Below, piece after piece: positions 1 through 64,000 of a stretch of 64,000 nt of DNA. Below the pieces are notes generated by a model. It had not been told where the DNA came from and did not search any database. It was given only the letters and a program-made list of their open reading frames with translations. Numbering within the stretch: position 1 is the first letter of the stretch; each line of letters starts with the position of its first letter. This DNA is from Methanofollis formosanus (GTDB lineage: Archaea; Halobacteriota; Methanomicrobia; Methanomicrobiales; Methanofollaceae). The position numbers and the translations under genes are program-made. The DNA lies in the NCBI RefSeq assembly GCF_019633745.1, contig NZ_CP037968.1, positions 1,184,789 to 1,248,788 of the forward strand, read 5' to 3'.

Positions 1-6
1 GGCACG

Positions 7-279
7 ATGATCAACAACACCCAGATCTGCGGGCGGTGCGAGTCGATGCACCTCTGGTACCGGCGGTTGGATCCCTCCACAGAAGGCATATATGAGGGCA
101 CCGCCATTGAGGGATGCATGCAGATGTACAGGTGCACGAAGTGTGGCTACGTCTACAACCCGAGGAGCGGGGACCAGACGCAGGGAGTCTCCCCCAACAC
201 TCCCTTCGACGACCTGCCTGAGAACTGGGTCTGTCCCCGATGCAACGCCCCCAAAAGTGCCTTCGAACCCCTCGATTAG
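7..279 (+). CDS. Rubredoxin with N-terminal cysteine extension
   Basis: Small iron electron-transfer protein of 90 residues. The C-terminal ~55 residues are a rubredoxin: CTKCGYVYNP near residue 43 and CPRCNAPKSAF near residue 76 supply the four Cys ligands of one Fe, with the usual D-LPENWVCP stretch between. Ordinary rubredoxins are ~53 residues; here ~38 extra residues precede it, including another CGRC pair (residues 8-11). It ends directly before the ATG of the exonuclease-like gene, so the two are probably cotranscribed. In methanogens rubredoxins serve oxygen-detoxifying flavoproteins; a specific partner is not visible here. Family call is firm, role of the extension unknown. Confidence 0.9.
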   Translation: MINNTQICGRCESMHLWYRRLDPSTEGIYEGTAIEGCMQMYRCTKCGYVYNPRSGDQTQGVSPNTPFDDLPENWVCPRCNAPKSAFEPLD

Positions 280-1029
280 ATGAACCAGAAGAGCGGCCGG
301 GTCGCCTGCGTCGACATGGAATTCGGGCATGTGTACGGGACGCACCGCGCCCTGGTCATGCCCATCGAGGTCGGAGCGGTCATCTACGACCCCATGACCG
401 ACCGGGCGGACTTTGCCGGGTTTACCTCGAGGTACGATATCGAGGTCGAGGTCTGGCTCAACACGACCGACGCCCTCGGCCGCAAGACCGGGGTGGTGAC
501 CCATGTGGTGAATCCGGGGAAGAGACGTTCCGACCTCGCGTACGACCCGGGCCACCGCCTCGACCGCGAGGGGTGGCGGGCGGCTCGCAGAACCGTGACG
601 GCGTCCTTCAGAGACCTCGGGGAGTTTATGGAACGGCTCTGTCTCCAGGAGGAGGTGGAAAGATTCGCGTTCTTTGCCAAGAACATGGAGTGCCAGGCCC
701 TTGACCGGGCCGGGTTCGACCTCGCCCCGTACCGGTGCACCGACCTCCAGCGCGATATCAGGGCCGCCCTGCAGATGAAGGATTTCCTTTCTCTCGACCG
801 TTCCGCATGCATCATCGGGTTTGGGACTGATAAAGGTGCAATACGGTCGAACCGATTCGCGTATGCAGTTCCCGACCGGTACCTCCCCTCCATCCGTCCT
901 CACTCTGCGGTCGGGGACGCCGCCAGGATCTTCCTCCTGGCCCGCGAGTTCTATACCGGCACCGAGCGGTTCCTCTCCGAGGCCGAGACCTACCTGACCA
1001 GGTGTGAGGGGGAAGAGACCTCAGCCTGA
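280..1029 (+). CDS. Putative DEDDh-type 3'-5' exonuclease-like protein
   Basis: 249 residues. The N-terminal VDMEFG (DxE, ExoI-like), the following IEVGAVIYDP strand, an internal KNMECQALD helix (ExoII-like Asp) and PHSAVGDAARIF (H-x4-D, ExoIII-like) match the order and spacing of DnaQ/RNase-T-fold exonucleases. That predicts metal-dependent 3'-end trimming of DNA or RNA. It is read from motifs only; the substrate is not predictable. It starts immediately after the rubredoxin stop codon and its last codons overlap the convergent flavoprotein gene by 9 bp. An archaeal rubredoxin-exonuclease gene pair has no obvious functional logic and may simply be shared transcription. Confidence 0.6.
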   Translation: MNQKSGRVACVDMEFGHVYGTHRALVMPIEVGAVIYDPMTDRADFAGFTSRYDIEVEVWLNTTDALGRKTGVVTHVVNPGKRRSDLAYDPGHRLDREGWRAARRTVTASFRDLGEFMERLCLQEEVERFAFFAKNMECQALDRAGFDLAPYRCTDLQRDIRAALQMKDFLSLDRSACIIGFGTDKGAIRSNRFAYAVPDRYLPSIRPHSAVGDAARIFLLAREFYTGTERFLSEAETYLTRCEGEETSA

Positions 1030-1578
1030 GACGAGGCGCCTCCCCACTTCGTATGCCCGTTGCATCAGTTCTTTGTCCTTTGCGGCGTCGCCGATATCGA
1101 AGAGTCCCGCACCGACGAGGGGCGCCGCCACCTCGATCCCGAAAAATTCCATGGTGACGGCGAGATGGGTGGCCATGGGGCCGTAGACGTCGGGGTTCGG
1201 GTCGCCCTGCGCCAGGATGATCGCCGCCTTCTTGCCGGGCCTGAGCCTTGAGGTGAACCCCGGACCCATAAAGGCGTACCACCGGTCGATGAAGCTCTTG
1301 GTGATCCCGCTCACCATCCCGAAGTAGACCGGCGAGCCCAGGATGATCCCGTCGGCCTCCTCGATCATGTGGTACAGCCCGACCATGTCGTCCTGGAGCT
1401 TGCACTCTTCGTTGTCATTGCAGAAGCCGCAGCCCTGGCAGTCCAGGTAGGTCGCATCGTTCAGGTAGACCATGGTCGTCCCGGCCCCGGCATCCTCCGC
1501 ACCCTGAAGGGCCTCCCTGACGAGCACCTCGGTGTTCCCGCCGGGCCGCGGGCTCCCGACAAACGCAGTGACTTTCAT
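1021..1578 (-). CDS. Iron-sulfur flavoprotein (Isf family, NADPH-dependent FMN reductase fold)
   Basis: 185 residues. N-terminal GSPRPGGNTEVLV is the FMN phosphate-binding loop of the flavodoxin-like fold. CQGCGFCNDNEEC (about residues 47-59) gives the compact C-x2-C-x2-C-x5-C motif that binds a [4Fe-4S] cluster in methanogen Isf proteins. GSPVYFGMVSG is the second flavin-contact segment. Isf proteins pass electrons from ferredoxin to FMN and are linked to O2/H2O2 reduction in methanogens. The ATG at 1578 lies just after the GGGAGAAGAATC Shine-Dalgarno-like stretch on this strand. Convergent with the exonuclease-like gene. Confidence 0.9.
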   Translation of the reverse strand: MKVTAFVGSPRPGGNTEVLVREALQGAEDAGAGTTMVYLNDATYLDCQGCGFCNDNEECKLQDDMVGLYHMIEEADGIILGSPVYFGMVSGITKSFIDRWYAFMGPGFTSRLRPGKKAAIILAQGDPNPDVYGPMATHLAVTMEFFGIEVAAPLVGAGLFDIGDAAKDKELMQRAYEVGRRLVSG

Positions 1579-1657
1579 GATTCTTCTCCCGGGAGAGGCA
1601 TGCCTCTCCTCCTATATCAATGAGACGCGAAAAAAGAGCGGAAGGGTGCGGCGCCCT

Positions 1658-2299
1658 TCAGGCGCGGGGGACGACGTTGAGGACGAGGGTGAAGTTCTCC
1701 TCGGTCCCGGTGGTGTTCTCCCACGGGCGCTTGTAGATCGCGGAGAAGGTCTGCTCGCCCTCACCGGCGGTCTCCAGGAGCCAGGTGCGGGTTCCGCCGA
1801 CACCGACCATGCCCTCAGGATGGGAGTCGACGGTGTAGGTGTCGTTGATGAGGTTCAGGCCGTCGGAGATGGTGGCGTTCCACTCGTACCCGGTCGTCGG
1901 GTTTTCTCTCAGGTCGACCTGCACGATGCTGCCGGCGGCCACCTCGACGGAGGTGGTGTCGGCGGTCTCGTTGAAGACGAAAGCGGGCGTGGTCATGGCG
2001 GCGCGGTATGCCTCCCATGCGTCCATCTCGGTACCGTTCTCGAAGATGCAGACGCCGTACTCGCTCCCGTCGGCGTCCTTCCTGATCTCATACCCGTAGC
2101 CCATCTCCTCGCACCAGACGGCGGCGGGGTTCGGCATTCCGACGGTCTCGTTCTCGGCCGGGGCCGGTGTTTCGGGTGTGGTCTCGGGGACAGGCGTTGT
2201 CTGGGGAGTCTCCTGCTGGTCTGCCGAGGTGCATCCTGCACCGATCAAACAGGCGGCAAGGACCAGGAGGACGGCTCCAGCAAGGACCTTTGCTTTCAT
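1658..2299 (-). CDS. Secreted lipoprotein with DUF333 and chagasin (I42) inhibitor domains
   Basis: About 213 residues from the chosen ATG at 2299. The open frame runs further upstream to 2419 but those residues look non-coding, whereas this start gives a textbook lipoprotein signal (MKAKVLAGAVLLVLAACLIG then AGC). After a Thr/Pro-rich linker comes a DUF333 segment (NPAAVWCEEMGY, then GSEYGVCIFENG) and then a chagasin-type fold with NPTTGYEW, GVGGTRTW and a C-terminal KRPWE loop, the three loops that enter cysteine-protease active sites. Predicted to sit on the outer face of the membrane and inhibit papain-like proteases. Each domain is known; the combination on one lipoprotein is the noteworthy part. 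Confidence 0.85.
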   Translation of the reverse strand: MKAKVLAGAVLLVLAACLIGAGCTSADQQETPQTTPVPETTPETPAPAENETVGMPNPAAVWCEEMGYGYEIRKDADGSEYGVCIFENGTEMDAWEAYRAAMTTPAFVFNETADTTSVEVAAGSIVQVDLRENPTTGYEWNATISDGLNLINDTYTVDSHPEGMVGVGGTRTWLLETAGEGEQTFSAIYKRPWENTTGTEENFTLVLNVVPRA

Positions 2300-2561
2300 A
2301 CCTAACACCTTAGCGGCATCTGAAATAAACGATTCCTTGACTTCGAAGAATTTCAGACTTATGATTTCGCCCTCAAGAGATTCTAAGATACCGAGAGGAA
2401 GGAATAGGCAGATATCCATTCAAAATGAGATCAAATATAAATATAATCTGCATATTCAATACATTCAATTTCAGGAATGTCTTCACCGATAAATGAGAGA
2501 TATTCAGCCGGAAACTCCGGTGCGGCGGAATATATTCTCACATGGATCCTGCAGCGATAGA

Positions 2562-2572
2562 AATATATTAAT
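2562..2572 (+). promoter_or_regulatory. TATA box for the receiver-domain gene
   Basis: AATATATTAAT lies about 25-35 bp before the ATG at 2597, the distance expected between an archaeal TATA box and its start site. Transcription would begin at or just before the start codon, giving a nearly leaderless mRNA. No Shine-Dalgarno is seen, which agrees. Confidence 0.55.
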
Positions 2573-2596
2573 ACCAGGATACATCATTACCAAATC

Positions 2597-3079
2597 ATGC
2601 CCCCATACCCCCCTGTTGAGATCCGTGTCCTCGCGGTAGACGATGACCCCGGGCTTCTCGAGATTATCAGGATTTTTCTTGAAAGCACCGTCAACGCCAC
2701 CGTCTCCCTTGACTTCTCTGCTATAGATGCCCTTTACACCCTTGAAACAGAATATTTCGATGTCTGTATCTCTGACTTTGATATGCCCGGCATGAACGGC
2801 GTCCAGTTTCTCAGAAAGATTCGGGAAGACGGTTATGACATTCCTTGCATCCTGATGACCGGAGACGCACGGAAAGAAGTGCATGAAGCCGCCCTCGCCG
2901 CCGGAGCACTCCGGGTGATCCAGAAAGACGGAAACGGCCCGGTCTTTTTCAGTGAACTTGCAGAGGCCGTCAGACAGGCCGCGGAGAGGAGCACGACCGG
3001 CAGGTATCCGGGAGTCGGAACCGGTGACGGCGGTCGGGATGTTCGTGCGATCGTCAAGGGGGGGGCCAAAGTATCCTGA
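2597..3079 (+). CDS. Stand-alone response regulator (receiver domain protein)
   Basis: 160 residues. Residues ~8-125 form a CheY-like receiver: acidic pair in LAVDDDPG, phospho-acceptor Asp in SDFDMPGMNG (about residue 61), the conserved Thr in LMTGDA and the switch Lys in VIQKDG. The remaining ~35 residues are Gly/Arg rich and contain no recognisable output domain, so signalling must be by protein-protein contact. No histidine kinase gene is nearby, making it an orphan regulator, common in Methanomicrobiales. The start is supported by a TATA-like box 25-35 bp upstream. Confidence 0.9.
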   Translation: MPPYPPVEIRVLAVDDDPGLLEIIRIFLESTVNATVSLDFSAIDALYTLETEYFDVCISDFDMPGMNGVQFLRKIREDGYDIPCILMTGDARKEVHEAALAAGALRVIQKDGNGPVFFSELAEAVRQAAERSTTGRYPGVGTGDGGRDVRAIVKGGAKVS

Positions 3080-3098
3080 GCCTTTTCACCCGCGACTC

Positions 3099-3413
3099 AT
3101 GCAATTCATATCTCCTGACGTCCCATCTTTCTCCGTGGTACAGTGCAACGCATCCCACATCCTGGTCGGGAGCATGGCAGAGGCGCACGAACTGATCGAG
3201 CGGGTCAGGTCAGGGGAGGACTTCGAGGCCCTGGCACGGAAACACTCCATCTGCCCGTCCGGACGGGACGGGGGAAAACTCGGATGGTTCGGGAAGGGGC
3301 AGATGGTCGCACCCTTCGAGAAGGCCGCTTTTGCCGGGAAGGAAGGCGAGGTCGTCGGCCCGGTGAAGACCCAGTTCGGCTGGCACGTCATCAGGATCAA
3401 CGGCAAGAAATAA
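3099..3413 (+). CDS. Parvulin-type peptidyl-prolyl cis-trans isomerase
   Basis: 104 residues from ATG 3099. The frame is open further upstream but only this part resembles a protein. The parvulin fold is clear: NASHILVGS, then RVRSGEDFEALARKHSICPS, GGKLGWFGKGQMVAPFEKAAF and QFGWHVIRI at the end. It catalyses proline isomerisation and should be cytoplasmic since no signal peptide is present. A GTG at 3136 (giving MVQCNASHILV) would match the size of the shortest archaeal parvulins (~92 aa) and is an equally possible start, as neither has a good ribosome binding site. A T-rich run follows the stop codon. Confidence 0.88.
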   Translation: MQFISPDVPSFSVVQCNASHILVGSMAEAHELIERVRSGEDFEALARKHSICPSGRDGGKLGWFGKGQMVAPFEKAAFAGKEGEVVGPVKTQFGWHVIRINGKK

Positions 3414-3428
3414 TCTCTTTTTTTCGCT
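3414..3428 (+). terminator. T-rich transcription terminator after the parvulin gene
   Basis: The stop codon at 3411-3413 is followed by ATCTCTTTTTTTCGC. An uninterrupted T7 run just after a coding region is the usual archaeal intrinsic termination signal. The repeat block starts directly after it. Confidence 0.5.
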
Positions 3429-3429
3429 T

Positions 3430-3712
3430 TGTAGAATCGGGCATGAGCCCTGGGCTCAAGCATACGGGATGAAAATTTCTTGTCACGTGCTCTCTCTCTT
3501 TTCAAGACAGGAGAACTGGTGGAGACTTCGTTCCATCGCCGCCCCAACCGATCTTCGTCGTGGGGGGTCCGGGGGGTGCAATCCCCAGGTGTGAGATAAC
3601 GGGGAAGATGTTGCAACTGAGGGCGGCACATCAGATCGACGTGCCTTCATCCACCCTTGTGCCGGGGGCGCTGCCCCCGGAACCCCCGGGATTGCGATTG
3701 GGCGGGGAAGGC
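3430..3712 (+). repeat. Mosaic non-coding repeat, copy 1
   Basis: Three modules in order. End module 3430-3480: TGTAGAATCGGGCATGA then TGAGCC-CTG-GGCTCA hairpin and AAGCATACGGGATGAAAATTT. Linker with AAGACAGGAGAA. Core 3538-3627: begins GCCGCCCC, holds ATCTTCGTCGTGGGGGGTCC, ends GAGGGCGGC. Third module 3643-3712: starts GCCTTC, holds GCCGGGGGCGCTGCCCCCGG, ends GGGGAAGGC. Same layout recurs at many intergenic sites in this window. Confidence 0.85.
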
Positions 3713-3722
3713 AGAGGACAGA

Positions 3723-4285
3723 ATCATTCAGAAGGGGTGTTTTTTCTTTATGTATCGCCCTTGAGAGATTCTGAAGAAGGCCGGCCATCATCCAAACGTG
3801 GAGAGCCGATCATTAGGATCATTTTCATGGTAATTTTGCATGAACCCTGGACTCAAGTATACGAGACGAAAATTTCCCGTTACTGGCTCTGTAGAATTTT
3901 TCATGAGCCTCAGGCTCAAGCATACGGGATGAAAATTTCTTGTCATGTATGGTCTCATTTCAAGACGAAAGAATCGGTGGAGATCTCCCTCTATTGCCGC
4001 CCCCCGGCTATCTTCATCCGTGGGGGTTCCGGGGGCACGGCCCCCGGCGCGAGACGGCAGGGAAAATTTTACAATTGAGGGCGGCCGGTCTGATCATTCC
4101 ACCACGCCTTCCCACATCTTCGCGCCGGGGGGCTGGCCGCCCCCCGGTCCCCCCGCATCACGATAGGGGGGTGGACTGCACCCCCCTCTCTGTGATCATT
4201 TCTCCACCTTCCCAACCCTATCGCAATCCCGGGGGTCCGGGGGGAGACCCCCCGGTGTTGAGCATGAGGGAAGGCGATGGATGAA
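3723..4285 (+). repeat. Mosaic non-coding repeat, copy 2 (composite, with inverted third module)
   Basis: A linker module (TCATTCAGAAG near 3725 to GGATCATTTTCATGGTAAT near 3817-3836, shared with the copies near 35.1 and 42.8 kb) is followed by two end modules in the same orientation (about 3838-3880 and 3890-3940). The second has a perfect TGAGCC-TCA-GGCTCA stem. Core 3996-4085 (GCCGCCCC to GAGGGCGGC) and a third module from 4106 follow. A second third module lies inverted at about 4204-4275 (reads from GCCTTCCC on the minus strand). No ORF with protein character. Confidence 0.8.
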
Positions 4286-4317
4286 GGTCACAGGGGGGTT
4301 GCGATGATGAAAAGAGG

Positions 4318-4644
4318 ATGGTTTACCATGAAAATGATCCTGACGATCCTCTCTTCAGGTTTTCATGAGCGTTTGAACTTGCCATATCCCGTTGAAGCCG
4401 ATACGCAGCGGATAGAAAATTCCTCTGATGGATCGGCCGCCCCTAATCGTCAAATCTTTCCCGCAATCTCGCGCCGGGGGCTCTGCCCCCGGACCCCCAC
4501 GACGAGGATAGCCGGGGGCGGCGATGAAACCAGATCTTCCAAAGATCCTGTCGCGAGGATTGGGATCCCGCCCACACGCCGTAGCGCAGCTCAGAAAATT
4601 TTCATCCCGTATGCTTGAGCCCAAGGTTCATGCCCGATTCTACA
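4318..4644 (-). repeat. Mosaic non-coding repeat, copy 3 (minus orientation)
   Basis: Read on the minus strand: end module 4644-4594 (TGTAGAATCGGGCATGAACC, then TTGG and CTCAAGCATACGGGATGAAAATTTTC), a linker with GCGCTACGGCGTGTGGGCGG, core 4522-4436 closed by GCCGCCCC and GGGGCGGCC with a GGGGGTCCGGGGG/CCCCCGGCGCGAGA inner palindrome. 4318-4360 holds a degenerate linker segment (ACCATGAAAATGATCC). Same family as copies 1 and 2. Confidence 0.8.
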
Positions 4645-4835
4645 GAAGCGAAAGCACGCCTCAAGCATACGGGATGAAAATTTTCCGTTGCTTGATCACT
4701 CTGTTATAAGACAGGAGAATCGGTGTGGATCCCGTTTCATCACCGCCCCCCTGCTATCTTCCATCCGTGGGGGGTTCGGAGGCACCGCCCCCCGGCACGA
4801 GACGGCGGTGAACATTCTGCAATTGAAGGCGGCAC
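4645..4835 (+). repeat. Mosaic non-coding repeat, copy 4
   Basis: Starts directly head-to-head with copy 3: GAAGCGAAAGCACGCCTCA then AGCATACGGGATGAAAATTTTC (4645-4686), linker AAGACAGGAGAATCGGTGTGG, core about 4743-4833 (CCGCCCCCCTGCTATCTTCC to GAAGGCGGC). The left TGTAGAAT part of the end module is missing, as if it were shared with copy 3. Confidence 0.75.
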
Positions 4836-4868
4836 GTCGACCGGACGGAGCCCTCCAGAACCTGTCCC

Positions 4869-5855
4869 TCAGATCAACCCGATATGCCACCGGGCGGCAT
4901 CGGTCGTTTCCCGGCCCTGGGGAGTCCGCTTGAGAAACCCGATCCGGATCAGGTACGGTTCGTAGACCTCCTCGACCGTCCGCACCTCCTCGCCGATCGA
5001 GATGGCGATCGTCCTCGCACCCACCGGCCCGCCGCCGAAATCGTCGGCGACCACCGAGAGGATCCGGCGGTCCAGGTCGTCCAGGCCAAGGCCGTCGATG
5101 CCGAGCATCGTCAGTGCACGGTCGGCCGTATCGCCGTCGATGGTGCCGTCGCCCCTGACCACCGCAAAGTCCCGCACCCTCCTGAGCAGCCGGTTTGCGA
5201 TCCTGGGTGTTCCTCGACTCCGCTTCGCAATCTCGTGTGCCCCGTCCGGGGTGATCGGGGTCTGCATGATCAGAGCGCTCCGCTGCACGATGCCCACCAG
5301 GTCGGCCACCTCGTAGAGGTTGAGACGGAAGACCAGACCGAACCGGTCCCTCAGCGGAGAGCCCAGCAACCCGATCTTCGTCGTCGCACCGACCAGCGTG
5401 AACTCCTCGAGCGGGAGCGGCACCGACCGCGCCCCCGGCCCCTCGCCGATCATCACGTCGATGCAGGCGTCCTCCATCGCCGGGTACAGGATCTCCTCGA
5501 CCACCGGGTTGAGACGGTGGATCTCGTCGATGAAGAGGACGTCGCCGCTGGAAAGGGCTGTCAACTGGGCGGCAAGGTCGCCGGGACGGTCCAGCACCGG
5601 CCCCGAGGTGCTCCTGATCCCGACCCCCATCTCCCGCGCCACGATCCCGGCAAGTGTCGTCTTGCCAAGGCCCGGCGGCCCTGAGAAGAGGATATGGTCG
5701 AGAGACTCGCCCCGTTTCTTTGCCGCCTCGATGGCGATGGCAAGCGTCTCCTTGATCCGGGGTTGCCCCACGAACTCGTCCAGCGACCCCGGCCTGATCG
5801 CCGCCTCGTCGGTCTCGCCGGGGAGCATGCCGGGCGAAGGAATGCGGTCGGTCAT
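4869..5855 (-). CDS. ruvB: Holliday junction branch-migration motor RuvB
   Basis: 328 residues, typical bacterial RuvB length. AAA+ motor: Walker [12 protein letters not shown] (about residue 59), Walker [10 protein letters not shown], sensor 1 GATTKIG, arginine finger segment GSPLRDRFG, sensor 2 [13 protein letters not shown], and the C-terminal winged helix [11 protein letters not shown] with [17 protein letters not shown]. Works as hexamers on a RuvA-bound Holliday junction. Its ATG overlaps the ruvA stop by 4 bp (ATGA), so translation is coupled. Most Archaea use Hjc/Hjm instead; presence of the bacterial set marks ancestral transfer into Methanomicrobiales. Confidence 0.97.
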
Positions 5856-6460
5856 GCCGATCCACGCCCCCGCAGAGAGGCCAGAGCGGCGCGGATCAGG
5901 GCCTGCACCGTCGGAGCGTCACCCAGACCGGGCAGGACGGCGTCGATCGCCTCCTGCGCCTCGTGCGCTGAAAACCCGAGCGACACCAGGGCGCTCGCCG
6001 CGTCGCAGACCTCGGCGGGACGCCGGTCAAGGGAGAGCGTCGCCGCATGTTTCTTCATCTTCTCCTTCAGTTCAAGGATAAGCCGTTTCGCACTCTTCGG
6101 GCCGATGCCGGGGATCCGGGTGAGCACCTTCTCGTCGTCGTTGAGGACGGCCAGGGCGAACTCCTCGAACGAGATCCTGGAGAGGATGTTCATGGCGATC
6201 TGCGGCCCGATGCCGCTGACCCCGATCAGGATCGTGAAGAGTTCGAGTTCGCCGGGATAGAGAAAACCGAACAACTGGATGTCGTCGTCGCGGACTGCCA
6301 TGTGCGTGTGAAGCATGACGCGCCCTCGCGTCTCCTGCGTCTGCTTGAGACTCGCCAGGGCGGGTTCGGTCACCTGCACGCGGTACCCGACGCCGCCGAC
6401 GTCGATCACCACCCACCGCTCGCCGGTGGATGCCAGTTCTCCGGAAAGGTGTGCGATCAT
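5852..6460 (-). CDS. ruvA: Holliday junction-binding protein RuvA
   Basis: 202 residues from the ATG at 6460 ([11 protein letters not shown]), the canonical RuvA N-terminus; the 13 upstream codons are not conserved-looking. Domain I OB fold ([14 protein letters not shown]), domain II with two helix-hairpin-helix motifs ([16 protein letters not shown] and [16 protein letters not shown]), and a C-terminal three-helix domain III ([16 protein letters not shown]) that contacts RuvB. Binds the four-way junction as a tetramer. Lies between ruvC (1-bp gap) and ruvB (4-bp overlap) in one operon in the order C-A-B. Confidence 0.97.
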
Positions 6461-6461
6461 C

Positions 6462-6932
6462 TTATCGTACCATATTGATGTGGCAGAGAGCGACGGCAAG
6501 GCCGTCGGCGGTGTCGTCGGGCTGCGGCACTTCCCGCAGCCTGAGCAGCCGCCGCATCATCTCCTGCACCTGGTGTTTGTCGGCACGCCCCGAACCGGTG
6601 ACCGCCTGTTTGATCTGGTTGGGGGTGTACTCGGCGATCGGGATCTTACGCTGCTCTGCGGCGAGGAGGAGGATGCCCCGCGCCTCGCTGACGCGCATGG
6701 CAGTCGTGACGTTTTTGGAGAAGAAGAGCTTTTCCAGGACGACCCATGCGGGTTCGTACTCGTCGAAGAGTGCGGAGACGCGCTCGTAGATCTCCAGCAG
6801 ACGCTCGGCCTGCGTGTGGTCGGCCGCAGTCTCGATACAACCGTAGTCCAGCGGCACGGGGTACCGCCCGCCCTTCCTGAGGACGCCGTACCCCGTCCTC
6901 GCCACGCCGGGGTCAATACCGATCACGATCAT
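6462..6932 (-). CDS. ruvC: Holliday junction resolvase RuvC
   Basis: 156 residues from ATG 6932 (MIVIGIDPGVARTGYGV); a GTG three codons earlier is also possible. RNase-H-like fold with the catalytic acids visible: Asp of GIDPG, Glu of VVLEKLFF, and the Asp pair of PDDTADGLAVALCH. Also carries the DNA-contact SGRADKHQVQEM. Cuts the junction symmetrically while RuvAB migrates it. First gene of the ruvCAB operon. The family is bacterial in origin. Confidence 0.96.
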   Translation of the reverse strand: MIVIGIDPGVARTGYGVLRKGGRYPVPLDYGCIETAADHTQAERLLEIYERVSALFDEYEPAWVVLEKLFFSKNVTTAMRVSEARGILLLAAEQRKIPIAEYTPNQIKQAVTGSGRADKHQVQEMMRRLLRLREVPQPDDTADGLAVALCHINMVR

Positions 6933-6971
6933 GCTCAGCACGGAGTACTCCGTGCTCCTGGTTGATACGGT

Positions 6972-8630
6972 TTATTGTGCGGGAAGGAACCCTCGCAACG
7001 CCTTCACTTTGCTCCGGATCGACGAGACCTCAAAACCGAAGAACGACCCGATCTCCCGGCCCAGCGGAGGGCCGCCCCGTCCCGGCCTGATCAGGCGGGC
7101 GTCCTGGCAGGCCGCATACACGACCGCCGCACTCCAGAGGAGCATGTCTCCCCGCAAGAGCGGTGCGTCCGGATGGTCGCGCAGGGCATGCACGATCGAG
7201 ACACAACGATCGAGGACGGTGTCGTCCTCGAAACGGCTGCAAAACTCATCACACCTGATCAGGCACATGTTCTTTCGCAGGTCGTCGGTGATGTCGTCGA
7301 ACAACTCCTCCTCGGCCCGGCGTGTCATTTCTTCGCGGCGTTCCGTGTCGTCCGGGTCCACCCCGGCCATCTCCAGATACTCGTTGAAAATAAAATGCAG
7401 AAGCGCATCCGTGTCGTTGGGATCGATACCGCCGTCCCTTGCTTTTTCGAGGATACGACGGATCTGGTCACCGCCCTTCTCCGGGGAGGTCACGGCACTG
7501 ATAAATTCAGGTGCCGCCTCTTCGAGTGCGACGATGAGGTCGGCGGCGTTGGTGATGCGGCCGGAGGCTTCCATCCGGGCAATGAACCGGCATATGATGG
7601 GAACGAAATTTTCCGGCCACTCTTCGGGGTAGTCGGGGTTCTGCACCATCTCTTCAAGCAGGCACCGGCGCACGGTCCGGGCGTCCCACTCCCTGATCTC
7701 AACCCCGTGAAAAAGGTACATGAAGGTGCAGAAGGTCGTGACGCTCTCCCCCGCCATGAAGGCGAACTCTTCGCCGCGTGCTTTCTCTTCCTCTCCGATG
7801 AACGCGTCGATTTCGTCCCCGATGTCCAGGAGGACCGCATCCGCGGCGGCACCGACCTCTGCCGCATACTCACGTGACTCCTCGTCCGGGGCGACGGAGT
7901 CCGGAGCCTCCTCCAGGTCTCCGGGAACAAGTTCGGCCACATCCCATCCCGGCGGATACCACCTGATCGCGGTGACCGGGTCCTCGACATACCCGCAGAT
8001 CCCGCCCCGCGGTGAGTTGGCGATACGCTCCACCCACTCGAACCCGGCTTCGGCCGAAGCCAGGCACTTGCGGCAATAAGAGTGCGGGCCCCCCTCGTCC
8101 ATGCTTTCGGCCAGCATGAACTCCGCGTCATGTCCACAGCGGTCGCAGGGAACGATCGGCCGGTTGTTCCTGGCGACGAGACAGAGCGGCCCGTCCGGCG
8201 GCGCCACCGGGGTTTCGGCCACCACCTTGAGGGCAAGTTCGGTGGTGGTACCGAAGTCGTATCGGTAGAGGAAGGTGCTGCCCGGCGCGACCAGGCCTGA
8301 GAGCGGCACTTCCATGGACTCTCCTTCGAGCATCTCGTCAGAGACGTAGTCCCGGCCGTCGATGGTGAAGGCGCTGAGGTGGCCGCAGCACTCGACCCAG
8401 ACGTCGCGGAGCAACCGGTCGAGGTCGTCGAGGAGAGCGTCGCGGCGTGCGAGCACCAGCAGCCAGTAGGTGCCGTCGTACAGGTCGCGGACCTTGATGA
8501 GAAGTGAAGGTTTGTCTCCTTCCGGCCATCCTGATGACTGAAGACACGTTGTGCTGTGTCTTAACACGCCTCTCGGGGTCACGCCACCCTTGCAGATAAG
8601 ACAGGTGCCCCGTGCCTGCCGGGATTTCAT
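6972..8630 (-). CDS. pRiA4b ORF-3-like protein with zinc-finger-like Cys motifs and C-terminal DUF6398-like segment
   Basis: About 552 residues from ATG 8630 (MKSRQARGTCLICKGG); ATG 8636 is an alternative. Near the N-terminus a CLICKG...HSTTC set looks metal-binding. Then a pRiA4b_ORF3/IS1096-TnpR-type domain (YDGTYWLLVLARRDALLDDL, CCGHLSAFTIDG, YRYDFGTTTELALKVV). A second Cys set follows (CDRCG...YCRKC). A long acidic helical middle leads to a C-terminal segment (AAVVYAACQDARLIR, GREIGSFFGFEVSSI) resembling DUF6398, which reads like a helix-turn-helix. Function unknown; the plasmid-type domain hints at a mobile-element ancestry. Not part of the ruv operon. Confidence 0.6.
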   Translation of the reverse strand: MKSRQARGTCLICKGGVTPRGVLRHSTTCLQSSGWPEGDKPSLLIKVRDLYDGTYWLLVLARRDALLDDLDRLLRDVWVECCGHLSAFTIDGRDYVSDEMLEGESMEVPLSGLVAPGSTFLYRYDFGTTTELALKVVAETPVAPPDGPLCLVARNNRPIVPCDRCGHDAEFMLAESMDEGGPHSYCRKCLASAEAGFEWVERIANSPRGGICGYVEDPVTAIRWYPPGWDVAELVPGDLEEAPDSVAPDEESREYAAEVGAAADAVLLDIGDEIDAFIGEEEKARGEEFAFMAGESVTTFCTFMYLFHGVEIREWDARTVRRCLLEEMVQNPDYPEEWPENFVPIICRFIARMEASGRITNAADLIVALEEAAPEFISAVTSPEKGGDQIRRILEKARDGGIDPNDTDALLHFIFNEYLEMAGVDPDDTERREEMTRRAEEELFDDITDDLRKNMCLIRCDEFCSRFEDDTVLDRCVSIVHALRDHPDAPLLRGDMLLWSAAVVYAACQDARLIRPGRGGPPLGREIGSFFGFEVSSIRSKVKALRGFLPAQ

Positions 8631-8729
8631 GCTCATAAAAATGTCCCGGTCTGCTATAATAGGTGCGAGTCTATCCCGGAAACCGGAGAGTGAGGGGGCG
8701 TCCACCGGGAAGCGTCAGGATTCAGACGT

Positions 8730-9953
8730 TCAACCGTTCGCGCTCTCCCCCCCGGCCTTCCCGGCCAGGACAAAGAGGGCGGCGACGGCGAGGGCAAGGA
8801 CCGCCGGGACGGCGAACCCGGCCGCATACCCGACGCTCCCGATGACGATGCCGGCGACGAGGGGGCCGGAGGCGTGGCCGATGTCCATGATCGAACCGAG
8901 CGCTCCGACCGAGGCGCCGAGTTCGTGGGTGCGGGCGACGTCGGCGACATAGGCGCCGGTCGAGACGGTGACCAGGGAGAGGGCGAGGCCGAAGAGGATC
9001 CCGATCGCCATCACCACCGGCACGGCAGCGGTGAGGGGGATGGCGGCGATGCAGCCGGCGATCGCGAGGAGACCGAGCACGATCTGCATCCGCCGGCCGG
9101 TGCGGTCGGAGAGCGCCCCGAAGAAGGGTTTGGAGAGGGCGATCGCCAGCACCTGGAGGGCGAAGAGGAGGCCGATGAGGTACTCCTGCACCCCGGCGCC
9201 GGTGAGGTACAGCGGGAGCCAGGTCTCGAAGATCCCGAAGGCGAAGTAGGTCGCCATCTCCACGAGGGCGGTGGAGAGGAGAAGCCGGTTTTTCCCGAAG
9301 CCTGCAAGGCGTTCGCCGAACTCACGGAGCGTGACGCGGCGATCGCTCCCCTCAGGCCTCCCGCCCTCCTTGATCCCGAAGATCAGCAGGACGACCGGGA
9401 GCGAGGCGAGGAAGGCGGCGACGTAGACGAGGCGGTAGTTCATGAGCCCGGCCGAGGCCGCGAAGACCGAGATGAGGATGCCGCCCACGAGGGGGGCGAT
9501 CGTCCTCCCGACGAGGGTGGCCGAGGAGTAGATGCCGCTCTTCTCCCCCTTCGCATCGGGGTAGGCCGAGTAGATCATCATCGCGGCGACCGGGCCGAGG
9601 ATGGCAGTGGCGAGGCCGTGGAAGAACCTGACCGGGATGAGCCAGAGGGGGTCGACGACGAGGAGGTAGAGGAGGGGGGCGGAGAGGAAGACGGCCCCCG
9701 AGGCGATCAGAAGACGCCGCGGGCCGATGCGGTCGGCCATCACCCCGACCGGGAAGGAGAAGAGGATCCCGGCCGCGGGGGAGACGAAGGCGATGAGGCC
9801 GATCATCGCCTCGTCCGCGCCGAGGGCGCTGGAGAAGAGGGGGAGCACGGGATTTTTCGAGATGGTCGTGGAGAAGATCGCGAAGAATCCGATGATCGAG
9901 AGATAGGTGATGAGGGACGGGCCTGCCCGTCCGAGTTTTGTCGGTTGCACCAT
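8730..9953 (-). CDS. Major facilitator superfamily (MFS) transporter
   Basis: About 407 residues with 12 predicted membrane helices in two blocks of six. The MFS loop-2/3 signature is present as GVMADRIGPRRLL and its second-half counterpart as GALSDRTGRRMQI. ATG 9953 is chosen because AGGTGA lies eight bases upstream; a GTG at 9962 is the alternative. Overall it resembles drug/metabolite effluxers of the DHA1 type, but no substrate can be assigned. Single gene: downstream of dnaK on the same strand with a 60+ bp gap. Confidence 0.88.
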   Translation of the reverse strand: MVQPTKLGRAGPSLITYLSIIGFFAIFSTTISKNPVLPLFSSALGADEAMIGLIAFVSPAAGILFSFPVGVMADRIGPRRLLIASGAVFLSAPLLYLLVVDPLWLIPVRFFHGLATAILGPVAAMMIYSAYPDAKGEKSGIYSSATLVGRTIAPLVGGILISVFAASAGLMNYRLVYVAAFLASLPVVLLIFGIKEGGRPEGSDRRVTLREFGERLAGFGKNRLLLSTALVEMATYFAFGIFETWLPLYLTGAGVQEYLIGLLFALQVLAIALSKPFFGALSDRTGRRMQIVLGLLAIAGCIAAIPLTAAVPVVMAIGILFGLALSLVTVSTGAYVADVARTHELGASVGALGSIMDIGHASGPLVAGIVIGSVGYAAGFAVPAVLALAVAALFVLAGKAGGESANG

Positions 9954-10026
9954 GCCGGTCACCTGGTTAGTGGAAGATGGACACCGGCGAGCGATGAACC
10001 TATCGGGGAGAGGGTGGTCGTCCTCC

Positions 10027-11844
10027 TTACTTCGCGTCCTTCATCCGGTACTCGGCGTCGTAGACCGTCCCCCCGCCCTGGCCCGGCGCTGCGGCCGCCT
10101 CCTGGTAGATGACCCTCCCGGCCTCCTGGAGGACGGCCCGAAGTCTCTCTAGGCCGGCCCTGACCGCGTCCATTTCCTTCCCGGCAAGGGCGCTCTTCAG
10201 GTCGGCGAGGGCTCCCTCGACCTTTACCCTCGGCCCCGAACCCATCCGCTCTCCCAGTTCGGCGAGGGTCTTCTCCGCGGTGTAGACGAGGGCGTCGGCC
10301 TCGTTTCTCACCTCCGCTTCGTCCCGTCGTCTCTGGTCCTCGGCCTCGTACTCCTCCGCCTCCTTCACCATCCGGTCCACCTCGGCATCAGGGAGTTTGG
10401 TCGAGGCGGTGATGGTCATCTGCTGCTCTTTGCCGGTGGCGCGGTCCTGCGCCGAGACCTTGAGGATCCCGGAGGCGTCGATGTCGAAGGTGACCTCGAT
10501 CTGCGGGACGCCCCGCGGTGCCGGGGGGATGCCGACGAGGTTGAACTGACCAAGGCTCGTGTCGTCCTGCGCCATCGGGCGTTCGCCCTGGAGGACGTTG
10601 ACGGTCACTGCGGTCTGGAGGTCGGCGGCGGTGGTGAAGATCTGGCTCGTCCTGGTCGGGACGGTGGTGTTGCGCGGGATGAGGGCGGTCCTGACATGGC
10701 CGATGGTCTCGATCCCGAGGGTGAGCGGGGTGACGTCGAGGAGGACCATGTCGGTGATCTCGCCGGCCAGGATCGCCCCCTGGACCGCCGCCCCGACGGC
10801 GACGCACTCCATCGGGTCGACGCCGTGCTCGGGGGGTCGTCCGGTCTTCTCCTCGACGAACCGCCTGACGACCGGCATCCTGGTCGGGCCGCCGACCAGG
10901 ATCACCTTCCCGATCTCATCGGTCGTCAGGTTTGCGTCGGCGAGGGCCCGGTCGAAGGGGGCGACGCACCGCTCGATGATGGGCCCGACCAGGCCTTCGA
11001 GTTTTGCGCGGGTCAGTTTCATCACCAGGTGCTTTGGCCCCGCCGCCCCGCCGGTGATGTACGGGAGGTTGATCTCGGTCTCAAGGACGGCCGAGAGTTC
11101 GATCTTCGCCCGCTCCCCCGCCTCCCTCAGGCGCTGCACGGCGATCCGGTCTTCGCGCAGGTCGATCCCCTCCTGCTTCTTGAACTCGTCGGCGATCCAG
11201 TCGATGACCGCGTCGTCCATGTCGGTGCCGCCGAGATGGGTGTCGCCCGCGGTCGCGAGCACCCGGAACGTCCCCTCCCCGAACTCCATCACCGTGACGT
11301 CCAGGGTGCCGCCGCCGAAGTCGAAGACCAGGATCTTCTGCTCGCCCCCTTTGTCCAGGCCGTAGGCCATCGAGGCGGCGGTCGGTTCGTTGATGAGCCG
11401 CACCACCTCCAGGCCCGCGATGGTCCCGGCGTCCTTCGTCGCCGTCCGCTGGTTGTCGTCGAAGTAGGCGGGCACGGTGATCACCGCCTTGCTCACCGGT
11501 TCGCCCAGGAAGGCTTCGGCGTCCCGTCTGATCTTTTTGAGGAGGAAGGCGGAGATCTGCTGGGGCGTGTAGTCGGTCCCGCGGATCCGGTAGAGATGGT
11601 CGGTCCCCATCTTCCGCTTTGCCGCCATCACCGTTCCTTCCGGGTTGGTGACCGCCTGCCGGCGGGCCGGTTCACCGACGAGCACCTGTCCTTCTTTCGT
11701 GAAGGCGACGTACGACGGGAACATCTTCCCCGCCCAGGTCGCCCCCTCCGCGGACGGGACGATCGTCGGTTTCCCGCCGATCATCACCGCCGCCTGACTG
11801 TTCGAGGTCCCGAGATCGATCCCGATGATCTTCTGGTCTGACAT
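10027..11844 (-). CDS. dnaK: Chaperone DnaK (Hsp70)
   Basis: 605 residues from ATG 11844, preceded by CAGGGGGGATG as ribosome binding site; the open frame continues upstream but without homology. Nucleotide-binding domain: [78 protein letters not shown]. Substrate-binding domain begins at the linker [14 protein letters not shown]. The C-terminal tail is Ala/Gly rich. Archaeal Hsp70 was acquired from bacteria. Unusually, neither grpE nor dnaJ is next to it in this window, so its cochaperones must be elsewhere or absent. Confidence 0.97.
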
Positions 11845-12068
11845 GGACACATCCCCCCTGTGGTAATGGTGTCTTCGGGCGCTGCGGGGAGATAAGGGTG
11901 CTGGTGGATGGATCTCCCCCCGGAATCGCGCCGATTTCCACGCGATTCTCCCGGCCGCTGTTCGGCGTGGCAGAGGGGCCCGGAGGATCCTATCACCCCC
12001 ACTCATATCGGCCCTCGGCGAGCGTTTCTACTCTCTGGATTTCAGAGCATCCGGGAAACAGACCCCGT

Positions 12069-12096
12069 TTTCGGGCATCTCAAAACACGCCCGAAA
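12069..12096. promoter_or_regulatory. Inverted repeat in the dnaK/hydrolase divergent gap
   Basis: TTTCGGGC (12069-12076) and GCCCGAAA (12089-12096) form a perfect 8-bp stem around a 12-nt loop, roughly midway in the 380-bp gap between dnaK and the divergent hydrolase. It could be an operator for either gene. No other feature is seen in this gap. Confidence 0.4.
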
Positions 12097-12224
12097 TGAG
12101 CCCGGATTGACCGGACCGATCGCAAAACGGAGGCCGAAACGGCCGTATCATGCCCGGCAAGGGGGCGGCCCCCCGCCGGGCAAAACCATAAGACCCGGGG
12201 GGAGATATTCACGTACCTGCACCC

Positions 12225-13124
12225 ATGAACGAGAAAAATGAACTGCCCGACGTCGGGTACGTGACGGCGAACGGGATCAGGATCGGCTACCGGGAGTACG
12301 GGAGCGGCGCACCCCTGCTCATGATCACGGGATACACGGGAAGGATGGCCGACTGGGATCCCCGGATCATCACGGCCCTCGCCGCGGGCTTCAGGGTGAT
12401 CGTCTTCGACAACCGCGGCATGGGGGAGACGGGTGCCGACGGGAGGCCTTTCTCCATCGAACTCTTCGCGGAAGACACCCGCGCCTTCCTCGACGCCCTC
12501 GGGATCGCGCGGGTGCATCTCTGCGGCCACTCGATGGGATCGTTCGTCGCGCAGGAACTCGCGATCCGCTACCCCGAGCGGGTGGACGGACTCGTCCTCG
12601 TCTCGACCCTCCCTGCGATCGAACCCCGTCGGCACGCCGCCCTCACGGCATTCCTCGGCGAGATCGCGGAGGACACCGCCCCGGTCGACCTCACCCTCAG
12701 GAGACTGTACGGGGCGGCGTACGCGGCCCGTCACCCGGAACTGGCCGCGTACCTCAGGAAGAACCTGGAGTTTCTGCACACCTCCGGCCTCTTCGATCCC
12801 GCATCGATACGCGGGCAGCGGCAGGCGATCCTCTCGTGGCCGGGAAGCGTCGGACGCCTGGACCGGATCAGGGCGGACACGCTGGTCCTCGTCGGGACCG
12901 ACGACGAACTCAGCCCGCCGGAGGATGCGTTCCGGGTGGCGGCCGGGATACCGGGGTGCTGGCTCGTCCAGGTCCGCGGGGCGGGGCACGACCTCTTCTT
13001 CCAGGCCCCGGACCTCTGCGCCGCGGCGATCAGGCTGTTTCTCACCTCGCTCGAACTCACGCCTCGTCCCACTCATACCCCCGGCGAAAGCGCGACCCGT
13101 CCTCCTCCACCGCCTTCCCCATGA
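12225..13124 (+). CDS. Alpha/beta-fold hydrolase
   Basis: 299 residues. Catalytic triad readable: nucleophile Ser in LCGHSMGSFVA (about residue 104), acid in LVGTDDELS and His in GAGHDLFF. The oxyanion strand is LLMITGYTGRMADWD and the FDNRGMGETG segment is typical of the esterase/haloperoxidase-like branch. No signal peptide, so cytoplasmic. Substrate unknown. A GGGGGGAGAT ribosome binding site lies ~20 bp upstream. The last ~20 residues (HTPGESATRPPPPPSP) are low complexity and overlap 68 bp with the convergent phosphoribosyltransferase gene, so the C-terminal tail is probably a run-on. Confidence 0.85.
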   Translation: MNEKNELPDVGYVTANGIRIGYREYGSGAPLLMITGYTGRMADWDPRIITALAAGFRVIVFDNRGMGETGADGRPFSIELFAEDTRAFLDALGIARVHLCGHSMGSFVAQELAIRYPERVDGLVLVSTLPAIEPRRHAALTAFLGEIAEDTAPVDLTLRRLYGAAYAARHPELAAYLRKNLEFLHTSGLFDPASIRGQRQAILSWPGSVGRLDRIRADTLVLVGTDDELSPPEDAFRVAAGIPGCWLVQVRGAGHDLFFQAPDLCAAAIRLFLTSLELTPRPTHTPGESATRPPPPPSP

Positions 13125-13731
13125 CCAGCAGGTCGGCGAGGGCCTCCGCGACCTCATCCTCGCCGGCCCTGATCTCATACCGGTTGGCGAGCGCCGCCCT
13201 GATCTCCGTCGTGGTGAGGGGCTCTTCCAGGAGCACCTTCTCGGTGAAGCCGGTCAGGTCCTCGTGGAGCGCCCAGGGATAGACCACCCACCGCCATCCG
13301 GCAAGATACTCGGCATAATAGTCGGGATCGAAGGATGAGGTGTGCTTGTGCTGGAGCACGCCGGTCCTCACCTCCCGCGGCCCGAACTCCTCCACGTACC
13401 AGACCGCACGCTGGAGGGTCTCGCCGGTGTCGGTGATGTCGTCGACGATGAGCACCGAAAGGTCTCCGACATCGGTCGCGAGCGGGTAGCGGACCACCGC
13501 TTCCTTCTTCTTTCTCGCCGCAACCCCCCAGTGCTCGATCTTGATGCTGGTCAGGGTGTCGATCAGGAGACGGTCGCAGACGATCCTGGCCGGGACATAC
13601 CCGCCGCGGCCGATGGCGATCACGAGGTCGGGGCGGTAGCCGGCGGCCTTCACCTTCGCCGCGAGGGCACGGGAGAGAACGACCGATCGGTCCCATCCCA
13701 CCAGGTCGCAGGTGAATGATTCGGGGATCAT
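13057..13731 (-). CDS. Phosphoribosyltransferase (xanthine/GMP PRTase-like) with C-terminal extension
   Basis: 224 residues. The type I PRTase core is clear: VIAIGRGGYVPARIV (PPi loop) and the 13-residue PRPP loop VLIVDDITDTGET near residue 106. Hood residues differ from hypoxanthine PRTases, and archaeal members of this group act on xanthine or guanine in purine salvage. Residues ~170-224 (LTTTEIRAAL to RFRRGYEWDEA) form an extra helical segment that looks like a small winged helix, so a regulatory role is conceivable. A TATA-like box lies ~25 bp upstream, which suggests a leaderless transcript. Confidence 0.82.
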   Translation of the reverse strand: MIPESFTCDLVGWDRSVVLSRALAAKVKAAGYRPDLVIAIGRGGYVPARIVCDRLLIDTLTSIKIEHWGVAARKKKEAVVRYPLATDVGDLSVLIVDDITDTGETLQRAVWYVEEFGPREVRTGVLQHKHTSSFDPDYYAEYLAGWRWVVYPWALHEDLTGFTEKVLLEEPLTTTEIRAALANRYEIRAGEDEVAEALADLLVMGKAVEEDGSRFRRGYEWDEA

Positions 13732-13753
13732 TGTCCACCAGAGGACCGCGGGG

Positions 13754-13763
13754 GATATAAAAC
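13754..13763 (-). promoter_or_regulatory. TATA box for the phosphoribosyltransferase gene
   Basis: On the minus strand TTTTATATCC lies about 25-30 bp ahead of the ATG at 13731, matching an archaeal TATA element with start of transcription at the start codon. Confidence 0.5.
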
Positions 13764-13778
13764 CGGAGGCAGGCGTGG

Positions 13779-13828
13779 CGCCGCCCTACCGATCTTCATC
13801 GTGGTGGGGTGATTGGGGCGGGAAGGCG
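13779..13828 (+). repeat. Mosaic repeat remnant
   Basis: A 50-bp fragment: GCGCCGCCCTACCGATCTTC, ATCGTGGTGGGG and then GATTGGGGCGGGAAGGC. The first part equals the start of the repeat core (compare 3537-3570), the second equals the end of the third module (compare 3690-3712). The middle is deleted, so this looks like an internally deleted copy. Confidence 0.6.
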
Positions 13829-13993
13829 GAGGTATGGCCGGCACCGGATTCACATCCGGGAGTGAAGAGCCTCGTGAGAAGATAAAATGAGACAGGAAAT
13901 TATGATATCTTCGAAAGAATGTTTAATACAATATTAATTTTAAATCGAGCGCACGGAAAATTTATTTTTTATGGCACCGTGGATGCTACTATT

Positions 13994-14042
13994 GTACGGC
14001 TCCCTGCACGGAGAACCCTGAAAAACTGCTTCAGAACCGTAC
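13994..14042 (+). promoter_or_regulatory. Potentially folded 5' leader of the DUF3089 operon
   Basis: Outer stem GTACGG (13994-13999) with CCGTAC (14037-14042). Inside, CTCC/GGAG (14000-14003 and 14010-14013) and CTGAA/TTCAG (14018-14022 and 14030-14034) can form two hairpins, giving a three-way junction. A TATA-like TTTATTTTTT at 13961-13970 would place the RNA 5' end at about 13990. The ribosome binding site CAGGAGA and ATG 14068 follow. Candidate cis-regulatory RNA; structure inferred by eye. Confidence 0.4.
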
Positions 14043-14067
14043 ATCGAATCAATCAGGAGATTTTACG

Positions 14068-15099
14068 ATGACAAAGATCACTCACTCTTTGATTCCTCTC
14101 ATCGTACTGATGGGAGTTTGTTTCATTTTTACCAGCGGTTGTACAGGCGGAGAACCGTCTCCTCCGGCAGATGATTCGCCTCCGGCGGACGTGGTCGGTC
14201 CTGGTCAGGACCCGAACTACGCCGATTCGTATTACTGGCTCTCGCTGCCGTCCGCAGAGAAAGCGGTGGACGTCTTTTATGTGTACCCGACGGTCAGCAG
14301 CAATGCCACCGGGTTCATGGATGTGACCGGCGACGAGGAACGGGCGCTGGCGCAGGGAATTTTCACGGCGCAGGCAAGCGTGTACGAACCGCACGCCAAC
14401 GTCTTCGCTCCGTACTACCGGCAGATGTCGACGCAGGTGAAGATGGACGAGGGTTCGCTTGCGACCGACACGAAAGAATTCAAACGGGGTGCGGCCGACG
14501 TGCAGGAGGCCTTCGACTATTATATCGCCAACCTCAACGACGGTCGTCCGTTCATCATCGCAGGCCACAGTCAGGGGACGATGGCATTGATCGAACTGAT
14601 CAAGAACCGTTTCGGCGACGACGACGATCTCCGGAACCGTCTGGTCGCGGCATACCTCATCGGCTACACCGTCACCGACGCCGACCTCGAAGCGGCGGGA
14701 CTGACGGCGGCGGAGGGCGCGAACGACACCGGCGTCGTGGTCACCTACAACACGCAGTCGCCGACCTCCGCGGGCGGTCCGATGCTGATGCCCGGCGCAC
14801 ATTGCATCAACCCGCTCACCTGGACGACCGACGATACCTATGCGCCCGCCTCGGAGAACCTGGGCGCACGCTTCTACAACGACTCGACCGGCGCGTTCCT
14901 CCGCGAGGTGGAACACTACTGCGACGCACGGATCGATCCCGGGACCGGGGCGCTCACGACGACGATCCCGGCGGGCGAGGATCTGGATATCGGTCCATAT
15001 TCAGAGGGCGTGTACCACCGCTACGACTACGCGTTCTGGTACCGGAACCTGGAGCAGAATGTCGGCGATAGGATCGATGCGTTCGAGAAGAAGACATGA
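14068..15099 (+). CDS. DUF3089 alpha/beta-hydrolase-like lipoprotein
   Basis: 343 residues. Lipoprotein signal peptide: MTKITHSLIPLIVLMGVCFI then FTSGC, with the Cys at residue 25, followed by a Pro-rich spacer. The mature part is DUF3089: YWLSLPSAEKAVDVFYVYPT, VFAPYYRQMS, and the Ser nucleophile elbow IIAGHSQGTMALIEL (about residue 176). INPLTWTTDD and YDYAFWYRN near the end are shared with the next gene. Predicted to be an extracytoplasmic, lipid-anchored serine hydrolase. Its stop overlaps the start of the paralogue by 4 bp (ATGA), so both are co-translated. Confidence 0.87.
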   Translation: MTKITHSLIPLIVLMGVCFIFTSGCTGGEPSPPADDSPPADVVGPGQDPNYADSYYWLSLPSAEKAVDVFYVYPTVSSNATGFMDVTGDEERALAQGIFTAQASVYEPHANVFAPYYRQMSTQVKMDEGSLATDTKEFKRGAADVQEAFDYYIANLNDGRPFIIAGHSQGTMALIELIKNRFGDDDDLRNRLVAAYLIGYTVTDADLEAAGLTAAEGANDTGVVVTYNTQSPTSAGGPMLMPGAHCINPLTWTTDDTYAPASENLGARFYNDSTGAFLREVEHYCDARIDPGTGALTTTIPAGEDLDIGPYSEGVYHRYDYAFWYRNLEQNVGDRIDAFEKKT

Positions 15100-16136
15100 C
15101 GCAGACCGGACGTACGGACGAAAGGACTTCGTCCCTGGAGGATCTGCGCGGAAAAGAGCTCGGGGTGCCGGTCACCCTGCCCCCCTTCGATCCGGGGAGG
15201 GACGTGCCTGACGCCCCCGACTACGCGGACCCGGAGAGCTGGCTCTCCCTGCCTGCCCACTTCACCACGGAAAACCAGCCGGTGGATGTCTTCTGGGTCT
15301 ACCCGACCGTTCTTTCGGACGAGTCGACCTATCTGATGGACATACGCGATCCCCGCCTGCGGGAGAAGGCTGAATGGACCATCGTCGAGCAGGCGAGCAT
15401 ATTCGACGGGCAGGCGAATATTTACGCACCCTATTACCGGCAGAACAACGTGAAGATCAACCCGCTGATGCTGACTGATGCACGGCCGATCTTCGATCTG
15501 GGACAGCGCGATATCGTCGCGGCCTTTGCGTATTTCATGGAGCACTTCAATAAAGGGGAGAGGCCGATCATTCTGGCGGCGCACAGCCAGGGTTCGGTCA
15601 GGGTCGTCGAACTCTCGAAGGACGGAGAACTGCTCACCGGCGATCCCGCCGCGCTGGAAAAACTCGTGGCGGCGTATGTCATCGGGTATTCGATCACGCC
15701 GGCCGACCTGGAGAAAAATCCGCTGATAAAGGTCGGCACGAGTGCGACGGAGACAGGATGTTTCATCACCTACAACACCGTCTCGGACGAGGAAGGGAAG
15801 GAGACTGAGGCCCCGACGGTGATCCCCGGAACGTTCGTGGTGAACCCGCTGACCTGGAGGACCGACACCGCCTTCGCACCCGCGTCCGCCAATCTCGGCG
15901 CGGCATTCTTCAGGCACGAGGATCCCGAGCACCCGGTCAGGCACCCGCACTTCGCGGCGGCACAGGTGAAGGGCAATGCGCTGGTGGTCACGGACGTCTC
16001 CCATCCCGAAGAGTTGCCGGCGACGAGTGTCACCTTCCCGCCGGGGGTGTACCATATGTACGACTACGCGATCTTTTACGAGAACTTAAGAGAGAATGTG
16101 AAAGACCGCATTCGGTCCTATTTCAGTACAGGATAG
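15096..16136 (+). CDS. DUF3089 alpha/beta-hydrolase-like protein (tandem paralogue, no signal peptide)
   Basis: 346 residues, clearly related to the preceding protein over its full mature length: SWLSLPAHF, VDVFWVYPTVLSDEST, IYAPYYRQNNVKIN, nucleophile elbow ILAAHSQGSVRVVEL, VVNPLTWRTD, YHMYDYAIFYENLRENV. In contrast to its partner there is no signal peptide or lipobox, so it should be cytoplasmic unless exported otherwise. The pair looks like an old tandem duplication whose products were sent to two compartments. Substrate unknown; DUF3089 is a lipase/esterase-like family. Confidence 0.85.
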   Translation: MTQTGRTDERTSSLEDLRGKELGVPVTLPPFDPGRDVPDAPDYADPESWLSLPAHFTTENQPVDVFWVYPTVLSDESTYLMDIRDPRLREKAEWTIVEQASIFDGQANIYAPYYRQNNVKINPLMLTDARPIFDLGQRDIVAAFAYFMEHFNKGERPIILAAHSQGSVRVVELSKDGELLTGDPAALEKLVAAYVIGYSITPADLEKNPLIKVGTSATETGCFITYNTVSDEEGKETEAPTVIPGTFVVNPLTWRTDTAFAPASANLGAAFFRHEDPEHPVRHPHFAAAQVKGNALVVTDVSHPEELPATSVTFPPGVYHMYDYAIFYENLRENVKDRIRSYFSTG

Positions 16137-16281
16137 TCTTTCGACGACCCCGGCCCGAAGGTCTGGGTCCGAGACTTTTTTTGCCGGATTGTTCCGGTCC
16201 GGCGCTCCCCGGAGAGGGTGGAGAGGAAAAGCCATATCATCTCACGCGTATCACTCAATCAATAGCCAGGAGGGAGAGAGG

Positions 16282-16593
16282 ATGCACCGGATCGTCGCAG
16301 AAAAAATACCGGAGATAACAGAGATCTGCAGGACGCACCGCGTCAAAACGCTCGAACTCTTCGGGTCGGCGGCCGGGGAGGGGTTCGACCCCGGTACGAG
16401 CGACCTCGATTTTGTCGTCGAGTTCGAGGCCATGGCGCTGGCCGAACACGCCGACGCCTATCTCGACCTCGCCCGCGACCTCGAAGCACTCTTCGCCCGT
16501 CCCGTCGACGTGGTGGAGATGGCGCCCATCAAAAATCCCTATTTCAGAAAAGCAGTGGAAGAGTCCAGGGTCCCTCTGTATGCCGCCCCATGA
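16282..16593 (+). CDS. mntA: MntA-type minimal nucleotidyltransferase antitoxin
   Basis: 103 residues from ATG 16282, with AGGAGGGAGAGAGG just upstream as a strong ribosome binding site; the longer open frame upstream is ignored. The polymerase-beta-type nucleotidyltransferase motif is intact: LFGSAAGEGFDPGTSDLDFV gives GS-x-DxD, with a later Asp in RPVDVVEM. Family members modify HEPN toxins (HepT) by adding AMP to neutralise them. It overlaps the following HEPN gene by 14 bp, the usual gene order of MntA-HepT modules. Confidence 0.88.
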   Translation: MHRIVAEKIPEITEICRTHRVKTLELFGSAAGEGFDPGTSDLDFVVEFEAMALAEHADAYLDLARDLEALFARPVDVVEMAPIKNPYFRKAVEESRVPLYAAP

Positions 16594-16931
16594 GATCAGG
16601 AAGTACCTCTACGACGTGGCCGCGGCCGCAGACCTGATCACGGCATTTGTTGACGGGAAAACCTTCGACGATTTATCGGAACGACCCGATGCTCCGCTCC
16701 GCAGTTGAGCGCCAGTTCGAGATCATCGGGGAAGCGCTGAACCAGGCGGTCAAAAGATATCCCGCTCTGAAAGATGAGATCCCCGACGCTTCCCGCATCA
16801 TATCGTTCAGGAACCGGCTCATCCACGGGTATGCCACGGTCTCGGACGAGGTCGTGTGGGGTATCGTCGAAAAGTACCTGCCTCCTCTCCGAAAGCAGGT
16901 GAAGATGATGCTGGACGAAGGATCGTCCTGA
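16580..16931 (+). pseudogene. hepT: HepT-type HEPN toxin gene with a +1 frameshift
   Basis: Two frames together make one HEPN (DUF86) protein. Frame 1 from ATG 16580 gives MPPHEIRKYLYDVAAAADLI and ends shortly after GKTFDD. Frame 2 continues YRNDPMLRSAVERQFEIIGE and carries the RNase motif R-x4-H in RNRLIHGY. Removing one T from TTT at 16672-16674 joins the two parts perfectly (GAT TAT CGG AAC). As read, the toxin is cut off before its active site. This is either a real inactivating mutation, a slippage site or a base-call error. Its antitoxin gene next door is intact. Confidence 0.85.
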
Positions 16932-16964
16932 ACCGTCCCGCGAGGAACGCCTTCATCCCCCCTC

Positions 16965-17332
16965 AGGCCCGATCTTCTCCCTGCGGATCGACAAAGGGGG
17001 GGCTTCCTCAAAGGACTCAACCGCTTTGTCGGGGAGAAGGGGACCGCTTGCGACGTGGTCCGGGTGCTCGGGGCGCTGAGGCCGGTCTTCCCGCCCGTCC
17101 CCCATGTGGAGAGGGTCACCGGCGGCCGGGAGAGCGTCGGCACCGGCACTGTCTACCCCGGTGATGACGGCACCGGCCCTCCACCTCCATGTCGCGGCCG
17201 GGATGTCTCCGGGAGCGTGCGGCTGTCTACCTCGTCGTGGAGGCGGTCGTCGTGGATTTCGTCTGGATGGCGACAGAGAGGGCGCCCGACGACCGAACGG
17301 GCGTGCACCTCCCGGTCTTCGGGGAAGGGTGA
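16965..17332 (+). pseudogene. Decayed PPC/DUF296-family gene
   Basis: No intact ORF, but fragments in three frames line up as a PPC (DUF296) domain: PIFSLRIDKGG (from ~16968), FLKGLNRFVGEKGTACDVVR and LGALR (from ~17003), HVERVTGG and VGTGTVYPGDD (to ~17170), ALHLHVAAGRD (from ~17176), and VYLVVEAVVVDFVWMATERA, then TGVHLPVFGEG and a stop at 17330. Order and spacing fit the HLH-containing PPC fold. Several indels interrupt it. Recognition is by eye, so confidence is moderate. It fills most of the gap between the HEPN gene and the large surface protein. Confidence 0.5.
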
Positions 17333-17479
17333 GGAGGGGGTTGCCCCTGTACTCTCCGACTTTCTGGGGGGTTAAGGGAGGGGCATTCGTGAGAGACAGG
17401 GAATTTTCCTCTGTTCTCATACATACAAACCGGGAAAAAGAGCGGAATGCGTATATACATTTGAATTTTTCAAATATCG

Positions 17480-20467
17480 ATGAACAATTACCCCAAGAAC
17501 AACCCTGTACGGATATTTTGTACATTTATTGTGGCATTTTTGCTTCTTGTCGGCACGGGAAGCGCTGCCGCACCTGTGGCAGATTTCACCGCCATGCCGA
17601 CGGAGGGCGTCGCCCCCCTCACCGTCGCCTTCGCCGACGCCTCCGACGGCGATCCGGCCGGGCGTGCGTGGTTCTTCGGCGACGAGGACTACACGCAGGC
17701 CTGGACACCTCTGCCGGACGCCGGGTGGTCGGCGCGGAGTTTCCCTGCGACGGTCGCCCTGCCCGACGGCACCATCGTCCTCATGGGCGGCCGTGAATGG
17801 CCCGCCTACACAAACGACACCTGGCAGTCAACAGACGGCGGCAGGACGTGGATAGAGGTGAACGCGAGTTCAGGGTGGACGGCACGGTCCGGCCATACCG
17901 CCGTCGCTCTCCCCGATGGCACCATCGTCCTCATGGGCGGTTTCGACGGCATCGCCGAACAGAACGACACCTGGGTTTCGACCGATAGGGGCGTTACGTG
18001 GGAGCAGGTGAACGCGAGTTCAGGGTGGACGGCGCGGCAGGCCCATACGGCGGTCGCCCTCCCCGACGGGAGCGTCGTCCTCATGGGCGGGTGCGACGAC
18101 ACCGGATTTCTGAACGATGTCTGGCGGTCGGAGGACGGCGGCGTGACGTGGACGAAGCTGCCGGACGCCGGGTGGTCGAAAAGGATGTACCCGGAGAGTG
18201 TCGCCATGCCGGACGGGAGCATCCTCCTCATGGGCGGTTCCAGCGGCGGCCCCACCGGCGGATTACGCAACGATGTCTGGCGGTCGGAGGACGGCGGCAG
18301 GACATGGACGGAGCTGCCCCGCGCCGGGTGGTCGGAAAGAATGCAGCCCCGCAGCGTCGCGCTTGCCGACGGCAGCGTCCTCCTCATGGGAGGGTATGAC
18401 GGCGGGTGTACGAATGACATATGGAGATCGACCGATGACGGCGCAACCTGGACACGGGTGCCCGATGCCGGGTGGACGGGACGGAGCGGCCACACCGCCG
18501 TCGCCCTGCCCGACGGGAGCGTCGTCGTCATGGGGGGGTACGACGGCACCGATAGAAACGACGTCTGGCAGTTCCGGCCCGCCGGGTCGACCGACCAGGA
18601 CCCCACGCACACCTACGAGGCCGCAGGCACCTACACCGTCACCCTCCGGGCGTTCAATGCCGGCGGGTATACGCGGGCGACCCGCGAGATCACGGCCACG
18701 GCACCGGTCGCACCGACGGCGGCGTTCACCGGCACGCCGCTGTCCGGCACCGCGCCTCTCACCGTCGCCTTCACCGACACGTCGACCGGCGATCCGACCG
18801 GGCGGACCTGGTTCTTCGGCGACGAGGACTACACGGAGGAGTGGACGCCGCTCCCTGATGCCGCGTGGCCGGCACGGATCTGTTTCAGCAGCGTGGCGAC
18901 GCCCGACGGCACCATCATCATCATGGGCGGGTGGGACGAGACCACCAATCTGAACGACGTCTGGCGGTCGGCCGACGGCGGCGAAACCTGGACGAAAGCA
19001 AGGGATGCCCGGTGGTCGGCACGGTCCCATCACGCCGGCGTTGCTCTCCCCGACGGGAGCATCGTCCTCATGGGCGGTTCGGACACCGCGAGCAGGAACG
19101 ACACCTGGATCTCGATAGATAAGGGCATGACCTGGACGCTCCAGAACGCGAGTTCGGGGTGGACGGCACGGGGCGACTCCGCCGCCGTCGCCCTCCCCGA
19201 CGGGAGCATCGTCCTGATGGGCGGTTCCGACCCCCAGTGGAAGAACGACACCTGGATCTCGACCGACAGGGGCGCAACATGGACGCTCCAGAACGCGAGT
19301 TCGGGATGGACGGGACGGATCTTCCACAGCAGCGTCGCCATGCCCGACGGGAGCATCATCCTCACGGGAGGTCTCGACGGCACCGCCCGCCTGAACGACA
19401 CCTGGCGCTCGACGGACGGGGGCGTGACCTGGACGCTGATGAACGCGAGTTCCGGGTGGGCGGGACGGACCTCCCACAGCATGGTCGCCATGCCCGACGG
19501 GAGCGTCCTCCTCATGGGCGGGTGGAACGGCACGCCCCTCCACGACGTCTGGCGGTCGGAGGACAACGGCGCAACCTGGACGAGACTGCCCGACGCCGCG
19601 TGGTCGGGACGGTATTATCACGCCGGCGTCGCCCTCCCCGACGGGAGTGTCGTCGTCATGGGCGGTACCGATAACGACGCCAGCCTGAACGACGTCTGGC
19701 GTCTCACGCCCGCCGGTTCGACCGACCAGAACCCGTCGCACACCTACACGACGCCGGGCACCTACACGGTCACGCTGCAGGCGTTCAATGCCGGCGGGTA
19801 TACGCGGGCGACCGGGACGGTCACGGTCAGGGCGCCGTCGTCGGGTGGCGGCGACGATGACGACTCGTGGACGGCACCGGCGGCGCAGTCGCTCACCACA
19901 CGCGACGTGACCGTGAGCGGGAGATCGGCCGTGAGCCGGGTCAATGTCACCGGCACCGGGATCTCCGGGATCATCGTCACCGGCACGGTGCGGTCTTCTC
20001 CGGGATCCGGCGTCCCTCCGGCGCCTGGCAGCGTCTTCGAGTACGTCGATCTCGTGCCGGCCCGGTACACGAACATCACCGGCGCGACAGTCACCTTCAC
20101 GGTCCCGGTCGCATGGCTGGAGGAGCACCGCCTCTCCCCGACCGACGTCGTGCTGTACCACTATGCCAACGCCACCTGGACCGCCCTGCCGACGACGGTC
20201 GGGGCGACGGCCGACGGGCAGGTTGGCTTCACGGCGACGAGTCCGGGCTTCTCCCTCTACGCGATCTCCGGAGTAGCGGAAGTCCCGGCAGAACCGACAA
20301 CAATTCCGACACCGGCGGCGACGGCCTCGCCCGCGACGCCGGTGACGACGGCGGAGGAGACCACGGCCGTGCCGATGACGCAGCAGGCGGCGCCCGCTCT
20401 CCCCCTGGCGGCGATCGCGGTCGGCGGCGGGTTCCTCCTCAGGCGCCGGCGGATGCGGCGGCAGTAG
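17480..20467 (+). CDS. Large secreted surface protein: two PKD domains each carrying propeller-like repeats, PGF-pre-PGF domain, C-terminal anchor
   Basis: 995 residues. N-terminal signal (PVRIFCTFIVAFLLLVGTG). Then two tandem units. Each begins with the first half of a PKD domain (APLTVAFADASDGDP...WFFGDEDYT) and closes with its second half (DPTHTYEAAGTYTVTLRAFN). Between the halves lie six or seven ~50-residue repeats of the type LPDGSVVLMGG...NDVWRSEDGG.TWT, resembling BNR/Kelch propeller blades. Residues ~795-935 are a PGF-pre-PGF domain (SLTTRDVTVSGRSAVSRVNV, YVDLVPARYTNITGATVTF). The tail is Thr/Pro rich, a hydrophobic stretch and RRRRMRRQ, like archaeal sorting tails. Likely anchored at the cell surface and possibly glycan-binding. 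Confidence 0.85.
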   Translation: MNNYPKNNPVRIFCTFIVAFLLLVGTGSAAAPVADFTAMPTEGVAPLTVAFADASDGDPAGRAWFFGDEDYTQAWTPLPDAGWSARSFPATVALPDGTIVLMGGREWPAYTNDTWQSTDGGRTWIEVNASSGWTARSGHTAVALPDGTIVLMGGFDGIAEQNDTWVSTDRGVTWEQVNASSGWTARQAHTAVALPDGSVVLMGGCDDTGFLNDVWRSEDGGVTWTKLPDAGWSKRMYPESVAMPDGSILLMGGSSGGPTGGLRNDVWRSEDGGRTWTELPRAGWSERMQPRSVALADGSVLLMGGYDGGCTNDIWRSTDDGATWTRVPDAGWTGRSGHTAVALPDGSVVVMGGYDGTDRNDVWQFRPAGSTDQDPTHTYEAAGTYTVTLRAFNAGGYTRATREITATAPVAPTAAFTGTPLSGTAPLTVAFTDTSTGDPTGRTWFFGDEDYTEEWTPLPDAAWPARICFSSVATPDGTIIIMGGWDETTNLNDVWRSADGGETWTKARDARWSARSHHAGVALPDGSIVLMGGSDTASRNDTWISIDKGMTWTLQNASSGWTARGDSAAVALPDGSIVLMGGSDPQWKNDTWISTDRGATWTLQNASSGWTGRIFHSSVAMPDGSIILTGGLDGTARLNDTWRSTDGGVTWTLMNASSGWAGRTSHSMVAMPDGSVLLMGGWNGTPLHDVWRSEDNGATWTRLPDAAWSGRYYHAGVALPDGSVVVMGGTDNDASLNDVWRLTPAGSTDQNPSHTYTTPGTYTVTLQAFNAGGYTRATGTVTVRAPSSGGGDDDDSWTAPAAQSLTTRDVTVSGRSAVSRVNVTGTGISGIIVTGTVRSSPGSGVPPAPGSVFEYVDLVPARYTNITGATVTFTVPVAWLEEHRLSPTDVVLYHYANATWTALPTTVGATADGQVGFTATSPGFSLYAISGVAEVPAEPTTIPTPAATASPATPVTTAEETTAVPMTQQAAPALPLAAIAVGGGFLLRRRRMRRQ

Positions 20468-20474
20468 AACCCGA

Positions 20475-20509
20475 CGCCCTTCCGGGCGTATGATTCATTC
20501 CCTTTTTTT
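20475..20509 (+). terminator. Hairpin plus T-run terminator
   Basis: CGCCC-TTCC-GGGCG (20475-20488) forms a short GC stem, followed after 14 bases by T7 at 20503-20509. It lies between the surface-protein stop and the convergent UbiA gene, so it can end transcription of the former. Confidence 0.55.
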
Positions 20510-20521
20510 CCGCACTGCGGT

Positions 20522-21409
20522 TCACCACACGGCCCCGAGGACCATCCCCGCGGCGTACACCGTCATCGCCAGGTGAAAGAGGGGGAGCACCCGCATCGCC
20601 GCCTCCGGCGTCCTTTTCCTGAGGATGACGAAGTTCGCAACGAGGAGCATGACAAACCCGACGAGCAGTCCGGCCCGCGCCGTCGGGCCGAGCACTCCGG
20701 CGAAGAGGAGGGCCGCAACGCCGTGGAGCGCGGTGAACCCGGCGATCCAGAGAACCCCTGCACGCATCCCGTACAGCAGCGGGACCGTCCGCATCCCCCT
20801 GGCCCGGTCGTTCTCCACGTCGACGAGGTCGTTTGCGCCGAGGTGGGCGAGGGCGTAGGGGTAGAAGAAGAGGAAGTAGAGGAGGGCGGTGAGGTCCGGC
20901 GTCCCCGCGACGAGGTAGCCCGCGACCGGGAAGAGGGCGAAGTCGGTCCGCCCGACGACCTGGGCAATCGGGAACGTCTGGTCCCGCTTCTTCACCTGGT
21001 AGAAGACCTCGACGGCGTAGCTGTATCCCATGATCGCGGCCACCCAGAGGGAGTGGGGGTAGGGCAGGGTGGCGATGAGGGCGAGCGCGAGAAGAGCAAG
21101 GATGAGGAAGAGGCCGAGGGCGTGCGTCGCGGGGATCTCTCCTTCGGCAAGGGGGCGTGTCCCGAAGAGCCGCCAGTACCGGGTCAGTCGTCCTTCGACG
21201 TCCCGCGTGTCGCGTTCGCGGTCCACGTAGTCGTTGAGCACCATCCCGGCCTCGAAGCCGAAGAGGCCGATGAGGGCGGCGGTGACGACGAGGGGCCAGG
21301 AGAAGTTTTGGTAGGTGCCGAAGGCGAGGACGAGGCCTGAGCAGAAGAGGAGCGGCCAGGCGAAGGCGAAGTGGATGCGCAGGAGGTCGGCGTAGGCGCG
21401 GAGGGTCAT
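20522..21409 (-). CDS. UbiA-family prenyltransferase
   Basis: 295 residues with about eight or nine membrane helices. Both Mg-prenyl-diphosphate motifs are present: NDYVDRERD (about residue 59) and DVENDRARG (about residue 198). The GYSYAVEVFYQVKKRD segment is typical of the family. UbiA enzymes transfer a prenyl chain to an aromatic or polar acceptor within the membrane. In methanogens they make archaeal lipids (DGGGP synthase), modify quinone-like rings or tetrapyrroles, or act on carotenoids. This protein lies alone and the acceptor cannot be assigned. A second, more divergent UbiA enzyme sits in the carotenoid operon at 36-37 kb. Confidence 0.87.
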   Translation of the reverse strand: MTLRAYADLLRIHFAFAWPLLFCSGLVLAFGTYQNFSWPLVVTAALIGLFGFEAGMVLNDYVDRERDTRDVEGRLTRYWRLFGTRPLAEGEIPATHALGLFLILALLALALIATLPYPHSLWVAAIMGYSYAVEVFYQVKKRDQTFPIAQVVGRTDFALFPVAGYLVAGTPDLTALLYFLFFYPYALAHLGANDLVDVENDRARGMRTVPLLYGMRAGVLWIAGFTALHGVAALLFAGVLGPTARAGLLVGFVMLLVANFVILRKRTPEAAMRVLPLFHLAMTVYAAGMVLGAVW

Positions 21410-21937
21410 GGGGGGTTCCTCCGGTGGGGTTCTCGGGTGACGGATATTTTTTGGATGGGTGTTTTCATAGGGCCTCGGGTTGGGGGTGCATCTGTGCTTC
21501 TGGTTTTTATTGTCTTGGGGGTGAACGTGGGGGGTAGCCTAAGGGCCTCACCTTCACCGTGGAGATGGGGGAAGGCGGACGGTATGATCTCCTCGGGAAC
21601 TTCAGGGATCATCACTCCTCTGAGGGAGAGAATATAAATGAAGAGCATGGGAGACGAAAGAGAAGGGAAAATAGAAAGAGAGAAGAAGATCGCCTTCTGG
21701 TAGTAGAGACTGAAGAGGCGGTCGTTCTTCCCCACCGGGATGCTGAGGATTGCTTTGCCCTCCTTGTAATTACCTACTTCACATTTTCAAGGGATTTTTT
21801 CGGTGCTTGTGCTTTTTATGGCATAAAAGAGGAAGGTGATAAGGTTTCTGTGGTGAGGTGAAAGTGAAGAGGGAGAAATCCTGCAGCAATAAACTACCGG
21901 GACATATCACTAAAACAATAATAATCTCGATTTAAAC
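21410..21937. other. Intergenic stretch with no gene seen
   Basis: 528 bp between the UbiA gene and the AT-rich island. Base composition drops in the right half. A TATA-like AATATAAAT near 21630 is visible, but the open frames here have compositionally random sequence and no ribosome binding site. This marks the junction between GC-rich core DNA and the island. Confidence 0.4.
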
Positions 21938-24865
21938 TCAATCCCCTCCCTGAAACCCCTCAAACTTGCTGAATGCGAGTACTCGTCTATTTCCGTTTAT
22001 TAAATGAATTTCTGGAGGCAACCCCGCACCTGAGCGAAATTCCTGAGGAATCTTAGGGCACAGGTCTTTGAAATCGCATTTATCACATTTATCAGGATGG
22101 GGACGCATAGGATAATCACCATCGAGAATTCCCTTAACAGCCCATTCTACATTCATGACAGCCGCGTCGATCGCGTCTTGAAATATTGGAACCTCCATGC
22201 GCTTATCGTCTTTCAAAAGATGTACAGAGCCGGTACGGGCATTTTCTCCCAATACATCCCGTGCCGCTTTGGCATACAACTGCACCTGGAGAGCCAATTC
22301 CGTCCACTCTAATTCTTCATTGGCAAAAGGATCGTCTTTTCCTTCCATTGCTTTGAAATCGATTACTTCCGCTCCGATAATAGTCCCAGTAGGATCTTCT
22401 TTTAATAACAGATCGATTGAGCCGGAAATGACACACCCCTCTGCGGGAATTTCAAAACGGGCTTCCACCTGCCTACTTGTTTGAAAGTCCTTACCGTTAT
22501 TCTCAACATAATTTTGCGCAATTTTCACAGTTGCATTTTCAGCGTTTTCGTAAGGCCCTGGTTTGAGTACAGGATCACCACTTCTCGGTACATGCTGTAG
22601 ATGGAAGGTATTTTTTACCATTGATTCGGCGTCTTCCGATGTGGGTATGCCATCAGTAAATTCAGTATGAAGCTTTTGAATACAGGTATGTACTGTTTGA
22701 CCAAAACCGAACATTTCTGGAATTGCGGGCGTGAAACCGAATCCTTTTCTGAAACGATAGTCCATAGGGCAATGGAGATAATAACGAATTTCTGAAAAAC
22801 TTGTGGGAAGAACCGCTTCATCTATTTTTTGTTTTTGCGGATATGAAATCAGTCCCTTTGGCATCTGGGTTGGATCATGTGATATCTCATCGTGTTTTAG
22901 CCTTAATGCATATTTAGAGAGTTTTCTTTCACTTTTTCCGCCAGGTAACTTTTTAGCGCCGGTAACGTAGAGATATCTTTCAGCGCGGGTGAGTGCGGTG
23001 TAGAATAGTCTGGCTTCTTCATCGTAATTCCTCTGATATGCCCCTCGGTTTAAGGCGTTTTTAATTATGGCCTCAGGTAACCATCCCTGATATTTTTTCT
23101 TATTTCCTGGGAAACGTTGTGCTTCAGCATCGACTAAGAAAACCACAGGGTATTCTAGACCTTTTACTTTATGAACCGTAGAAACCGCAACGGTATTAGG
23201 CCTTCGGACGATGTCGTCTGTCGAAACGTCGTAACCGGTCTCAGCGGCGTTGTCCAAAAAATTGAGAATCGATTGGAATCGATCAGGAGAATCGACACTC
23301 ACATACACGGCTTCGATGTCCTGGATCATTTTGCTGAACAAACCAATATCCCTCATGATTTCGTCACTGAAATTCGACTCAGCGATTCCAAATGCTCCGA
23401 GGAGTTCAAATACCAAATTTTGTGGATATATCCTCTGACGTGTTCCTTCAAGAGGTGTATGAATCTGACGTCCCCATTCTGTAAGTACCTTTACGACAGA
23501 TTCGAAATCAGCATGAGGGTAGGCCAGCAATATGCTGTTATCAAAGTAAGTCCTTACGTCTGAACGATTGGGAGAACCATCTCTAAGGAGTCTGAAGGTT
23601 TCCCTAAGAACATTCACTTGAGGACGTTCGAACGGGCCTCCTCCGGCCTCTAAACTATACTGAATTTGATGCTCCTTGAGTGCCTGAGTGAATGCAGAGT
23701 GACGAGGAGATTTGTCATTTTCAAGTTCTCGTGTTGATCTCATCAAAATGGCAAAATCAGAAAAAGTTAGTCCTCTCACTTCCCCATCCGGTTCTTCATA
23801 TGCGGTTCCGAGTAGGCTGTTTATTCGTTCTGCAACCCATGTGGCCTCACTTTTTCTGTCGCTGAAACCAATAACTCGGATATCACTCGGAGTTATGTTA
23901 TGTGCTGCATGTGGCATTTTATCGATTCTACTCGGGCCGAGCTCGGCAGAGATAAACGCGTTGGAAACTTCGACAATTGATGAGGTGCTTCTGAAATTTT
24001 CCGAGAGTGTGTGTTCTGAAGCTTCAGAAAATCGATCTTGAAAATTTATGATATTACTAACATCGGCACCTCTCCAGCCATAAATAGCCTGATCGTCGTC
24101 TCCAACGACGAATAATGTTTCAGAGAGACGATGCAAATGACGGATTAAATATTCTTGACTGGGAGAAACATCCTGGTATTCATCTACCATGAGATGTTTA
24201 AGTTGATCCACTGCAGAGAGAGCATTAGGGTTTCCATCATCAAATGCATCGACTACCTTTCGTATCATGAGGGAGAAATCGAGATATTGATCTCTTTGAA
24301 GACACCTGCTTAGCCTATTTAATGATGCCCCCAATTCCGGATCATGCTCTTCGACCTCTTCTATTTTGATCATTTCATCGTTTACGACTTTCCATGAATT
24401 TGAAACCTGCTTTATCGTTTCAAAATATCTATTTCTACAAGCCCGAGAACGAAGATCCTTAAGACCCAACTCAAGATACCTGGACATAAGATATAATATC
24501 AACCGATTGTCATCCAGAACCTCGTATTGTCGATAAACGGGATCTATCCGCCCAAGGATATACTGACAATAACTATGAATTGTCCCAATATACATGGCGC
24601 CCATAACATCGGTACTGATGCCGACGTCCATAAGTGCCTTAGCGACTCTTCTTTTTATGGTTTCAGCGGCTTTGTCTGTAAATGTGAATGCAACAATGCT
24701 TTCCGGCTTTTCCCCTTCTGAAAGCAATCGTGCGATCCTATATGCAAGAGTGCGGGATTTACCGGAACCGGCACACGCCAAACAGATGACCTCTTTTGTC
24801 GTGTCTTCCGCTGCTGCTTTTTGTTCAGGGGTCAAATTATTTTTTAGTACTTCATTTATGTCCAT
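21938..24865 (-). CDS. UvrD/PcrA-type helicase fused to a RecB-like (AddAB-type) nuclease
   Basis: 975 residues from ATG 24865 (MDINEVLKNN), chosen because GGTGAAGG lies just upstream; an ATG five codons earlier is possible. SF1A helicase motifs: Walker A ACAGSGKSRT, motif II DEYQDVSPSQ, motif III VGDDDQAIYGWRGAD, motif V VSTVHKVKGLEYPVVF, motif VI ALTRAERYLYV. C-terminal PD-(D/E)XK nuclease: SGSIDLLL and VIDFKAMEGK supply the Asp and Lys. An early Cys in LHCPMDYRF plus CDKCDFKDLC give the four Cys of an iron-sulfur clasp as in AddB. Unwinds and degrades DNA. AT-richer than the chromosome, last gene of the minus-strand island. Confidence 0.92.
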   Translation of the reverse strand: MDINEVLKNNLTPEQKAAAEDTTKEVICLACAGSGKSRTLAYRIARLLSEGEKPESIVAFTFTDKAAETIKRRVAKALMDVGISTDVMGAMYIGTIHSYCQYILGRIDPVYRQYEVLDDNRLILYLMSRYLELGLKDLRSRACRNRYFETIKQVSNSWKVVNDEMIKIEEVEEHDPELGASLNRLSRCLQRDQYLDFSLMIRKVVDAFDDGNPNALSAVDQLKHLMVDEYQDVSPSQEYLIRHLHRLSETLFVVGDDDQAIYGWRGADVSNIINFQDRFSEASEHTLSENFRSTSSIVEVSNAFISAELGPSRIDKMPHAAHNITPSDIRVIGFSDRKSEATWVAERINSLLGTAYEEPDGEVRGLTFSDFAILMRSTRELENDKSPRHSAFTQALKEHQIQYSLEAGGGPFERPQVNVLRETFRLLRDGSPNRSDVRTYFDNSILLAYPHADFESVVKVLTEWGRQIHTPLEGTRQRIYPQNLVFELLGAFGIAESNFSDEIMRDIGLFSKMIQDIEAVYVSVDSPDRFQSILNFLDNAAETGYDVSTDDIVRRPNTVAVSTVHKVKGLEYPVVFLVDAEAQRFPGNKKKYQGWLPEAIIKNALNRGAYQRNYDEEARLFYTALTRAERYLYVTGAKKLPGGKSERKLSKYALRLKHDEISHDPTQMPKGLISYPQKQKIDEAVLPTSFSEIRYYLHCPMDYRFRKGFGFTPAIPEMFGFGQTVHTCIQKLHTEFTDGIPTSEDAESMVKNTFHLQHVPRSGDPVLKPGPYENAENATVKIAQNYVENNGKDFQTSRQVEARFEIPAEGCVISGSIDLLLKEDPTGTIIGAEVIDFKAMEGKDDPFANEELEWTELALQVQLYAKAARDVLGENARTGSVHLLKDDKRMEVPIFQDAIDAAVMNVEWAVKGILDGDYPMRPHPDKCDKCDFKDLCPKIPQEFRSGAGLPPEIHLINGNRRVLAFSKFEGFQGGD

Positions 24866-25100
24866 TCCCTTCACCAACATTAATGACGGCAGGATTATCT
24901 TATCAAACCGATATCTTGTATTGAAAATGAATAGTAATATACTAAATAGGTATCTCTCTTATTTCTAGTGCCCATATCAATTTCAAAAACATTATAGGGG
25001 TATTTTTGATATAAATTGTAAATAAGAGCCCTATATTGATAAAGAAAATTTTATAGACGATAAAAAGGCATTTTATAGTTTATTATACAATATACAAATA
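24866..25100. other. AT-rich gap between helicase and vsr
   Basis: 235 bp of very AT-rich DNA with several runs that look like TATA boxes on the minus strand (for example around 25060-25080). No ORF. Likely holds the promoter of the helicase gene, which suggests that the helicase can be transcribed separately from the methyltransferase genes. Confidence 0.35.
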
Positions 25101-25535
25101 TCAATAATCATTCCGTCCAATACGATCCTCCAATAAAAAGTTAGTAATTTTTTCTTTTAGTTTCTCTTCGTCCCGGATTTCACATGTCCAAATTATAAGT
25201 GAGGTCCATCCAAGAGATCTCAGATCCTGAAATGCCTTTTGATCCCGTAAAATATTTTTTTCGATTTTTTCTTGCCAGAATTTTCTATTGGTCTGCGGAA
25301 GTTTCGCCCGAGAACATCCTTCATGTCCATGCCAAAAACAACCGTGGACAAAAATAACCTTCTTATATTTCGTTAAAACGATGTCCGGTGTGCCGGGAAG
25401 ATCTTTTCGGTGCAGCCTATACCCATACCCCATCGAACGAAGGATTCTGCGAACGATAAGTTCCGGTTGTGTGTCCTTGCTTTTCACAGAGGACATGATT
25501 TCGCTACGTTTTTTCTTATCGAATATATCGGTCAT
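25101..25535 (-). CDS. vsr: Vsr-type very-short-patch repair endonuclease
   Basis: 144 residues, normal Vsr length. Typical motifs: N-terminal RSEIMSSVKSKDTQPEL, the catalytic-Asp strand DLPGTPDIVL, FVHGCFWHGHEGCSRAKLPQ with His/Cys zinc ligands, and the C-terminal IIWTCEIRD. Nicks 5' to the T of T:G mismatches formed when 5-methylcytosine deaminates, and so protects sites methylated by its partner. The ATG overlaps the methyltransferase stop by one base (TAATG), which indicates translational coupling. Vsr is also found in restriction islands with MORC-like ATPases, as here. Confidence 0.95.
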   Translation of the reverse strand: MTDIFDKKKRSEIMSSVKSKDTQPELIVRRILRSMGYGYRLHRKDLPGTPDIVLTKYKKVIFVHGCFWHGHEGCSRAKLPQTNRKFWQEKIEKNILRDQKAFQDLRSLGWTSLIIWTCEIRDEEKLKEKITNFLLEDRIGRNDY

Positions 25536-26563
25536 TATAGGAGTTTCTTGACATATTTCGCAGCCGCCTCTGCAAACTTCGGCGGTAAAGCGTTACCGAT
25601 CATTACCGCGTTCAAGGTCAACCCGTACTCCGGATTAAATTTATAATTTTTCGGAAATGTCTGAAGGAGGGATGCCTCATAGATTGAGATGGGTCGGTTT
25701 TGTTCAGGATGAATGAATCGGCCCTTACTCGGATTAAAGCAGCCGCACGTAATGGTCGGAGATATATTATCCCAAGACATTCTGCCGTATACATCCTTGA
25801 ATCCCTTACTTTTCGAATTTCGATGACACGGCAACACAAGATCGTCGGGCAACTCAGATCTGCTCCCGCCGTCTTTGGGTATTGCTGCAATTCTTCTTCT
25901 CACCACTTCACCCGATTTTAAAATTAATTTATGAATAGGATTTTCACTATCTTCGGGAAGAGGAAGGCGTCCGATTGCGTCTCTTACCGTACGCTGCGGA
26001 ACCTTCTTTATATCATCAACATTCGGAGATTTTCCGGTTCTTGTAGCGATTAATACCAGACGTTTTCTTCGCTGCGGAACACCGTAATTTTCCAAGCGCA
26101 AGACAGCACGGCTTATTTTATATCCCATTTTTTCCAATTTTTTACGGAGTTCTTCAAATCTGGTATCTCGCTCCAAACCCGGAACATTTTCCATCATCAC
26201 GGTTTTCGGGTAAAGAGCTTCAACAATTGAAGCGTAATTGTTCACAAGATCATTTCGATCGTCGGGTTTCGCTTCAGGTTGATTCAATCTTCTTATTCTT
26301 GAAAAACCTTGGCAGGGCGGACAACCGGCCAGGAGATCGAGATCTCCCCGCTTCAATCCGAAAGGCTCAATGAGTTTGTTATAATCCAAATCTCGGATGT
26401 CCTCATCATACATCTTGACTTTGGGGTGATTGTCTTTGTAAGTTTGAGCGATTTTTTTATCGACCTCGACCGCGGCGACAACATTGAATCCTGCTTTTTT
26501 GAGGCCGAGGGTCATCCCTCCACATCCGGAAAAGAGGTCAACGGCAATCGGTTGCTTTTTCAT
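25535..26563 (-). CDS. dcm: DNA (cytosine-5) methyltransferase
   Basis: 342 residues. Motif I DLFSGCGGMTLGLKKAG, motif IV with catalytic Cys GCPPCQGFSRI (about residue 82), motif VI VMMENVPGL, motif VIII GVPQRRKRLVLIA, and motifs IX-X with GNALPPKFAEAAAKY at the end. A target recognition domain lies at about residues 190-290. Methylates C5 of cytosine in a specific DNA sequence that cannot be read from sequence. In this position it most probably labels host DNA for the neighbouring ATPase-nuclease. Confidence 0.96.
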   Translation of the reverse strand: MKKQPIAVDLFSGCGGMTLGLKKAGFNVVAAVEVDKKIAQTYKDNHPKVKMYDEDIRDLDYNKLIEPFGLKRGDLDLLAGCPPCQGFSRIRRLNQPEAKPDDRNDLVNNYASIVEALYPKTVMMENVPGLERDTRFEELRKKLEKMGYKISRAVLRLENYGVPQRRKRLVLIATRTGKSPNVDDIKKVPQRTVRDAIGRLPLPEDSENPIHKLILKSGEVVRRRIAAIPKDGGSRSELPDDLVLPCHRNSKSKGFKDVYGRMSWDNISPTITCGCFNPSKGRFIHPEQNRPISIYEASLLQTFPKNYKFNPEYGLTLNAVMIGNALPPKFAEAAAKYVKKLL

Positions 26564-26642
26564 ATATCAATCATTTATTACGTTCCGTACCGGTATAAGG
26601 TTGCCGGCTAAATCCCTCTCGATTCATAAGGACATCCTATAC

Positions 26643-26822
26643 CTACACAACGGAAACACCTGATCCAACTGCCTTCACCGTGCGTACTTCTGCCCGGTTT
26701 TTCCGATAATGTCGAATAATCTCAACGCTTGGTAGTTTCCTGTAATATTGACAAAAACCGAGAAAGACACTCTCTGAAACAGGAATCAGACCAACATGAC
26801 CAGGAGGAATGATCCCCCCCAT
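26643..26822 (-). CDS. Possible small gene between the MORC-like ATPase and the methyltransferase
   Basis: A 59-codon ORF starting ATG 26822 and ending TAG. The product begins MGGIIPPGHVGLIPVSESVF, continues LGFCQYYRKLPSVEIIRHYR and ends VKAVGSGVSVV. Amino-acid composition looks protein-like (hydrophobic start, basic middle) rather than random, and it lies on the same strand with gaps of about 80-90 bp to both neighbours. No family recognised. It could be a small component of the island or the remaining fragment of a longer gene. Confidence 0.35.
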   Translation of the reverse strand: MGGIIPPGHVGLIPVSESVFLGFCQYYRKLPSVEIIRHYRKNRAEVRTVKAVGSGVSVV

Positions 26823-26910
26823 CTCAATTCAGGGCTGGCACACCAGCGGTGTCGTGGCAGTTGAAGCGGCCCGACTATATTCAGGTTCGATTGATGTTTT
26901 TAAAATATAA

Positions 26911-28899
26911 TCATACGTCGGAGCTTCCGAGACCGCGTATTCTATCCTCCTTAGATCTATGGGCGGAACCCCGATCAAGGATTGCTCGCGTCCTCGCAAT
27001 CTCAACTTTCTTGCTTTGAAATTCCCCAGAGGTGACGTCCCCGCTAAGCACGCCCTCATAGTGGGTGTAAAATGTCCTTGCTCTTTTGAACATCTTACTC
27101 CATTCTAAAGCCTCAAAATCGTCTGCGCTTTTCATCTCTTCCCACTTGCTTTGAGGGATATTGACATTCCCACCATAGACCAGAACGCGTCGACAAGGCT
27201 CCCTCGCCTTCATCAACTCCACTTGGTACTGTTCCAAGCGCTGTATTTCGTTGAACTCAACCGCATGTCCCGGCCGCTTCAGTTCAATGATAATCAGATC
27301 GTCGCTATTCTTATCGAAAGCAAGGAAGTCGACCCTTTTGCTTTCCATATCCTCCGGACAGTCTGTCTTACCCCACTCGCGGAGCGTATTGCCGATAGAC
27401 TTTTCTTCCACATAAACCTGCCATTCCGGATTAAAGATCCACGGATATTCTGCCAGCAAGTCGTGAAGATTGTCATCAGTCCTACTCGATGCCGTTTCAG
27501 GGGAATTTCCAACAATCATCCGCTCCAATTTGGTTATAATGCTTAATCGGCCTTTAATGATCTCAAGGATAGCCCGACTTTCTAATACCTTCCAATCATA
27601 CAGGCGACCCAACAACTCCTCAAGTTTCTCCGGATCCTGACCTACTTGTTCGATATCGTCAATCACATCATGGAATGCACGGAATTCGTATGCACGGATC
27701 AACGAATTCGCGAGATCTTTCGTACGACCATCCTGTTCCTCCGATTTTTCCCCCAAAACCTTCAGGAATTTACTAATCTCCTTACGTGTGCTTGGATCAA
27801 GCAGAGACAACCGTTCAGTAAATTCCGGTTCATTCATAATCCAATTCTCAAGTAAACCCCCACGCATTTCTGCACACTCACGCAGCACCTTTCGAACAAG
27901 TTCTTCTCCCCACATATGGAGTTCTTTGAGTTCTTCCTTTTCCCAATCCAACTCCTGTCTATCCGTTGAAATAACGTCTGAATCATTATCAGTTCCTGAA
28001 TCGGTGAAATCCGCAATTATTTCACCGGTTACGTATCTTGTGGAGTGCTGAGCCGATGCGGTCGACTCCACATTGAAGAAAAACGGCGGAACTTGTGCCG
28101 TCCGTTCGTTCGCATAGATAACAAAACCCTGGAGTTCCTTAGATCGCAACGGTTTGTTTGCAAAGCGATAGCGATATTGAACAATATTCCCATCAGAAAG
28201 TTTTTTAGTTTCATATTCACCATTTTCCGGAAAAACATACATAGTGTCGATATTCGGCTCTACTAACGGCTCTTCGTTGATCAGGATAGTCATTTCTCCA
28301 CGAGTGGTCCGAGAGAAGCGTCTGGCGAGCGTTTCTTTGAGAGTGGAGATCTCGATTGGCGTTTTATGCCGCAAATCCGACAACTCAATTCGAGTACCGG
28401 ATGTGGGCCACCCCTCTTGTTTATCCACCTCATATCGATCGAACTTTATTTCTCGGGCCTGACCTGCATCAATCCTAAGTTGGTTTAGAGCCATGGAGAA
28501 CTGAATAGCCTTTTCCATGACTCCTGTCCACGTTGTCACGGTAACTTTTTCGGCTAAGCCGAAACCGGCAAGTTTGCCGATCCCCTTCCGCCCCATTACC
28601 TTTCGGCCGTTCTTTTCTCCACCATCTTCAGCGCGGCGGTTGCGTCCTACAACAAGATACCGACCCTGAACTGCATCAGCATCCATTCCCTCGCCGTCGT
28701 CAATAATCGTAATTACGCTTCCAACGGCGTTATACTGATCCGCTTCTGGAATGGTTATCCACACGGAATTCGCTTCTGCGTCCCAGCAATTGGCCACAAG
28801 TTCTGCAATTGCGGGGGCACGATGCTTGTACATCTGTGTACCGAGATGCTCGATGGTTCGTCCAAGGATCGTCATCGTGAAGTAATCGCCATCCACCAT
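26911..28899 (-). CDS. MORC/MutL-like GHKL ATPase fused to a PD-(D/E)XK nuclease (DUF4263-like)
   Basis: 662 residues. Residues ~15-190 are a Bergerat-fold ATPase: N box ELVANCWDAEA, IIDDGEGMD (DxGxG), GRKGIGKLAGFGLA (G2 loop) and a later GTRIEL (G3). The S5-type middle domain follows. Residues ~480-600 are a nuclease: LLAEYPWIFNPEWQVY, then VDFLAFDKNSDDLIIIELKR with Asp and ExK. A helical region with RFSRTTRGEM and an acidic stretch connects them. MutL/MORC homologues are known partners of Dcm/Vsr in restriction-type systems. Predicted ATP-driven DNA clamp that cuts unmodified DNA. First gene of the island operon; GGGAGATCTGG precedes the ATG. Confidence 0.85.
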   Translation of the reverse strand: MVDGDYFTMTILGRTIEHLGTQMYKHRAPAIAELVANCWDAEANSVWITIPEADQYNAVGSVITIIDDGEGMDADAVQGRYLVVGRNRRAEDGGEKNGRKVMGRKGIGKLAGFGLAEKVTVTTWTGVMEKAIQFSMALNQLRIDAGQAREIKFDRYEVDKQEGWPTSGTRIELSDLRHKTPIEISTLKETLARRFSRTTRGEMTILINEEPLVEPNIDTMYVFPENGEYETKKLSDGNIVQYRYRFANKPLRSKELQGFVIYANERTAQVPPFFFNVESTASAQHSTRYVTGEIIADFTDSGTDNDSDVISTDRQELDWEKEELKELHMWGEELVRKVLRECAEMRGGLLENWIMNEPEFTERLSLLDPSTRKEISKFLKVLGEKSEEQDGRTKDLANSLIRAYEFRAFHDVIDDIEQVGQDPEKLEELLGRLYDWKVLESRAILEIIKGRLSIITKLERMIVGNSPETASSRTDDNLHDLLAEYPWIFNPEWQVYVEEKSIGNTLREWGKTDCPEDMESKRVDFLAFDKNSDDLIIIELKRPGHAVEFNEIQRLEQYQVELMKAREPCRRVLVYGGNVNIPQSKWEEMKSADDFEALEWSKMFKRARTFYTHYEGVLSGDVTSGEFQSKKVEIARTRAILDRGSAHRSKEDRIRGLGSSDV

Positions 28900-29116
28900 T
28901 GGCCAGATCTCCCTTTGTTGATAGTCCTTTCATAAATAAAAAGCACTATCGAATGTAGATTTTATACAGAATATTGCCTTCTAGGAGATTAAAACAAGAC
29001 TATTGCCAGATACAAGTTATTTTTGCGAGACGTATTATCAATATATAATCTTTGAGTGAATGGTCATCAATAAGAGGGAAAATCCTATCTCCTCTCAGGC
29101 AACTCGCCTTCTGCAG
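28900..29116. other. AT-rich left border of the island
   Basis: About 217 bp with AT-rich runs, including TATATAAT-like sequence near 29041-29050 and TTTTATTT near 28930. On the minus strand these can serve as promoter for the MORC-like gene. No ORF of any credibility. Base composition returns to GC-rich immediately to the right. Confidence 0.4.
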
Positions 29117-29656
29117 TTAATCAAGCCGATGCTGTCCATCTTCCCCCCGTCCCACCCCAAACCTCACACACCCCTCCTCATCCCCCACTCCATCACGCAC
29201 AAACCCGCACTTCTCCAGCACCCGCACCGAAGCACCATTCCCCGCTTCCGCCTGCGCCGTCACCCGCACCACCTCAGGACACCCGAACGCCCACTCCACC
29301 AGGGCGGCCACCGCCTCGGTCGCATACCCGCACCCCCGGTACGCCGGGAGGACGGCATACCCGATCTCCGCCTCGCCGTCAGGCGACGGCCGCCCCACAA
29401 ACCCGCACGAACCGACGAGCACCCCCTCAGCGGAGATCACGTACCACAGATTCCAGCCCACGCTCTCCGGGTCATTCTTCAGCCAGGAGAGGAAGAGCGG
29501 GAGGGCATCGGGGAGCGTCTCGGGCGGCCAGTCGTCGGGGACGGCGGCGCCCAGCAGACCGGCAAGCGTTGCGGCGTCGGCATCGACGTCGGCGACGAGG
29601 TGCGCCGCCGTCGCCGGGACCAGACGAAGACGGGCGGTCTCGAACGCCTCAGTCAC
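29117..29656 (-). CDS. GNAT-family N-acetyltransferase (RimJ/RimL type)
   Basis: About 179 residues from a GTG at 29656 (reading VTEAFETARLRLVPAT); the longer open frame upstream lies inside the methyltransferase gene and is not protein-like. RimJ-type acetyltransferase: ETARLRLVPAT start, GEAEIGYAVLPAYRGCGYAT (acetyl-CoA loop, R-G-x-G-Y-A), and the C-terminal SVRVLEKCGFVRDG. Transfers acetyl from acetyl-CoA to an amino group; the substrate is unknown. The start codon overlaps the methyltransferase stop by several bases (GTGACTGA), so the two are translationally coupled. Confidence 0.85.
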   Translation of the reverse strand: MTEAFETARLRLVPATAAHLVADVDADAATLAGLLGAAVPDDWPPETLPDALPLFLSWLKNDPESVGWNLWYVISAEGVLVGSCGFVGRPSPDGEAEIGYAVLPAYRGCGYATEAVAALVEWAFGCPEVVRVTAQAEAGNGASVRVLEKCGFVRDGVGDEEGCVRFGVGRGEDGQHRLD

Positions 29657-30626
29657 TCCATCCCTCGGCCCGCAACCGCTCCTTCGCACGCCCGACATAC
29701 CCCTCGTCCGAGTCCACGCAGACAAAGCGCCTCTCCGCCTGCAACGCCGCGAGTCCCGTGCTCCCCGCGCCGGCGAAGGGATCGAGGACCACGTCGTCTT
29801 TGAAGGTGTAGAGCTGGATGCAGCGGAACGGCAACTCGACCGGGAACGGTGCGGGGTGGCCCACCTTCTTTGCCGAGACCGTCGGGAAGGTCCAGATGCT
29901 CTTGGTCCACTCGAGGAACTGCTCTTTCGTGATCGTGTCCTCGTGCTCGCCCTTCTTGCGGGAGTATGTCCCCTTCGAGAAGACCAGAATATACTCGTGG
30001 ACATCGCGCAGCGTCGGGTTCGAGGCCGAACACCAGCTCCCCCACGCCGTCGAGATCCCGGCCCCGGTCGCCTTGTTCCAGATCACCTCGCCGCGCATCA
30101 GGAAGCCCAGGTCGTGCATCAACGAGATGATATAACTGTGGTACGGGATGTAGGGCTTTCTCCCGACATTGGCCACATTCACGCAGGCCCGGCCGCCCGG
30201 CACGAGCACGCGGTAGACCTCCGCGAAGACCGTGCGCAGGAGAGCGAGGTACTCCTCGAGGTCCAGGTCGTCGTCGTACGTCTTGCCGACATTGTACGGC
30301 GGCGACGTGACCATCAGGTGGACGCTGTCGTCCGGGAGAAAGGAGAGGTCTCTGCTGTCCCGGCAGAGCACCTCATCCAGGCACTCCTCCGGCACCCTGT
30401 TCTCACCGGCCCCGCTCTGACCCCCGGCTCCGGCGGCACTATAGATCCGCCGGCCGTAGAAGGCGCTGGCGTTATGACATTCCCGTTTCGAGACCCCGAA
30501 CTCACTGGTCTCCGACTTCTTTCTCGCGAAGGTGACGCGCTGCCTGCACGTCGGGCAGGTGGTGGAGTACTTCGCCTTCCCGCCGTATTCCCAGGAGAAA
30601 CCGCATGCCGGACAGGTGAGATGCAT
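29649..30626 (-). CDS. Site-specific DNA methyltransferase (N4-C or N6-A) with N-terminal zinc ribbon
   Basis: 325 residues. N-terminal zinc-ribbon-like segment: LTCPACGFSW then CPTCRQRVTF (two CxxC pairs, residues 4-33). Catalytic motif IV TSPPYNVGKTYDDDL at about residue 110, with the SPPY signature of amino-group methylases. AdoMet motif I at the C-terminal end: DVVLDPFAGAGSTGLAALQA, so the motif order is IV before I. Modifies the exocyclic amino group of cytosine or adenine. No restriction gene adjoins it, so it may be an orphan methylase; the zinc ribbon may help DNA binding. GC content matches the host chromosome, unlike the Dcm island to its left. Confidence 0.9.
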   Translation of the reverse strand: MHLTCPACGFSWEYGGKAKYSTTCPTCRQRVTFARKKSETSEFGVSKRECHNASAFYGRRIYSAAGAGGQSGAGENRVPEECLDEVLCRDSRDLSFLPDDSVHLMVTSPPYNVGKTYDDDLDLEEYLALLRTVFAEVYRVLVPGGRACVNVANVGRKPYIPYHSYIISLMHDLGFLMRGEVIWNKATGAGISTAWGSWCSASNPTLRDVHEYILVFSKGTYSRKKGEHEDTITKEQFLEWTKSIWTFPTVSAKKVGHPAPFPVELPFRCIQLYTFKDDVVLDPFAGAGSTGLAALQAERRFVCVDSDEGYVGRAKERLRAEGWSD

Positions 30627-30762
30627 CGATCACATCTTGGCTCCATCCCGTAATAGGAGTGCCGAAACGCCCCCGACAGATCCCGACACCACGGTGAACC
30701 GTCGGCCCCGATTTATAAAAAAATATATATGGGGGAGGCGCCTCCATACCCCCGGAGGAACC

Positions 30763-30948
30763 ATGCCAAAAGGGAAATTTGAGGTTTACCGGGACAAAGG
30801 AGGCGAATACAGGTTCAGACTGAAGGCCTCGAACGGCCAGGTCATCGCCACCAGCCAGGGCTACAAGTCGAGGGAGTCCTGCATGAAGGGGATTGACAGC
30901 GTCAGGAACAATGCCCCGAATGCCGAGATCATCGAACTGAGCGAGTGA
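30763..30948 (+). CDS. DUF1508 (YegP-like) small protein
   Basis: 61 residues from ATG 30763 with CGGAGGAACC just upstream. Matches DUF1508: GKFEVYRDKGGEYRFRLKAS, NGQVIATSQGYKSR and a C-terminal IDSVRNNAPNAEIIEL. YegP-like proteins are small beta-rich proteins, often induced by stress; the exact role is unknown. A single copy of the repeat motif is present, while many bacterial members have two. The longer ORF upstream is ignored because only this portion is conserved in character. Confidence 0.88.
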   Translation: MPKGKFEVYRDKGGEYRFRLKASNGQVIATSQGYKSRESCMKGIDSVRNNAPNAEIIELSE

Positions 30949-30949
30949 C

Positions 30950-30962
30950 TCTTTTAAAAAAA
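30950..30962. terminator. Bidirectional A/T-run terminator
   Basis: Between the convergent DUF1508 and TM-helix genes the sequence TCTTTTAAAAAAAGA is self-complementary and provides a T run on both strands, suitable for termination from both sides. Confidence 0.4.
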
Positions 30963-30964
30963 GA

Positions 30965-31633
30965 TTATTTTTTGACCTTGCAGAAGAAGCGGTCCATGAT
31001 CTCGGGCGCCCGGTCCTTGAGCCCGAAGCCGACGATGATCGCGATGGCGGCACCGACGCCGAGCCCCACGCCCCATGCCAGCGGCCCGATGAAGATATAG
31101 ATGATCGTCAGGTCGAAGGCGAGTTGCGTCAGCGCGAGGATGATCACGACGAAGTACAGGAAGAGCCTGACCAGCAGGATCATCGGACCGATCAGGGAGA
31201 TCTCCATATTCTCTCCGTAGCGCTCCATCCAGTCCGCGAAGAAGTCGATGAGGATGATGCCGACCACCAGGATCAGGATAAAGGCCACGACATTCGGGAT
31301 GTACGCGACGATGGCGGCCATCATCTGCGAGAGCGACTCGATCTGAAGGACATTCGTTGCCGCCATGATGGCGATGAGGTAGATGAAGATTCTCACTAGG
31401 ATATCGAAGAGATGCACGATCGACAACCCGCTCTTCTCGATCGCGGCCCCGGGTTCCGTCTTCCTGAGGACGTCGTCCACCCCGATCTTATCGAGGAAGA
31501 CCGAGACCGCCTTGCCAAGCACCCGCCCGAGGATCCACCCGACGATCAGGATGATGATGGCGGCGACGATGTTCGGCAGGAAGATCACCACTCCGCCGAC
31601 CATCTCAGAGATCTGAGACATGATATCAACCAT
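30965..31633 (-). CDS. Membrane protein with conserved TM helices (CmpX/mechanosensitive channel-like)
   Basis: 222 residues, about five membrane helices. The repeated pattern PNIVAAIIILIVGWILGRVL and PNVVAFILILVVGIILIDFF is the conserved TM-helix domain found in CmpX-like proteins and at the N-terminus of some MscS channels. A third copy (LAWGVGLGVGAAIAIIVGFG with GLKDRAPE) matches the pore-lining end of that family. It lacks the large cytoplasmic MscS domain, so a mechanosensitive role is plausible but unproven. Located alone, convergent with the DUF1508 gene. Confidence 0.8.
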   Translation of the reverse strand: MVDIMSQISEMVGGVVIFLPNIVAAIIILIVGWILGRVLGKAVSVFLDKIGVDDVLRKTEPGAAIEKSGLSIVHLFDILVRIFIYLIAIMAATNVLQIESLSQMMAAIVAYIPNVVAFILILVVGIILIDFFADWMERYGENMEISLIGPMILLVRLFLYFVVIILALTQLAFDLTIIYIFIGPLAWGVGLGVGAAIAIIVGFGLKDRAPEIMDRFFCKVKK

Positions 31634-31798
31634 AAGACATCAGGCCCAAATTATAATATTGTCATATATAATTTGCCCCGGCACCGGATCGTCATCATCC
31701 CCGCAAAATCACGGCCTGAATGCCCGGCCCCGTTCAGCCGGCGATCTCCGAGAGAGGATCGTTCGGGAACGATTCCGAAAATCTATACGAAACACGGC

Positions 31799-32040
31799 TC
31801 TGGAGAATTCGGCACGAACCCCTGGTTCAAGCATACGCGGTTGAATATTGTTCTGAGCTTCGCTTCGGCATGCGGATGGATCCCTCTCACTCGCCGCCCC
31901 CGCCTATCTTCGTCGTGGGGGGTCCAGGGGGTGCAACCCCCCGGCGCGAGACGGCGATAAAGATTCTACGATGAGGGCGGCACATCGGATCATCACGCCT
32001 TCCCGTACCATACGCACCGGGGGCGTGCCGGAGCGCGAGA
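31799..32040 (+). repeat. Mosaic non-coding repeat, copy 5
   Basis: End module 31799-31850 (GAGAATTCGGCACGAACC, CCT, GGTTCAAGCATACGCGGTTG) with a perfect GAACC/GGTTC stem. A linker GAGCTTCGCTTCGGCATGCGG resembles the minus-strand linker at 42.9 and 4.57 kb. Core about 31893-31981 (GCCGCCCCCGCCTATCTTCG to GAGGGCGGC). Then ATCATCACGCCTTCCC starts a truncated third module. Lies in the gap between the TM-helix and DUF61 genes. Confidence 0.8.
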
Positions 32041-32051
32041 GAGACGAGACC

Positions 32052-32483
32052 TCATCCCATCCCGATCTCGATGACCGTCGGGTACTTCCGCATCATCGCA
32101 TAGACGATCGCGTTCGAGACCCAGAGTTTGCCTTCCCGCATCTCGCGCATCTCGCTCAGTTCGCCGAGTGCCTGCAGGGCCCTGAACGCGGTCTCGTCCC
32201 TGAGATAATAACTGTCCGTGACGTCGAGGGTGGAATAGAAGGTGATCGGGATCATGAGGCGGTGATGGACCTTCTCGGGCAGACGTTCGCCGAGTGTCCG
32301 GATCACCTCCCGGTCGAAGACATGCTCCTTCCCCCCTTTCGTCACCGCAGAGGGGGACGGTTCGGTGAGCAGTCGGGCAAGGGACTTCTTCTCTGCCACC
32401 AGCCCGTCTTTGATCCTGCCGACCTCCAGGGAGATCCATTTTTTGAGGACTGATTCCTCACCGAGGTTGGGGCGGTACGACAT
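32052..32483 (-). CDS. UPF0216/DUF61 family protein
   Basis: 143 residues. Archaeal DUF61 pattern: VLKKWISLEVGRIKDGLVAE, KSLARLLTEPSP, HVFDREVIRTLGERLPE, and a C-terminal GKLWVSNAIVYAMMRKYPTV. The family is confined to Archaea and has no known function. Cytoplasmic, no membrane segments. Stands alone after a repeat copy. Confidence 0.8.
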   Translation of the reverse strand: MSYRPNLGEESVLKKWISLEVGRIKDGLVAEKKSLARLLTEPSPSAVTKGGKEHVFDREVIRTLGERLPEKVHHRLMIPITFYSTLDVTDSYYLRDETAFRALQALGELSEMREMREGKLWVSNAIVYAMMRKYPTVIEIGMG

Positions 32484-32578
32484 CTGATCCGCGGATAGGA
32501 GTGTGGAGATATATACCTTTGCCCGGGCGGGGGGTGGGACCGCGGGAAAAAAGCAACATCGATCCGAAAACCCTTACT

Positions 32579-33121
32579 CTAGCGTTTCACCCACAGATAG
32601 ACCGATATCGCGACGATCAGGGCGCCGATGCCCAGGCCGAAGTGGAGGATCGAGGCCTCGTCCCGCCAGGTCACGGCCTCGCCGAGGAAGAGGACGGCCA
32701 GGGCGATGACGACGACCCCCAGGAGTTTGGTCTTGAGGTCATCGAGGGTGCGGATCTCCACCCACCCGGGGAGGGGCGCTCTCGCGATGAAGAGTTCGTA
32801 CAGCCCGAGGGAGATGACGTAGAAGACCGTGGCCACCAGGAAGGTGTCGATGACCTTGATGGAGGTGGAGAGGATCTCGACCAGCACGTCGGCACCGGCG
32901 CTCCATGCGACGAACATCTCGACGATCGTGATGAGAGAGAGAAAAAAGCCGGAGATAAAGAGGGTGACGGCGGTCAGCGCCGAACCGACCACCGCCAGCG
33001 TGAAGAGCGCTTTGCTGGACGAGGCGATGACCCGGACGCACCACTCCGATGAGGCGCTTCCCTGCCGGTTGTTTGTCGAGCGCTCTTCTCCGACCGGGTT
33101 ATCATCCTCCTGTCCACCCAT
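32579..33121 (-). CDS. YqhA/UPF0114-like membrane protein
   Basis: 180 residues from ATG 33121 (MGGQEDDNPVGEE); the open frame reaches 33289 but the upstream part is not conserved in character, and GGGGGAAGACA lies ahead of this ATG. Four membrane helices: ALFTLAVVGSALTAVTLFIS, IDTFLVATVFYVISLGLYEL, LLGVVVIALAVLFLGEAV and LGIGALIVAISVYLWV. The GLYELFIARA segment is typical of YqhA proteins. Function unknown. Confidence 0.85.
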   Translation of the reverse strand: MGGQEDDNPVGEERSTNNRQGSASSEWCVRVIASSSKALFTLAVVGSALTAVTLFISGFFLSLITIVEMFVAWSAGADVLVEILSTSIKVIDTFLVATVFYVISLGLYELFIARAPLPGWVEIRTLDDLKTKLLGVVVIALAVLFLGEAVTWRDEASILHFGLGIGALIVAISVYLWVKR

Positions 33122-33632
33122 TGTCTTCCCCCGCGGAGGGGCATAGGGCCGGGAGGATATAAAACTCATCGCGTGATGAGAGACGAGACGATCAACGACA
33201 TGAAAAACACCTTGCCTCATATGGAGCGCTTCTCCCCGATCCTTGCTGCATGCCAACATGTCGACCTCCCATCGGAATCGAGATCCCATCAGAAAAATGG
33301 CCGTGTAATCCTTACTAACCTCGATTAAATCAAAATAAACGAACTATCATAGGAATAAGGATCAATCCACACTGAAAATAGATGTTCTGCTCTAAAGAAC
33401 CTCTCCAGATCGATCAAGGTTAATTCTCATAAAAGGGAGCGCCCATGTAGAACTTTATTTTTCTGCCAAGGCAGGTCTGGAGGGTGGCAACCACTTCCTA
33501 GTCAGGGGTTTGCTATCACCATATCTCAAAACTATGTATATTCTTTAAATGAGTTTTCAATTTGTCTATCCGCTCTTCATTCGCAGACATGAGAGAGTTT
33601 TGGGATAGCCTCTATGAGACTCAGTCATTTCT
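33122..33632. other. Gap with no gene seen
   Basis: About 510 bp turning from GC-rich to AT-rich at around 33300, where a foreign-looking segment begins. A hairpin CTGCC-AA-GGCAG at about 33463-33475 is visible. No ORF has credible composition. The gap precedes the 3' end of the AT-rich membrane-protein gene. Confidence 0.35.
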
Positions 33633-34562
33633 TCAGATCTTTTTTATACAAAAGTAAACAAAATATTTGTACCCAACTTTTGGACCATAAATACTCCATA
33701 AAAGATGGTTTGACTTAAACTGGGGAATCGAACCCTTTTCTTTTAGTATATTCTCATAGTTCAACATACGTTGATCTGAAGCATCTAGAACCTCAAAATA
33801 TCGACGTTCTCCATCCTTAATCTCTTCACTTTTAAAAATTTGATACTTTTTCTTAATTTCTCCCTCCAGTTTTACTTTAATTTGTAAATATTCGGTTTTT
33901 TGATTGATTCTAAGTCCGATATACTCAGTTTTACCATCAAATCCTTTTGCATATGCAGTAGTATCATATTGAATATTGAGATTACAGACACCTTTTGGTT
34001 CAATTTCAACTGGAACCCGATATTTACAAGCCACACCCTTAAATGATTCATCACCATTTTTTTCATTAATTGTTTTATGAACATTAAGTTCATATCCCGC
34101 ATCCTTCTCTGAAAGATTTAGCCTCTCACCATTAATTGATATTTTACAATCTGTCACATTGGGTGCGTGTTGATCAGACATAATCTCAATGAGATATTGT
34201 TTATATTTCGCATTCATATGATTCTCAATATCATGAACGCTTTCCACCTTACCGATCTGACGGCCAGGTGAAATCTCACCGAAAGTCACAGTTTTAGAAA
34301 TAGTATGCAAAGTAATGTCCATAAAAGAATATCTCTCAGCAAATTTATTGATGGAATCCAACAGATCTGCGGAGTATAACATACACGATATAAATAACGA
34401 TGCAACTAATACTGCAATAAGAAATTCTACAAACAAAACAGAATCATTAGGGAATAGATAAGCACCTACTGCAGTTAGCGAGACTGAAATTATGATAACA
34501 ACAAAATAACTTACAAAACGCTTAAATAAATTCCAAAGGCGCACCCTGCGAGGACCAAACAT
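33633..34562 (-). CDS. AT-rich hypothetical membrane-anchored protein
   Basis: 309 residues, no family recognised. Two membrane helices near the N-terminus (FVSYFVVIIISVSLTAVGAY and FLIAVLVASLFISCMLYS). The remaining ~230 residues are soluble and beta-rich, with a repeated pattern of charged strands (VACKYRVPVEIEPKGVCNLN, YIGLRINQKTEYLQIKVKLE). Base composition is far below the GC level of its neighbours, and a degenerate repeat copy lies on its upstream side, so recent acquisition is likely. The two-helix plus sensor-like layout recalls membrane proteins of defence modules, but that is speculation. Confidence 0.6.
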   Translation of the reverse strand: MFGPRRVRLWNLFKRFVSYFVVIIISVSLTAVGAYLFPNDSVLFVEFLIAVLVASLFISCMLYSADLLDSINKFAERYSFMDITLHTISKTVTFGEISPGRQIGKVESVHDIENHMNAKYKQYLIEIMSDQHAPNVTDCKISINGERLNLSEKDAGYELNVHKTINEKNGDESFKGVACKYRVPVEIEPKGVCNLNIQYDTTAYAKGFDGKTEYIGLRINQKTEYLQIKVKLEGEIKKKYQIFKSEEIKDGERRYFEVLDASDQRMLNYENILKEKGSIPQFKSNHLLWSIYGPKVGYKYFVYFCIKKI

Positions 34563-34789
34563 AAATTAGAATTAATTTATGAGCATTATAAAACTACCTA
34601 ATTTGCATCCTCTTCGCCAAACACAACTCTCACCATCTGTTGTTGCCAACTATCAACACTATACATTTCGTGCTTAAATTAGTTTTGATCTCTGGTGGCA
34701 AGAAGATATAATTTAATTTATCGATAAAAAACCACCCACACAGCTAATTATGCCTACAACACGTATAATCAAATTCACAGTTTCCATAT

Positions 34790-35340
34790 TAAGGGTTCTG
34801 TAGAATTGGGCATGAAACTTTGGTTCAAGCGATGAAAGTTGTTCAGAGGGCCCTTATCATCGCGACAGCGCACTCGGAGGACATTGCTCAATTGCCACCC
34901 CAGCCTATCCTCACTGTGGGGGTTTCCGGGAGAACGACCGGAGGGAGCCGAGAAAATCTCTGATTATCGAGTCGGCCCCCCGGCGCGAGATAGCGGCGAA
35001 GAGTCTGCGATGAGAGTGGCCAATCGTTCTGAAAGTGTTTCTTTCTTCTCCGTATCATGTCCATACAAGAGAGCGATGTGTTCAAATCTTCATTCACCAC
35101 TACAGAGACGATCTTCGGGATCATTTTCATTGAGGTCATCCCAAAACTCTCTGAAGTTTGAACACTCACTCGAATTGAAGCACTTCCTTCCAGGGATTCT
35201 AAACATATCTCTTCCGCCGGGAGGCGAATGCCCCCGGATCTCCCACGGATGAAAATTGGCGGGGGACTGCAACCCCTCTTCATGATCTTCTCCTCGCCTT
35301 CCCCCCCAATCGCCATCCCAGGGGTCCGCTATGAGTCTAC
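34790..35340 (+). repeat. Mosaic non-coding repeat, copy 6 (degenerate)
   Basis: 34797-34850 is an end module without most of its stem (TGTAGAATTGGGCATGAAAC, then TTTGGTTCAAGCGATGAAAG). 34888-35020 retains decayed core sequence (TGCCACCCCAGCCTATCC, CCCCGGCGCGAGATAGCGGC). 35026-35135 carries the linker module shared with copies 2 and 7 (TCTGAAAGTGTTTCT... GGGATCATTTTCATTGAGG). 35215-35335 holds a decayed third module. Oldest-looking copy in the window. Confidence 0.65.
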
Positions 35341-35412
35341 CTGTAAGTAATATCAATTTCTGTGAAAAGAACCATAAATCAAAGAAAGGGCTTTGAACCC
35401 TCGATAGAAAAG

Positions 35413-35484
35413 AGCCGCTGGAGGGATTCGAACCCTCGGCCTGCTGATTACGAATCAGCCGCTATACCACTAAGCCACAGCGGC
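35413..35484 (-). tRNA. tRNA-Thr(CGT)
   Basis: 72 nt on the minus strand, cloverleaf clear: acceptor GCCGCTG/CAGCGGC, D arm GTGGC...GTGGTATAGCGGC, anticodon stem GCTGA/TCAGC around the loop TTCGTAA (anticodon CGT, codon ACG), and T arm GAGGGTTCGAATCCCTC. CCA is not encoded. A TATA-like box lies ~40 bp upstream. Confidence 0.95.
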
Positions 35485-35509
35485 GCGTCACCTCTACAGG
35501 TGCTTTACA

Positions 35510-35533
35510 ATGTTGGCGCCGCTGAATAATAAA
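35510..35533 (-). promoter_or_regulatory. Promoter of tRNA-Thr: TATA box and start-site block
   Basis: Minus strand: TTTATTATTC (35533-35524) then, starting 15 bp on, CGCCAACAT (35518-35510). The tRNA-Gly gene at 53.8 kb has the same two blocks with the same spacing, so both are probably part of a shared tRNA promoter design. Confidence 0.55.
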
Positions 35534-35549
35534 GGTACGCGTCGCCCCC

Positions 35550-36293
35550 TCAGTCCGTCGGCCTCTCTCCCTGCCTCCCGGCAGGGAGGAGAAGAAAGAG
35601 CGCGACGAGGGCCGCCCCCACGAAAGCCGGGACAAAAAGACTCTCGCGGAGCAGATAGCCGGTCCAGAACCCGAAGATCAGCACCGCACTCGCGGCCACC
35701 GACGGCGGGGGCATGCTCCCGCCGGCACCGCGGTGAAAGACCCAGGCATAGAAGACGCCGGTGATCGCCCAGCCGACGAAGTTCACCGTCGGGATCCCGT
35801 AGTAGACCCCCGAGTTCCCCCAGGCCCAGAACCCGGCGCTGACCGCCGCCGGGTCGAGGACGAGATCGGCGGCGACGAGGAGGAGGGCGCTTGCCGGGAG
35901 AAAACGGCGAAGAGTCGGTCCGACACAGATGCCTGCCGCCGTGACAGCGCCCAGGAAGACCGGCGGGTAGGCCACCGCCACGGTCCAGGGGACCAGCCCG
36001 AAGACCTTCCAGCCCAACGCGTCGGCGTACGCGAAAGAACCGTACGGCACGCCGGTCGCCACCGCCGCCGCCTCGACCAGGAGGGGGAGGACGGTCAGGA
36101 CGCCGAGGAGCACCGCCCCCCGCCGCCACCCGAGCCAGGCGAGGAGGGCGGCATAGGAGGGGAGGGCCATGAGGACGAGGAAGAACGCCGACGCCGCACC
36201 GCTCTCTGCCCCGAAGTCCACCAGGGCGAGTCCAACGAGGCCGAGGAGCAGGGCCCCCAGGGCCGTCGCCGCCCGCCATGCACGAATGTTCAT
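35550..36293 (-). CDS. cruF: CruF-like carotenoid hydratase (DUF422 membrane protein)
   Basis: 247 residues from ATG 36293. About eight membrane helices. Shows the CruF/DUF422 pattern: GVPYGSFAYADALGWKVFGL, VPWTVAVAYPPVFLGA, VAADLVLDPAAVSAGFWAWG, YYGIPTVNFVGWAITGVFYA. In haloarchaea CruF adds water to the ends of bisanhydrobacterioruberin to make bacterioruberin. Last gene of a four-gene operon after the lycopene-elongase-like UbiA gene (11-bp gap), which supports this role rather than an unrelated membrane enzyme. Confidence 0.82.
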   Translation of the reverse strand: MNIRAWRAATALGALLLGLVGLALVDFGAESGAASAFFLVLMALPSYAALLAWLGWRRGAVLLGVLTVLPLLVEAAAVATGVPYGSFAYADALGWKVFGLVPWTVAVAYPPVFLGAVTAAGICVGPTLRRFLPASALLLVAADLVLDPAAVSAGFWAWGNSGVYYGIPTVNFVGWAITGVFYAWVFHRGAGGSMPPPSVAASAVLIFGFWTGYLLRESLFVPAFVGAALVALFLLLPAGRQGERPTD

Positions 36294-36304
36294 CTCATTT
36301 TCTC

Positions 36305-37153
36305 CTAGATGGCCTTCGAGAGGGTGACGGCCGTAAAGGCCAGGCCCCCGAGGGCCGTGTTGACGAGCGGGAGGTACCAGTACACCGCATCGATGCGCAT
36401 CCTCCTGGAGAGAAGAAGCGAGAGGGGAACCGCGGGGAAGAGGAGGACCGGCAGAGCGAGGAGCGAGAAACCCGCGAGCGCCATCACCAGGATCGCGAAG
36501 CCCGACCAGAAGAGCAGACAGAGAAGAAGCGATGCCCGTTCGCCGAGGTAGACCGCCGTCGTGGTGATCCCGGCAGCCCGGTCGCATTCGATGTCAGGCA
36601 CCGCCGAGAAGAGGTGCATCGCGGCGATGTGCAGGTAGCCCGCCGCGACGAGGAGGGTGGGCGGGAACGTCCCCGCGGCCAGGAGATACCCGAAGATGCC
36701 GGGCATGATATAGAGCATGTTGGAGGAGAAGTCGAGGACCGGCACCTCCTTGAACCTGAGCGGCGGGGCGCTGTAGAAGTAGGAGAGAAAGAGGAAGAGC
36801 AGAAAGACGATCTTCTCTTCCAGGGTCTGCGAGACGAGGAGGAGGAGGCTGAGCCCGCCGACAAGGAGGAGGACCGTGCCGAGGTCCCGGCGCTCGGCGT
36901 CGACGAGATAATGTTCCTTCTCCCCCTTCTTCCGGTTTAGGCGGTCGGTCTCCCGGTCCCAGCGGTCGTTGACGCCGTAGATGAAGACGTTCGCCGGGAA
37001 GAAGAAGTAGATGAGATAGAGGGTGTACGCCGGGAGGAAAAAGGCCGTCCACGAGGCCATCCCCAGGGCGTAGCCGAGCACATAGGTGCCGCCGGTGTAG
37101 ATCCAGAACCGCGGCCTGGAGACCGAATAGGCAAGGGCGAGGGGAGCGTTCAC
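36305..37153 (-). CDS. lyeJ: UbiA-type prenyltransferase, lycopene elongase-like
   Basis: 282 residues, multi-spanning. Active-site motifs NDRWDRETD (about residue 62) and DIECDRAAG (about residue 192). SRPRFWIYTGGTYVLG at the N-terminus is typical of the lycopene elongase/hydratase branch of UbiA, which adds C5 units to lycopene for C50 carotenoids. The start is a GTG that overlaps the crtB stop (GTGA). Position between crtB and cruF is the strongest evidence for the assigned substrate. Confidence 0.82.
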   Translation of the reverse strand: MNAPLALAYSVSRPRFWIYTGGTYVLGYALGMASWTAFFLPAYTLYLIYFFFPANVFIYGVNDRWDRETDRLNRKKGEKEHYLVDAERRDLGTVLLLVGGLSLLLLVSQTLEEKIVFLLFLFLSYFYSAPPLRFKEVPVLDFSSNMLYIMPGIFGYLLAAGTFPPTLLVAAGYLHIAAMHLFSAVPDIECDRAAGITTTAVYLGERASLLLCLLFWSGFAILVMALAGFSLLALPVLLFPAVPLSLLLSRRMRIDAVYWYLPLVNTALGGLAFTAVTLSKAI

Positions 37154-38001
37154 CCCGTCTCACCCCGGCCCGGCCAGGTGAGGACGAGGGTGTTGGCACA
37201 GGCGCGGCCGACCGCTCGCAGGGGCGAGGGCTTGACCTTCCGGCGGTAGACGACGAACGGATCTTTCTGGATCTCCTCGGCCGTCCATCGGTAGAGGTCT
37301 GAGGCGGTCTTCACCGGCACCAGGTACCTGAACGGAATGAACGCAAAGCCCGCCTCCCCCTCCTTCTGCCAGCGGAAGTAGCGCTCGACCTGGGCCCTGA
37401 CAAACGAGGCGAAGGCCTCCGGTGCGGCCGCGGCCGTCTCCGGGTCGAGCGAGGAAAGACCGAAGGCCGCCAGTTCGTCCTGCGGGAAGTAGGTCCGGCC
37501 GAGCGTGAGGTCTTCTGCAATGTCCCTGATGAAGTTGATATATTGCATCGCCTTCCCCAGGGCACGGGCGGCCTCGAGCGCGTCCCCGGAGAGTCCCATC
37601 ACCCGCGCCATCATCAACCCGACCACCTCCGACGATCCGTACAGGTACTCCTCGAGGTCGGCGACCGTTGCATAGGTCGCCGTCCAGAGGTCGGACTCCA
37701 TCGAGCGGAGAAAGGCCTCCACCCATGCCGGTTCGATCTCCTTGCGCTCCATCAGGTCGACGAAAGCGTCGACGACGAGGTCGCCGCCCGGTTCGCCCTC
37801 GAGCGCTCCCAGGTACCGCTCTTTGAACGCGAAATATTCGGCGGTCTGCTGGGGCACGGCGTCGACGAAGTCGTCGGCCGTCCTGACAAACGAGTACAGA
37901 AGAAAGACGTCCTCTCTCACCGACCGCGGAAAAAAGAGCGTGCTGTAAAAGTACGTCGTGCTCCCGTGCCTGAAGATCCGGTAATGGGTGGGCGTGACCA
38001 T
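37150..38001 (-). CDS. crtB: Phytoene/squalene synthase
   Basis: 283 residues. Both Asp-rich motifs of the family are present: RTADDFVDAV (about residue 41) and FIRDIAEDLTLGRTYFPQDE (about residue 140). The N-terminal RIFRHGSTTYFYSTLFFP is the usual opening segment. It joins two C20 (GGPP) units to phytoene, or C15 units to squalene. Neighbouring crtI, elongase and cruF genes argue for phytoene. Gap to crtI is 12 bp and the next gene overlaps by 4 bp, all minus strand. Confidence 0.9.
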   Translation of the reverse strand: MVTPTHYRIFRHGSTTYFYSTLFFPRSVREDVFLLYSFVRTADDFVDAVPQQTAEYFAFKERYLGALEGEPGGDLVVDAFVDLMERKEIEPAWVEAFLRSMESDLWTATYATVADLEEYLYGSSEVVGLMMARVMGLSGDALEAARALGKAMQYINFIRDIAEDLTLGRTYFPQDELAAFGLSSLDPETAAAAPEAFASFVRAQVERYFRWQKEGEAGFAFIPFRYLVPVKTASDLYRWTAEEIQKDPFVVYRRKVKPSPLRAVGRACANTLVLTWPGRGETG

Positions 38002-38013
38002 GACCTCGCCGCC

Positions 38014-39489
38014 CTACCCCCCGTGCCGTTCGGCGATCTCGCGTGCCACGATGCTCGAGGAGATGAGGGTCATCGGCACCCCGATCCCCGGATGAGTGTA
38101 CTGCCCGGTGTAGTAGAGGTTCCCGACCTTCTTGCTCAGGTGCGCCGGCCGCCAGAGGGCCGTCTGGAAGAGCGTGTGCGAGAGGCCGAGGGCTGTGCCC
38201 CGGTACGCGTTGTAGCGTTCTTCGAAGTCGTGCAGCGCAAAGATCCGGCGGACCGCCACGGCGCTGCGGAGGTCGTCGCCCAGTTTTCGTTCAAGATCGC
38301 TGAGGACCCGCTCGAAGAACGCCTCTCTCAGGGCCGGCGTGTCCTCGAGGCCGGGCGCGAGGGGTACCAGGATAAAGAGCGCCTCGCATCCCGGCGGCGC
38401 GGCCGTCGGGTCGGTCTTCGAGGGGACGTTGACATAATACGAGGGATGGTCAGGCCACGCCGCCTTCTTCGGGTCGAAGATGAGGTCGAACCCCTCCTCC
38501 CAGTCCCGGTCCAGGACGAGGGTGTGGTGCGCCAGGCCCTCCACCCGCCGGTCCAGGCCCAGGTAGACGACAAACGCCGAGGGCGCCAGCACCCTGGAAC
38601 GCCAGTATTTTTCCGGGTAACTCCGGTGGGCGGGGTCCAGGAGGTCGAGTTCGGCATGGGCATAGTCGGCATTGACCAGGACCAGGTCGGCGTCGCGGCG
38701 TCCTGCGGGAGTGACGACGCCGGTCGCCCCCTTCCCAGTCACCTCGATCCGCTCCACCGGTTCGTTGAGGGCGACCGAGACCCCCAGCGACCCGGCCAGA
38801 TCGGAGAGGCCGCCGACCACCGCCCGCATCCCGCCGACCGGGTACCAGACGCCCATCGTCATGTCGATGTGGGACATGATATGGTAGAACGACGGGGTGT
38901 TCTGCGGCGAACCCCCCAGGAACCCGATGGAGTACTGGACGATCTTCTGCGCCTCGTCACTCTCGAAATGCCGCTTGACGAATTTTTCCAGGCTCTCGAA
39001 GATATGCATCCGCCGCCCCTGCATGATCAACCGGCCGCTGAGAAAGTCGAAGATCGAGCGGTAGTCGCGGTACAGGAACTCGTTGATCGAGAGGTCGTAG
39101 AGCTCTTTTGCCGAGTCGAGGTACGCCTTCAGTTTCTCGCCGCCCCTCTCCTCGAAGGAATCGAAGAGGGCATAGTCCTTCTCGAGACCGGCCGGGAGGT
39201 CGACGACCTCGCCGCCGCCGAAAAAGATCCTGTACGCCGGGTCGAGACGTTTGAGCTCATAGAAGTCGGCCGGACGCTTCCCGACCTCGGCGAAGAACTT
39301 CTCGTAGACGTCGGGCATCAGGTACCACGAGGGGCCCATGTCAAAGGAGAACCCCTGCTCCCGGTAGACCCCTGCCCGGCCGCCCGGTTGCTCGTTCTTC
39401 TCGACCACCTCCACCTCGAAACCCCGGTGCGCCAGCAGGGCCGCAGCCGAGAGGCCGCCAAACCCCGCTCCGACAACGATCGCCTTCAT
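38014..39489 (-). CDS. crtI: Phytoene desaturase (CrtI-type)
   Basis: 491 residues from ATG 39489 (MKAIVVGAGFGGLSAAALLA), a Rossmann FAD-binding start, with GGRAGVYREQGFSFDMGPSW shortly after. The C-terminal family signature is readable as GNLYYTGQYTHPGIGVPMTL. Introduces several double bases into phytoene towards lycopene. Only one desaturase gene is present in this cluster; haloarchaeal C50 pathways also use a second one (CrtD), so the product of this operon may be different or CrtI may do both. First gene of the four-gene operon. Confidence 0.92.
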   Translation of the reverse strand: MKAIVVGAGFGGLSAAALLAHRGFEVEVVEKNEQPGGRAGVYREQGFSFDMGPSWYLMPDVYEKFFAEVGKRPADFYELKRLDPAYRIFFGGGEVVDLPAGLEKDYALFDSFEERGGEKLKAYLDSAKELYDLSINEFLYRDYRSIFDFLSGRLIMQGRRMHIFESLEKFVKRHFESDEAQKIVQYSIGFLGGSPQNTPSFYHIMSHIDMTMGVWYPVGGMRAVVGGLSDLAGSLGVSVALNEPVERIEVTGKGATGVVTPAGRRDADLVLVNADYAHAELDLLDPAHRSYPEKYWRSRVLAPSAFVVYLGLDRRVEGLAHHTLVLDRDWEEGFDLIFDPKKAAWPDHPSYYVNVPSKTDPTAAPPGCEALFILVPLAPGLEDTPALREAFFERVLSDLERKLGDDLRSAVAVRRIFALHDFEERYNAYRGTALGLSHTLFQTALWRPAHLSKKVGNLYYTGQYTHPGIGVPMTLISSSIVAREIAERHGG

Positions 39490-39577
39490 TGCCCCGACAT
39501 CCCCCCTCAGGGGCCGCAACGGCCCCGGTGCTCCATCCGCAATAGCGCCAGAAAAAGGTATCGTCCCTCGTCCACGG

Positions 39578-41230
39578 TCACCCCCTCCTGACCAGGACGG
39601 TATACACCGCCACCACCCCGATGACGACCGCCGCCAGGTATCCGAGGAACGTCACCGACGAGACCATCCCGCAGAGCCAGGCCGCGACGGGACGGTCGGT
39701 GGAGAGCATCACCAGCGACGAACCCATCATGAACCCGGCCGCGACCATCCCGATGAGGAGCAGCTTCGCGGCGTACCGGATCGAGGCGCCGAGGGCGAGC
39801 ATGTCAGGGCTTTCGATAGAGAATATGACGCTTCCGGCCGCGACCTTCTTGAGCGTGACATTGGCCGTCTGCGGGAGTTCGAGGGTGTCGCCGAGCCACC
39901 CTTCCGCCGCCCGCGAGACCTCCGCAAAATGTTCGGGAGAGAAGATCTGCCTTCTCCGGATCTCCGCGATCCTGGGGCCGGCATGGACCGGAAAATTGAA
40001 GCCGGGATCGAGGTCCCGGCAGATGGCCGTGAGGAAGATGAGCACCTTGACCACCTGCATCATCGTGAGCGGGACCTTGAGACGGTAGCGCCGGAGGGTG
40101 TCGGGGATCTGCTCCATCACCTCCCCGAAGTCCACCTGCCCGAGTTCGTACGTCCTGAACTGTCTGAGCGTGGCGTAGATCTCGTCCTTGAATGCGTCGA
40201 GGTCCTCATCGGCCGGGACCACCCCCAGGTCATGGTAGGCGCCGACGATGCTCTCGACGTCCTCGTCCACGACGCCCGACATCAGACGGATGAAGGCGTC
40301 CCGGCGTTCGGGCCTGAGGACGCCGACGGTCCCGAAGTCGACGAAGGCGAGCGTTCCGTCGCGGGTCACGAGGAGGTTGCCGGTATGGGGGTCGGCATGA
40401 AAAAACCCGTCCTCGAAGACCTGCTGGAGATAGGAACCGAGCAGGATATCGGCGACCTCTTCTGAGCGGATGCCGGAGGCCCGGATCCCCTCGAGGTCGT
40501 CGATTCTCACCCCGTCGATATAGGTCATCGTCAGGAGACGCGGGCCCGAACATTCCCAGAAGATTCTCGGGACGACGACGCGGGGAAAGTCTTCGAGGTT
40601 GTGGGCCAGCACCTCGGCGTGCTTGCCCTCCTGCACGAAGTCGAGTTCGCGCCTGATCTGGACGGAGAACTCCTGAACCAGACCGACCGGGTTGTAGAGC
40701 GCAAGGTCCGGGTACCGCTTTTCGATGCGGCGGGCAAGGGAGGCGAGGATCTCGAGGTCTTCCTCGATGACCTTCCTGATCCCGGGCCGCTGCACCTTGA
40801 CGGCCACCTCGGTCCCGTTCTTCAGGACCGCACGATGGACCTGCGCGAGGGAGGCGGCCGCGACCGGGGCCTCGTCGAAGGCGGCGAAGGCCTCCTCGAC
40901 CGGGCCGCAGCACTCCTCGATCACCGGCCTGACCGTCTCGAAGGGGAGCGGCGCCACCTCGTCGGTCAGCCGCGTCAGTTCGTCGGCGAGGGGTTGGGGC
41001 AGGAGTTCCCGGCGGGTGCTCAGGATCTGCCCGAACTTGATGAAGGTGGGCCCGAGTTCCTCCAGGGCAAGACGGACCCGCCGATAGAGCGGGACGGTTC
41101 CGTCCGCACGCTCCCGTTTCAAGAGCCCGAGCCTGGCCAGGGGAGGGACGATCCCGTCGAAAACGGCGCCCAGGCCGTACTTCGCCAGCACTCCGGTGAT
41201 CTCCCGGTACCTGCCCAGATGCCTGATCAC
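39578..41230 (-). CDS. UbiB/ABC1/ADCK-family atypical kinase
   Basis: 550 residues, starting at a GTG. Family marks: LGPTFIKFGQILSTRRELLP (KxGQ helix, about residue 60), the Ala-rich loop VAAASLAQVH, catalytic Lys in EVAVKVQRPG, DGFFHADPHTGNLL and VDFGTVG for metal binding. Two membrane helices at the C-terminus. ADCK proteins support isoprenoid-lipid metabolism in bacteria and mitochondria through ATPase activity. It lies 88 bp upstream of crtI on the same strand, fitting a helper role for prenyl-lipid enzymes. Archaeal function unproven. Confidence 0.92.
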   Translation of the reverse strand: MIRHLGRYREITGVLAKYGLGAVFDGIVPPLARLGLLKRERADGTVPLYRRVRLALEELGPTFIKFGQILSTRRELLPQPLADELTRLTDEVAPLPFETVRPVIEECCGPVEEAFAAFDEAPVAAASLAQVHRAVLKNGTEVAVKVQRPGIRKVIEEDLEILASLARRIEKRYPDLALYNPVGLVQEFSVQIRRELDFVQEGKHAEVLAHNLEDFPRVVVPRIFWECSGPRLLTMTYIDGVRIDDLEGIRASGIRSEEVADILLGSYLQQVFEDGFFHADPHTGNLLVTRDGTLAFVDFGTVGVLRPERRDAFIRLMSGVVDEDVESIVGAYHDLGVVPADEDLDAFKDEIYATLRQFRTYELGQVDFGEVMEQIPDTLRRYRLKVPLTMMQVVKVLIFLTAICRDLDPGFNFPVHAGPRIAEIRRRQIFSPEHFAEVSRAAEGWLGDTLELPQTANVTLKKVAAGSVIFSIESPDMLALGASIRYAAKLLLIGMVAAGFMMGSSLVMLSTDRPVAAWLCGMVSSVTFLGYLAAVVIGVVAVYTVLVRRG

Positions 41231-41325
41231 GGTTCACCCCCCGACCGAAAGAGGGGGACGAAGATATATAATACCGGTGCCGGACGGCGAATAAAAAAGA
41301 GAAATATGGTCGTTTCTGCGCAGGC

Positions 41326-41619
41326 TTACGAATAGCCCCGCATCGTCACGTTCGAGCTCCCGCCCTTCTCCTCGGGCGGCTGGATGGACCCGAACTTCTC
41401 TTCATAGTCCTTCATGCTCTTGGAAAGAACGGCAAGAAGGTTCTTGGCATGCTTCGGGGTGATGGAGACGATCGACTTGGCCCTCGCCTGGTTGGTGCCG
41501 GGGATCTCGTGAAGGAACATGAACGTGAACTCGTCTTCCTTATAAGCCACCTGGATCCGGTTGGCGTAGACGGGGTCCAGCGTCTGCGGGACGTTCACCG
41601 AGAGGTCGTGTTGTGCCAT
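41326..41619 (-). CDS. DUF3467 protein
   Basis: 97 residues from ATG 41619 (MAQHDLSVNVPQTLDPVYAN). Pattern typical of DUF3467: PVYANRIQVAYKEDEFTFMF, IVSITPKHAKNLLAVLSKSM and YEEKFGSIQPPE. The family is small, conserved in bacteria and Archaea and without known function. Divergent from the Cas4-like gene across a 40-bp gap, so the two starts share a promoter region. Confidence 0.85.
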   Translation of the reverse strand: MAQHDLSVNVPQTLDPVYANRIQVAYKEDEFTFMFLHEIPGTNQARAKSIVSITPKHAKNLLAVLSKSMKDYEEKFGSIQPPEEKGGSSNVTMRGYS

Positions 41620-41659
41620 GGGGTTAAGTATAAGCAATGTAGGATTAAGGGTTTTTGTG

Positions 41660-42325
41660 ATGGACGACCTCATCGGGATCGCCGCCGTCGTCACCGCACG
41701 CTTCTGTCCCCTCCGCCTGTACCTCGATCGCCAGGAGGAACACGAGGAACCGCCGCGCTATGCGGTCTGCAAACAGGTCTCGTACCACCTCGGCACCCCC
41801 TTCGAACCCGACGCTGTCTGGGAGGAGGTCTGCACCGTCCTCCCGTACGCCGGCGAGGAGGAACGGGCGCTCTTCGAGCAGTGCGTGACGAACTGCCGGG
41901 GAAAAGAATGGCCGCGCTTCTCGGACCACGACGTCCCGGTCACTTCCACCGCCCTCGGGATCAGGGGGACCGTCGACAAGGTCGACCCCGCCGTCCCGTC
42001 CTTCGCGATCACCAGGGCGAGCGAGGCGCCGCAGGCCGGGGTCTGGGGGGCCGACCGGGTCAGGGTCGCCTGTTTTAGCGCCTGCGTCAGGGAGAACTTC
42101 AGCCTCGAGGTGAACGGCGGGTGGGTGGAGTACGTCCCCTCTGGCGTCCTCAGGTTCTGCACCCCGGGCCCCCGGGACCGGCGGGCGATGCTCAGGGCGG
42201 TCGACGCCGCAAAAAAGGTTGAAGAAGGACGGGTCCCGAGAAAACCTCTCAACCCGCCGTGCACCCGGTGCCCGCACCAGGAACGGTGCGCACCCGGGCC
42301 GCGGCGGCTTTCGGAGTTGTTGTGA
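41660..42325 (+). CDS. Cas4/RecB-like protein with altered active site
   Basis: 221 residues from ATG 41660. Cas4-like layout: one Cys near the N-terminus (TARFCPLRLYLD), GIRGTVDKVD holding the metal-binding Asp, and a C-terminal cluster CTRCPHQERC, together giving four Cys for an iron-sulfur cluster. The E-x-K position reads FAITRASEAP, so the catalytic Glu and Lys are missing. The protein therefore probably binds DNA or has another role instead of cutting. There is no CRISPR array or cas gene in this window, so it belongs to the solitary archaeal group. Confidence 0.7.
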   Translation: MDDLIGIAAVVTARFCPLRLYLDRQEEHEEPPRYAVCKQVSYHLGTPFEPDAVWEEVCTVLPYAGEEERALFEQCVTNCRGKEWPRFSDHDVPVTSTALGIRGTVDKVDPAVPSFAITRASEAPQAGVWGADRVRVACFSACVRENFSLEVNGGWVEYVPSGVLRFCTPGPRDRRAMLRAVDAAKKVEEGRVPRKPLNPPCTRCPHQERCAPGPRRLSELL

Positions 42326-42428
42326 GATGGCTCTCCGGATTCTCCCCTTCCGGAACGTGAATCGAGAATCGACCACACCCGGCGCGAAGAGGGGGGAAGG
42401 CGCGATGATCCAGGCGTGCCGCCCATAT

Positions 42429-42969
42429 TGTAGAATTGCTCATGAGGCGAAAGCACGCCTCAAGCATACGAGATGAAAATATCATCTCAGAACTGGATCA
42501 ATTCTTGACCCTCATCCTTACGAACGAGGAGCGAATCGAAGTCGAGCATCATGCCGCCCCCTGGCTATCTTCGTCGTGGGGGGTTCGGGGGGTTTCCCCC
42601 CGGCGCGAGACGCCAGGAAAGAATCTACGATGAGGGCGGCATGCCTGATCATCACACCTTCCCATATCCTTGCGCCGGGGGCGCTGCCCCCGGACCCCCG
42701 GGACGAAGATAGGGCCGGGAAGGCGGAGGACTGATCATTCAGAAGATGTTTCTGTCCTCTGCATATCAGTCATGAGGAGGGCCAGTGTGATCAAATCCTC
42801 ATTCAAGCCAATAGAGAGGGTCTTCGAGATCATTTTCATGGTAATCTTCACCGCCGTCTCGCGCCGTGGGGCGGCGATTGAAAGGGATCCGCCCACACGC
42901 TGAAGCGCTGCTCAGAAAATGTTCAACCGCGTATGCTTGAGCCAGGGGTTCATGCCCAACTCTCCACAG
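42429..42969. repeat. Mosaic repeat, copy 7: complete element with terminal inverted repeats
   Basis: Left end module 42429-42480 (TGTAGAATTGCTCATGAGGC and CGCCTCAAGCATACGAGATG), with a perfect TGAGGCG-AAAGCA-CGCCTCA stem. Then GAATCGAAGTCGAGCATCAT, core 42552-42636, a third module (GCGCCGGGGGCGCTGCCCCC to GGGAAGGC, ~42650-42730), the shared linker (42734-42855) and the right end module 42969-42915 on the minus strand (TGTGGAGAGTTGGGCATGAA). About 540 bp, MITE-like, no ORF. Confidence 0.85.
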
Positions 42970-43011
42970 CCGAAAAAAGAGATTTATGCAGGAAGAGGAG
43001 GTTCGCCCCTC

Positions 43012-43938
43012 TCAGGCCTGTTCCATCAGCGTCTTGGAGACGATGTACTCGCCCTTCGCCTCGCGGGTCGTGCCCACGATGAGCCACTGCGTATCGCCGT
43101 GCTGCTCCAGGACGCCCTGGGCCTCGATCACCTCGCCGGCCAGCGCCTGGCCCGAGTAGGTGTGGGTGAACGAGATCACCCGCGAGACCGCGTCGTGCTC
43201 CACCTCATAGACCGCGGGGGCGTCGAAGGCGTTGGAGGCGTCGGTGACCGTAGCCTCGATCCGCGTTCTCCCGAGTTCCTTCCCCCGGCCAGTCGGGGCC
43301 GAGGCAAGGGCGTCGTACGACCGCGTGTACAGCAGGTCGAAGTAGGTGTCGCCGAACTCGCCGCGGTTCCACTTGCGCGACTCGTGGAGGACGAAGGTCT
43401 CGAAGGAGATCTCCGGGATGCGTTTGGTGTAGACCTTGCGCCACATCTCCTCGCTCATCCGCGGGAGCTTCCCGGCCTCGACCAGGCGCTTCAGCTGCGC
43501 CTGCGCCGCGAACCAGGCCGGGCCGTAGACCACCAGGTCGATGTCGGAGGCCCCGTTTTCAAGGCCGAGCACCCGCGACCCCGTGCATCCGACCGTACCG
43601 GCCTGGAGATCGAGGGAGTCGAGAAGACGCTGAACGCGAGGATCGCGCGAAGCGATCCAAGCCATCCGCTCGTCGGGCTTGTAGACCTGCACGATATCGC
43701 CGCGCGGCACCCGGTGAAGGTCGTCGAGATATTCGGGCTTGTGCTTTCTGATATACTCGAAGGCCGGTCCGAAATCCAGTTTGGTGTACCGCCGACCATC
43801 CGGGTCGACCCGCTCGCCGTGCTCGTCAGGGGCGTACCTGAGCACGCACCCGACCCGTTCGTCGTTGTCATATGCCGAGACGGCATAGATCCGGCCGTCG
43901 GTATCCTCGATAAAATCGCGTAGTCTGATCGCTTTCAT
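43012..43938 (-). CDS. Archaeal nucleotidyltransferase-domain protein
   Basis: 308 residues. A polymerase-beta-type nucleotidyltransferase motif lies in the middle: GCTGSRVLGLENGASDIDLV (GS-x-DxD, about residues 117-136). The N-terminal part (MKAIRLRDFIEDTDGRIYAV) and the C-terminal VIEAQGVLEQHG segment are outside the catalytic domain and recur in archaeal proteins of this type, which are annotated as DNA polymerase beta-like. Substrate unknown. Starts by overlapping 4 bp with the Sua5 stop, so coupled to t6A synthesis genes in one operon. Confidence 0.78.
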   Translation of the reverse strand: MKAIRLRDFIEDTDGRIYAVSAYDNDERVGCVLRYAPDEHGERVDPDGRRYTKLDFGPAFEYIRKHKPEYLDDLHRVPRGDIVQVYKPDERMAWIASRDPRVQRLLDSLDLQAGTVGCTGSRVLGLENGASDIDLVVYGPAWFAAQAQLKRLVEAGKLPRMSEEMWRKVYTKRIPEISFETFVLHESRKWNRGEFGDTYFDLLYTRSYDALASAPTGRGKELGRTRIEATVTDASNAFDAPAVYEVEHDAVSRVISFTHTYSGQALAGEVIEAQGVLEQHGDTQWLIVGTTREAKGEYIVSKTLMEQA

Positions 43939-44516
43939 TCCAATGCTCCCAGAAATGCTCCGACCTCCTCGATCAGTGCACCCTGACGCAGGACCCTGCG
44001 GTGCACCAGGTCGACGACGGTGCTCGGGGTCCCGCGCAGCACGCCGCCGTCGATGAGAAAGTCGTGGGGGACGTGGACCTGGTCGGGAGTGATCGGGTCG
44101 GGGCCTCCGTGGATATTTGCGCTCGTCGCCGTGATCGGGGCGTCGAGTTCCCGGATCAGGGCGAGGGCGACCGGGTGGTCGGGGAACCTGACCCCGATAG
44201 TGCCGGTGCCGCCGGTGAGGGACGTCGGGAGGCAGGACTTCGCCTTCAGCACGACCGTCACCGGGCCGGGCAGGAACCGGTCGACAAACCTCTCGGCCGC
44301 TTCGTCGAGACGGGCGATCGCACCGAGCATCTCGATATCGCAGACCGCCACCGAGACCGGCAGGGAGGGCGGCCGCATCTTCGCCTCGTACACCCGCTCG
44401 ACGGCAAGTTCGGAGAGCGCATCGGCCCCGAGGCCGTAGATCGTGTCGGTCGGGTAGACCACCAGTCCGTCGCGTCTGAGCACGCGGACCGCCTTCTGGA
44501 TGACCGCTTCGTCCAT
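43935..44516 (-). CDS. sua5: Threonylcarbamoyl-AMP synthase (Sua5/YrdC)
   Basis: 193 residues from ATG 44516 (MDEAVIQKAVRVLRRDGLVV). YrdC domain: VVYPTDTIYGLGADA, KMRPPSLPVSV, RFLPGPVTVVLKA, and IGVRFPDHPVALALIRELDA with ITATSANIHGG. Makes threonylcarbamoyl-AMP from Thr, bicarbonate and ATP for t6A37 modification of tRNA. The KEOPS subunit Pcc1, which acts later in the pathway, is encoded at 55.8 kb. The short C-terminal Sua5 domain is missing, so it is a YrdC-type minimal form. Overlaps the next gene by 4 bp. Confidence 0.92.
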   Translation of the reverse strand: MDEAVIQKAVRVLRRDGLVVYPTDTIYGLGADALSELAVERVYEAKMRPPSLPVSVAVCDIEMLGAIARLDEAAERFVDRFLPGPVTVVLKAKSCLPTSLTGGTGTIGVRFPDHPVALALIRELDAPITATSANIHGGPDPITPDQVHVPHDFLIDGGVLRGTPSTVVDLVHRRVLRQGALIEEVGAFLGALE

Positions 44517-44517
44517 C

Positions 44518-45219
44518 TTAAAACTCCTGCCCGCGGACGCGGGCGATATTGAAGACCGCACGCTTCGAGATGTGCATCACGGCAAAGACCCCGGCCTGGA
44601 TGGGGTCGGTGACCACCAGGTCGGCGTGCCTGGGGACGCTCCCGGCCATCTTCAGGGCGACGACCGGGATCCCGGCCGCCCGCACGCGGTCGACCGCCGT
44701 GGAGATCGTCCCCCCCATCAGGGACCCGGCCAGGACCAGGATCGAGGCCCTGGGCAGGCGGGCGACGGCTTCCACCGCCTCGGCCAGGTCTTTCTCGCCG
44801 ACGAGCGGGATGGTGTCCACCGAGATCCGCTCGCCCCTGATATTGTGGCGGTCGGCCTCGTTCACCGCGCCGAGCGCCACCTGCGCCACCTGCGCCCCGC
44901 CGCCGATGATGATCACTCTGGACCCGAAGATCTTGGAGAAGGTGTCGAGGGTGGTGACCTGCTGCATCGTCGGAACGGCGAGCAGGTCGGCGATCACCTT
45001 CCCGATCCCGCCGGCACACTCGACCTCGAAATAAAAGAGCGCTCTTCCCGCGTGGTCGCCGGAGTGCAGGATCGACTGCTGGACGGTGACCACGTTCACC
45101 CCGTTGGCGGCCATGATGGCGGCGATGTCGCGCAGGACGCCAGGCTGGTTCTCGGCGATGATGCTGACCGCGTGGAGCTCGAGGATCTCAAGTGCGTGCA
45201 GGTGTTCGGTCTCTTCCAT
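44518..45219 (-). CDS. ACT-domain protein with DUF5612-type C-terminus
   Basis: 233 residues. Residues ~10-80 are an ACT domain (AVSIIAENQPGVLRDIAAIM then ANGVNVVTVQQS), a small ligand-binding fold that often senses amino acids. The rest is Rossmann-like with RVIIIGGGAQVAQVALGAVN, ASILVLAGSLMGGTISTAVD and RVRAAGIPVVALKMAGSV, matching DUF5612 of methanogens. It likely binds a nucleotide or sugar-like ligand and the ACT domain controls it. Its stop abuts the Sua5 start by two bases, so they share an operon. Function unknown. Confidence 0.75.
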   Translation of the reverse strand: MEETEHLHALEILELHAVSIIAENQPGVLRDIAAIMAANGVNVVTVQQSILHSGDHAGRALFYFEVECAGGIGKVIADLLAVPTMQQVTTLDTFSKIFGSRVIIIGGGAQVAQVALGAVNEADRHNIRGERISVDTIPLVGEKDLAEAVEAVARLPRASILVLAGSLMGGTISTAVDRVRAAGIPVVALKMAGSVPRHADLVVTDPIQAGVFAVMHISKRAVFNIARVRGQEF

Positions 45220-45349
45220 ATGCTACAGAGACAGGGATCCGGCCTGTCCCCCTCCTTTTGCAATATGAATCATTGACGGCCGTACCCTTTAAGGTGTTTC
45301 ATTCTGCGCATCGCGCGGCCGGGAAAAATGATGGAGATTGATGTTCCGG

Positions 45350-46204
45350 CTACTCTTCTGCCCCTTCGGGTTCGAGCCCGAGGGCCGCAAAGACCTCGTC
45401 TTGCCCGAGGCGGTCGATCATCTGGCCAAGACGTTCACCCTGCCGGGTGTGCTCCGCGAAATAGTCGATGACCCGGCCGACGAGGGCCGGGGCTTCCTCT
45501 TCGGGGACGAGGCCGGCGAGGCGGGTGCCGGCCCTGACCCGGCGGCCGGCCCGGCCGCCGAGGAAGAGGGTGAGCCCCTGCTCGCGGACCGAGATGGCGT
45601 CCTTCGGGCAGACGGCGATGCAGTCGCCGCACCCGATGCAGCGCTCCGTCGAGAAGACGAACGCCCCCTCGTCGACCGAGACCACGCCCTCCCGGCAGAT
45701 CCTGACACAGGCCCCGCACCCGGTGCAGGCGTCGGCGTCGAAGGTGGGGTAGGCCCGGGCCATCAGCCCGATGTCGTTGAACTGCACTCTGGCGCAGTTG
45801 TTCGGGCACCCGGCGATCCCGATCTTGATCTTTCTGGGAAGGGCCCGGCCGCCCTGCGCCTCCTCGATCGTCCGGGCGAGGGCCTGGGTGTCGGCGCACC
45901 CGTGCCGGCAGACCGTGCCCTTGCAGGCGACGACCGACCGCACCGTCGGGCCGGTGCTCCCGGTCTCCAGGCCGACCGCCGCCAGGGCCGCCGCCACGGC
46001 TTCGGCGTCCTCGCGCCTGACCCCGGGGATCTCCAGGTTCAGCCTGAAGGTCGCTCCCACATAGCCCCGGCCGTACTCCTTCGCCGCCGCGCCGACGACC
46101 GCCAGTTGTTCGGTCGTGAGGTTCCCGGCCCTGGCCTTCACCCGCACCGAGACATAGCCCTTCTCTTTCTGCGGCAGGATACCGCTCAGTTTTGTGCCCG
46201 TCAT
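45350..46204 (-). CDS. Small siroheme sulfite/nitrite reductase-like protein (Dsr-LP type)
   Basis: 284 residues. N-terminal nitrite/sulfite-reductase half-domain (KARAGNLTTEQLAVVGAAAK), the siroheme/[4Fe-4S] pattern VACKGTVCRHGCADT and IGIAGCPNNCARVQ, then two ferredoxin clusters ACTGCGACVRICREG and CIGCGDCIAVCPKD. Methanogens carry several such small proteins related to F420-dependent sulfite reductase; some reduce sulfite, many are untested. It lies a few bases after thiE, so sulfur supply for thiazole or cofactor synthesis is a plausible context. Electron donor unknown. Confidence 0.88.
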   Translation of the reverse strand: MTGTKLSGILPQKEKGYVSVRVKARAGNLTTEQLAVVGAAAKEYGRGYVGATFRLNLEIPGVRREDAEAVAAALAAVGLETGSTGPTVRSVVACKGTVCRHGCADTQALARTIEEAQGGRALPRKIKIGIAGCPNNCARVQFNDIGLMARAYPTFDADACTGCGACVRICREGVVSVDEGAFVFSTERCIGCGDCIAVCPKDAISVREQGLTLFLGGRAGRRVRAGTRLAGLVPEEEAPALVGRVIDYFAEHTRQGERLGQMIDRLGQDEVFAALGLEPEGAEE

Positions 46205-46212
46205 GTGTCGGA

Positions 46213-46890
46213 TCAGGGTTGGACCGGATCCGGCATCAACCTGCCCGAAGCAACGAGCATGTCGGCTTTTGCCGCGGTGATGAGAGTTTTCATCCGGCGG
46301 GCCGCGCGTACCGCGTCCTCCTGACCGACGACCGCCGAGACGACGGCAACCCCGTCGGCGCCCGCGGCGATGACCTCGGCCACGTTCTCTGGGCCGATGC
46401 CGCCGATCCCGAGCAGGGGGACGGCAACCGCGGATTTGATCTCGCGCAGCGCCGCCAGGCCGTGGCCTGGCCCGGCGTCGGCCTTGGTGCCGGTCGAGAA
46501 GGTGGGGCTGAGGGCGAGATAGTCGGCCCCGCCGTCGACCGCGGCCCGCGCCTCGGCAATGGTTCCCACCGAGACCCCGATGATGAACCCGGGCGGGGCG
46601 AGGAGCCGCGCCTCTTCCACCGGGAGGTCGTCCTGCCCGAGGTGGACGCCGTCGGCACCTGCGGCGAGGGCGACGTCCAGGCGATCGTTGACGATGAGGC
46701 GGGCGCCGGCGTCTTCGGTGACCGCCCGGATCGCACGCGCCTCCTCCAGGAGGGCGGCGGTGCCCATCCCTTTGTCCCGGAGTTGAACCACGTCGGCCCC
46801 GCCGGCGACGGCGAGACTGGCCTGCTCGAGATGGGAGCGGCCGAGGCCGACCTCGCTGTCGGTGACGACGTACAGGTCGTACGCCGCCAT
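46213..46890 (-). CDS. thiE: Thiamine-phosphate synthase
   Basis: 225 residues. TIM-barrel marks: ADVVQLRDKGM, RLIVNDRLDVALAAGADGVH, LGQDDLPVEEARLL, DYLALSPTFSTGTKADAG and the phosphate loop VPLLGIGGIGPENV. Couples HMP-PP with hydroxyethylthiazole phosphate to thiamine phosphate. The ATG shares one base with the thiM stop (TGATG), so the two salvage steps are made together. No TPP riboswitch motif was seen upstream. Confidence 0.95.
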   Translation of the reverse strand: MAAYDLYVVTDSEVGLGRSHLEQASLAVAGGADVVQLRDKGMGTAALLEEARAIRAVTEDAGARLIVNDRLDVALAAGADGVHLGQDDLPVEEARLLAPPGFIIGVSVGTIAEARAAVDGGADYLALSPTFSTGTKADAGPGHGLAALREIKSAVAVPLLGIGGIGPENVAEVIAAGADGVAVVSAVVGQEDAVRAARRMKTLITAAKADMLVASGRLMPDPVQP

Positions 46891-47699
46891 CAGACGACCT
46901 CCAGCCGCGCCTCCTCCTCGAGGTCTTCAGGGGTCAGGGCGTAGAGTTCGTCGAAGAGCGCCGTCCTGAAGGAGTACGGTCCCCGCGCACCCGCGGCCGC
47001 CTGCTCCCCGGCACGCCCGAAAGCGGCCAGGGCCGCGGCCGCACCGACGAGGGGATCGTCGGCGACGGCCACGAACGAACCGACCACCGAGGAGGCCATG
47101 CACCCGGTGCCTGAGAGACGGTCCATCATCGCGTGGCCGTTTTTGACCAGCACGACCCTTTCGCCGTCGGTGACGACGTCGGTCTCGTCGGTCATCGCCA
47201 CCACCGTGCCGGTCGCCAGGGCGCAGGCCTTCGCCGTCTCGACCGGGTCGCCGGCAAGTCCGCACGAGTCCACGCCTCTTACCTTCCCGCCGGCACCGGC
47301 CAGGACGCCGATCTCCCCGGCGTTCCCTTTCAGCACGGCGACCTTCACCTCCTTGAGGATCCGCAGCACCGCATCGGTCCGCAACGCCGTCGCCCCGGCC
47401 CCGACGGGATCGAGGACGACCGGCACGCCGAGTTCGTTCGCCCGCTTGCCCGCGAGGAGCATCGACTCCACCTGGGCCGGGTTAAGCGTCCCGATGTTGA
47501 GGACAAGCACCCCGGCCGCCGCGACCATCTCGGCCGACTCTTCGGCGGCCTCGGCCATCACCGGGGCAGCCCCGGCACAGATGGTGATGTTGGCGCAGTC
47601 GTTGATCGTCACGGTGTTGGTGATGTGGTGTACGAGCGGCCGTGTCTCTCGCACCTGCGAGAGGAGGGCAGCGCAGATCTTCGCATCCATGGTTGTCAT
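46890..47699 (-). CDS. thiM: Hydroxyethylthiazole kinase
   Basis: 269 residues from ATG 47699 (MTTMDAKICAALL); the frame is open to 47747 and ATG 47690 also exists. ThiM ribokinase-like family: PLVHHITNTVTINDCANITI, VPVVLDPVGAGATALRTD, LKGNAGEIGVLAG, and the catalytic DRLSGTGCMASSVVGSFVAV. Phosphorylates thiazole alcohol for salvage; thiE follows with one-base overlap. Upstream is a coupled 122-aa gene of unknown function and a cysteine desulfurase. Confidence 0.95.
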   Translation of the reverse strand: MTTMDAKICAALLSQVRETRPLVHHITNTVTINDCANITICAGAAPVMAEAAEESAEMVAAAGVLVLNIGTLNPAQVESMLLAGKRANELGVPVVLDPVGAGATALRTDAVLRILKEVKVAVLKGNAGEIGVLAGAGGKVRGVDSCGLAGDPVETAKACALATGTVVAMTDETDVVTDGERVVLVKNGHAMMDRLSGTGCMASSVVGSFVAVADDPLVGAAAALAAFGRAGEQAAAGARGPYSFRTALFDELYALTPEDLEEEARLEVV

Positions 47700-47743
47700 G
47701 AAAAATGGATCGGGTGAGATGAGAGGTGTTGCGGTGGGGGCAG

Positions 47744-48112
47744 TCACCTGCCGTACAGGTGCTCGTGCACCCGCGTCATCAGCGCCGCCTCGCGCCGTTT
47801 CAATGTCTGGAAGTCGGGGTCGCCGTCGCGGTACAGCGCGAAGAGCGAGTACAGAAAGTCGGTCGTCAGGTCCATCGCTTCGCGCCTGAACCGCACCTCG
47901 ACGGTCGTGTCCCCGGCAAAGCCCTTGATGGAGAAACAGTCGGGTTTGTCGAAGGTGTAGAAACCCTCGCCGACGCCGGGCATCGCCGTCACCTCCCCGA
48001 ACTCCCGGAGATACGAGAAGAACTCCCGAGTCAGGGGAGCGCTCAGCACGAACTCCTTCATCAGGGTGCCGTCGGCACAGGACTTATGCCGGATCGACCT
48101 GACAATCCGCAT
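47744..48112 (-). CDS. Hypothetical protein between cysteine desulfurase and thiM
   Basis: 122 residues, no family recognised. ATG 48112 has GGGAGGTGG as ribosome binding site and overlaps the desulfurase gene by 29 bp, which argues for tight coupling. The sequence is compact and mixed alpha/beta (VLSAPLTREFFSYLREFGEV, FAGDTTVEVRFRREAMDLTT, and a helical end YRDGDPDFQTLKRREAALMT). Only two Cys (residues 12 and 59) are present, so a metal-cluster protein is unlikely. A sulfur carrier or regulator for its neighbours is possible but not shown. Confidence 0.7.
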   Translation of the reverse strand: MRIVRSIRHKSCADGTLMKEFVLSAPLTREFFSYLREFGEVTAMPGVGEGFYTFDKPDCFSIKGFAGDTTVEVRFRREAMDLTTDFLYSLFALYRDGDPDFQTLKRREAALMTRVHEHLYGR

Positions 48113-49256
48113 GGCGTGCCACCTCCCTGATCGCGCGGGCCGCGGTTCTGCATTCCTCGTCGGTGGTGAACCAGGAGAGACTGAGCCGCACGCACCCTTC
48201 CCCGCCGTCGATGGCCCGGTGCACCAGGGGGGCGCAGTGGAGCCCGGTCCTCCCGACCACGCCGTAGGCGCGGGCCAGGATGAACCCGAGATCGTCGTCG
48301 TCCATGCCCTGGATGGAGAAGGAGACGATCGGGAGCGCGGGGCGTTCAGTGTAGACGAGGATGTTTTGCTCGGCCTGGAGTTCCCTGATGATCAGTGCCG
48401 TCTGGCGTTCGGCCTTCTCCGCGATGGCGGCCGTGCCGACCGACCGGACGAACGCCACGCCGGCCGCGAGCGCCGCCAGGCCGGGGTAGTTGGGCGTCCC
48501 GGCCTCGAAGCGTTCTGGCATTTCCCGCGGCTGGAGAAGGGAGAACGAATCGGTCCCGGTGCCCCCGACCCGCACCGGCGCCACCGCGTCGGGGTCGCGG
48601 ATATAGAACCCGCCGGTCCCTGAGATGCCAAAGAGGCCTTTGTGCCCGGTGAAGACGTAGGCGTCGACCGGGAGCGTCCCCAGGTCCACCGGAATGTGCC
48701 CGGCGGTCTGCGCCCCGTCGACGATGAAATAGACTCCGTGCTCACGGAGGACCGCCCCGATCGCCCCGACGTCCTGCACGGTGCCGAGGACATTGCTCCC
48801 GTGCGCCATGACCATGAGCCGCGTCTCCGGGCGGAGGGCCGCCCGCACCGCCGCCGGGGAGACGGTCCCGTCCTCCTCGAAGGGGACGACGGTGAGCGTG
48901 ATCCGCCCCTCGTGTTCCAGTTCGTGGAGCGGCCGCAGCACCGAGTTGTGGTCGAGGGCGGTGGTGAGGACATGGCAGGGGCCGGGATGGGCGGCGAGGA
49001 ATCCGTGGATGAGGAGGTTGAGCGAGTCGGTGGCATTCTGCGTGAAGATATAGTGCTCCGCGGGCCCGGCATGGAAGAGGCCGGCCAGGGCCTCGCGGGC
49101 GAGGGTCGGGTAGTCCTCGCCCTGCGTTCCCGCGGTCCGGCCCGACCCGAAGACCGGGGCGGCGAGGGCGGCCATGGTCGCCTCGATCACCGCCGCCGGT
49201 TTGGGCCAGGTCGTCGCGGCGTTGTTCAGGTAAATTATCGGTTGATCGTCTCTCAT
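48084..49256 (-). CDS. Cysteine desulfurase-family PLP enzyme (class V aminotransferase)
   Basis: 390 residues from ATG 49256. Opening IIYLNNAATTWPKP marks the SufS-like branch annotated as cysteine desulfurase family. PLP lysine in VFTGHKGLFGISG, stacking His in LTTALDHNSVLRP, VDGAQTAGH for the cofactor Asp, and the mobile loop Cys in GRTGLHCAPLVHRA. Removes sulfur from cysteine as a persulfide. It starts the run desulfurase - 122-aa protein - thiM - thiE - siroheme protein, so sulfur transfer is the probable theme. Many methanogens do not use cysteine desulfurase for bulk Fe-S assembly, which makes the context notable. Confidence 0.9.
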   Translation of the reverse strand: MRDDQPIIYLNNAATTWPKPAAVIEATMAALAAPVFGSGRTAGTQGEDYPTLAREALAGLFHAGPAEHYIFTQNATDSLNLLIHGFLAAHPGPCHVLTTALDHNSVLRPLHELEHEGRITLTVVPFEEDGTVSPAAVRAALRPETRLMVMAHGSNVLGTVQDVGAIGAVLREHGVYFIVDGAQTAGHIPVDLGTLPVDAYVFTGHKGLFGISGTGGFYIRDPDAVAPVRVGGTGTDSFSLLQPREMPERFEAGTPNYPGLAALAAGVAFVRSVGTAAIAEKAERQTALIIRELQAEQNILVYTERPALPIVSFSIQGMDDDDLGFILARAYGVVGRTGLHCAPLVHRAIDGGEGCVRLSLSWFTTDEECRTAARAIREVARHADCQVDPA

Positions 49257-49379
49257 GCTCTTCGCTGTCACTGTACTCTGCCGAGCACACCAAAAATGTG
49301 ATGATCAGGGCCGGCGCACCGGACCCATGCTTTTTTTGGACCGTCCTGCGAAGTCCTCATTCAACGACGCGGTGGAACC

Positions 49380-50579
49380 ATGCAGTACAGGACCGTACCG
49401 AAAAACGGCGACAGACTCTCCGCCCTCGGGTTCGGTGCCATGCGTCTCCCGACACGGATGGGCCGGATCGACGAGGCGCGGGCGATCAAACAGATCAGGA
49501 GTGCCATCGAGAGCGGCGTCAACTATCTCGACACCGCCTATCCCTATCATGGCGGCGAGAGCGAGCGCGTCCTGGGCAAGGCCCTCGAGGACGGCTACCG
49601 GGAGCGGGTGAAGATCGCCGACAAACTCTCCCCCTGGCTCGTCGACTCGCGGGAAGAGATGGAGCGGATCCTGGAGATCCAGTTGAACCGCCTCAGGACC
49701 GATCACATCGACTACTACCTCCTCCACATGCTCGACGCCCGCTCGTGGAAGAAACTGGTCGACCTGGACGTCTTCGCCTTCCTGGAGGCGGCACGGGACG
49801 CCGGGACGATCACGAACATCGGGTTCTCCTTCCACGGCGACCGCAAGACCTTCAGGGAGATCATCGACGCCTATGACTGGACGTTCTGCCAGATCCAGTA
49901 CAATTTCCTCGACGAGGAGGTCCAGGCCGGACGGGAGGGCCTGGCATATGCGGCGTCGAAGCAGATCGCCGTGATGGTCATGGAACCCCTGCGGGGCGGG
50001 ATGCTTGCCGGCGACCTGCCGGACGAGGCGCAGGCGGCCTACGACCGCTCAGGGCTCTCCCGCACCCCGGCAGAGTGGGCGCTGCGATGGATCTGGGACC
50101 ATCCCGACGTGACGACCGTCCTCTCGGGCATGAACGACGAGCGCCACATCCGCGAGAACCTCCTGACCTGCGAGGACGCCCTGCCGGGTTCGATGACCGA
50201 TGCCGAGCGTGCCGTCGTCGACGAGGTGAAGGCCGTCTACAAACGGCTGATCAGGGTCGACTGCACCGGGTGTGCGTACTGCATGCCCTGCCCCTTCGGC
50301 GTCAACATCCCGCAGTGCTTCCACTTCTACAACCAGTACCACATGACCGGCAACCGACTCATGACACGAGGGTTTTACATCGGGCAGGTGATCGGCTTCG
50401 ACGACAACCCGGCCAACGCCTCGCGCTGCCGGAGCTGCGGGAAATGTCTCGGCGCATGTCCGCAGGGGATCGATATTCCCCGTGAACTGAAAAAGGTCGG
50501 GCGGGACCTCGACGGGCTTGCGACAAAACTGATGACCCCGCTGGTGAAGATGGTGATGACGAAGCGGCAGAGGGAGTGA
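49380..50579 (+). CDS. Aldo/keto reductase with C-terminal ferredoxin domain
   Basis: 399 residues. N-terminal ~270 residues form the AKR barrel: LSALGFGAMRLPT, GVNYLDTAYPYHGGESE with the catalytic Asp/Tyr, KIADKLSPW with Lys, and DHIDYYLLHMLD. C-terminal part has two cluster motifs: CTGCAYCMPCPFGVNIPQCF and CRSCGKCLGACPQGIDIP. This is the iron-sulfur AKR type found in anaerobes, which can link ferredoxin with carbonyl reduction. Substrate unknown. Single gene, divergent from the desulfurase operon. Confidence 0.92.
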   Translation: MQYRTVPKNGDRLSALGFGAMRLPTRMGRIDEARAIKQIRSAIESGVNYLDTAYPYHGGESERVLGKALEDGYRERVKIADKLSPWLVDSREEMERILEIQLNRLRTDHIDYYLLHMLDARSWKKLVDLDVFAFLEAARDAGTITNIGFSFHGDRKTFREIIDAYDWTFCQIQYNFLDEEVQAGREGLAYAASKQIAVMVMEPLRGGMLAGDLPDEAQAAYDRSGLSRTPAEWALRWIWDHPDVTTVLSGMNDERHIRENLLTCEDALPGSMTDAERAVVDEVKAVYKRLIRVDCTGCAYCMPCPFGVNIPQCFHFYNQYHMTGNRLMTRGFYIGQVIGFDDNPANASRCRSCGKCLGACPQGIDIPRELKKVGRDLDGLATKLMTPLVKMVMTKRQRE

Positions 50580-50714
50580 ACTGCCTGAGATTTGGAAGAA
50601 CAAGGGGGAGGAAAAAATAGATTGGGTGATGGATACCTCATGCAGAGATCGGGGCAGGGGGTGGTGCCCGTCCCCTCAATCTTTATGGATGAGGGCAGGA
50701 GATCCTGAGTAATT

Positions 50715-51179
50715 TTAATTTCCGATCGGCCAATGTTCTTCGAAAATATATTTTCCATCATTATACCACCTCAATGTGAAGGGCATGTTTTTTCCGGGTA
50801 TAATCAACAGAATGCCGAAATCATATCCATATTTTCCAGATTTTTTGGTGAATTCTTTTAATTTTTTATCATCGTCATCAGTATTATTTCCGTTCTTTTT
50901 TGCCTCAATTATGAGCCGATTCTCATGTTTGTTTCTGTGATGCACAATAATGTCTGGCCTTTTAGGACCTGACGAAGTTTCCTTGGTACCATATCCCCTA
51001 CGGTTGTATTCGCAATCAACATCCCAATCAGAAAACGGTTCTTTGAGATAACAGGCAATCTGGTGGGTTAAAGCCCGTTCATCCACTTCAAGATCGAGAA
51101 GTGCTGCATCTTTCTCTACAAATATTGACAATGTGTGGCATATTCCATCTTTAATATCATCCAAACCGATATACGTCAT
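50715..51179 (-). CDS. Small PD-(D/E)XK nuclease-like protein
   Basis: 154 residues, markedly AT-rich compared with the neighbours. RPDIIVHHRNKHENRLIIEA followed by KK gives Asp and E-x-K at about residues 75-100, the core of the PD-(D/E)XK fold, with preceding helices (DERALTHQIACYLKEPF). The rest (YGYDFGILLIIPGK) closes the sheet. Resembles Mrr/restriction-like solitary nucleases of unknown target. No methyltransferase or other partner adjoins it, and a complete repeat element lies just upstream. Low GC suggests transfer. Confidence 0.65.
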   Translation of the reverse strand: MTYIGLDDIKDGICHTLSIFVEKDAALLDLEVDERALTHQIACYLKEPFSDWDVDCEYNRRGYGTKETSSGPKRPDIIVHHRNKHENRLIIEAKKNGNNTDDDDKKLKEFTKKSGKYGYDFGILLIIPGKNMPFTLRWYNDGKYIFEEHWPIGN

Positions 51180-51234
51180 GACAACATTTGGCTCTTCTTC
51201 AATCTGGATTAACGTATGCTTTTTGTTTCGATTC

Positions 51235-51691
51235 TGTAGACTCGGGCATGAACGGGGGGTTCAAGCATACGGGATGAAAATATCATCTCAGAACTGGATC
51301 GATTCTTGACCCTCATCCTTGCGTTCGAGGAGTGAATCGAAGTCGAGCATCATGCCGCCCCCACCCATCTTCGTCATGGGGGGTCCGGGGGGTTTCCCCC
51401 CGGCGCGAGATTGCGGGAAATATTCGACGATTGGGGGCGGCCCCTCGGATCGACGTGCCTTCCCGCACCACCATGTCGGGGGCGCTGCCCCCGGACCCCC
51501 AGGATGACGATAGGGCGGGGAAGGCACCATCAATGGACATGAAGGGGGGAGTGCCGTCTCCACTCTATCAGTCACGCGGAGGGATCGAGGGCGGCCACCC
51601 CCCGCAGTGCTGGCCGTCCAGAGGGTTTGCTATGAAATCGTTTTGATGCAGTATGCCTGAGGCGTGTTTTCCCCTCATGCCCAATTCTACA
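51235..51691. repeat. Mosaic repeat, copy 8: complete element with terminal inverted repeats
   Basis: Left end module 51235-51284 (TGTAGACTCGGGCATGAACG, then GTTCAAGCATACGGGATG). The linker GAATCGAAGTCGAGCATCAT is identical to copy 7. Core 51353-51443 (GCCGCCCCCACCCATCTTCG to GGGGGCGGC). Third module about 51460-51525 (GCCTTCCC to GGGGAAGGC). The right end module 51691-51640 on the minus strand reads TGTAGAATTGGGCATGAGG, loop, CCTCAGGCATACTGCATC. Element about 457 bp, no ORF. Confidence 0.85.
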
Positions 51692-51774
51692 AAGCCGATC
51701 ATTCGTTTCAGGGTGCTGTTCTCCTGCTGCAGCCGTGCACAGGGGGAGCAAAAAAGAAAGAAAGAAACCCCAGC

Positions 51775-52920
51775 CTATCGGTATGTACCTTCCTGAATGA
51801 TGCGGAGATAGTCTCCGAACATATACCTTTTGTAGCGCTTGTTCCCGGTGATCTCGACGACGATCCCGGCGTCCTCAAACTTTTTCACCAGAGCGTTTGC
51901 AGTCTGGCGGCTAACACCAAGGGCTTCGGCGGCCCGTGAGATCGTTATCAAGGGCGTTTCAAAGAGCACGTCGATGAATTTCAGGGCGATCACGCCGCCG
52001 ATATTCTTCTCAAGGAGCGTTGTCACCAGGTCGGACCTGAGGTCGATGATCTTTTTTGCCGTTTCAACGGAGTTGGTGGAGGTCTCGATCACTCCCGTGA
52101 GGAAGAAGGCGATCCATTTCTCCCAGTTCCCGTCGTACCTGACATCGTTGAGGATCTGGTAGTATTCCTGCTGGTGTTTTTTCAGATAGAAACTCAGGTA
52201 GAGGAGCGGCTTTGAGAGCATGCCCTTGTAGTAGAGGAAGAACGTGATCAGAAGTCTTCCCATCCGGCCGTTCCCGTCGATATAGGGGTGGATGGACTCA
52301 AACTGTGCGTGGATCAGGGATGCTTTTATGAGCAGAGGAATCTTGTCCTGCTGCTGGATGAACAGTTCGAGATTGTGCATCAGTTCGGGCACCTTCTCCG
52401 GAGGGGGAGGGACGTACAGCGCGTCCTGTATGGGGGTTCCCATGACACCGATCCAGTTCTGTTCGGTACGGATGGTGCCAGGCTTCTTGAAACCGCCTCT
52501 CGTTCCCTGGATCAGGAACCGATGGATTTCATTGAGAAGATCAACGGTAAATTCAGAAAAATCAAGTTCTTCCATGCCGTGTCCCATCGCCTTGATGTAG
52601 TTGACGACCTCCCGGACTTCGTTGATGTTTTCTTCCGGTTGCAGGTCGGCTTCGAACTCCAGCACACCGCGCAACGAAGCCTGTGTCCCTTCGATCTGCG
52701 AACTGAGCAGGGCTTCTTTCTTGATGTACATCGCCACGAACAGGTCAGGGTTCGGGAGCACCTGGATGACCCCGTCGAGCCGTGCCAGAGCGGTGTCGGC
52801 CTTCGAGAGCAGGAGGAGCAGGCTCTCATCGAGATCCAGATCTGGCGGTGGCAACGGTTTTGGAACGAATGCCGCATAGCCACCTTTTTGTGGGACGAAT
52901 GTCCCTGCCCGTTCGCTCAT
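51775..52920 (-). CDS. Fic-family AMP transferase with inhibitory helix and winged-helix tail
   Basis: 381 residues from ATG 52920; the sequence GAGGAAGAG lies right before it, so this start is preferred over ATG 52941. Fic active site IHPYIDGNGRMGRLLI (about residue 214) with the catalytic His. The S/T-x3-E-G inhibitory motif appears as LLSSQIEGTQ near residue 67 (class II). The C-terminal ~90 residues hold a winged helix (SRAAEALGVSRQTANALVKK), so the protein may also bind DNA. Transfers AMP to a hydroxyl side chain of a target protein. Direct 40-bp repeats upstream may be its operator. Confidence 0.92.
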   Translation of the reverse strand: MSERAGTFVPQKGGYAAFVPKPLPPPDLDLDESLLLLLSKADTALARLDGVIQVLPNPDLFVAMYIKKEALLSSQIEGTQASLRGVLEFEADLQPEENINEVREVVNYIKAMGHGMEELDFSEFTVDLLNEIHRFLIQGTRGGFKKPGTIRTEQNWIGVMGTPIQDALYVPPPPEKVPELMHNLELFIQQQDKIPLLIKASLIHAQFESIHPYIDGNGRMGRLLITFFLYYKGMLSKPLLYLSFYLKKHQQEYYQILNDVRYDGNWEKWIAFFLTGVIETSTNSVETAKKIIDLRSDLVTTLLEKNIGGVIALKFIDVLFETPLITISRAAEALGVSRQTANALVKKFEDAGIVVEITGNKRYKRYMFGDYLRIIQEGTYR

Positions 52921-52972
52921 CGTCTCTTCCTCATAGATCATATGCGCACTTCAGAGATATATGCCCGAGAAT

Positions 52973-53064
52973 ATGTCAAGATCTCTTACCTTAGAATGGG
53001 AGGGGTACCGGTATGTCAAGACATCTTGTCTTAGAATACAGAGTGTACCGGTATGTCACGATCC
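52973..53064 (-). promoter_or_regulatory. 40-bp direct repeats upstream of the Fic gene
   Basis: Two full repeats (52973-53012 and 53013-53052) and the start of a third (from 53053) follow the pattern ATGTCAAGA...TTAGAAT...GTACCGGT. The second contains the perfect palindrome AAGACA-TCT-TGTCTT. They lie 50-140 bp upstream of the Fic start on its promoter side and suit repeated binding of a regulator, possibly the winged helix of Fic itself. Confidence 0.5.
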
Positions 53065-53264
53065 CCTGACTATGAGGTCATCCCAAAATTCTCCGGCCTT
53101 ACCCTCGCAGAAGATAGCGATGGATGATGGTTGAAAGATCCTCATCTCCTCGTAGCACAAAGAAGCATCTATGGCGTTCCCACGCGCTCGCGCATAGGGA
53201 CGGGGTGGTGATGGAGCGAGGTATCAATCAGTTCTCCTGTCTAAATATGGGAGATCAAACGACG

Positions 53265-53316
53265 AGAAATTTTCATCCCGTATGCTTGAGCCGGAGGTTC
53301 ATGCCTGATTCTCCAG
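53265..53316 (-). repeat. Mosaic repeat, copy 9 (end module alone, minus orientation)
   Basis: Reads on the minus strand as GAGAATCAGGCATGAACC, TCC, GGCTCAAGCATACGGGATGA, then AAATTTCTCGTC. Beyond it the linker with AGACAGGAGAACTGATTGA and CTCGCTCCATCACCACCCC (about 53250-53205) matches copy 1, but the core is absent. A truncated element in the gap between the Fic and CGGC genes. Confidence 0.7.
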
Positions 53317-53373
53317 ACCCGGAATATGGGATGACGAGGGCCGCATATGGAGATCGGGGCAGGGAGCGGCGAC

Positions 53374-53703
53374 TCAGTGCGTCCACTCGATGACCGGGAT
53401 CTCCGGGCCGACGGCCTTCATCACCGCATCCCTGAGATTGGCAAAATGCGGGCATGGATAGCCGATGGGATTTCCCTTGCTGATGCAGGACGCCAGCACA
53501 ATCGCTTCCGCCCCCCGTTCGACAAGCATTTTCGCGCGCGGGATGGCCCGTTTTCCCGGACACCCGCCACAGGTCACGAATCCGACGATATCGACCGGCC
53601 CGGTCTCCTGAAAGGCACCTTTCCCCTCCCGTGTCACGATGAAATCCATCGTCCCGGGACAGACATCCTCCGTCATCAGACAACGGATAATCCCGACTTT
53701 CAT
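53374..53703 (-). CDS. CGGC-domain protein
   Basis: 109 residues from ATG 53703 (MKVGIIRCLMTEDVCPGTMD); the longer frame includes a tRNA gene and is discarded. Typical CGGC family: DxCPG near the start, VGFVTCGGCPGKRAIPRAKM in the middle, ASCISKGNPIGYPCPH near the end. The many conserved Cys suggest metal or cluster binding; function unknown. These proteins are common in anaerobic Archaea and bacteria. Lies just downstream of tRNA-Gly on the same strand. Confidence 0.82.
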   Translation of the reverse strand: MKVGIIRCLMTEDVCPGTMDFIVTREGKGAFQETGPVDIVGFVTCGGCPGKRAIPRAKMLVERGAEAIVLASCISKGNPIGYPCPHFANLRDAVMKAVGPEIPVIEWTH

Positions 53704-53807
53704 GGATCGGAATCTGTGCTCCGTGAAAATATATGAATTCGTTCGGCCGCGGCCGACGAAGTGATCAGAATAAGAACAGAAGAAAACATTTCGAATGAAA
53801 ACAGGCA

Positions 53808-53878
53808 TGCGATAGCCGGGATTCGAACCCGAGTTAGTGGCTTGGGAAGCCACTGTCCTACCACTAGACTACTATCGC
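53808..53878 (-). tRNA. tRNA-Gly(CCC)
   Basis: 71 nt on the minus strand: acceptor GCGATAG/CTATCGC with discriminator A, D arm TAGTCTAGTGGTAGGACA, anticodon stem GTGGC/GCCAC around loop TTCCCAA (anticodon CCC, codon GGG), and T arm CGGGTTCGAATCCCG. CCA is not encoded. Upstream TATA and start block as for tRNA-Thr. Confidence 0.95.
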
Positions 53879-53890
53879 CTGAGCCATATT

Positions 53891-53914
53891 ATGTTGGCGT
53901 TCCCGGATTATAAA
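53891..53914 (-). promoter_or_regulatory. Promoter of tRNA-Gly: TATA box and start-site block
   Basis: Minus strand: TTTATAATCC (53914-53905) and CGCCAACAT (53899-53891), the second starting 15 bp on. Same motif pair and spacing as at tRNA-Thr (35.5 kb). The tRNA begins 13 bases after the second block. Confidence 0.55.
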
Positions 53915-53976
53915 GGTTCTTTCTCCACCTGTCCCCCGCGCCGGGCAGGGCGACAGCCTTAAGACGCCGGCGCCGC

Positions 53977-53986
53977 ATTATATATA
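53977..53986 (+). promoter_or_regulatory. TATA box of the rps15 operon
   Basis: ATTATATATA in a GC-rich surrounding. With a normal 25-30 bp spacing, RNA would start near 54007-54010, right at the beginning of the leader fold. The inverted repeat CAGCAC-TGAACG-GTGCTG (53987-54004) then sits between box and start site and could bind a repressor. Confidence 0.65.
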
Positions 53987-54006
53987 CAGCACTGAACGGT
54001 GCTGGC

Positions 54007-54105
54007 TGACGTAAGTCCGACGTGCCTCACGGCACGGCCCGAAGTGGCTCGGGATTACAGAGAGGTCAGTAGCAATACTGCTCTTTTCTGGACTTACTCT
54101 GGTCA
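54007..54105 (+). ncRNA. Candidate structured leader RNA upstream of rps15
   Basis: Closing stem GTAAGTCC (54011-54018) with GGACTTAC (54090-54097), extended by TGAC/GTCA outside. Inside are three hairpins: CGTGCC-TCAC-GGCACG (54021-54036), CCCGA/TCGGG (54038-54053), and AGAG-GT-CAGTA-GCAA-TACTG-CTCT (54061-54084) with a GNRA loop. Together they make a four-way junction of ~90 nt that ends about 15 nt ahead of the rps15 start. It may be an autoregulatory site for S15 or a separate small RNA. The fold was found by eye and not computed. Confidence 0.5.
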
Positions 54106-54119
54106 ATGTGAGGTAGAAT

Positions 54120-54578
54120 ATGGCACGAATGCATGCACGGCGGAGGGGCAAATCCGGATCGGTCGCTCCGTACCGCACCGAGGCACCAGAGTGGTGTGGG
54201 ATCTCTGCGGAAGAGGCCGTGAAGGTCATCATCGACCTTCGCAAGACGGGCAAATCCAGCAGCGAGATCGGGTTCATCCTCAGGGACAAGTACGGTATCC
54301 CTGACATCAAGCTCGTGGCCGGCAAGAAGATCGGCGAGATCCTCGAAGAGAACGGACTTGGCACCGAGATCCCTGAAGACCTCAGGAACCTCATCGCCAA
54401 GGCACTCGCGATGCGCAAGCACCTTGAGGAGAACAAGAAAGACCTGCACAACAAGCGGCAACTCCAGCTCACCGAGTCCAAGGTGCGCCGCCTTGTGAAG
54501 TACTACCGGTCGAGCGGAAAGCTCGCCGCGGACTGGACGTACAAACCAGAGACTGCCGAGATTCTCCTCTCCAGATAA
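54120..54578 (+). CDS. rps15: Ribosomal protein uS15
   Basis: 152 residues, the archaeal/eukaryal S15/S13e length. N-terminal [14 protein letters not shown], then [20 protein letters not shown] typical of the archaeal extension, and the core [20 protein letters not shown]. Binds the central domain of 16S rRNA in the small subunit. GTGAGG lies upstream of the ATG. First gene of an operon with a DHH protein, pcc1 and eS1. Its leader can form a stable fold, which suggests feedback control of this operon by the protein. Confidence 0.97.
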
Positions 54579-54581
54579 GTC

Positions 54582-55799
54582 ATGTCCATCCAGGCCGTTG
54601 CCGAAGAGGTCGCAGAACAGATCCGCGCCGCCGACTTCATCGAAGTCTACGCCCACCATGACGCCGACGGGATCGCCGCAGGGGCAATCCTCTGCCAGGC
54701 GATCCGCAGAGCGGGCGGGCGGTTTCGGCTGCGGGTGCGCCGCACCATCAGGACCGACGACATCGTCCATCCTGAGTCGACGCTCCTCTGCGACCTCGGC
54801 GCCGGCCTCGCCGACCTGCCCGAGAGCGTGATGGTCGTCGACCATCATGTCCCTCACTTCGAGGGGGCGTACCACGTCAACCCGCGCCTCGCCGGTATCG
54901 ACGGGGAGCGGGAACTCTCGGCCTCAGGCACGGCATATCTCGTGGCGCAGGCGCTCGGCGACCACCGCGACCTGGTCGGCCTCGCCCTCCTCGGCGTTAT
55001 CGGGGACAGACAGGAGTTCGTCGGGAAAAACCTGGAGATCCTCAACGAAGGGATCGCCAACGGCTACATCTCACCGGAAAAAGGACTTCTTCTGCCCGGA
55101 CGCGGGATGCGCGAGGCCCTCGAGACCGCCGTCGACCCCTACATCAGGGGAGTGAGCGGGCGGCCCGAGACCGTGACCGGGATCCTCGAGAAGGCGGTCG
55201 GCGAGGAGGAGGTCTCAGAAGATCTCCTCCTCTCCCTCCTCGTGCTCGAGGCCGGCGGCGACGCCGCACCCTCGGTCTTTTCACGGCTTTACGGCAAACG
55301 CTACCAGATCGAGCGCGAGGTCGTCGAAGACGCCTGCACGCTTGCGGCGCTCGTCGACGGATGCGGCCAGGAAGGTCGGGGCGGCCTCGCCGCCTCGGTC
55401 TGTCTCAGGTCGCCCGACGCCGTCGAAGAGGCCTTCGCGGTTGCGGAAGCGCACCGGCGCCGCGTCCTTGCCGGTATCGAGGGGGCCAGACCCCTCGATA
55501 GAGACGGACTGGTCTACGGCGTCGAGGACGCGGGTGCCGCAAGCGGCGTGGCCGACTGCCTGGCCTTCGACCTCCGGCGGGACACGCCCGTGGCGGTCCT
55601 CGCCCCGCGAGACGACGCCTGGCAGGTCTCGGCACGCTGTCCGCCGGGAACGGATACCGACCTGGAGACCGTCCTCCGCGACCTCGCCGCAACCCTGGGC
55701 GGGTCGGGCGGGGGCCACCGAAACCGGGGCGGCGCCTCGATTCCCGGCGACCAGGTCGAAGCGTTCAGAGACGGGTTCATCAGGGCGGTGGTGTCATGA
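54582..55799 (+). CDS. Archaeal RecJ-like DHH phosphoesterase (GAN/RecJ family)
   Basis: 405 residues. DHH domain: VYAHHDADGIAAGAI (motif I, HxDxDG), LLCDLGAG (II), VMVVDHHVPHF (III) and LALLGVIGDRQEF (IV). C-terminal DHHA1 with GGSGGGHRNRGGASIP. Archaeal RecJ-like proteins are 5'-3' or 3'-5' exonucleases bound to the CMG/GINS replication complex or to RNA turnover. It starts 3 bp after rps15 and overlaps pcc1 by 4 bp, an arrangement kept in many methanogens. Confidence 0.9.
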   Translation: MSIQAVAEEVAEQIRAADFIEVYAHHDADGIAAGAILCQAIRRAGGRFRLRVRRTIRTDDIVHPESTLLCDLGAGLADLPESVMVVDHHVPHFEGAYHVNPRLAGIDGERELSASGTAYLVAQALGDHRDLVGLALLGVIGDRQEFVGKNLEILNEGIANGYISPEKGLLLPGRGMREALETAVDPYIRGVSGRPETVTGILEKAVGEEEVSEDLLLSLLVLEAGGDAAPSVFSRLYGKRYQIEREVVEDACTLAALVDGCGQEGRGGLAASVCLRSPDAVEEAFAVAEAHRRRVLAGIEGARPLDRDGLVYGVEDAGAASGVADCLAFDLRRDTPVAVLAPRDDAWQVSARCPPGTDTDLETVLRDLAATLGGSGGGHRNRGGASIPGDQVEAFRDGFIRAVVS

Positions 55800-56098
55800 C
55801 CGGCATCACCGGCCGGATCACCACGGAGAGCGCCCAAAGCAGGTGCGTCGCGGCCTCCCTCGCCCCGGACAATCTCTCCGGGATGGAGACCAGGGCAGAG
55901 GGCCCGGCGGTCGTGACCGCGGTCACCGGCACCCATCTGCGGTCGGTGATCGCGTCAGTGGACGACTATCTGATGAACCTCGCCATCGCCGAGGAGGTGT
56001 GTGCGGATGTCAGGAACGACGCCGACCACACCGGACGGCCCGGAGATATGGCAGAACTGGCTGGAGAACCAGAGCAGGAAATTCAAATCTTGAAATAA
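55796..56098 (+). CDS. pcc1: KEOPS complex subunit Pcc1
   Basis: 100 residues. Fits Pcc1: N-terminal ITGRITTESAQSRCVAASLA with PDNLSGMETRAEG, and the following VTAVTGTHLRSVIASVDDYL with MNLAIAEEV. Pcc1 dimerises and bridges two Kae1 molecules in the KEOPS complex that makes t6A in tRNA, thus linking to sua5 at 44 kb. Overlaps the DHH gene by 4 bp. The C-terminal ~25 residues are weakly conserved in character. Located in the ribosomal operon right before eS1. Confidence 0.8.
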   Translation: MTGITGRITTESAQSRCVAASLAPDNLSGMETRAEGPAVVTAVTGTHLRSVIASVDDYLMNLAIAEEVCADVRNDADHTGRPGDMAELAGEPEQEIQILK

Positions 56099-56107
56099 GG
56101 TGATTTC

Positions 56108-56707
56108 ATGGCAAAGAGAAAACAGGTTGGAAAGCGGGTCGAGGGCTGGAAGGCCAAGTCCTGGTACAAGGTCTACAGCCCCGAAGCCTTCGGCAAGACC
56201 TATATCGGTGACACCATCTCCGCCGACCCCGAGAAAGTGTCGGGACGCGTGCTGCAGACCACGCTCGGCGAGATCACTCAGGACTACGGGAAGCAGCACA
56301 TCAAGATGCGCTTCAAGGTGAACAACGTCGCCGGCGACGCGGCATACACCGAGTTCGTCGGGCACGAGATCACCCGCGACTACATGCGCGGGCTGGTGAA
56401 GAGAAAGACCTCACGGGTCGACTCCATTGTCCTGGCCACCACCAAGGACGGGAAGAAGGTGCGGGTCACCGTCACCTGCTTCACCATCAACAGAGCCGAG
56501 AACAGTCAGATCCACGCCATCAGGGCGACGACCATGAAGAACCTCCTCGATACGGCGGCCCAGTCCACCTTCGACGAGTTCTCCAAGATGGTCGTCTCCG
56601 GCGACCTGGCCAAGGAGACCTTCAAGGCCATCAAGACCATCTTCCCGGTCCGCCGGGTCGAGGTCATCAAGAGCAAGGTCGTGACCCCGGTCACGATCAT
56701 GGCCTGA
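56108..56707 (+). CDS. rps3ae: Ribosomal protein eS1 (S3ae)
   Basis: 199 residues, typical of the archaeal protein. Opens with MAKRKQVGKRVEGWKAKSWY, then VYSPEAFGKTYIGDTISADP, VGHEITRDYMRGLVKRKTSR and a C-terminal KTIFPVRRVEVIKSKV. Component of the small subunit platform near the mRNA exit, specific to Archaea and eukaryotes. GGTGA ahead of the ATG serves as ribosome binding site. Last gene of the rps15 operon, followed by a T7 run. Confidence 0.97.
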   Translation: MAKRKQVGKRVEGWKAKSWYKVYSPEAFGKTYIGDTISADPEKVSGRVLQTTLGEITQDYGKQHIKMRFKVNNVAGDAAYTEFVGHEITRDYMRGLVKRKTSRVDSIVLATTKDGKKVRVTVTCFTINRAENSQIHAIRATTMKNLLDTAAQSTFDEFSKMVVSGDLAKETFKAIKTIFPVRRVEVIKSKVVTPVTIMA

Positions 56708-56712
56708 ACACT

Positions 56713-56723
56713 CTCTTTTTTTC
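56713..56723 (+). terminator. T-run terminator after the ribosomal operon
   Basis: CTCTTTTTTTCC starts a few bases after the eS1 stop. A T7 run in a GC-rich setting fits an archaeal intrinsic terminator for the operon. Confidence 0.5.
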
Positions 56724-56744
56724 CGAACGTCCGGCTTCAGCGTT

Positions 56745-57010
56745 GCGCGGAATCGCTCCTGAAGCGAAAGCACGCTTCAAGGATACGTGATGAAAATATC
56801 ATCTCAGAACGGGATTGATTCCTGACCCTCATCCGTGCGTTCGAGGAGCGAACCGAAGTCGAGCATCATGCCGCCCCTCGGCTATCTTCGTCGTGGGGGG
56901 TCCGGAGGGTTTCCCCCGGTGCGAGATGGTGGTGAAGACTCTTCGATTGTGGGCGGCACGCCTGATCACCACGCCTTCCTGCACCATACGCGCCGGGGGA
57001 AACCACCCCG
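56745..57010 (+). repeat. Mosaic non-coding repeat, copy 10
   Basis: End module with GCGGAATCGCTCC and the perfect stem TGAAGCG-AAAGCA-CGCTTCA (56760-56779), then AGGATACGTGATGAAAATATC. Linker CGAACCGAAGTCGAGCATCAT. Core 56870-56956 (GCCGCCCCTCGGCTATCTTC to GTGGGCGGC). Third module truncated after GCCTTCC...CGCCGGGGG (56983-57000). The rest of the gap up to 57220 has no clear feature. Confidence 0.8.
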
Positions 57011-57220
57011 AAGTGCCCCGGGCTCGACCTCCCCGGCGCCCTCCCGGACGCGCGCAGGCCCGCATCGGCAATCCAACCTTTCCCTCGCCGGGCCCGACGG
57101 CGCCGTCTCCGGCCACCGCATCTCGTGCAGAGGGGCGAACATTCTTCCCACAAAAAATTCCGAACCCCCCCTCTCCTCATCGAAGCGATTGAAAATACTC
57201 ATAAGGCCCCGGGATGAGAG

Positions 57221-58138
57221 ATGTACAGTTTCATGGAGAGCGGAGTTCAGGACTGGCTCCACCAGTGCTCGCTCCCTGACGGCACCGAACTCCAGGAGCA
57301 CACCCTGAAGACCGAACGAAACATGATCATCGGGGACAGGTGCACCATCGACTACGGGCTGAAAGGGGAGGACATCATCGTATGCGAGTTTTGTACCCTC
57401 AACGGGAGCGTGATCGCGGACGGTGACGTGCGGATCGACAACTGGTGCGAGATCAACGGGGATGTGGTCGTGGCCGGGGACGCGTACCTCGGCGAGGGGG
57501 TGAAGATCCACGGCAGACTGATCGTGCAGGGCGACCTCGATATCGGGGACAACGTGCAGATCGACCGCGGCTTCGAGGCGAAGGGCTGGATCTCGATCCG
57601 CAACCCGATGCCGGTGATCGTCTACCTTCTCCTCTATGTGATGACCCTCCTCAAGATCGAGGATCCGAACGAGCTCGAAAAGGCGCTCTCAGATCTCTTC
57701 GGGGATGAAGAGGAAGACCAGAACGATACGGCGCCTCTTCTCATCCCGCCGAACGCGCGCCTGGACATGAAGGTCTTCTCGGTCCCGGCGCCCATGTGCA
57801 TCGGAAGCGGGTGCCGCCTTCACGGCAACATCAAGGCCAACTCGGTGGAGGTGGGGAACGGCACCACGATCTTCGGGAGTCTGCGGGCGCACGGCGCCGT
57901 CGGCATCGGCACCGGGACGATGGTGCACGGCAACGTGGAGGGCGAAGACGAGGTCACGGTGGCGGAGAGGGTCCGCATCCTCGGCGACGTCGTCGCCACC
58001 TCCCTGGTCCTCCATGAGGAGGCGCGGATCGACGGGGTCATCAGGGCGCCCAAAGGAGTACGGATCGACCGAAACGCGGAGAACAATGGCGATGAAAGCA
58101 GCGGAAATTCTGGAACTGGACAGCCTGAACTTTGTTGA
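57221..58138 (+). CDS. Bactofilin-like polymer-forming protein
   Basis: 305 residues. Many short beta-helix turns of the bactofilin/hexapeptide type: GDRCTIDYGLKGEDIIVCEF, AYLGEGVKIHGRLIVQGDLD, GNGTTIFGSLRAHGAVGIGT, VHGNVEGEDEVTVAERVRIL. A central insertion with a hydrophobic PVIVYLLLYVMTLLKI and an acidic loop (GDEEEDQND) splits the helix in two halves. Bactofilins form filaments on membranes in bacteria; archaeal versions are little studied. Its last ~18 codons overlap the start of the next gene, which suggests coupled translation. Confidence 0.75.
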   Translation: MYSFMESGVQDWLHQCSLPDGTELQEHTLKTERNMIIGDRCTIDYGLKGEDIIVCEFCTLNGSVIADGDVRIDNWCEINGDVVVAGDAYLGEGVKIHGRLIVQGDLDIGDNVQIDRGFEAKGWISIRNPMPVIVYLLLYVMTLLKIEDPNELEKALSDLFGDEEEDQNDTAPLLIPPNARLDMKVFSVPAPMCIGSGCRLHGNIKANSVEVGNGTTIFGSLRAHGAVGIGTGTMVHGNVEGEDEVTVAERVRILGDVVATSLVLHEEARIDGVIRAPKGVRIDRNAENNGDESSGNSGTGQPELC

Positions 58139-58928
58139 AGGATCGTTTGCAGACCTGACCGAGCCCGAGTCGGCCTGGCCGATCCTTGCCTGCCGGCCTG
58201 AGGAGGGCAGACTGCTCGTCGACGAGAACGAGGAGCTCCTCGCGGTCGCATTCCGAACCGAAGAAGGGTGGATCGCGGCGAGTTATCTCTTCCACCCGCC
58301 GGAGAGCGAGGTGATCGATCTCTTCGACGAGATCGACGCCGAGATCTATCAGGAGAGACGGGAGGTCTGGGCGGCGGCGATGCGGGAATATTACAGCACC
58401 GAGTTGCTCCGCACCGTCGGCCCGGCGATGGAGGACATCCCTCCCGACCGGCAGGAAAAGATCGCAGACCTCGTCGGAGAGGTCTGGGGGATCAAAGACG
58501 GCGAGGTCTGTCTGGACTGCTGCTGCGGTTCCGGGGTCGGCGCCGCCGCGCTCAGGTCCATCGGGATGCAGCCGCTGGCCTACGATCACGATCCTTCGCT
58601 GCTCGCCCTCGGGCTTGAGGAGAAACGGCTTCTGCCCGGGGAGACGGCCTGCATCGACGCCACCGCCGCGACGGCCTATTTCAGCCCGGCGCCGTACGGT
58701 GCGGCCTTCATGATGGGGACGATCCGTTCCTTCGAGGCCGGGATCTGGGAGGCGATCACCTTCGAACTGCTGGACCTCACCGACGAGACCCTGATCACCG
58801 TCGCCACCGAGGAGGAGATCGACCTCGTGGCTGAGTGGTGCCGGGAGGCCGGCAGGACGACCGAGGTCAGGGAGAACGCGCGGGATCCCATCTACGACCG
58901 CTGGGTCTGCCTGGCAAGAAGAGCGTGA
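58086..58928 (+). CDS. SAM-dependent methyltransferase-like protein
   Basis: 280 residues from ATG 58086, inside the end of the bactofilin-like gene. CLDCCCGSGVGAAALRSIGM (about residue 142) is a glycine-rich AdoMet loop followed by the acidic residue in LAYDHDPSLLALGLEEKRLL. The N-terminal ~130 residues (RPEEGRLLVDENEELLAVAF and so on) form a separate domain of unknown type. Substrate unknown. It is a conserved type in methanogens but no family name could be recognised. The overlap with the bactofilin-like gene is the main clue to its role. Confidence 0.65.
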   Translation: MAMKAAEILELDSLNFVEGSFADLTEPESAWPILACRPEEGRLLVDENEELLAVAFRTEEGWIAASYLFHPPESEVIDLFDEIDAEIYQERREVWAAAMREYYSTELLRTVGPAMEDIPPDRQEKIADLVGEVWGIKDGEVCLDCCCGSGVGAAALRSIGMQPLAYDHDPSLLALGLEEKRLLPGETACIDATAATAYFSPAPYGAAFMMGTIRSFEAGIWEAITFELLDLTDETLITVATEEEIDLVAEWCREAGRTTEVRENARDPIYDRWVCLARRA

Positions 58929-58954
58929 GATGGAAAGAGGAAACCCTGTAGAAC

Positions 58955-59170
58955 TCCTCTTCTAGAGGGTGGCTGAGGAGGGCGCAACCCTCTTTACGAT
59001 CGCCCCTCCGCCTCCCAGCCCGATCTTCATCCCGGGGGTCAGGGGGAAGGCGTGGTGATCAGGCGTGCCGCCCTCAATCGTAGAATCGTTCCTGGAATCT
59101 CGCGCCGGGGGGTTGCACCCCCCGGAACCCCCCACGACGAGGATAAGTGGGGGCGGCGACGGAACAAGGT
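58955..59170 (-). repeat. Mosaic non-coding repeat, copy 11 (minus orientation)
   Basis: Minus strand: core from GCCGCCCCCACTTATCCTCG (59157) to GAGGGCGGC (about 59066), with the GGGGGGTTCCGGGGGG/CCCCCCGGCGCGAGA inner pair. Then ACGCCTGATCACCACGCCTTCCC (59066-59044) enters a shortened third module with CCCGGGATGAAGATCGGGC. No end module is seen, so the copy is partial. Confidence 0.75.
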
Positions 59171-59292
59171 CTCCACCAATCCTACAAAAGCCAAACCAGA
59201 TAAACCGGAGCGCCGGCCCCGGAAGTGACGCCTGTATATCGCAACTGACCGGCCCGGCGGATTTCTTTCAGAAAAGGGTTTCAGCAAAAATA

Positions 59293-59457
59293 TCAGGTCA
59301 GGGGATCGTATTTTTTCAGCCTGTCGATCACGGCCTCTGCAGGTGGAATGACCTCCGCGTGCTCTCCGATGAAGGCCCGCACCTCCTCCTCACCCTGGAC
59401 GATTTTCCCGCAGTCAAGCCCCTCGCCTTTGATCTGTGCAGCAAATGACCACGACAT
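59293..59457 (-). CDS. Small hypothetical protein
   Basis: 54 residues from ATG 59457 (MSWSFAAQIKGEGLDCGKIV), supported by GGAGAAAAGAG just upstream. Ends AVIDRLKKYDPLT. One Cys, mixed charge, no signal or membrane segment. No family recognised. It stands alone between two repeat copies; the ribosome binding site and non-random composition are the reasons to keep it. Confidence 0.5.
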   Translation of the reverse strand: MSWSFAAQIKGEGLDCGKIVQGEEEVRAFIGEHAEVIPPAEAVIDRLKKYDPLT

Positions 59458-59660
59458 CTCTTTTCTCCTATCCTGGGGCTGTGTCGGTCCCCGAGTCATA
59501 GGGAGATATTCTCATCTTATAGTATAAGTAAGATTCTATTCTGGATACTTTTTTTAATCGGTTACAGAGAGTTTAAAATACACTCCCTGCCCCGATATGG
59601 ACCTCGCCCGGATGACGCAGAATAGATCCGGGAGATCCTCTTCGGTCGGCCCCGAGACCG

Positions 59661-59790
59661 TACGAATCGAAGTCGAGCATCATGCCGCCCCTCCGCCATC
59701 TTCGTCGTGGGGGGTCCGGGGGTCTCCCCCCGGCGTGAGATTGTGGGAAAAGTTCTGCGATGAGGGCGGCACGCCTGATCATCACGCCCG
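59661..59790 (+). repeat. Mosaic non-coding repeat, copy 12
   Basis: Linker end CGAATCGAAGTCGAGCATCAT, then core 59684-59770 (GCCGCCCCTCCGCCATCTTC to GAGGGCGGC) and ACGCCTGATCATCACGCC, after which the copy ends. Nearly identical to copies 7, 8 and 10 over the linker and core. The remaining bases up to 59880 hold an AG-rich run (GAGAGAGAGAGAAAGC) and no gene. Confidence 0.75.
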
Positions 59791-59880
59791 CAGAGAGAGC
59801 GATCCAGATGATCTCAACAAAGCCCGGAGTTCATGCAACCGGATTGAAAGAGAGAGAGAGAAAGCAAAAGAGATGAGAGG

Positions 59881-61902
59881 TCAGGCCTCTTCCTTCCTGG
59901 CCTCGGTGCAGTCGATCTCGGCCACGATCTCAAGAGGATCGTCGCTCTCCCGCACCAGGTGTCGGACCAGCAGCAACCGCTCCACCCCGATGAAGTGCCG
60001 GGCCATCACCCCGGCGAGGTCGGAGAGTTCGATATGCCCCTGCTTGCGCCGGACCAGGCGGTGCTTCTGGAGCGTCTCGAGGACCGGTTCGGTGGTCCCG
60101 ACCATCTGCTGCTCCATCCACCGCACCTCGGCCTCGTCGCCCTTGCAGACGATGGCGTTCGCGGCGAACTCCTCCGAACTCCCCTCGATATCGTAGACCG
60201 GGGCCACCTCCTCCATCTCGCCCTTGAGGAGGGCGATCGCCATCTCCTCCTCGGTCACCTTCGACGTCCTCGAGTAGGTGCCGCCCGGTTCGGCGAGGAG
60301 GACGATCCGCCCCTGGTCATGGAAGTCGGGCCGCCCGGCCCGGCCGAGCATCTGGTTGAACTCCTGGACCGTCAGCCACTTGATCCCCATCGCCAGGGAA
60401 TCGAAGACGACCTGCGAGGCAGGGAAGTCCACCCCGGCCGCGAGGGCGGCGGTCGTCACCACGCAGGCGATCTTCTGCGACCCGAAGAGCTCCTCGACAT
60501 GCCGACGCTCCTTTGCGGTGAGCCCGGAATGGTACGGCCGGGCGACATTCGCCCCGATGGCGTCGGCCAGGGTGTGGCACCGCGCCCTCGCGTTGGTGAA
60601 GACGATCGTCTGCCCCTGGTAGCCCTTCGACGACCGCCTGGCAAACTCCTCCCTCACCATCGACTTGATGAACTGCACCTTCTTCTTCCTCTCGCAGAAG
60701 ATGAGGTGGCGGTCGAGCGGGACCGGCCGGCTGTCGTACCTGACCAGTTTTGCATTGAGTTTCTTTGCCAGCACATTCGGCGCCCCGATCGTCGCCGAGA
60801 GATAGAGGAACTGGGCATTCGGCGAGGTCTTTTTGATCCTCGCGATGAGCCCGTCGAGCCGGTGACCGCGTTCGGGCTCCTCCAGGTTCTGGACCTCGTC
60901 GATGACCACCGTCCCGACACCCTTGAGTTCCCGGCCGTTCCGGAAGATCGTGTCGACCCCCTCGTAGGTGCCGACGATGATCTGCGCCCGCATGTTCCGC
61001 TCGCCCACCGGCCGCGTCTCAGGGAGGTTGAGCCGGCTCGTTCCCGTCTGGAGCGAGACCGTGGCCAGGTCTTTGTAGCGCTCCCTGAACCTGAAGTACT
61101 TCTGGTTGGCGAGGGCGACGAGCGGCACCAGGAAAAGCATCCGCCCGCCCTTCTCGAGCAGGTTCTTCATCCCGGCCATCTCGCCGACGAACGTCTTGCC
61201 GCTCGCCGTCGCGGAGACGACCAGCAGGTCCTTCCCCTCGAGAAGGCCGCCGTTCACCGCGAGTTGCTGCACCGGCGTGAGGTACTCCACCCCGGACGCC
61301 TTCGCAAACGCCGGCGGGACCGGCACCTGCGTGATATGGCGGGTCTTGATCGGCTTCACCGCCTCCATCCGGTCGAAGAGCGTCTGGGAAGGATCACGCT
61401 GTTCGGGCTGCAGCAGCCCGAGCACCCGGTCGACGTCCTTATAGGTCTCCAGCAGCGCCCTGATATGCTGGAACGAACGGTGGCCGAACTGGCCCAGGTA
61501 CCCCATCTCGCGCCGCAGTTCGCGTTCCGCACAGTCCATGCAGACCCGCTCGCGCCCGTACTTCACCCCGTTCTTCTTGTTGAGCACCGTGACCCGGTCT
61601 TCGAGCAGACAGGTCCGGCAGAGCGGGGCCACCTTCGACGAGACCTGGAAGTCGCCGAGAAAAGCCATGAGCGCGGGGTCGGGATTCGTGATCCAGATCG
61701 ACGAGGTGCGGATGAGGTCGACGAGTTGTTTGGTCGCGACCTTCTGATAGTTTCGCCGTCCCGGTTTTCTGGTCTTGAAGTCGACCGGACGATACCCCTT
61801 CGCCGTTGACGTCAGCCCGAAAACACCGGTGTCGAGAACCTTCTTCCCATTATAGATGATCAGCCGGTATGACCCTCGCTGGGGGACGATGATGACCGTC
61901 AT
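59881..61902 (-). CDS. DEAD/DEAH-box helicase with zinc-binding N-terminus (DUF5814 type)
   Basis: 673 residues. N-terminal ~190 residues include CRTCLLEDRV and CMDCAERELR, four Cys for a zinc site. SF2 helicase core: Walker A VVSATASGKTFVGEM (about residue 231), DEVQNLEEPERGH (motif II), LYLSATIGAPN (motif III), IVFTNARARCHTLADAIG, GVDFPASQVVFDSLAM and QMLGRAGRPDFHDQG (motif VI). Looks like a relative of Hel308/Ski2 and matches archaeal DUF5814 helicases. Expected to remodel DNA or RNA. The ATG overlaps the regulator stop by 4 bp, so both are in one operon with an ArsR-like gene. Confidence 0.88.
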   Translation of the reverse strand: MTVIIVPQRGSYRLIIYNGKKVLDTGVFGLTSTAKGYRPVDFKTRKPGRRNYQKVATKQLVDLIRTSSIWITNPDPALMAFLGDFQVSSKVAPLCRTCLLEDRVTVLNKKNGVKYGRERVCMDCAERELRREMGYLGQFGHRSFQHIRALLETYKDVDRVLGLLQPEQRDPSQTLFDRMEAVKPIKTRHITQVPVPPAFAKASGVEYLTPVQQLAVNGGLLEGKDLLVVSATASGKTFVGEMAGMKNLLEKGGRMLFLVPLVALANQKYFRFRERYKDLATVSLQTGTSRLNLPETRPVGERNMRAQIIVGTYEGVDTIFRNGRELKGVGTVVIDEVQNLEEPERGHRLDGLIARIKKTSPNAQFLYLSATIGAPNVLAKKLNAKLVRYDSRPVPLDRHLIFCERKKKVQFIKSMVREEFARRSSKGYQGQTIVFTNARARCHTLADAIGANVARPYHSGLTAKERRHVEELFGSQKIACVVTTAALAAGVDFPASQVVFDSLAMGIKWLTVQEFNQMLGRAGRPDFHDQGRIVLLAEPGGTYSRTSKVTEEEMAIALLKGEMEEVAPVYDIEGSSEEFAANAIVCKGDEAEVRWMEQQMVGTTEPVLETLQKHRLVRRKQGHIELSDLAGVMARHFIGVERLLLVRHLVRESDDPLEIVAEIDCTEARKEEA

Positions 61903-62711
61903 GGCAGAATCAGGTCGTGGATCACATAGGTGAGGCCGGCGGTCTCAAGCCTCTTGAGAAAATCGGTGAACTCTTCGTCGACGATGAGGATCGCGCACTC
62001 CACCCCGTGGAAGGCGGCCTCGATCACGCCTTCGCGCGAGCCAAAAGAGATGTCGGGCTTTCGTCCGATGCTTTTCATCACGACCGCCGCCTCGAGCCCG
62101 GCGATCCCCACCTGCTGCACGCCGGCCAGGACCCCCCGCACCCCGGCCAGGTCCATCTTCCTGGAACCGCCCCGCTCGATCCGCGGGACCTTGAGGACGT
62201 GCACCGTCCCCTCGGCATGGTCGATGAGCCCGGTGAGCCGTGCAACGCCGACGTCCTGCCCGGCCTCGGCGTCGGCGATCACCTCACCCATCGCACTCTG
62301 TTCGGTCTTCGAGGCGTAGAGCCAGCCGTCTTTCATGAAGACCCCGACGGCGTCGCCCTTGTGGAGGGGTTCGGCCGCGACCGCCGGCCAGACCCGCACC
62401 TTCTGGATCACGTCGCGGGTGACATGGCGGGCATAGTTCTCCAGCACCTCGGCGTTGGCAAGCACCCACTCGATCCCCTCTTTGGTGACCTCGTAGCGGC
62501 CCCTGCCGTAGGCCGAGACGAACCCGTCGTCGGCGAGTTCTCGGATGTACTCGGAGACCGCCTGGGGGGTCACTCCCATCTTCTCGGCGACCTCCTGCTG
62601 CCGAACCGCCGGTTGGTGCTCGGCGACCTCGACCAGGATCTGGAAACGGGTGATCTCCCGTTTGCTTCGGAGCAGTGCAGCCACCGGGTCTTCACCTGGT
62701 GTCTTCGACAT
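61899..62711 (-). CDS. Archaeal HTH-type transcriptional regulator
   Basis: 270 residues. N-terminal winged helix: TRFQILVEVAEHQPAVRQQE, VAEKMGVTPQAVSEYIREL, ADDGFVSAYGRGRYEVTKEG. The C-terminal ~180 residues form a ligand or effector domain of unknown kind, with GVFMKDGWLYASK and MKSIGRKPDISFGSREGVIE. This architecture is seen in methanogen regulators of the kind found next to helicase genes. Starts 20 bp inside the ArsR-like gene and overlaps the helicase by 4 bp. Likely binds DNA; its regulon is unknown. Confidence 0.8.
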   Translation of the reverse strand: MSKTPGEDPVAALLRSKREITRFQILVEVAEHQPAVRQQEVAEKMGVTPQAVSEYIRELADDGFVSAYGRGRYEVTKEGIEWVLANAEVLENYARHVTRDVIQKVRVWPAVAAEPLHKGDAVGVFMKDGWLYASKTEQSAMGEVIADAEAGQDVGVARLTGLIDHAEGTVHVLKVPRIERGGSRKMDLAGVRGVLAGVQQVGIAGLEAAVVMKSIGRKPDISFGSREGVIEAAFHGVECAILIVDEEFTDFLKRLETAGLTYVIHDLILP

Positions 62712-63204
62712 ACATCAGCCCCTGCCCCTTGACGTCGAGGTTCGGGATCCGTTTGGTCAGACCCTTGACATAGAGGGGAGATACACTGTACTTCCTGGCG
62801 ATGTCGGCGATGGACGTGTTCCCGGCCTCCAACTCGTCCTCGACGTTGGTGACCATCGACCGCAGATTCTCATCCGTCGAGAGCGCCAGGTAGATGAGGT
62901 CGGCCAGATCGGTCATCGTACACTGGAAGTTCGCCCTGAACCCGCCATAGGTGGTCCTGAACTCTTTACTCGGCTTCTCGCCCGGTTTGGGCATCCGCCA
63001 CTGTTCCTCGATGAGATTGCCCTTCTTCAGAATTGAGAGACACGGGCCGACGCAGGTACTGTCGCACTCTTCGCAGAGTTCTTGCTCGGTCATCCACTGC
63101 TTGTTTAAAAGTCCATAGATCTCTTTGAATTTCGGATTATTGAATGTCAACAAGAGAGGCACGATCTCAACGGGATCATTCACTATCCTGATATGACCTG
63201 TCAC
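62692..63204 (-). CDS. ArsR-like archaeal regulator with Cys cluster
   Basis: 170 residues. N-terminal winged-helix-like segment (VEIVPLLLTFNNPKFKEIYG, LLNKQWMTEQELCEECD) with CEECDSTCVGPC giving four close Cys that could bind iron-sulfur or zinc. A second HTH-like stretch is GNTSIADIARKYSVSPLYVK at about residue 128. The family is archaeal and commonly annotated ArsR-like. Heads the three-gene operon with the second regulator and helicase, divergent from hypF across a 56-bp gap. Confidence 0.8.
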   Translation of the reverse strand: MTGHIRIVNDPVEIVPLLLTFNNPKFKEIYGLLNKQWMTEQELCEECDSTCVGPCLSILKKGNLIEEQWRMPKPGEKPSKEFRTTYGGFRANFQCTMTDLADLIYLALSTDENLRSMVTNVEDELEAGNTSIADIARKYSVSPLYVKGLTKRIPNLDVKGQGLMYVEDTR

Positions 63205-63213
63205 GCAAAACCC

Positions 63214-63222
63214 TATTTATAT
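63214..63222 (+). promoter_or_regulatory. TATA box for hypF
   Basis: TTTATATAT lies about 40-47 bp ahead of the hypF ATG (63261). With 25-30 bp spacing the RNA would begin around 63245, leaving a short leader with the weak Shine-Dalgarno AGGTCG. Confidence 0.5.
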
Positions 63223-63260
63223 ATCGCACTGTAACCCAATAAACCTTTGCAGGTCGCGCA

Positions 63261-64000
63261 ATGCAAAACAGAGGTACCATTATCATCCGCGGGATCGTGC
63301 AGGGCGTCGGTTTTCGTCCTTTTGTCTATGCTCTCGCCGAGAAATACACGATATCAGGGTGGGTCAAGAACCTCGGGAGCAGGGTCGAGATCGCCGCTTC
63401 CGGTGCGCGCTTTTCGGAGTTCTGTCAGGCAGTGGCCGGGGGGACGCCTCTCTCGGTCATCGACTCGGTCGAGGTGCTGCCTCTCGACGAAGAGGTCGAA
63501 ACGGGGTTTGTGATCCGGTCGAGCGGGACAGGGGCCCTGGACGGGCTGATCCCGCCCGACGTCGCCGTCTGCGACGAGTGTATCAGGGACATCTTCACGC
63601 CGGGCGGGCGGTACGAGGGCTACTGGGCGACCTCGTGCGTCAACTGCGGGCCGCGGTACAGCATCATCAGGAGCCTCCCGTACGACCGGGAGCGGACGGC
63701 GATGGAGGAGTTCCCGATGTGCGACGCCTGCGAGGCGGAGTACACCGATCCCGGGTGCCGGCGGCATCATGCCCAGACGATCGCGTGCGGGAGGTGCGGA
63801 CCTGGTCTCGCCCTCCTCGGGCCTGACGGCGCCGACCTCGGCGGCGACGATCCGGTCGGCGCCGCCGCGGCGATGCTCGACGCCGGGGCGGTCCTCGCGA
63901 TCCGCGGGGTCGGCGGGTTCCACCTCGCCTGCACCGAGGAGGCGGCCGGGACGCTCAAGGCCAGGTTGGGTCGGCCCGAACAACCGCTGGCGGTGATGAT
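63261..64000 (+). CDS. hypF: Carbamoyltransferase HypF (5' part, cut by window end)
   Basis: The frame is open from ATG 63261 to the window end (about 246 residues of ~750). Acylphosphatase domain: RGIVQGVGFRPFVYALAEKY and GWVKNLGSRVEIAASG. Two zinc fingers: CDECIRDIF...CVNCGPRYS and CDACEAEYTD...CGRCGPG. The YrdC-like domain has started (AAAAMLDAGAVLAIRGVGGF). HypF makes the carbamoyl group for the cyanide ligands of [NiFe]-hydrogenase with HypE. Methanogens need it for hydrogenases such as Frh, Mvh and Ech/Eha. Confidence 0.95.
   Translation, partial: MQNRGTIIIRGIVQGVGFRPFVYALAEKYTISGWVKNLGSRVEIAASGARFSEFCQAVAGGTPLSVIDSVEVLPLDEEVETGFVIRSSGTGALDGLIPPDVAVCDECIRDIFTPGGRYEGYWATSCVNCGPRYSIIRSLPYDRERTAMEEFPMCDACEAEYTDPGCRRHHAQTIACGRCGPGLALLGPDGADLGGDDPVGAAAAMLDAGAVLAIRGVGGFHLACTEEAAGTLKARLGRPEQPLAVM

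Follow-up and report, generated by a model that had tools for sequence, protein, structure and literature searches.

A candidate cytosine-C5 restriction island from Methanofollis formosanus with one Dcm-Vsr pair and two predicted ATP-driven nucleases

Does a block of low-GC genes in the chromosome of Methanofollis formosanus encode one restriction system, in which a single cytosine-C5 methyltransferase serves two ATP-driven nucleases, or were two separate defense modules placed side by side? The question is raised by a window of 64,000 nucleotides (the entire stretch of DNA analyzed here) from a chromosome that is contained in one 2.97-Mb contig. An earlier note on this DNA had described a defense-like operon of five genes on the same strand, possibly forming one unusually complex system. 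The genes were indeed found to be intact and all on the minus strand, but there are four of them with open frames, in the reading order ATPase, Dcm, Vsr, and helicase (Table 1). The fifth, a "small ORF" of 59 aa on the minus strand (26643-26822) within the spacer between the ATPase and Dcm genes, has no relative among 6,126 ORFs from the loci compared here, nor is it matched in the sister genomes, and it was rejected as a gene for a C protein or similar because no relative could be detected.

Table 1. Features of the island, with positions numbered within the window
Feature	Position	Strand	Size	Remarks
GHKL (MORC-type) ATPase with C-terminal PD-(D/E)XK nuclease	26911..28899	minus	662 aa	distant BbrUII/HgiDII-type restriction enzyme (paraMORC3 / GHKL-Shedu type)
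Spacer ATPase/Dcm	26564..26910		347 bp	
Cytosine-C5 DNA methyltransferase (Dcm type)	25535..26563	minus	342 aa	
Vsr-type T:G mismatch endonuclease	25101..25535	minus	144 aa	1-nt overlap with the Dcm stop
Spacer Vsr/helicase	24881..25100		220 bp	25% GC; TATA-like TTTATA 135 bp before the helicase start
UvrD-type SF1 helicase with RecB/Cas4-like nuclease (PDDEXK_1)	21938..24880	minus	980 aa	UvrD-Cas4 family
Variable insert	21534..29147			limits are the points where homology to the sister species stops and resumes

The lower GC content that had been claimed for the island was readily confirmed. The island is 40-47% GC versus ~65% for the archaeal chromosome, and within ~21.5-29.0 kb of the window values of 0.39-0.48 replace the ~0.66-0.70 of the surroundings. 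The GC contents of the ATPase, Dcm, Vsr, and helicase genes are 0.475, 0.444, 0.400, and 0.433, respectively, versus 0.58-0.69 for most of the flanking genes, and the four genes have a similar codon usage, which differs from that of most of their neighbors. This low-GC four-gene region is far beyond chance. Elsewhere in the window there is a second, very AT-rich patch (33633-34562, gene GC 0.33) with a 309-aa ORF that has no Pfam match, close to a tRNA-Thr at 35412-35484; a dispersed repeat of ~130-235 bp at ~31795-32030, of which there are dozens of copies in the host genome and the sister species; and an S15-Methanomicrobia leader at 53988-54058.

The proteins of the island were matched to the Pfam families HATPase_c_3 (6e-18), DNA_methylase (1e-60), Vsr (2e-33), UvrD-helicase (2e-54), and PDDEXK_1 (8e-20), in agreement with the initial naming of a Dcm and a Vsr. 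The ExK motif, the Walker A motif, and the four cysteines are all intact. A single transcript for all four genes is only putative, since the helicase gene is set apart by a 220-bp gap of low GC content, and the TTTATA element in this gap makes a separate helicase promoter possible.

The ATPase-nuclease contains residues E33, N37, D67, and K105 of the ATPase and D524, E539, and K541 of the nuclease, of which E33, N37, D524, and E539 are invariant across the alignment. A full-length AlphaFold model (33 sequences, pLDDT 79.6, pTM 0.62, a value at which the relative placement of the domains was not interpreted) was matched best by the ATPase module of MORC3 (5ix2_A, Z 22.9, rmsd 3.5, 296 aligned, model residues 10-348). 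The label "MORC-type" is therefore right, and the protein has the GHKL plus S5 module of paraMORC3 and MORC-type ATPases. The nuclease domain was folded alone for its classification (pLDDT 91.3) because Foldseek with the whole 662-aa model matched only the ATPase. The isolated model gave Z scores of 13.2 with EndoMS, which is an archaeal mismatch endonuclease, 11.1 with E. coli SduA, and 10.9 with B. cereus Shedu; it has the Shedu-type PD-(D/E)XK fold, with the higher score going to EndoMS. The initial recognition of a MORC-type ATPase that carries a PD-(D/E)XK nuclease with an intact ExK thus stands.

Against the BbrUII/HgiDII family NF050001 the protein scored 254 bits (E 3e-75), which does not reach the curated cutoff of 550 bits, and by this measure it is a relative of the family and not an equivalog. 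The same family was matched by 33 of 33 aligned ATPase relatives. The score against SduA_C (PF14082) was 18.0 bits (E 0.0035), below the Pfam gathering score of 27, and this domain was matched at E ≤ 0.01 in 8 of the 33. A GHKL ATPase followed by a PD-(D/E)XK nuclease is the arrangement described for paraMORC3 (Iyer et al. 2008, PMC2292703). As in the island, the BbrUII/HgiDII-type and paraMORC3 proteins combine an N-terminal GHKL ATPase with a C-terminal nuclease beside a cytosine methylase and, sometimes, a Vsr; however, the island ATPase is only ~25-30% identical to most members, and a helicase-nuclease is added in the island. The GTCGAC specificity of this family, with cutting unless the site is methylated, is known only for characterized members (M.HgiDII, PMC5867850). 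The same domain order is found in VcSduA, a GHKL-Shedu protein for which a single gene defends and for which anti-phage activity requires the ATPase glutamate and the nuclease lysine (PMC12137116). These essential residues, E27 and K557, match E33 and K541 of the island protein by motif. VcSduA acts as one gene, whereas the island has the Dcm-Vsr pair and the helicase.

Relatives of the ATPase were taken from plasmids, phages, archaea, and viral contigs, with the ATPase as the sole basis for finding them. In the viral scan a single ATPase query returned nothing and an alignment query returned 73 loci; many of the viral loci are near-copies, and 49 ATPases were left at <90% identity. The nearest full-length relatives were found on viral contigs, and no close relative was found in the same genus. 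Of the 66 loci with flanks of 2 kb or more, all contain Dcm (within 600 bp in 59), 11 contain Vsr, and none contains a UvrD-Cas4-type helicase, which is contrary to the idea of one established system of unusual complexity. The adjacent m5C methylase that is typical of BbrUII/HgiDII is also found in the island, where Dcm lies 347 bp downstream of the ATPase. The closest relative (L255, 47% identity) is a two-gene Dcm-ATPase pair, and the island ATPase is its sister in the ATPase tree (100/100). Relatives are present in prophages and plasmids, where they adjoin Dcm. In the P2-like Escherichia phage PhiR44_1 (L032) a paraMORC3-Dcm pair lies between replication and portal genes, and the annotation of the phage record already identifies it.

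The helicase-nuclease was matched by PF00580 (2e-54), PF13361 (1e-29), and PF12705 (8e-20), all over cutoff. It carries RecB/Cas4 nuclease motifs and the iron-sulfur cysteines C704/C932/C935/C941, and so the proposed AddAB/Cas4-like helicase-nuclease with an iron-sulfur cluster motif was upheld. In the helicase tree the island protein groups with L074 and L076 (99/95) and then with L075, L054, and L164 (100/100). Close relatives are adjacent to Dcm in 4 of 4 assessable loci, at -25 to +24 nt. Dcm adjoins the relatives L054, L055, L074, L076, and L164, and type III Mod/Res adjoin L056, L059, L062, L064, L080, and L149. A MORC-type ATPase was not found in the close helicase loci, an absence that counts for little at L076, L075, and L164 because these are cut by contig ends. 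Some of the helicase-Dcm loci have another nuclease candidate nearby, which would fit an accessory role of the helicase: HNH+DUF3427 (L074), NOV_C (L075), and an ExK-bearing ORF without a Pfam match (L054). In L054 (10001-17278, from a Ruminococcaceae MAG) three Dcm genes in tandem and the ExK-bearing ORF come after the UvrD-Cas4 helicase. No helicase relative was found in the same genus at E ≤ 1e-100, and genome G086 holds only the type III-linked member L064. One scan of genome contigs with the helicase returned a single relative, L054. The class-level genome search amounted to an order-level set, and plasmids, phages, and viral contigs were the only source of sequences from bacteria of other phyla.

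Previously, the UvrD-Cas4 fusion was reported alongside either type III RM or Dcm, the latter with or without Vsr; UvrD-Cas4, Dcm, and Vsr were presented as components of defense systems, and the Dcm-Vsr pair was also found with MORC ATPases (Hudaiberdiev et al. 2017, PMC5704561). The fusion protein and both of its partners, Dcm and Vsr, are common to that locus and the island, which differs by the addition of a MORC-type ATPase-nuclease on the other side of Dcm-Vsr. The type III RM loci of that study use the same helicase-nuclease family as an accessory, but the partners are Mod and Res there and Dcm in the island. By gene content, the island combines two known modules, assembled around a single Dcm-Vsr pair. 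The earlier note had made its proposal depend on conservation of the gene set in other genomes. The helicase and the ATPase-Dcm-Vsr set do not occur together elsewhere, although the helicase and Dcm alone (with or without Vsr) do. The island thus joins two predicted ATP-powered DNA-cutting enzymes that are normally apart, in a combination not found elsewhere among the sampled loci. The parts and their pairings are already in the literature; what is added here is their combination, the Dcm clade shared by the two effector types, and the hotspot in archaea.

Together with 12 others, the island Dcm forms a supported clade (99/97), in which 10 members are partnered with the ATPase, two with the helicase (L074 and L076), and the island Dcm with both; it is sister to the other twelve (96/86). 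Each type of effector is thus a partner of this one clade. The target-recognition region is 40-50% identical to that of the island Dcm inside the clade and 30-39% outside it, and it is therefore plausible that these enzymes recognize similar sequences. The helicase and Dcm trees agree, with the island beside L074/L076 in both. The ATPase tree departs from the Dcm tree, and the Dcm of L255 groups elsewhere within the clade. This pattern leans toward addition of the ATPase to a core of Dcm, Vsr, and helicase, although a single swap in L255 would also account for the conflict between the ATPase and Dcm trees. The Dcm tree suggests that a given Dcm can exchange its effector.

The slot that the island occupies was compared in the sister species G085, G086, G089, G090, and G092 (loci L352-L356), between window points 21534 and 29147. 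It is flanked by genes for a UbiA prenyltransferase and an N6/N4 methyltransferase, both of which are conserved in the genus. The sister slots were found to hold MZA with two Dcm genes and an HhH-GPD glycosylase (11.9 kb), Druantia IV genes with a glycosylase-like gene and Dcm (14.2 kb), ietAS (4.3 kb), a Schlafen-like PDC-S50 (1.8 kb), or only ~0.5 kb in the empty form. No target-site duplication or inverted repeats beyond a chance 10-mer were found at the island edges. Judged from its contents in these genomes, the slot is an archaeal defense hotspot, and this location is independent evidence for a defense role of the island. The restriction-type context that had been claimed is supported.

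Restriction enzymes cut, and degradation is usually left to the host RecBCD/AddAB. From the observed gene content, intact motifs, domain folds, pairing of either effector type with this Dcm clade, and hotspot location, together with the need of VcSduA for both of its active sites, we consider that there is an even chance that the island is a cytosine-C5 restriction-modification defense island in which one Dcm-Vsr pair operates with two ATP-driven nucleases, and we infer its restriction activity, methylation sensitivity, division of labor, and order of action as follows. Dcm would methylate host DNA at its own target sequence, and Vsr would repair the T:G mismatches that arise from deamination of 5-methylcytosine. 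The MORC-type ATPase-nuclease would act as the restriction enzyme, with a GHKL dimer that closes on DNA in an ATP-dependent manner and an EndoMS/Shedu-like nuclease that then cuts unmodified foreign DNA. The UvrD-Cas4 helicase-nuclease would enter at ends or nicks, unwind and degrade the DNA, and be the counterpart here of RecBCD/AddAB in ordinary restriction. More tentatively, two different ATP machines may belong to a single defense system and be controlled by the same Dcm mark, the MORC-type clamp nuclease making the first cut and the helicase-nuclease being dedicated to resection.

It is also possible, though short of probable, that two independent modules are stacked in the hotspot: a complete UvrD-Cas4/Dcm/Vsr system and a stand-alone GHKL-Shedu-like nuclease that makes no use of Dcm. 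Several observations count against the restriction-modification reading above: no other sampled locus holds both effectors, and spacers of 347 and 220 bp part Dcm-Vsr from them, whereas close relatives lie directly at their Dcm; the ATPase is also below both the BbrUII cutoff (254/550 bits) and the SduA_C cutoff (18/27). The stacking of modules is consistent with the long spacer between ATPase and Dcm, with the agreement of the helicase and Dcm trees and the departure of the ATPase tree, in which the island ATPase joins L255, and with a slot where modules accumulate. Since VcSduA works as one gene, the island ATPase may not depend on Dcm. However, all 66 sampled ATPase relatives sit with Dcm, the nearest of them is a Dcm-ATPase pair whose Dcm belongs to the same clade, and codon usage is similar in all four genes.

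The similarity of the nuclease to EndoMS, together with the cooperation of MutL, Vsr, and UvrD in repair in E. coli (PMC2292703), could instead point to methylation-linked repair, in which the MutL/MORC-like ATPase, Vsr, and the UvrD helicase perform mismatch or very-short-patch repair. This role is very unlikely because the host encodes MutS and MutL of its own and because the set is absent from the sister species, where defense systems take the same slot; the ATPase relatives beside Dcm in prophages and plasmids also argue against it. A decaying or nonfunctional remnant of mobile defense genes would account for the irregular spacers and the unexplained 347-bp stretch, but it is improbable given four reading frames and catalytic residues that are all intact.

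If the single-system reading is true, the same Dcm clade could work with either effector, and the island would be a composite in which the "initiator" and the "degrader" of restriction plug interchangeably into one shared methylation mark. A restriction locus with its own helicase-nuclease would explain defense where RecBCD/AddAB-like machines are missing or insufficient, and the MORC-EndoMS architecture would connect the eukaryotic MORC silencing ATPases with predicted methylation-gated DNA cutting. The slot between the UbiA and methyltransferase genes is a practical place for finding further archaeal defense systems.

Two minor observations were made among the related loci. Of the 49 ATPase relatives, 41 retain the ExK lysine. 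In a Dcm-partnered group of ATPase-nucleases (L256, L257, L261, L262, L265, L266, L268, and L033), methionine takes the place of the catalytic lysine (E-F-M), although the genes are intact. An HhH-GPD glycosylase-like gene lies next to Dcm, where other loci have Vsr, in L352 (9331-10035), L353 (12931-13590), and L069 (11294-11947); the assignment is a Pfam match for L352 and a resemblance for L353 and L069. Perhaps this gene stands in for Vsr in the repair of deaminated 5-methylcytosine.
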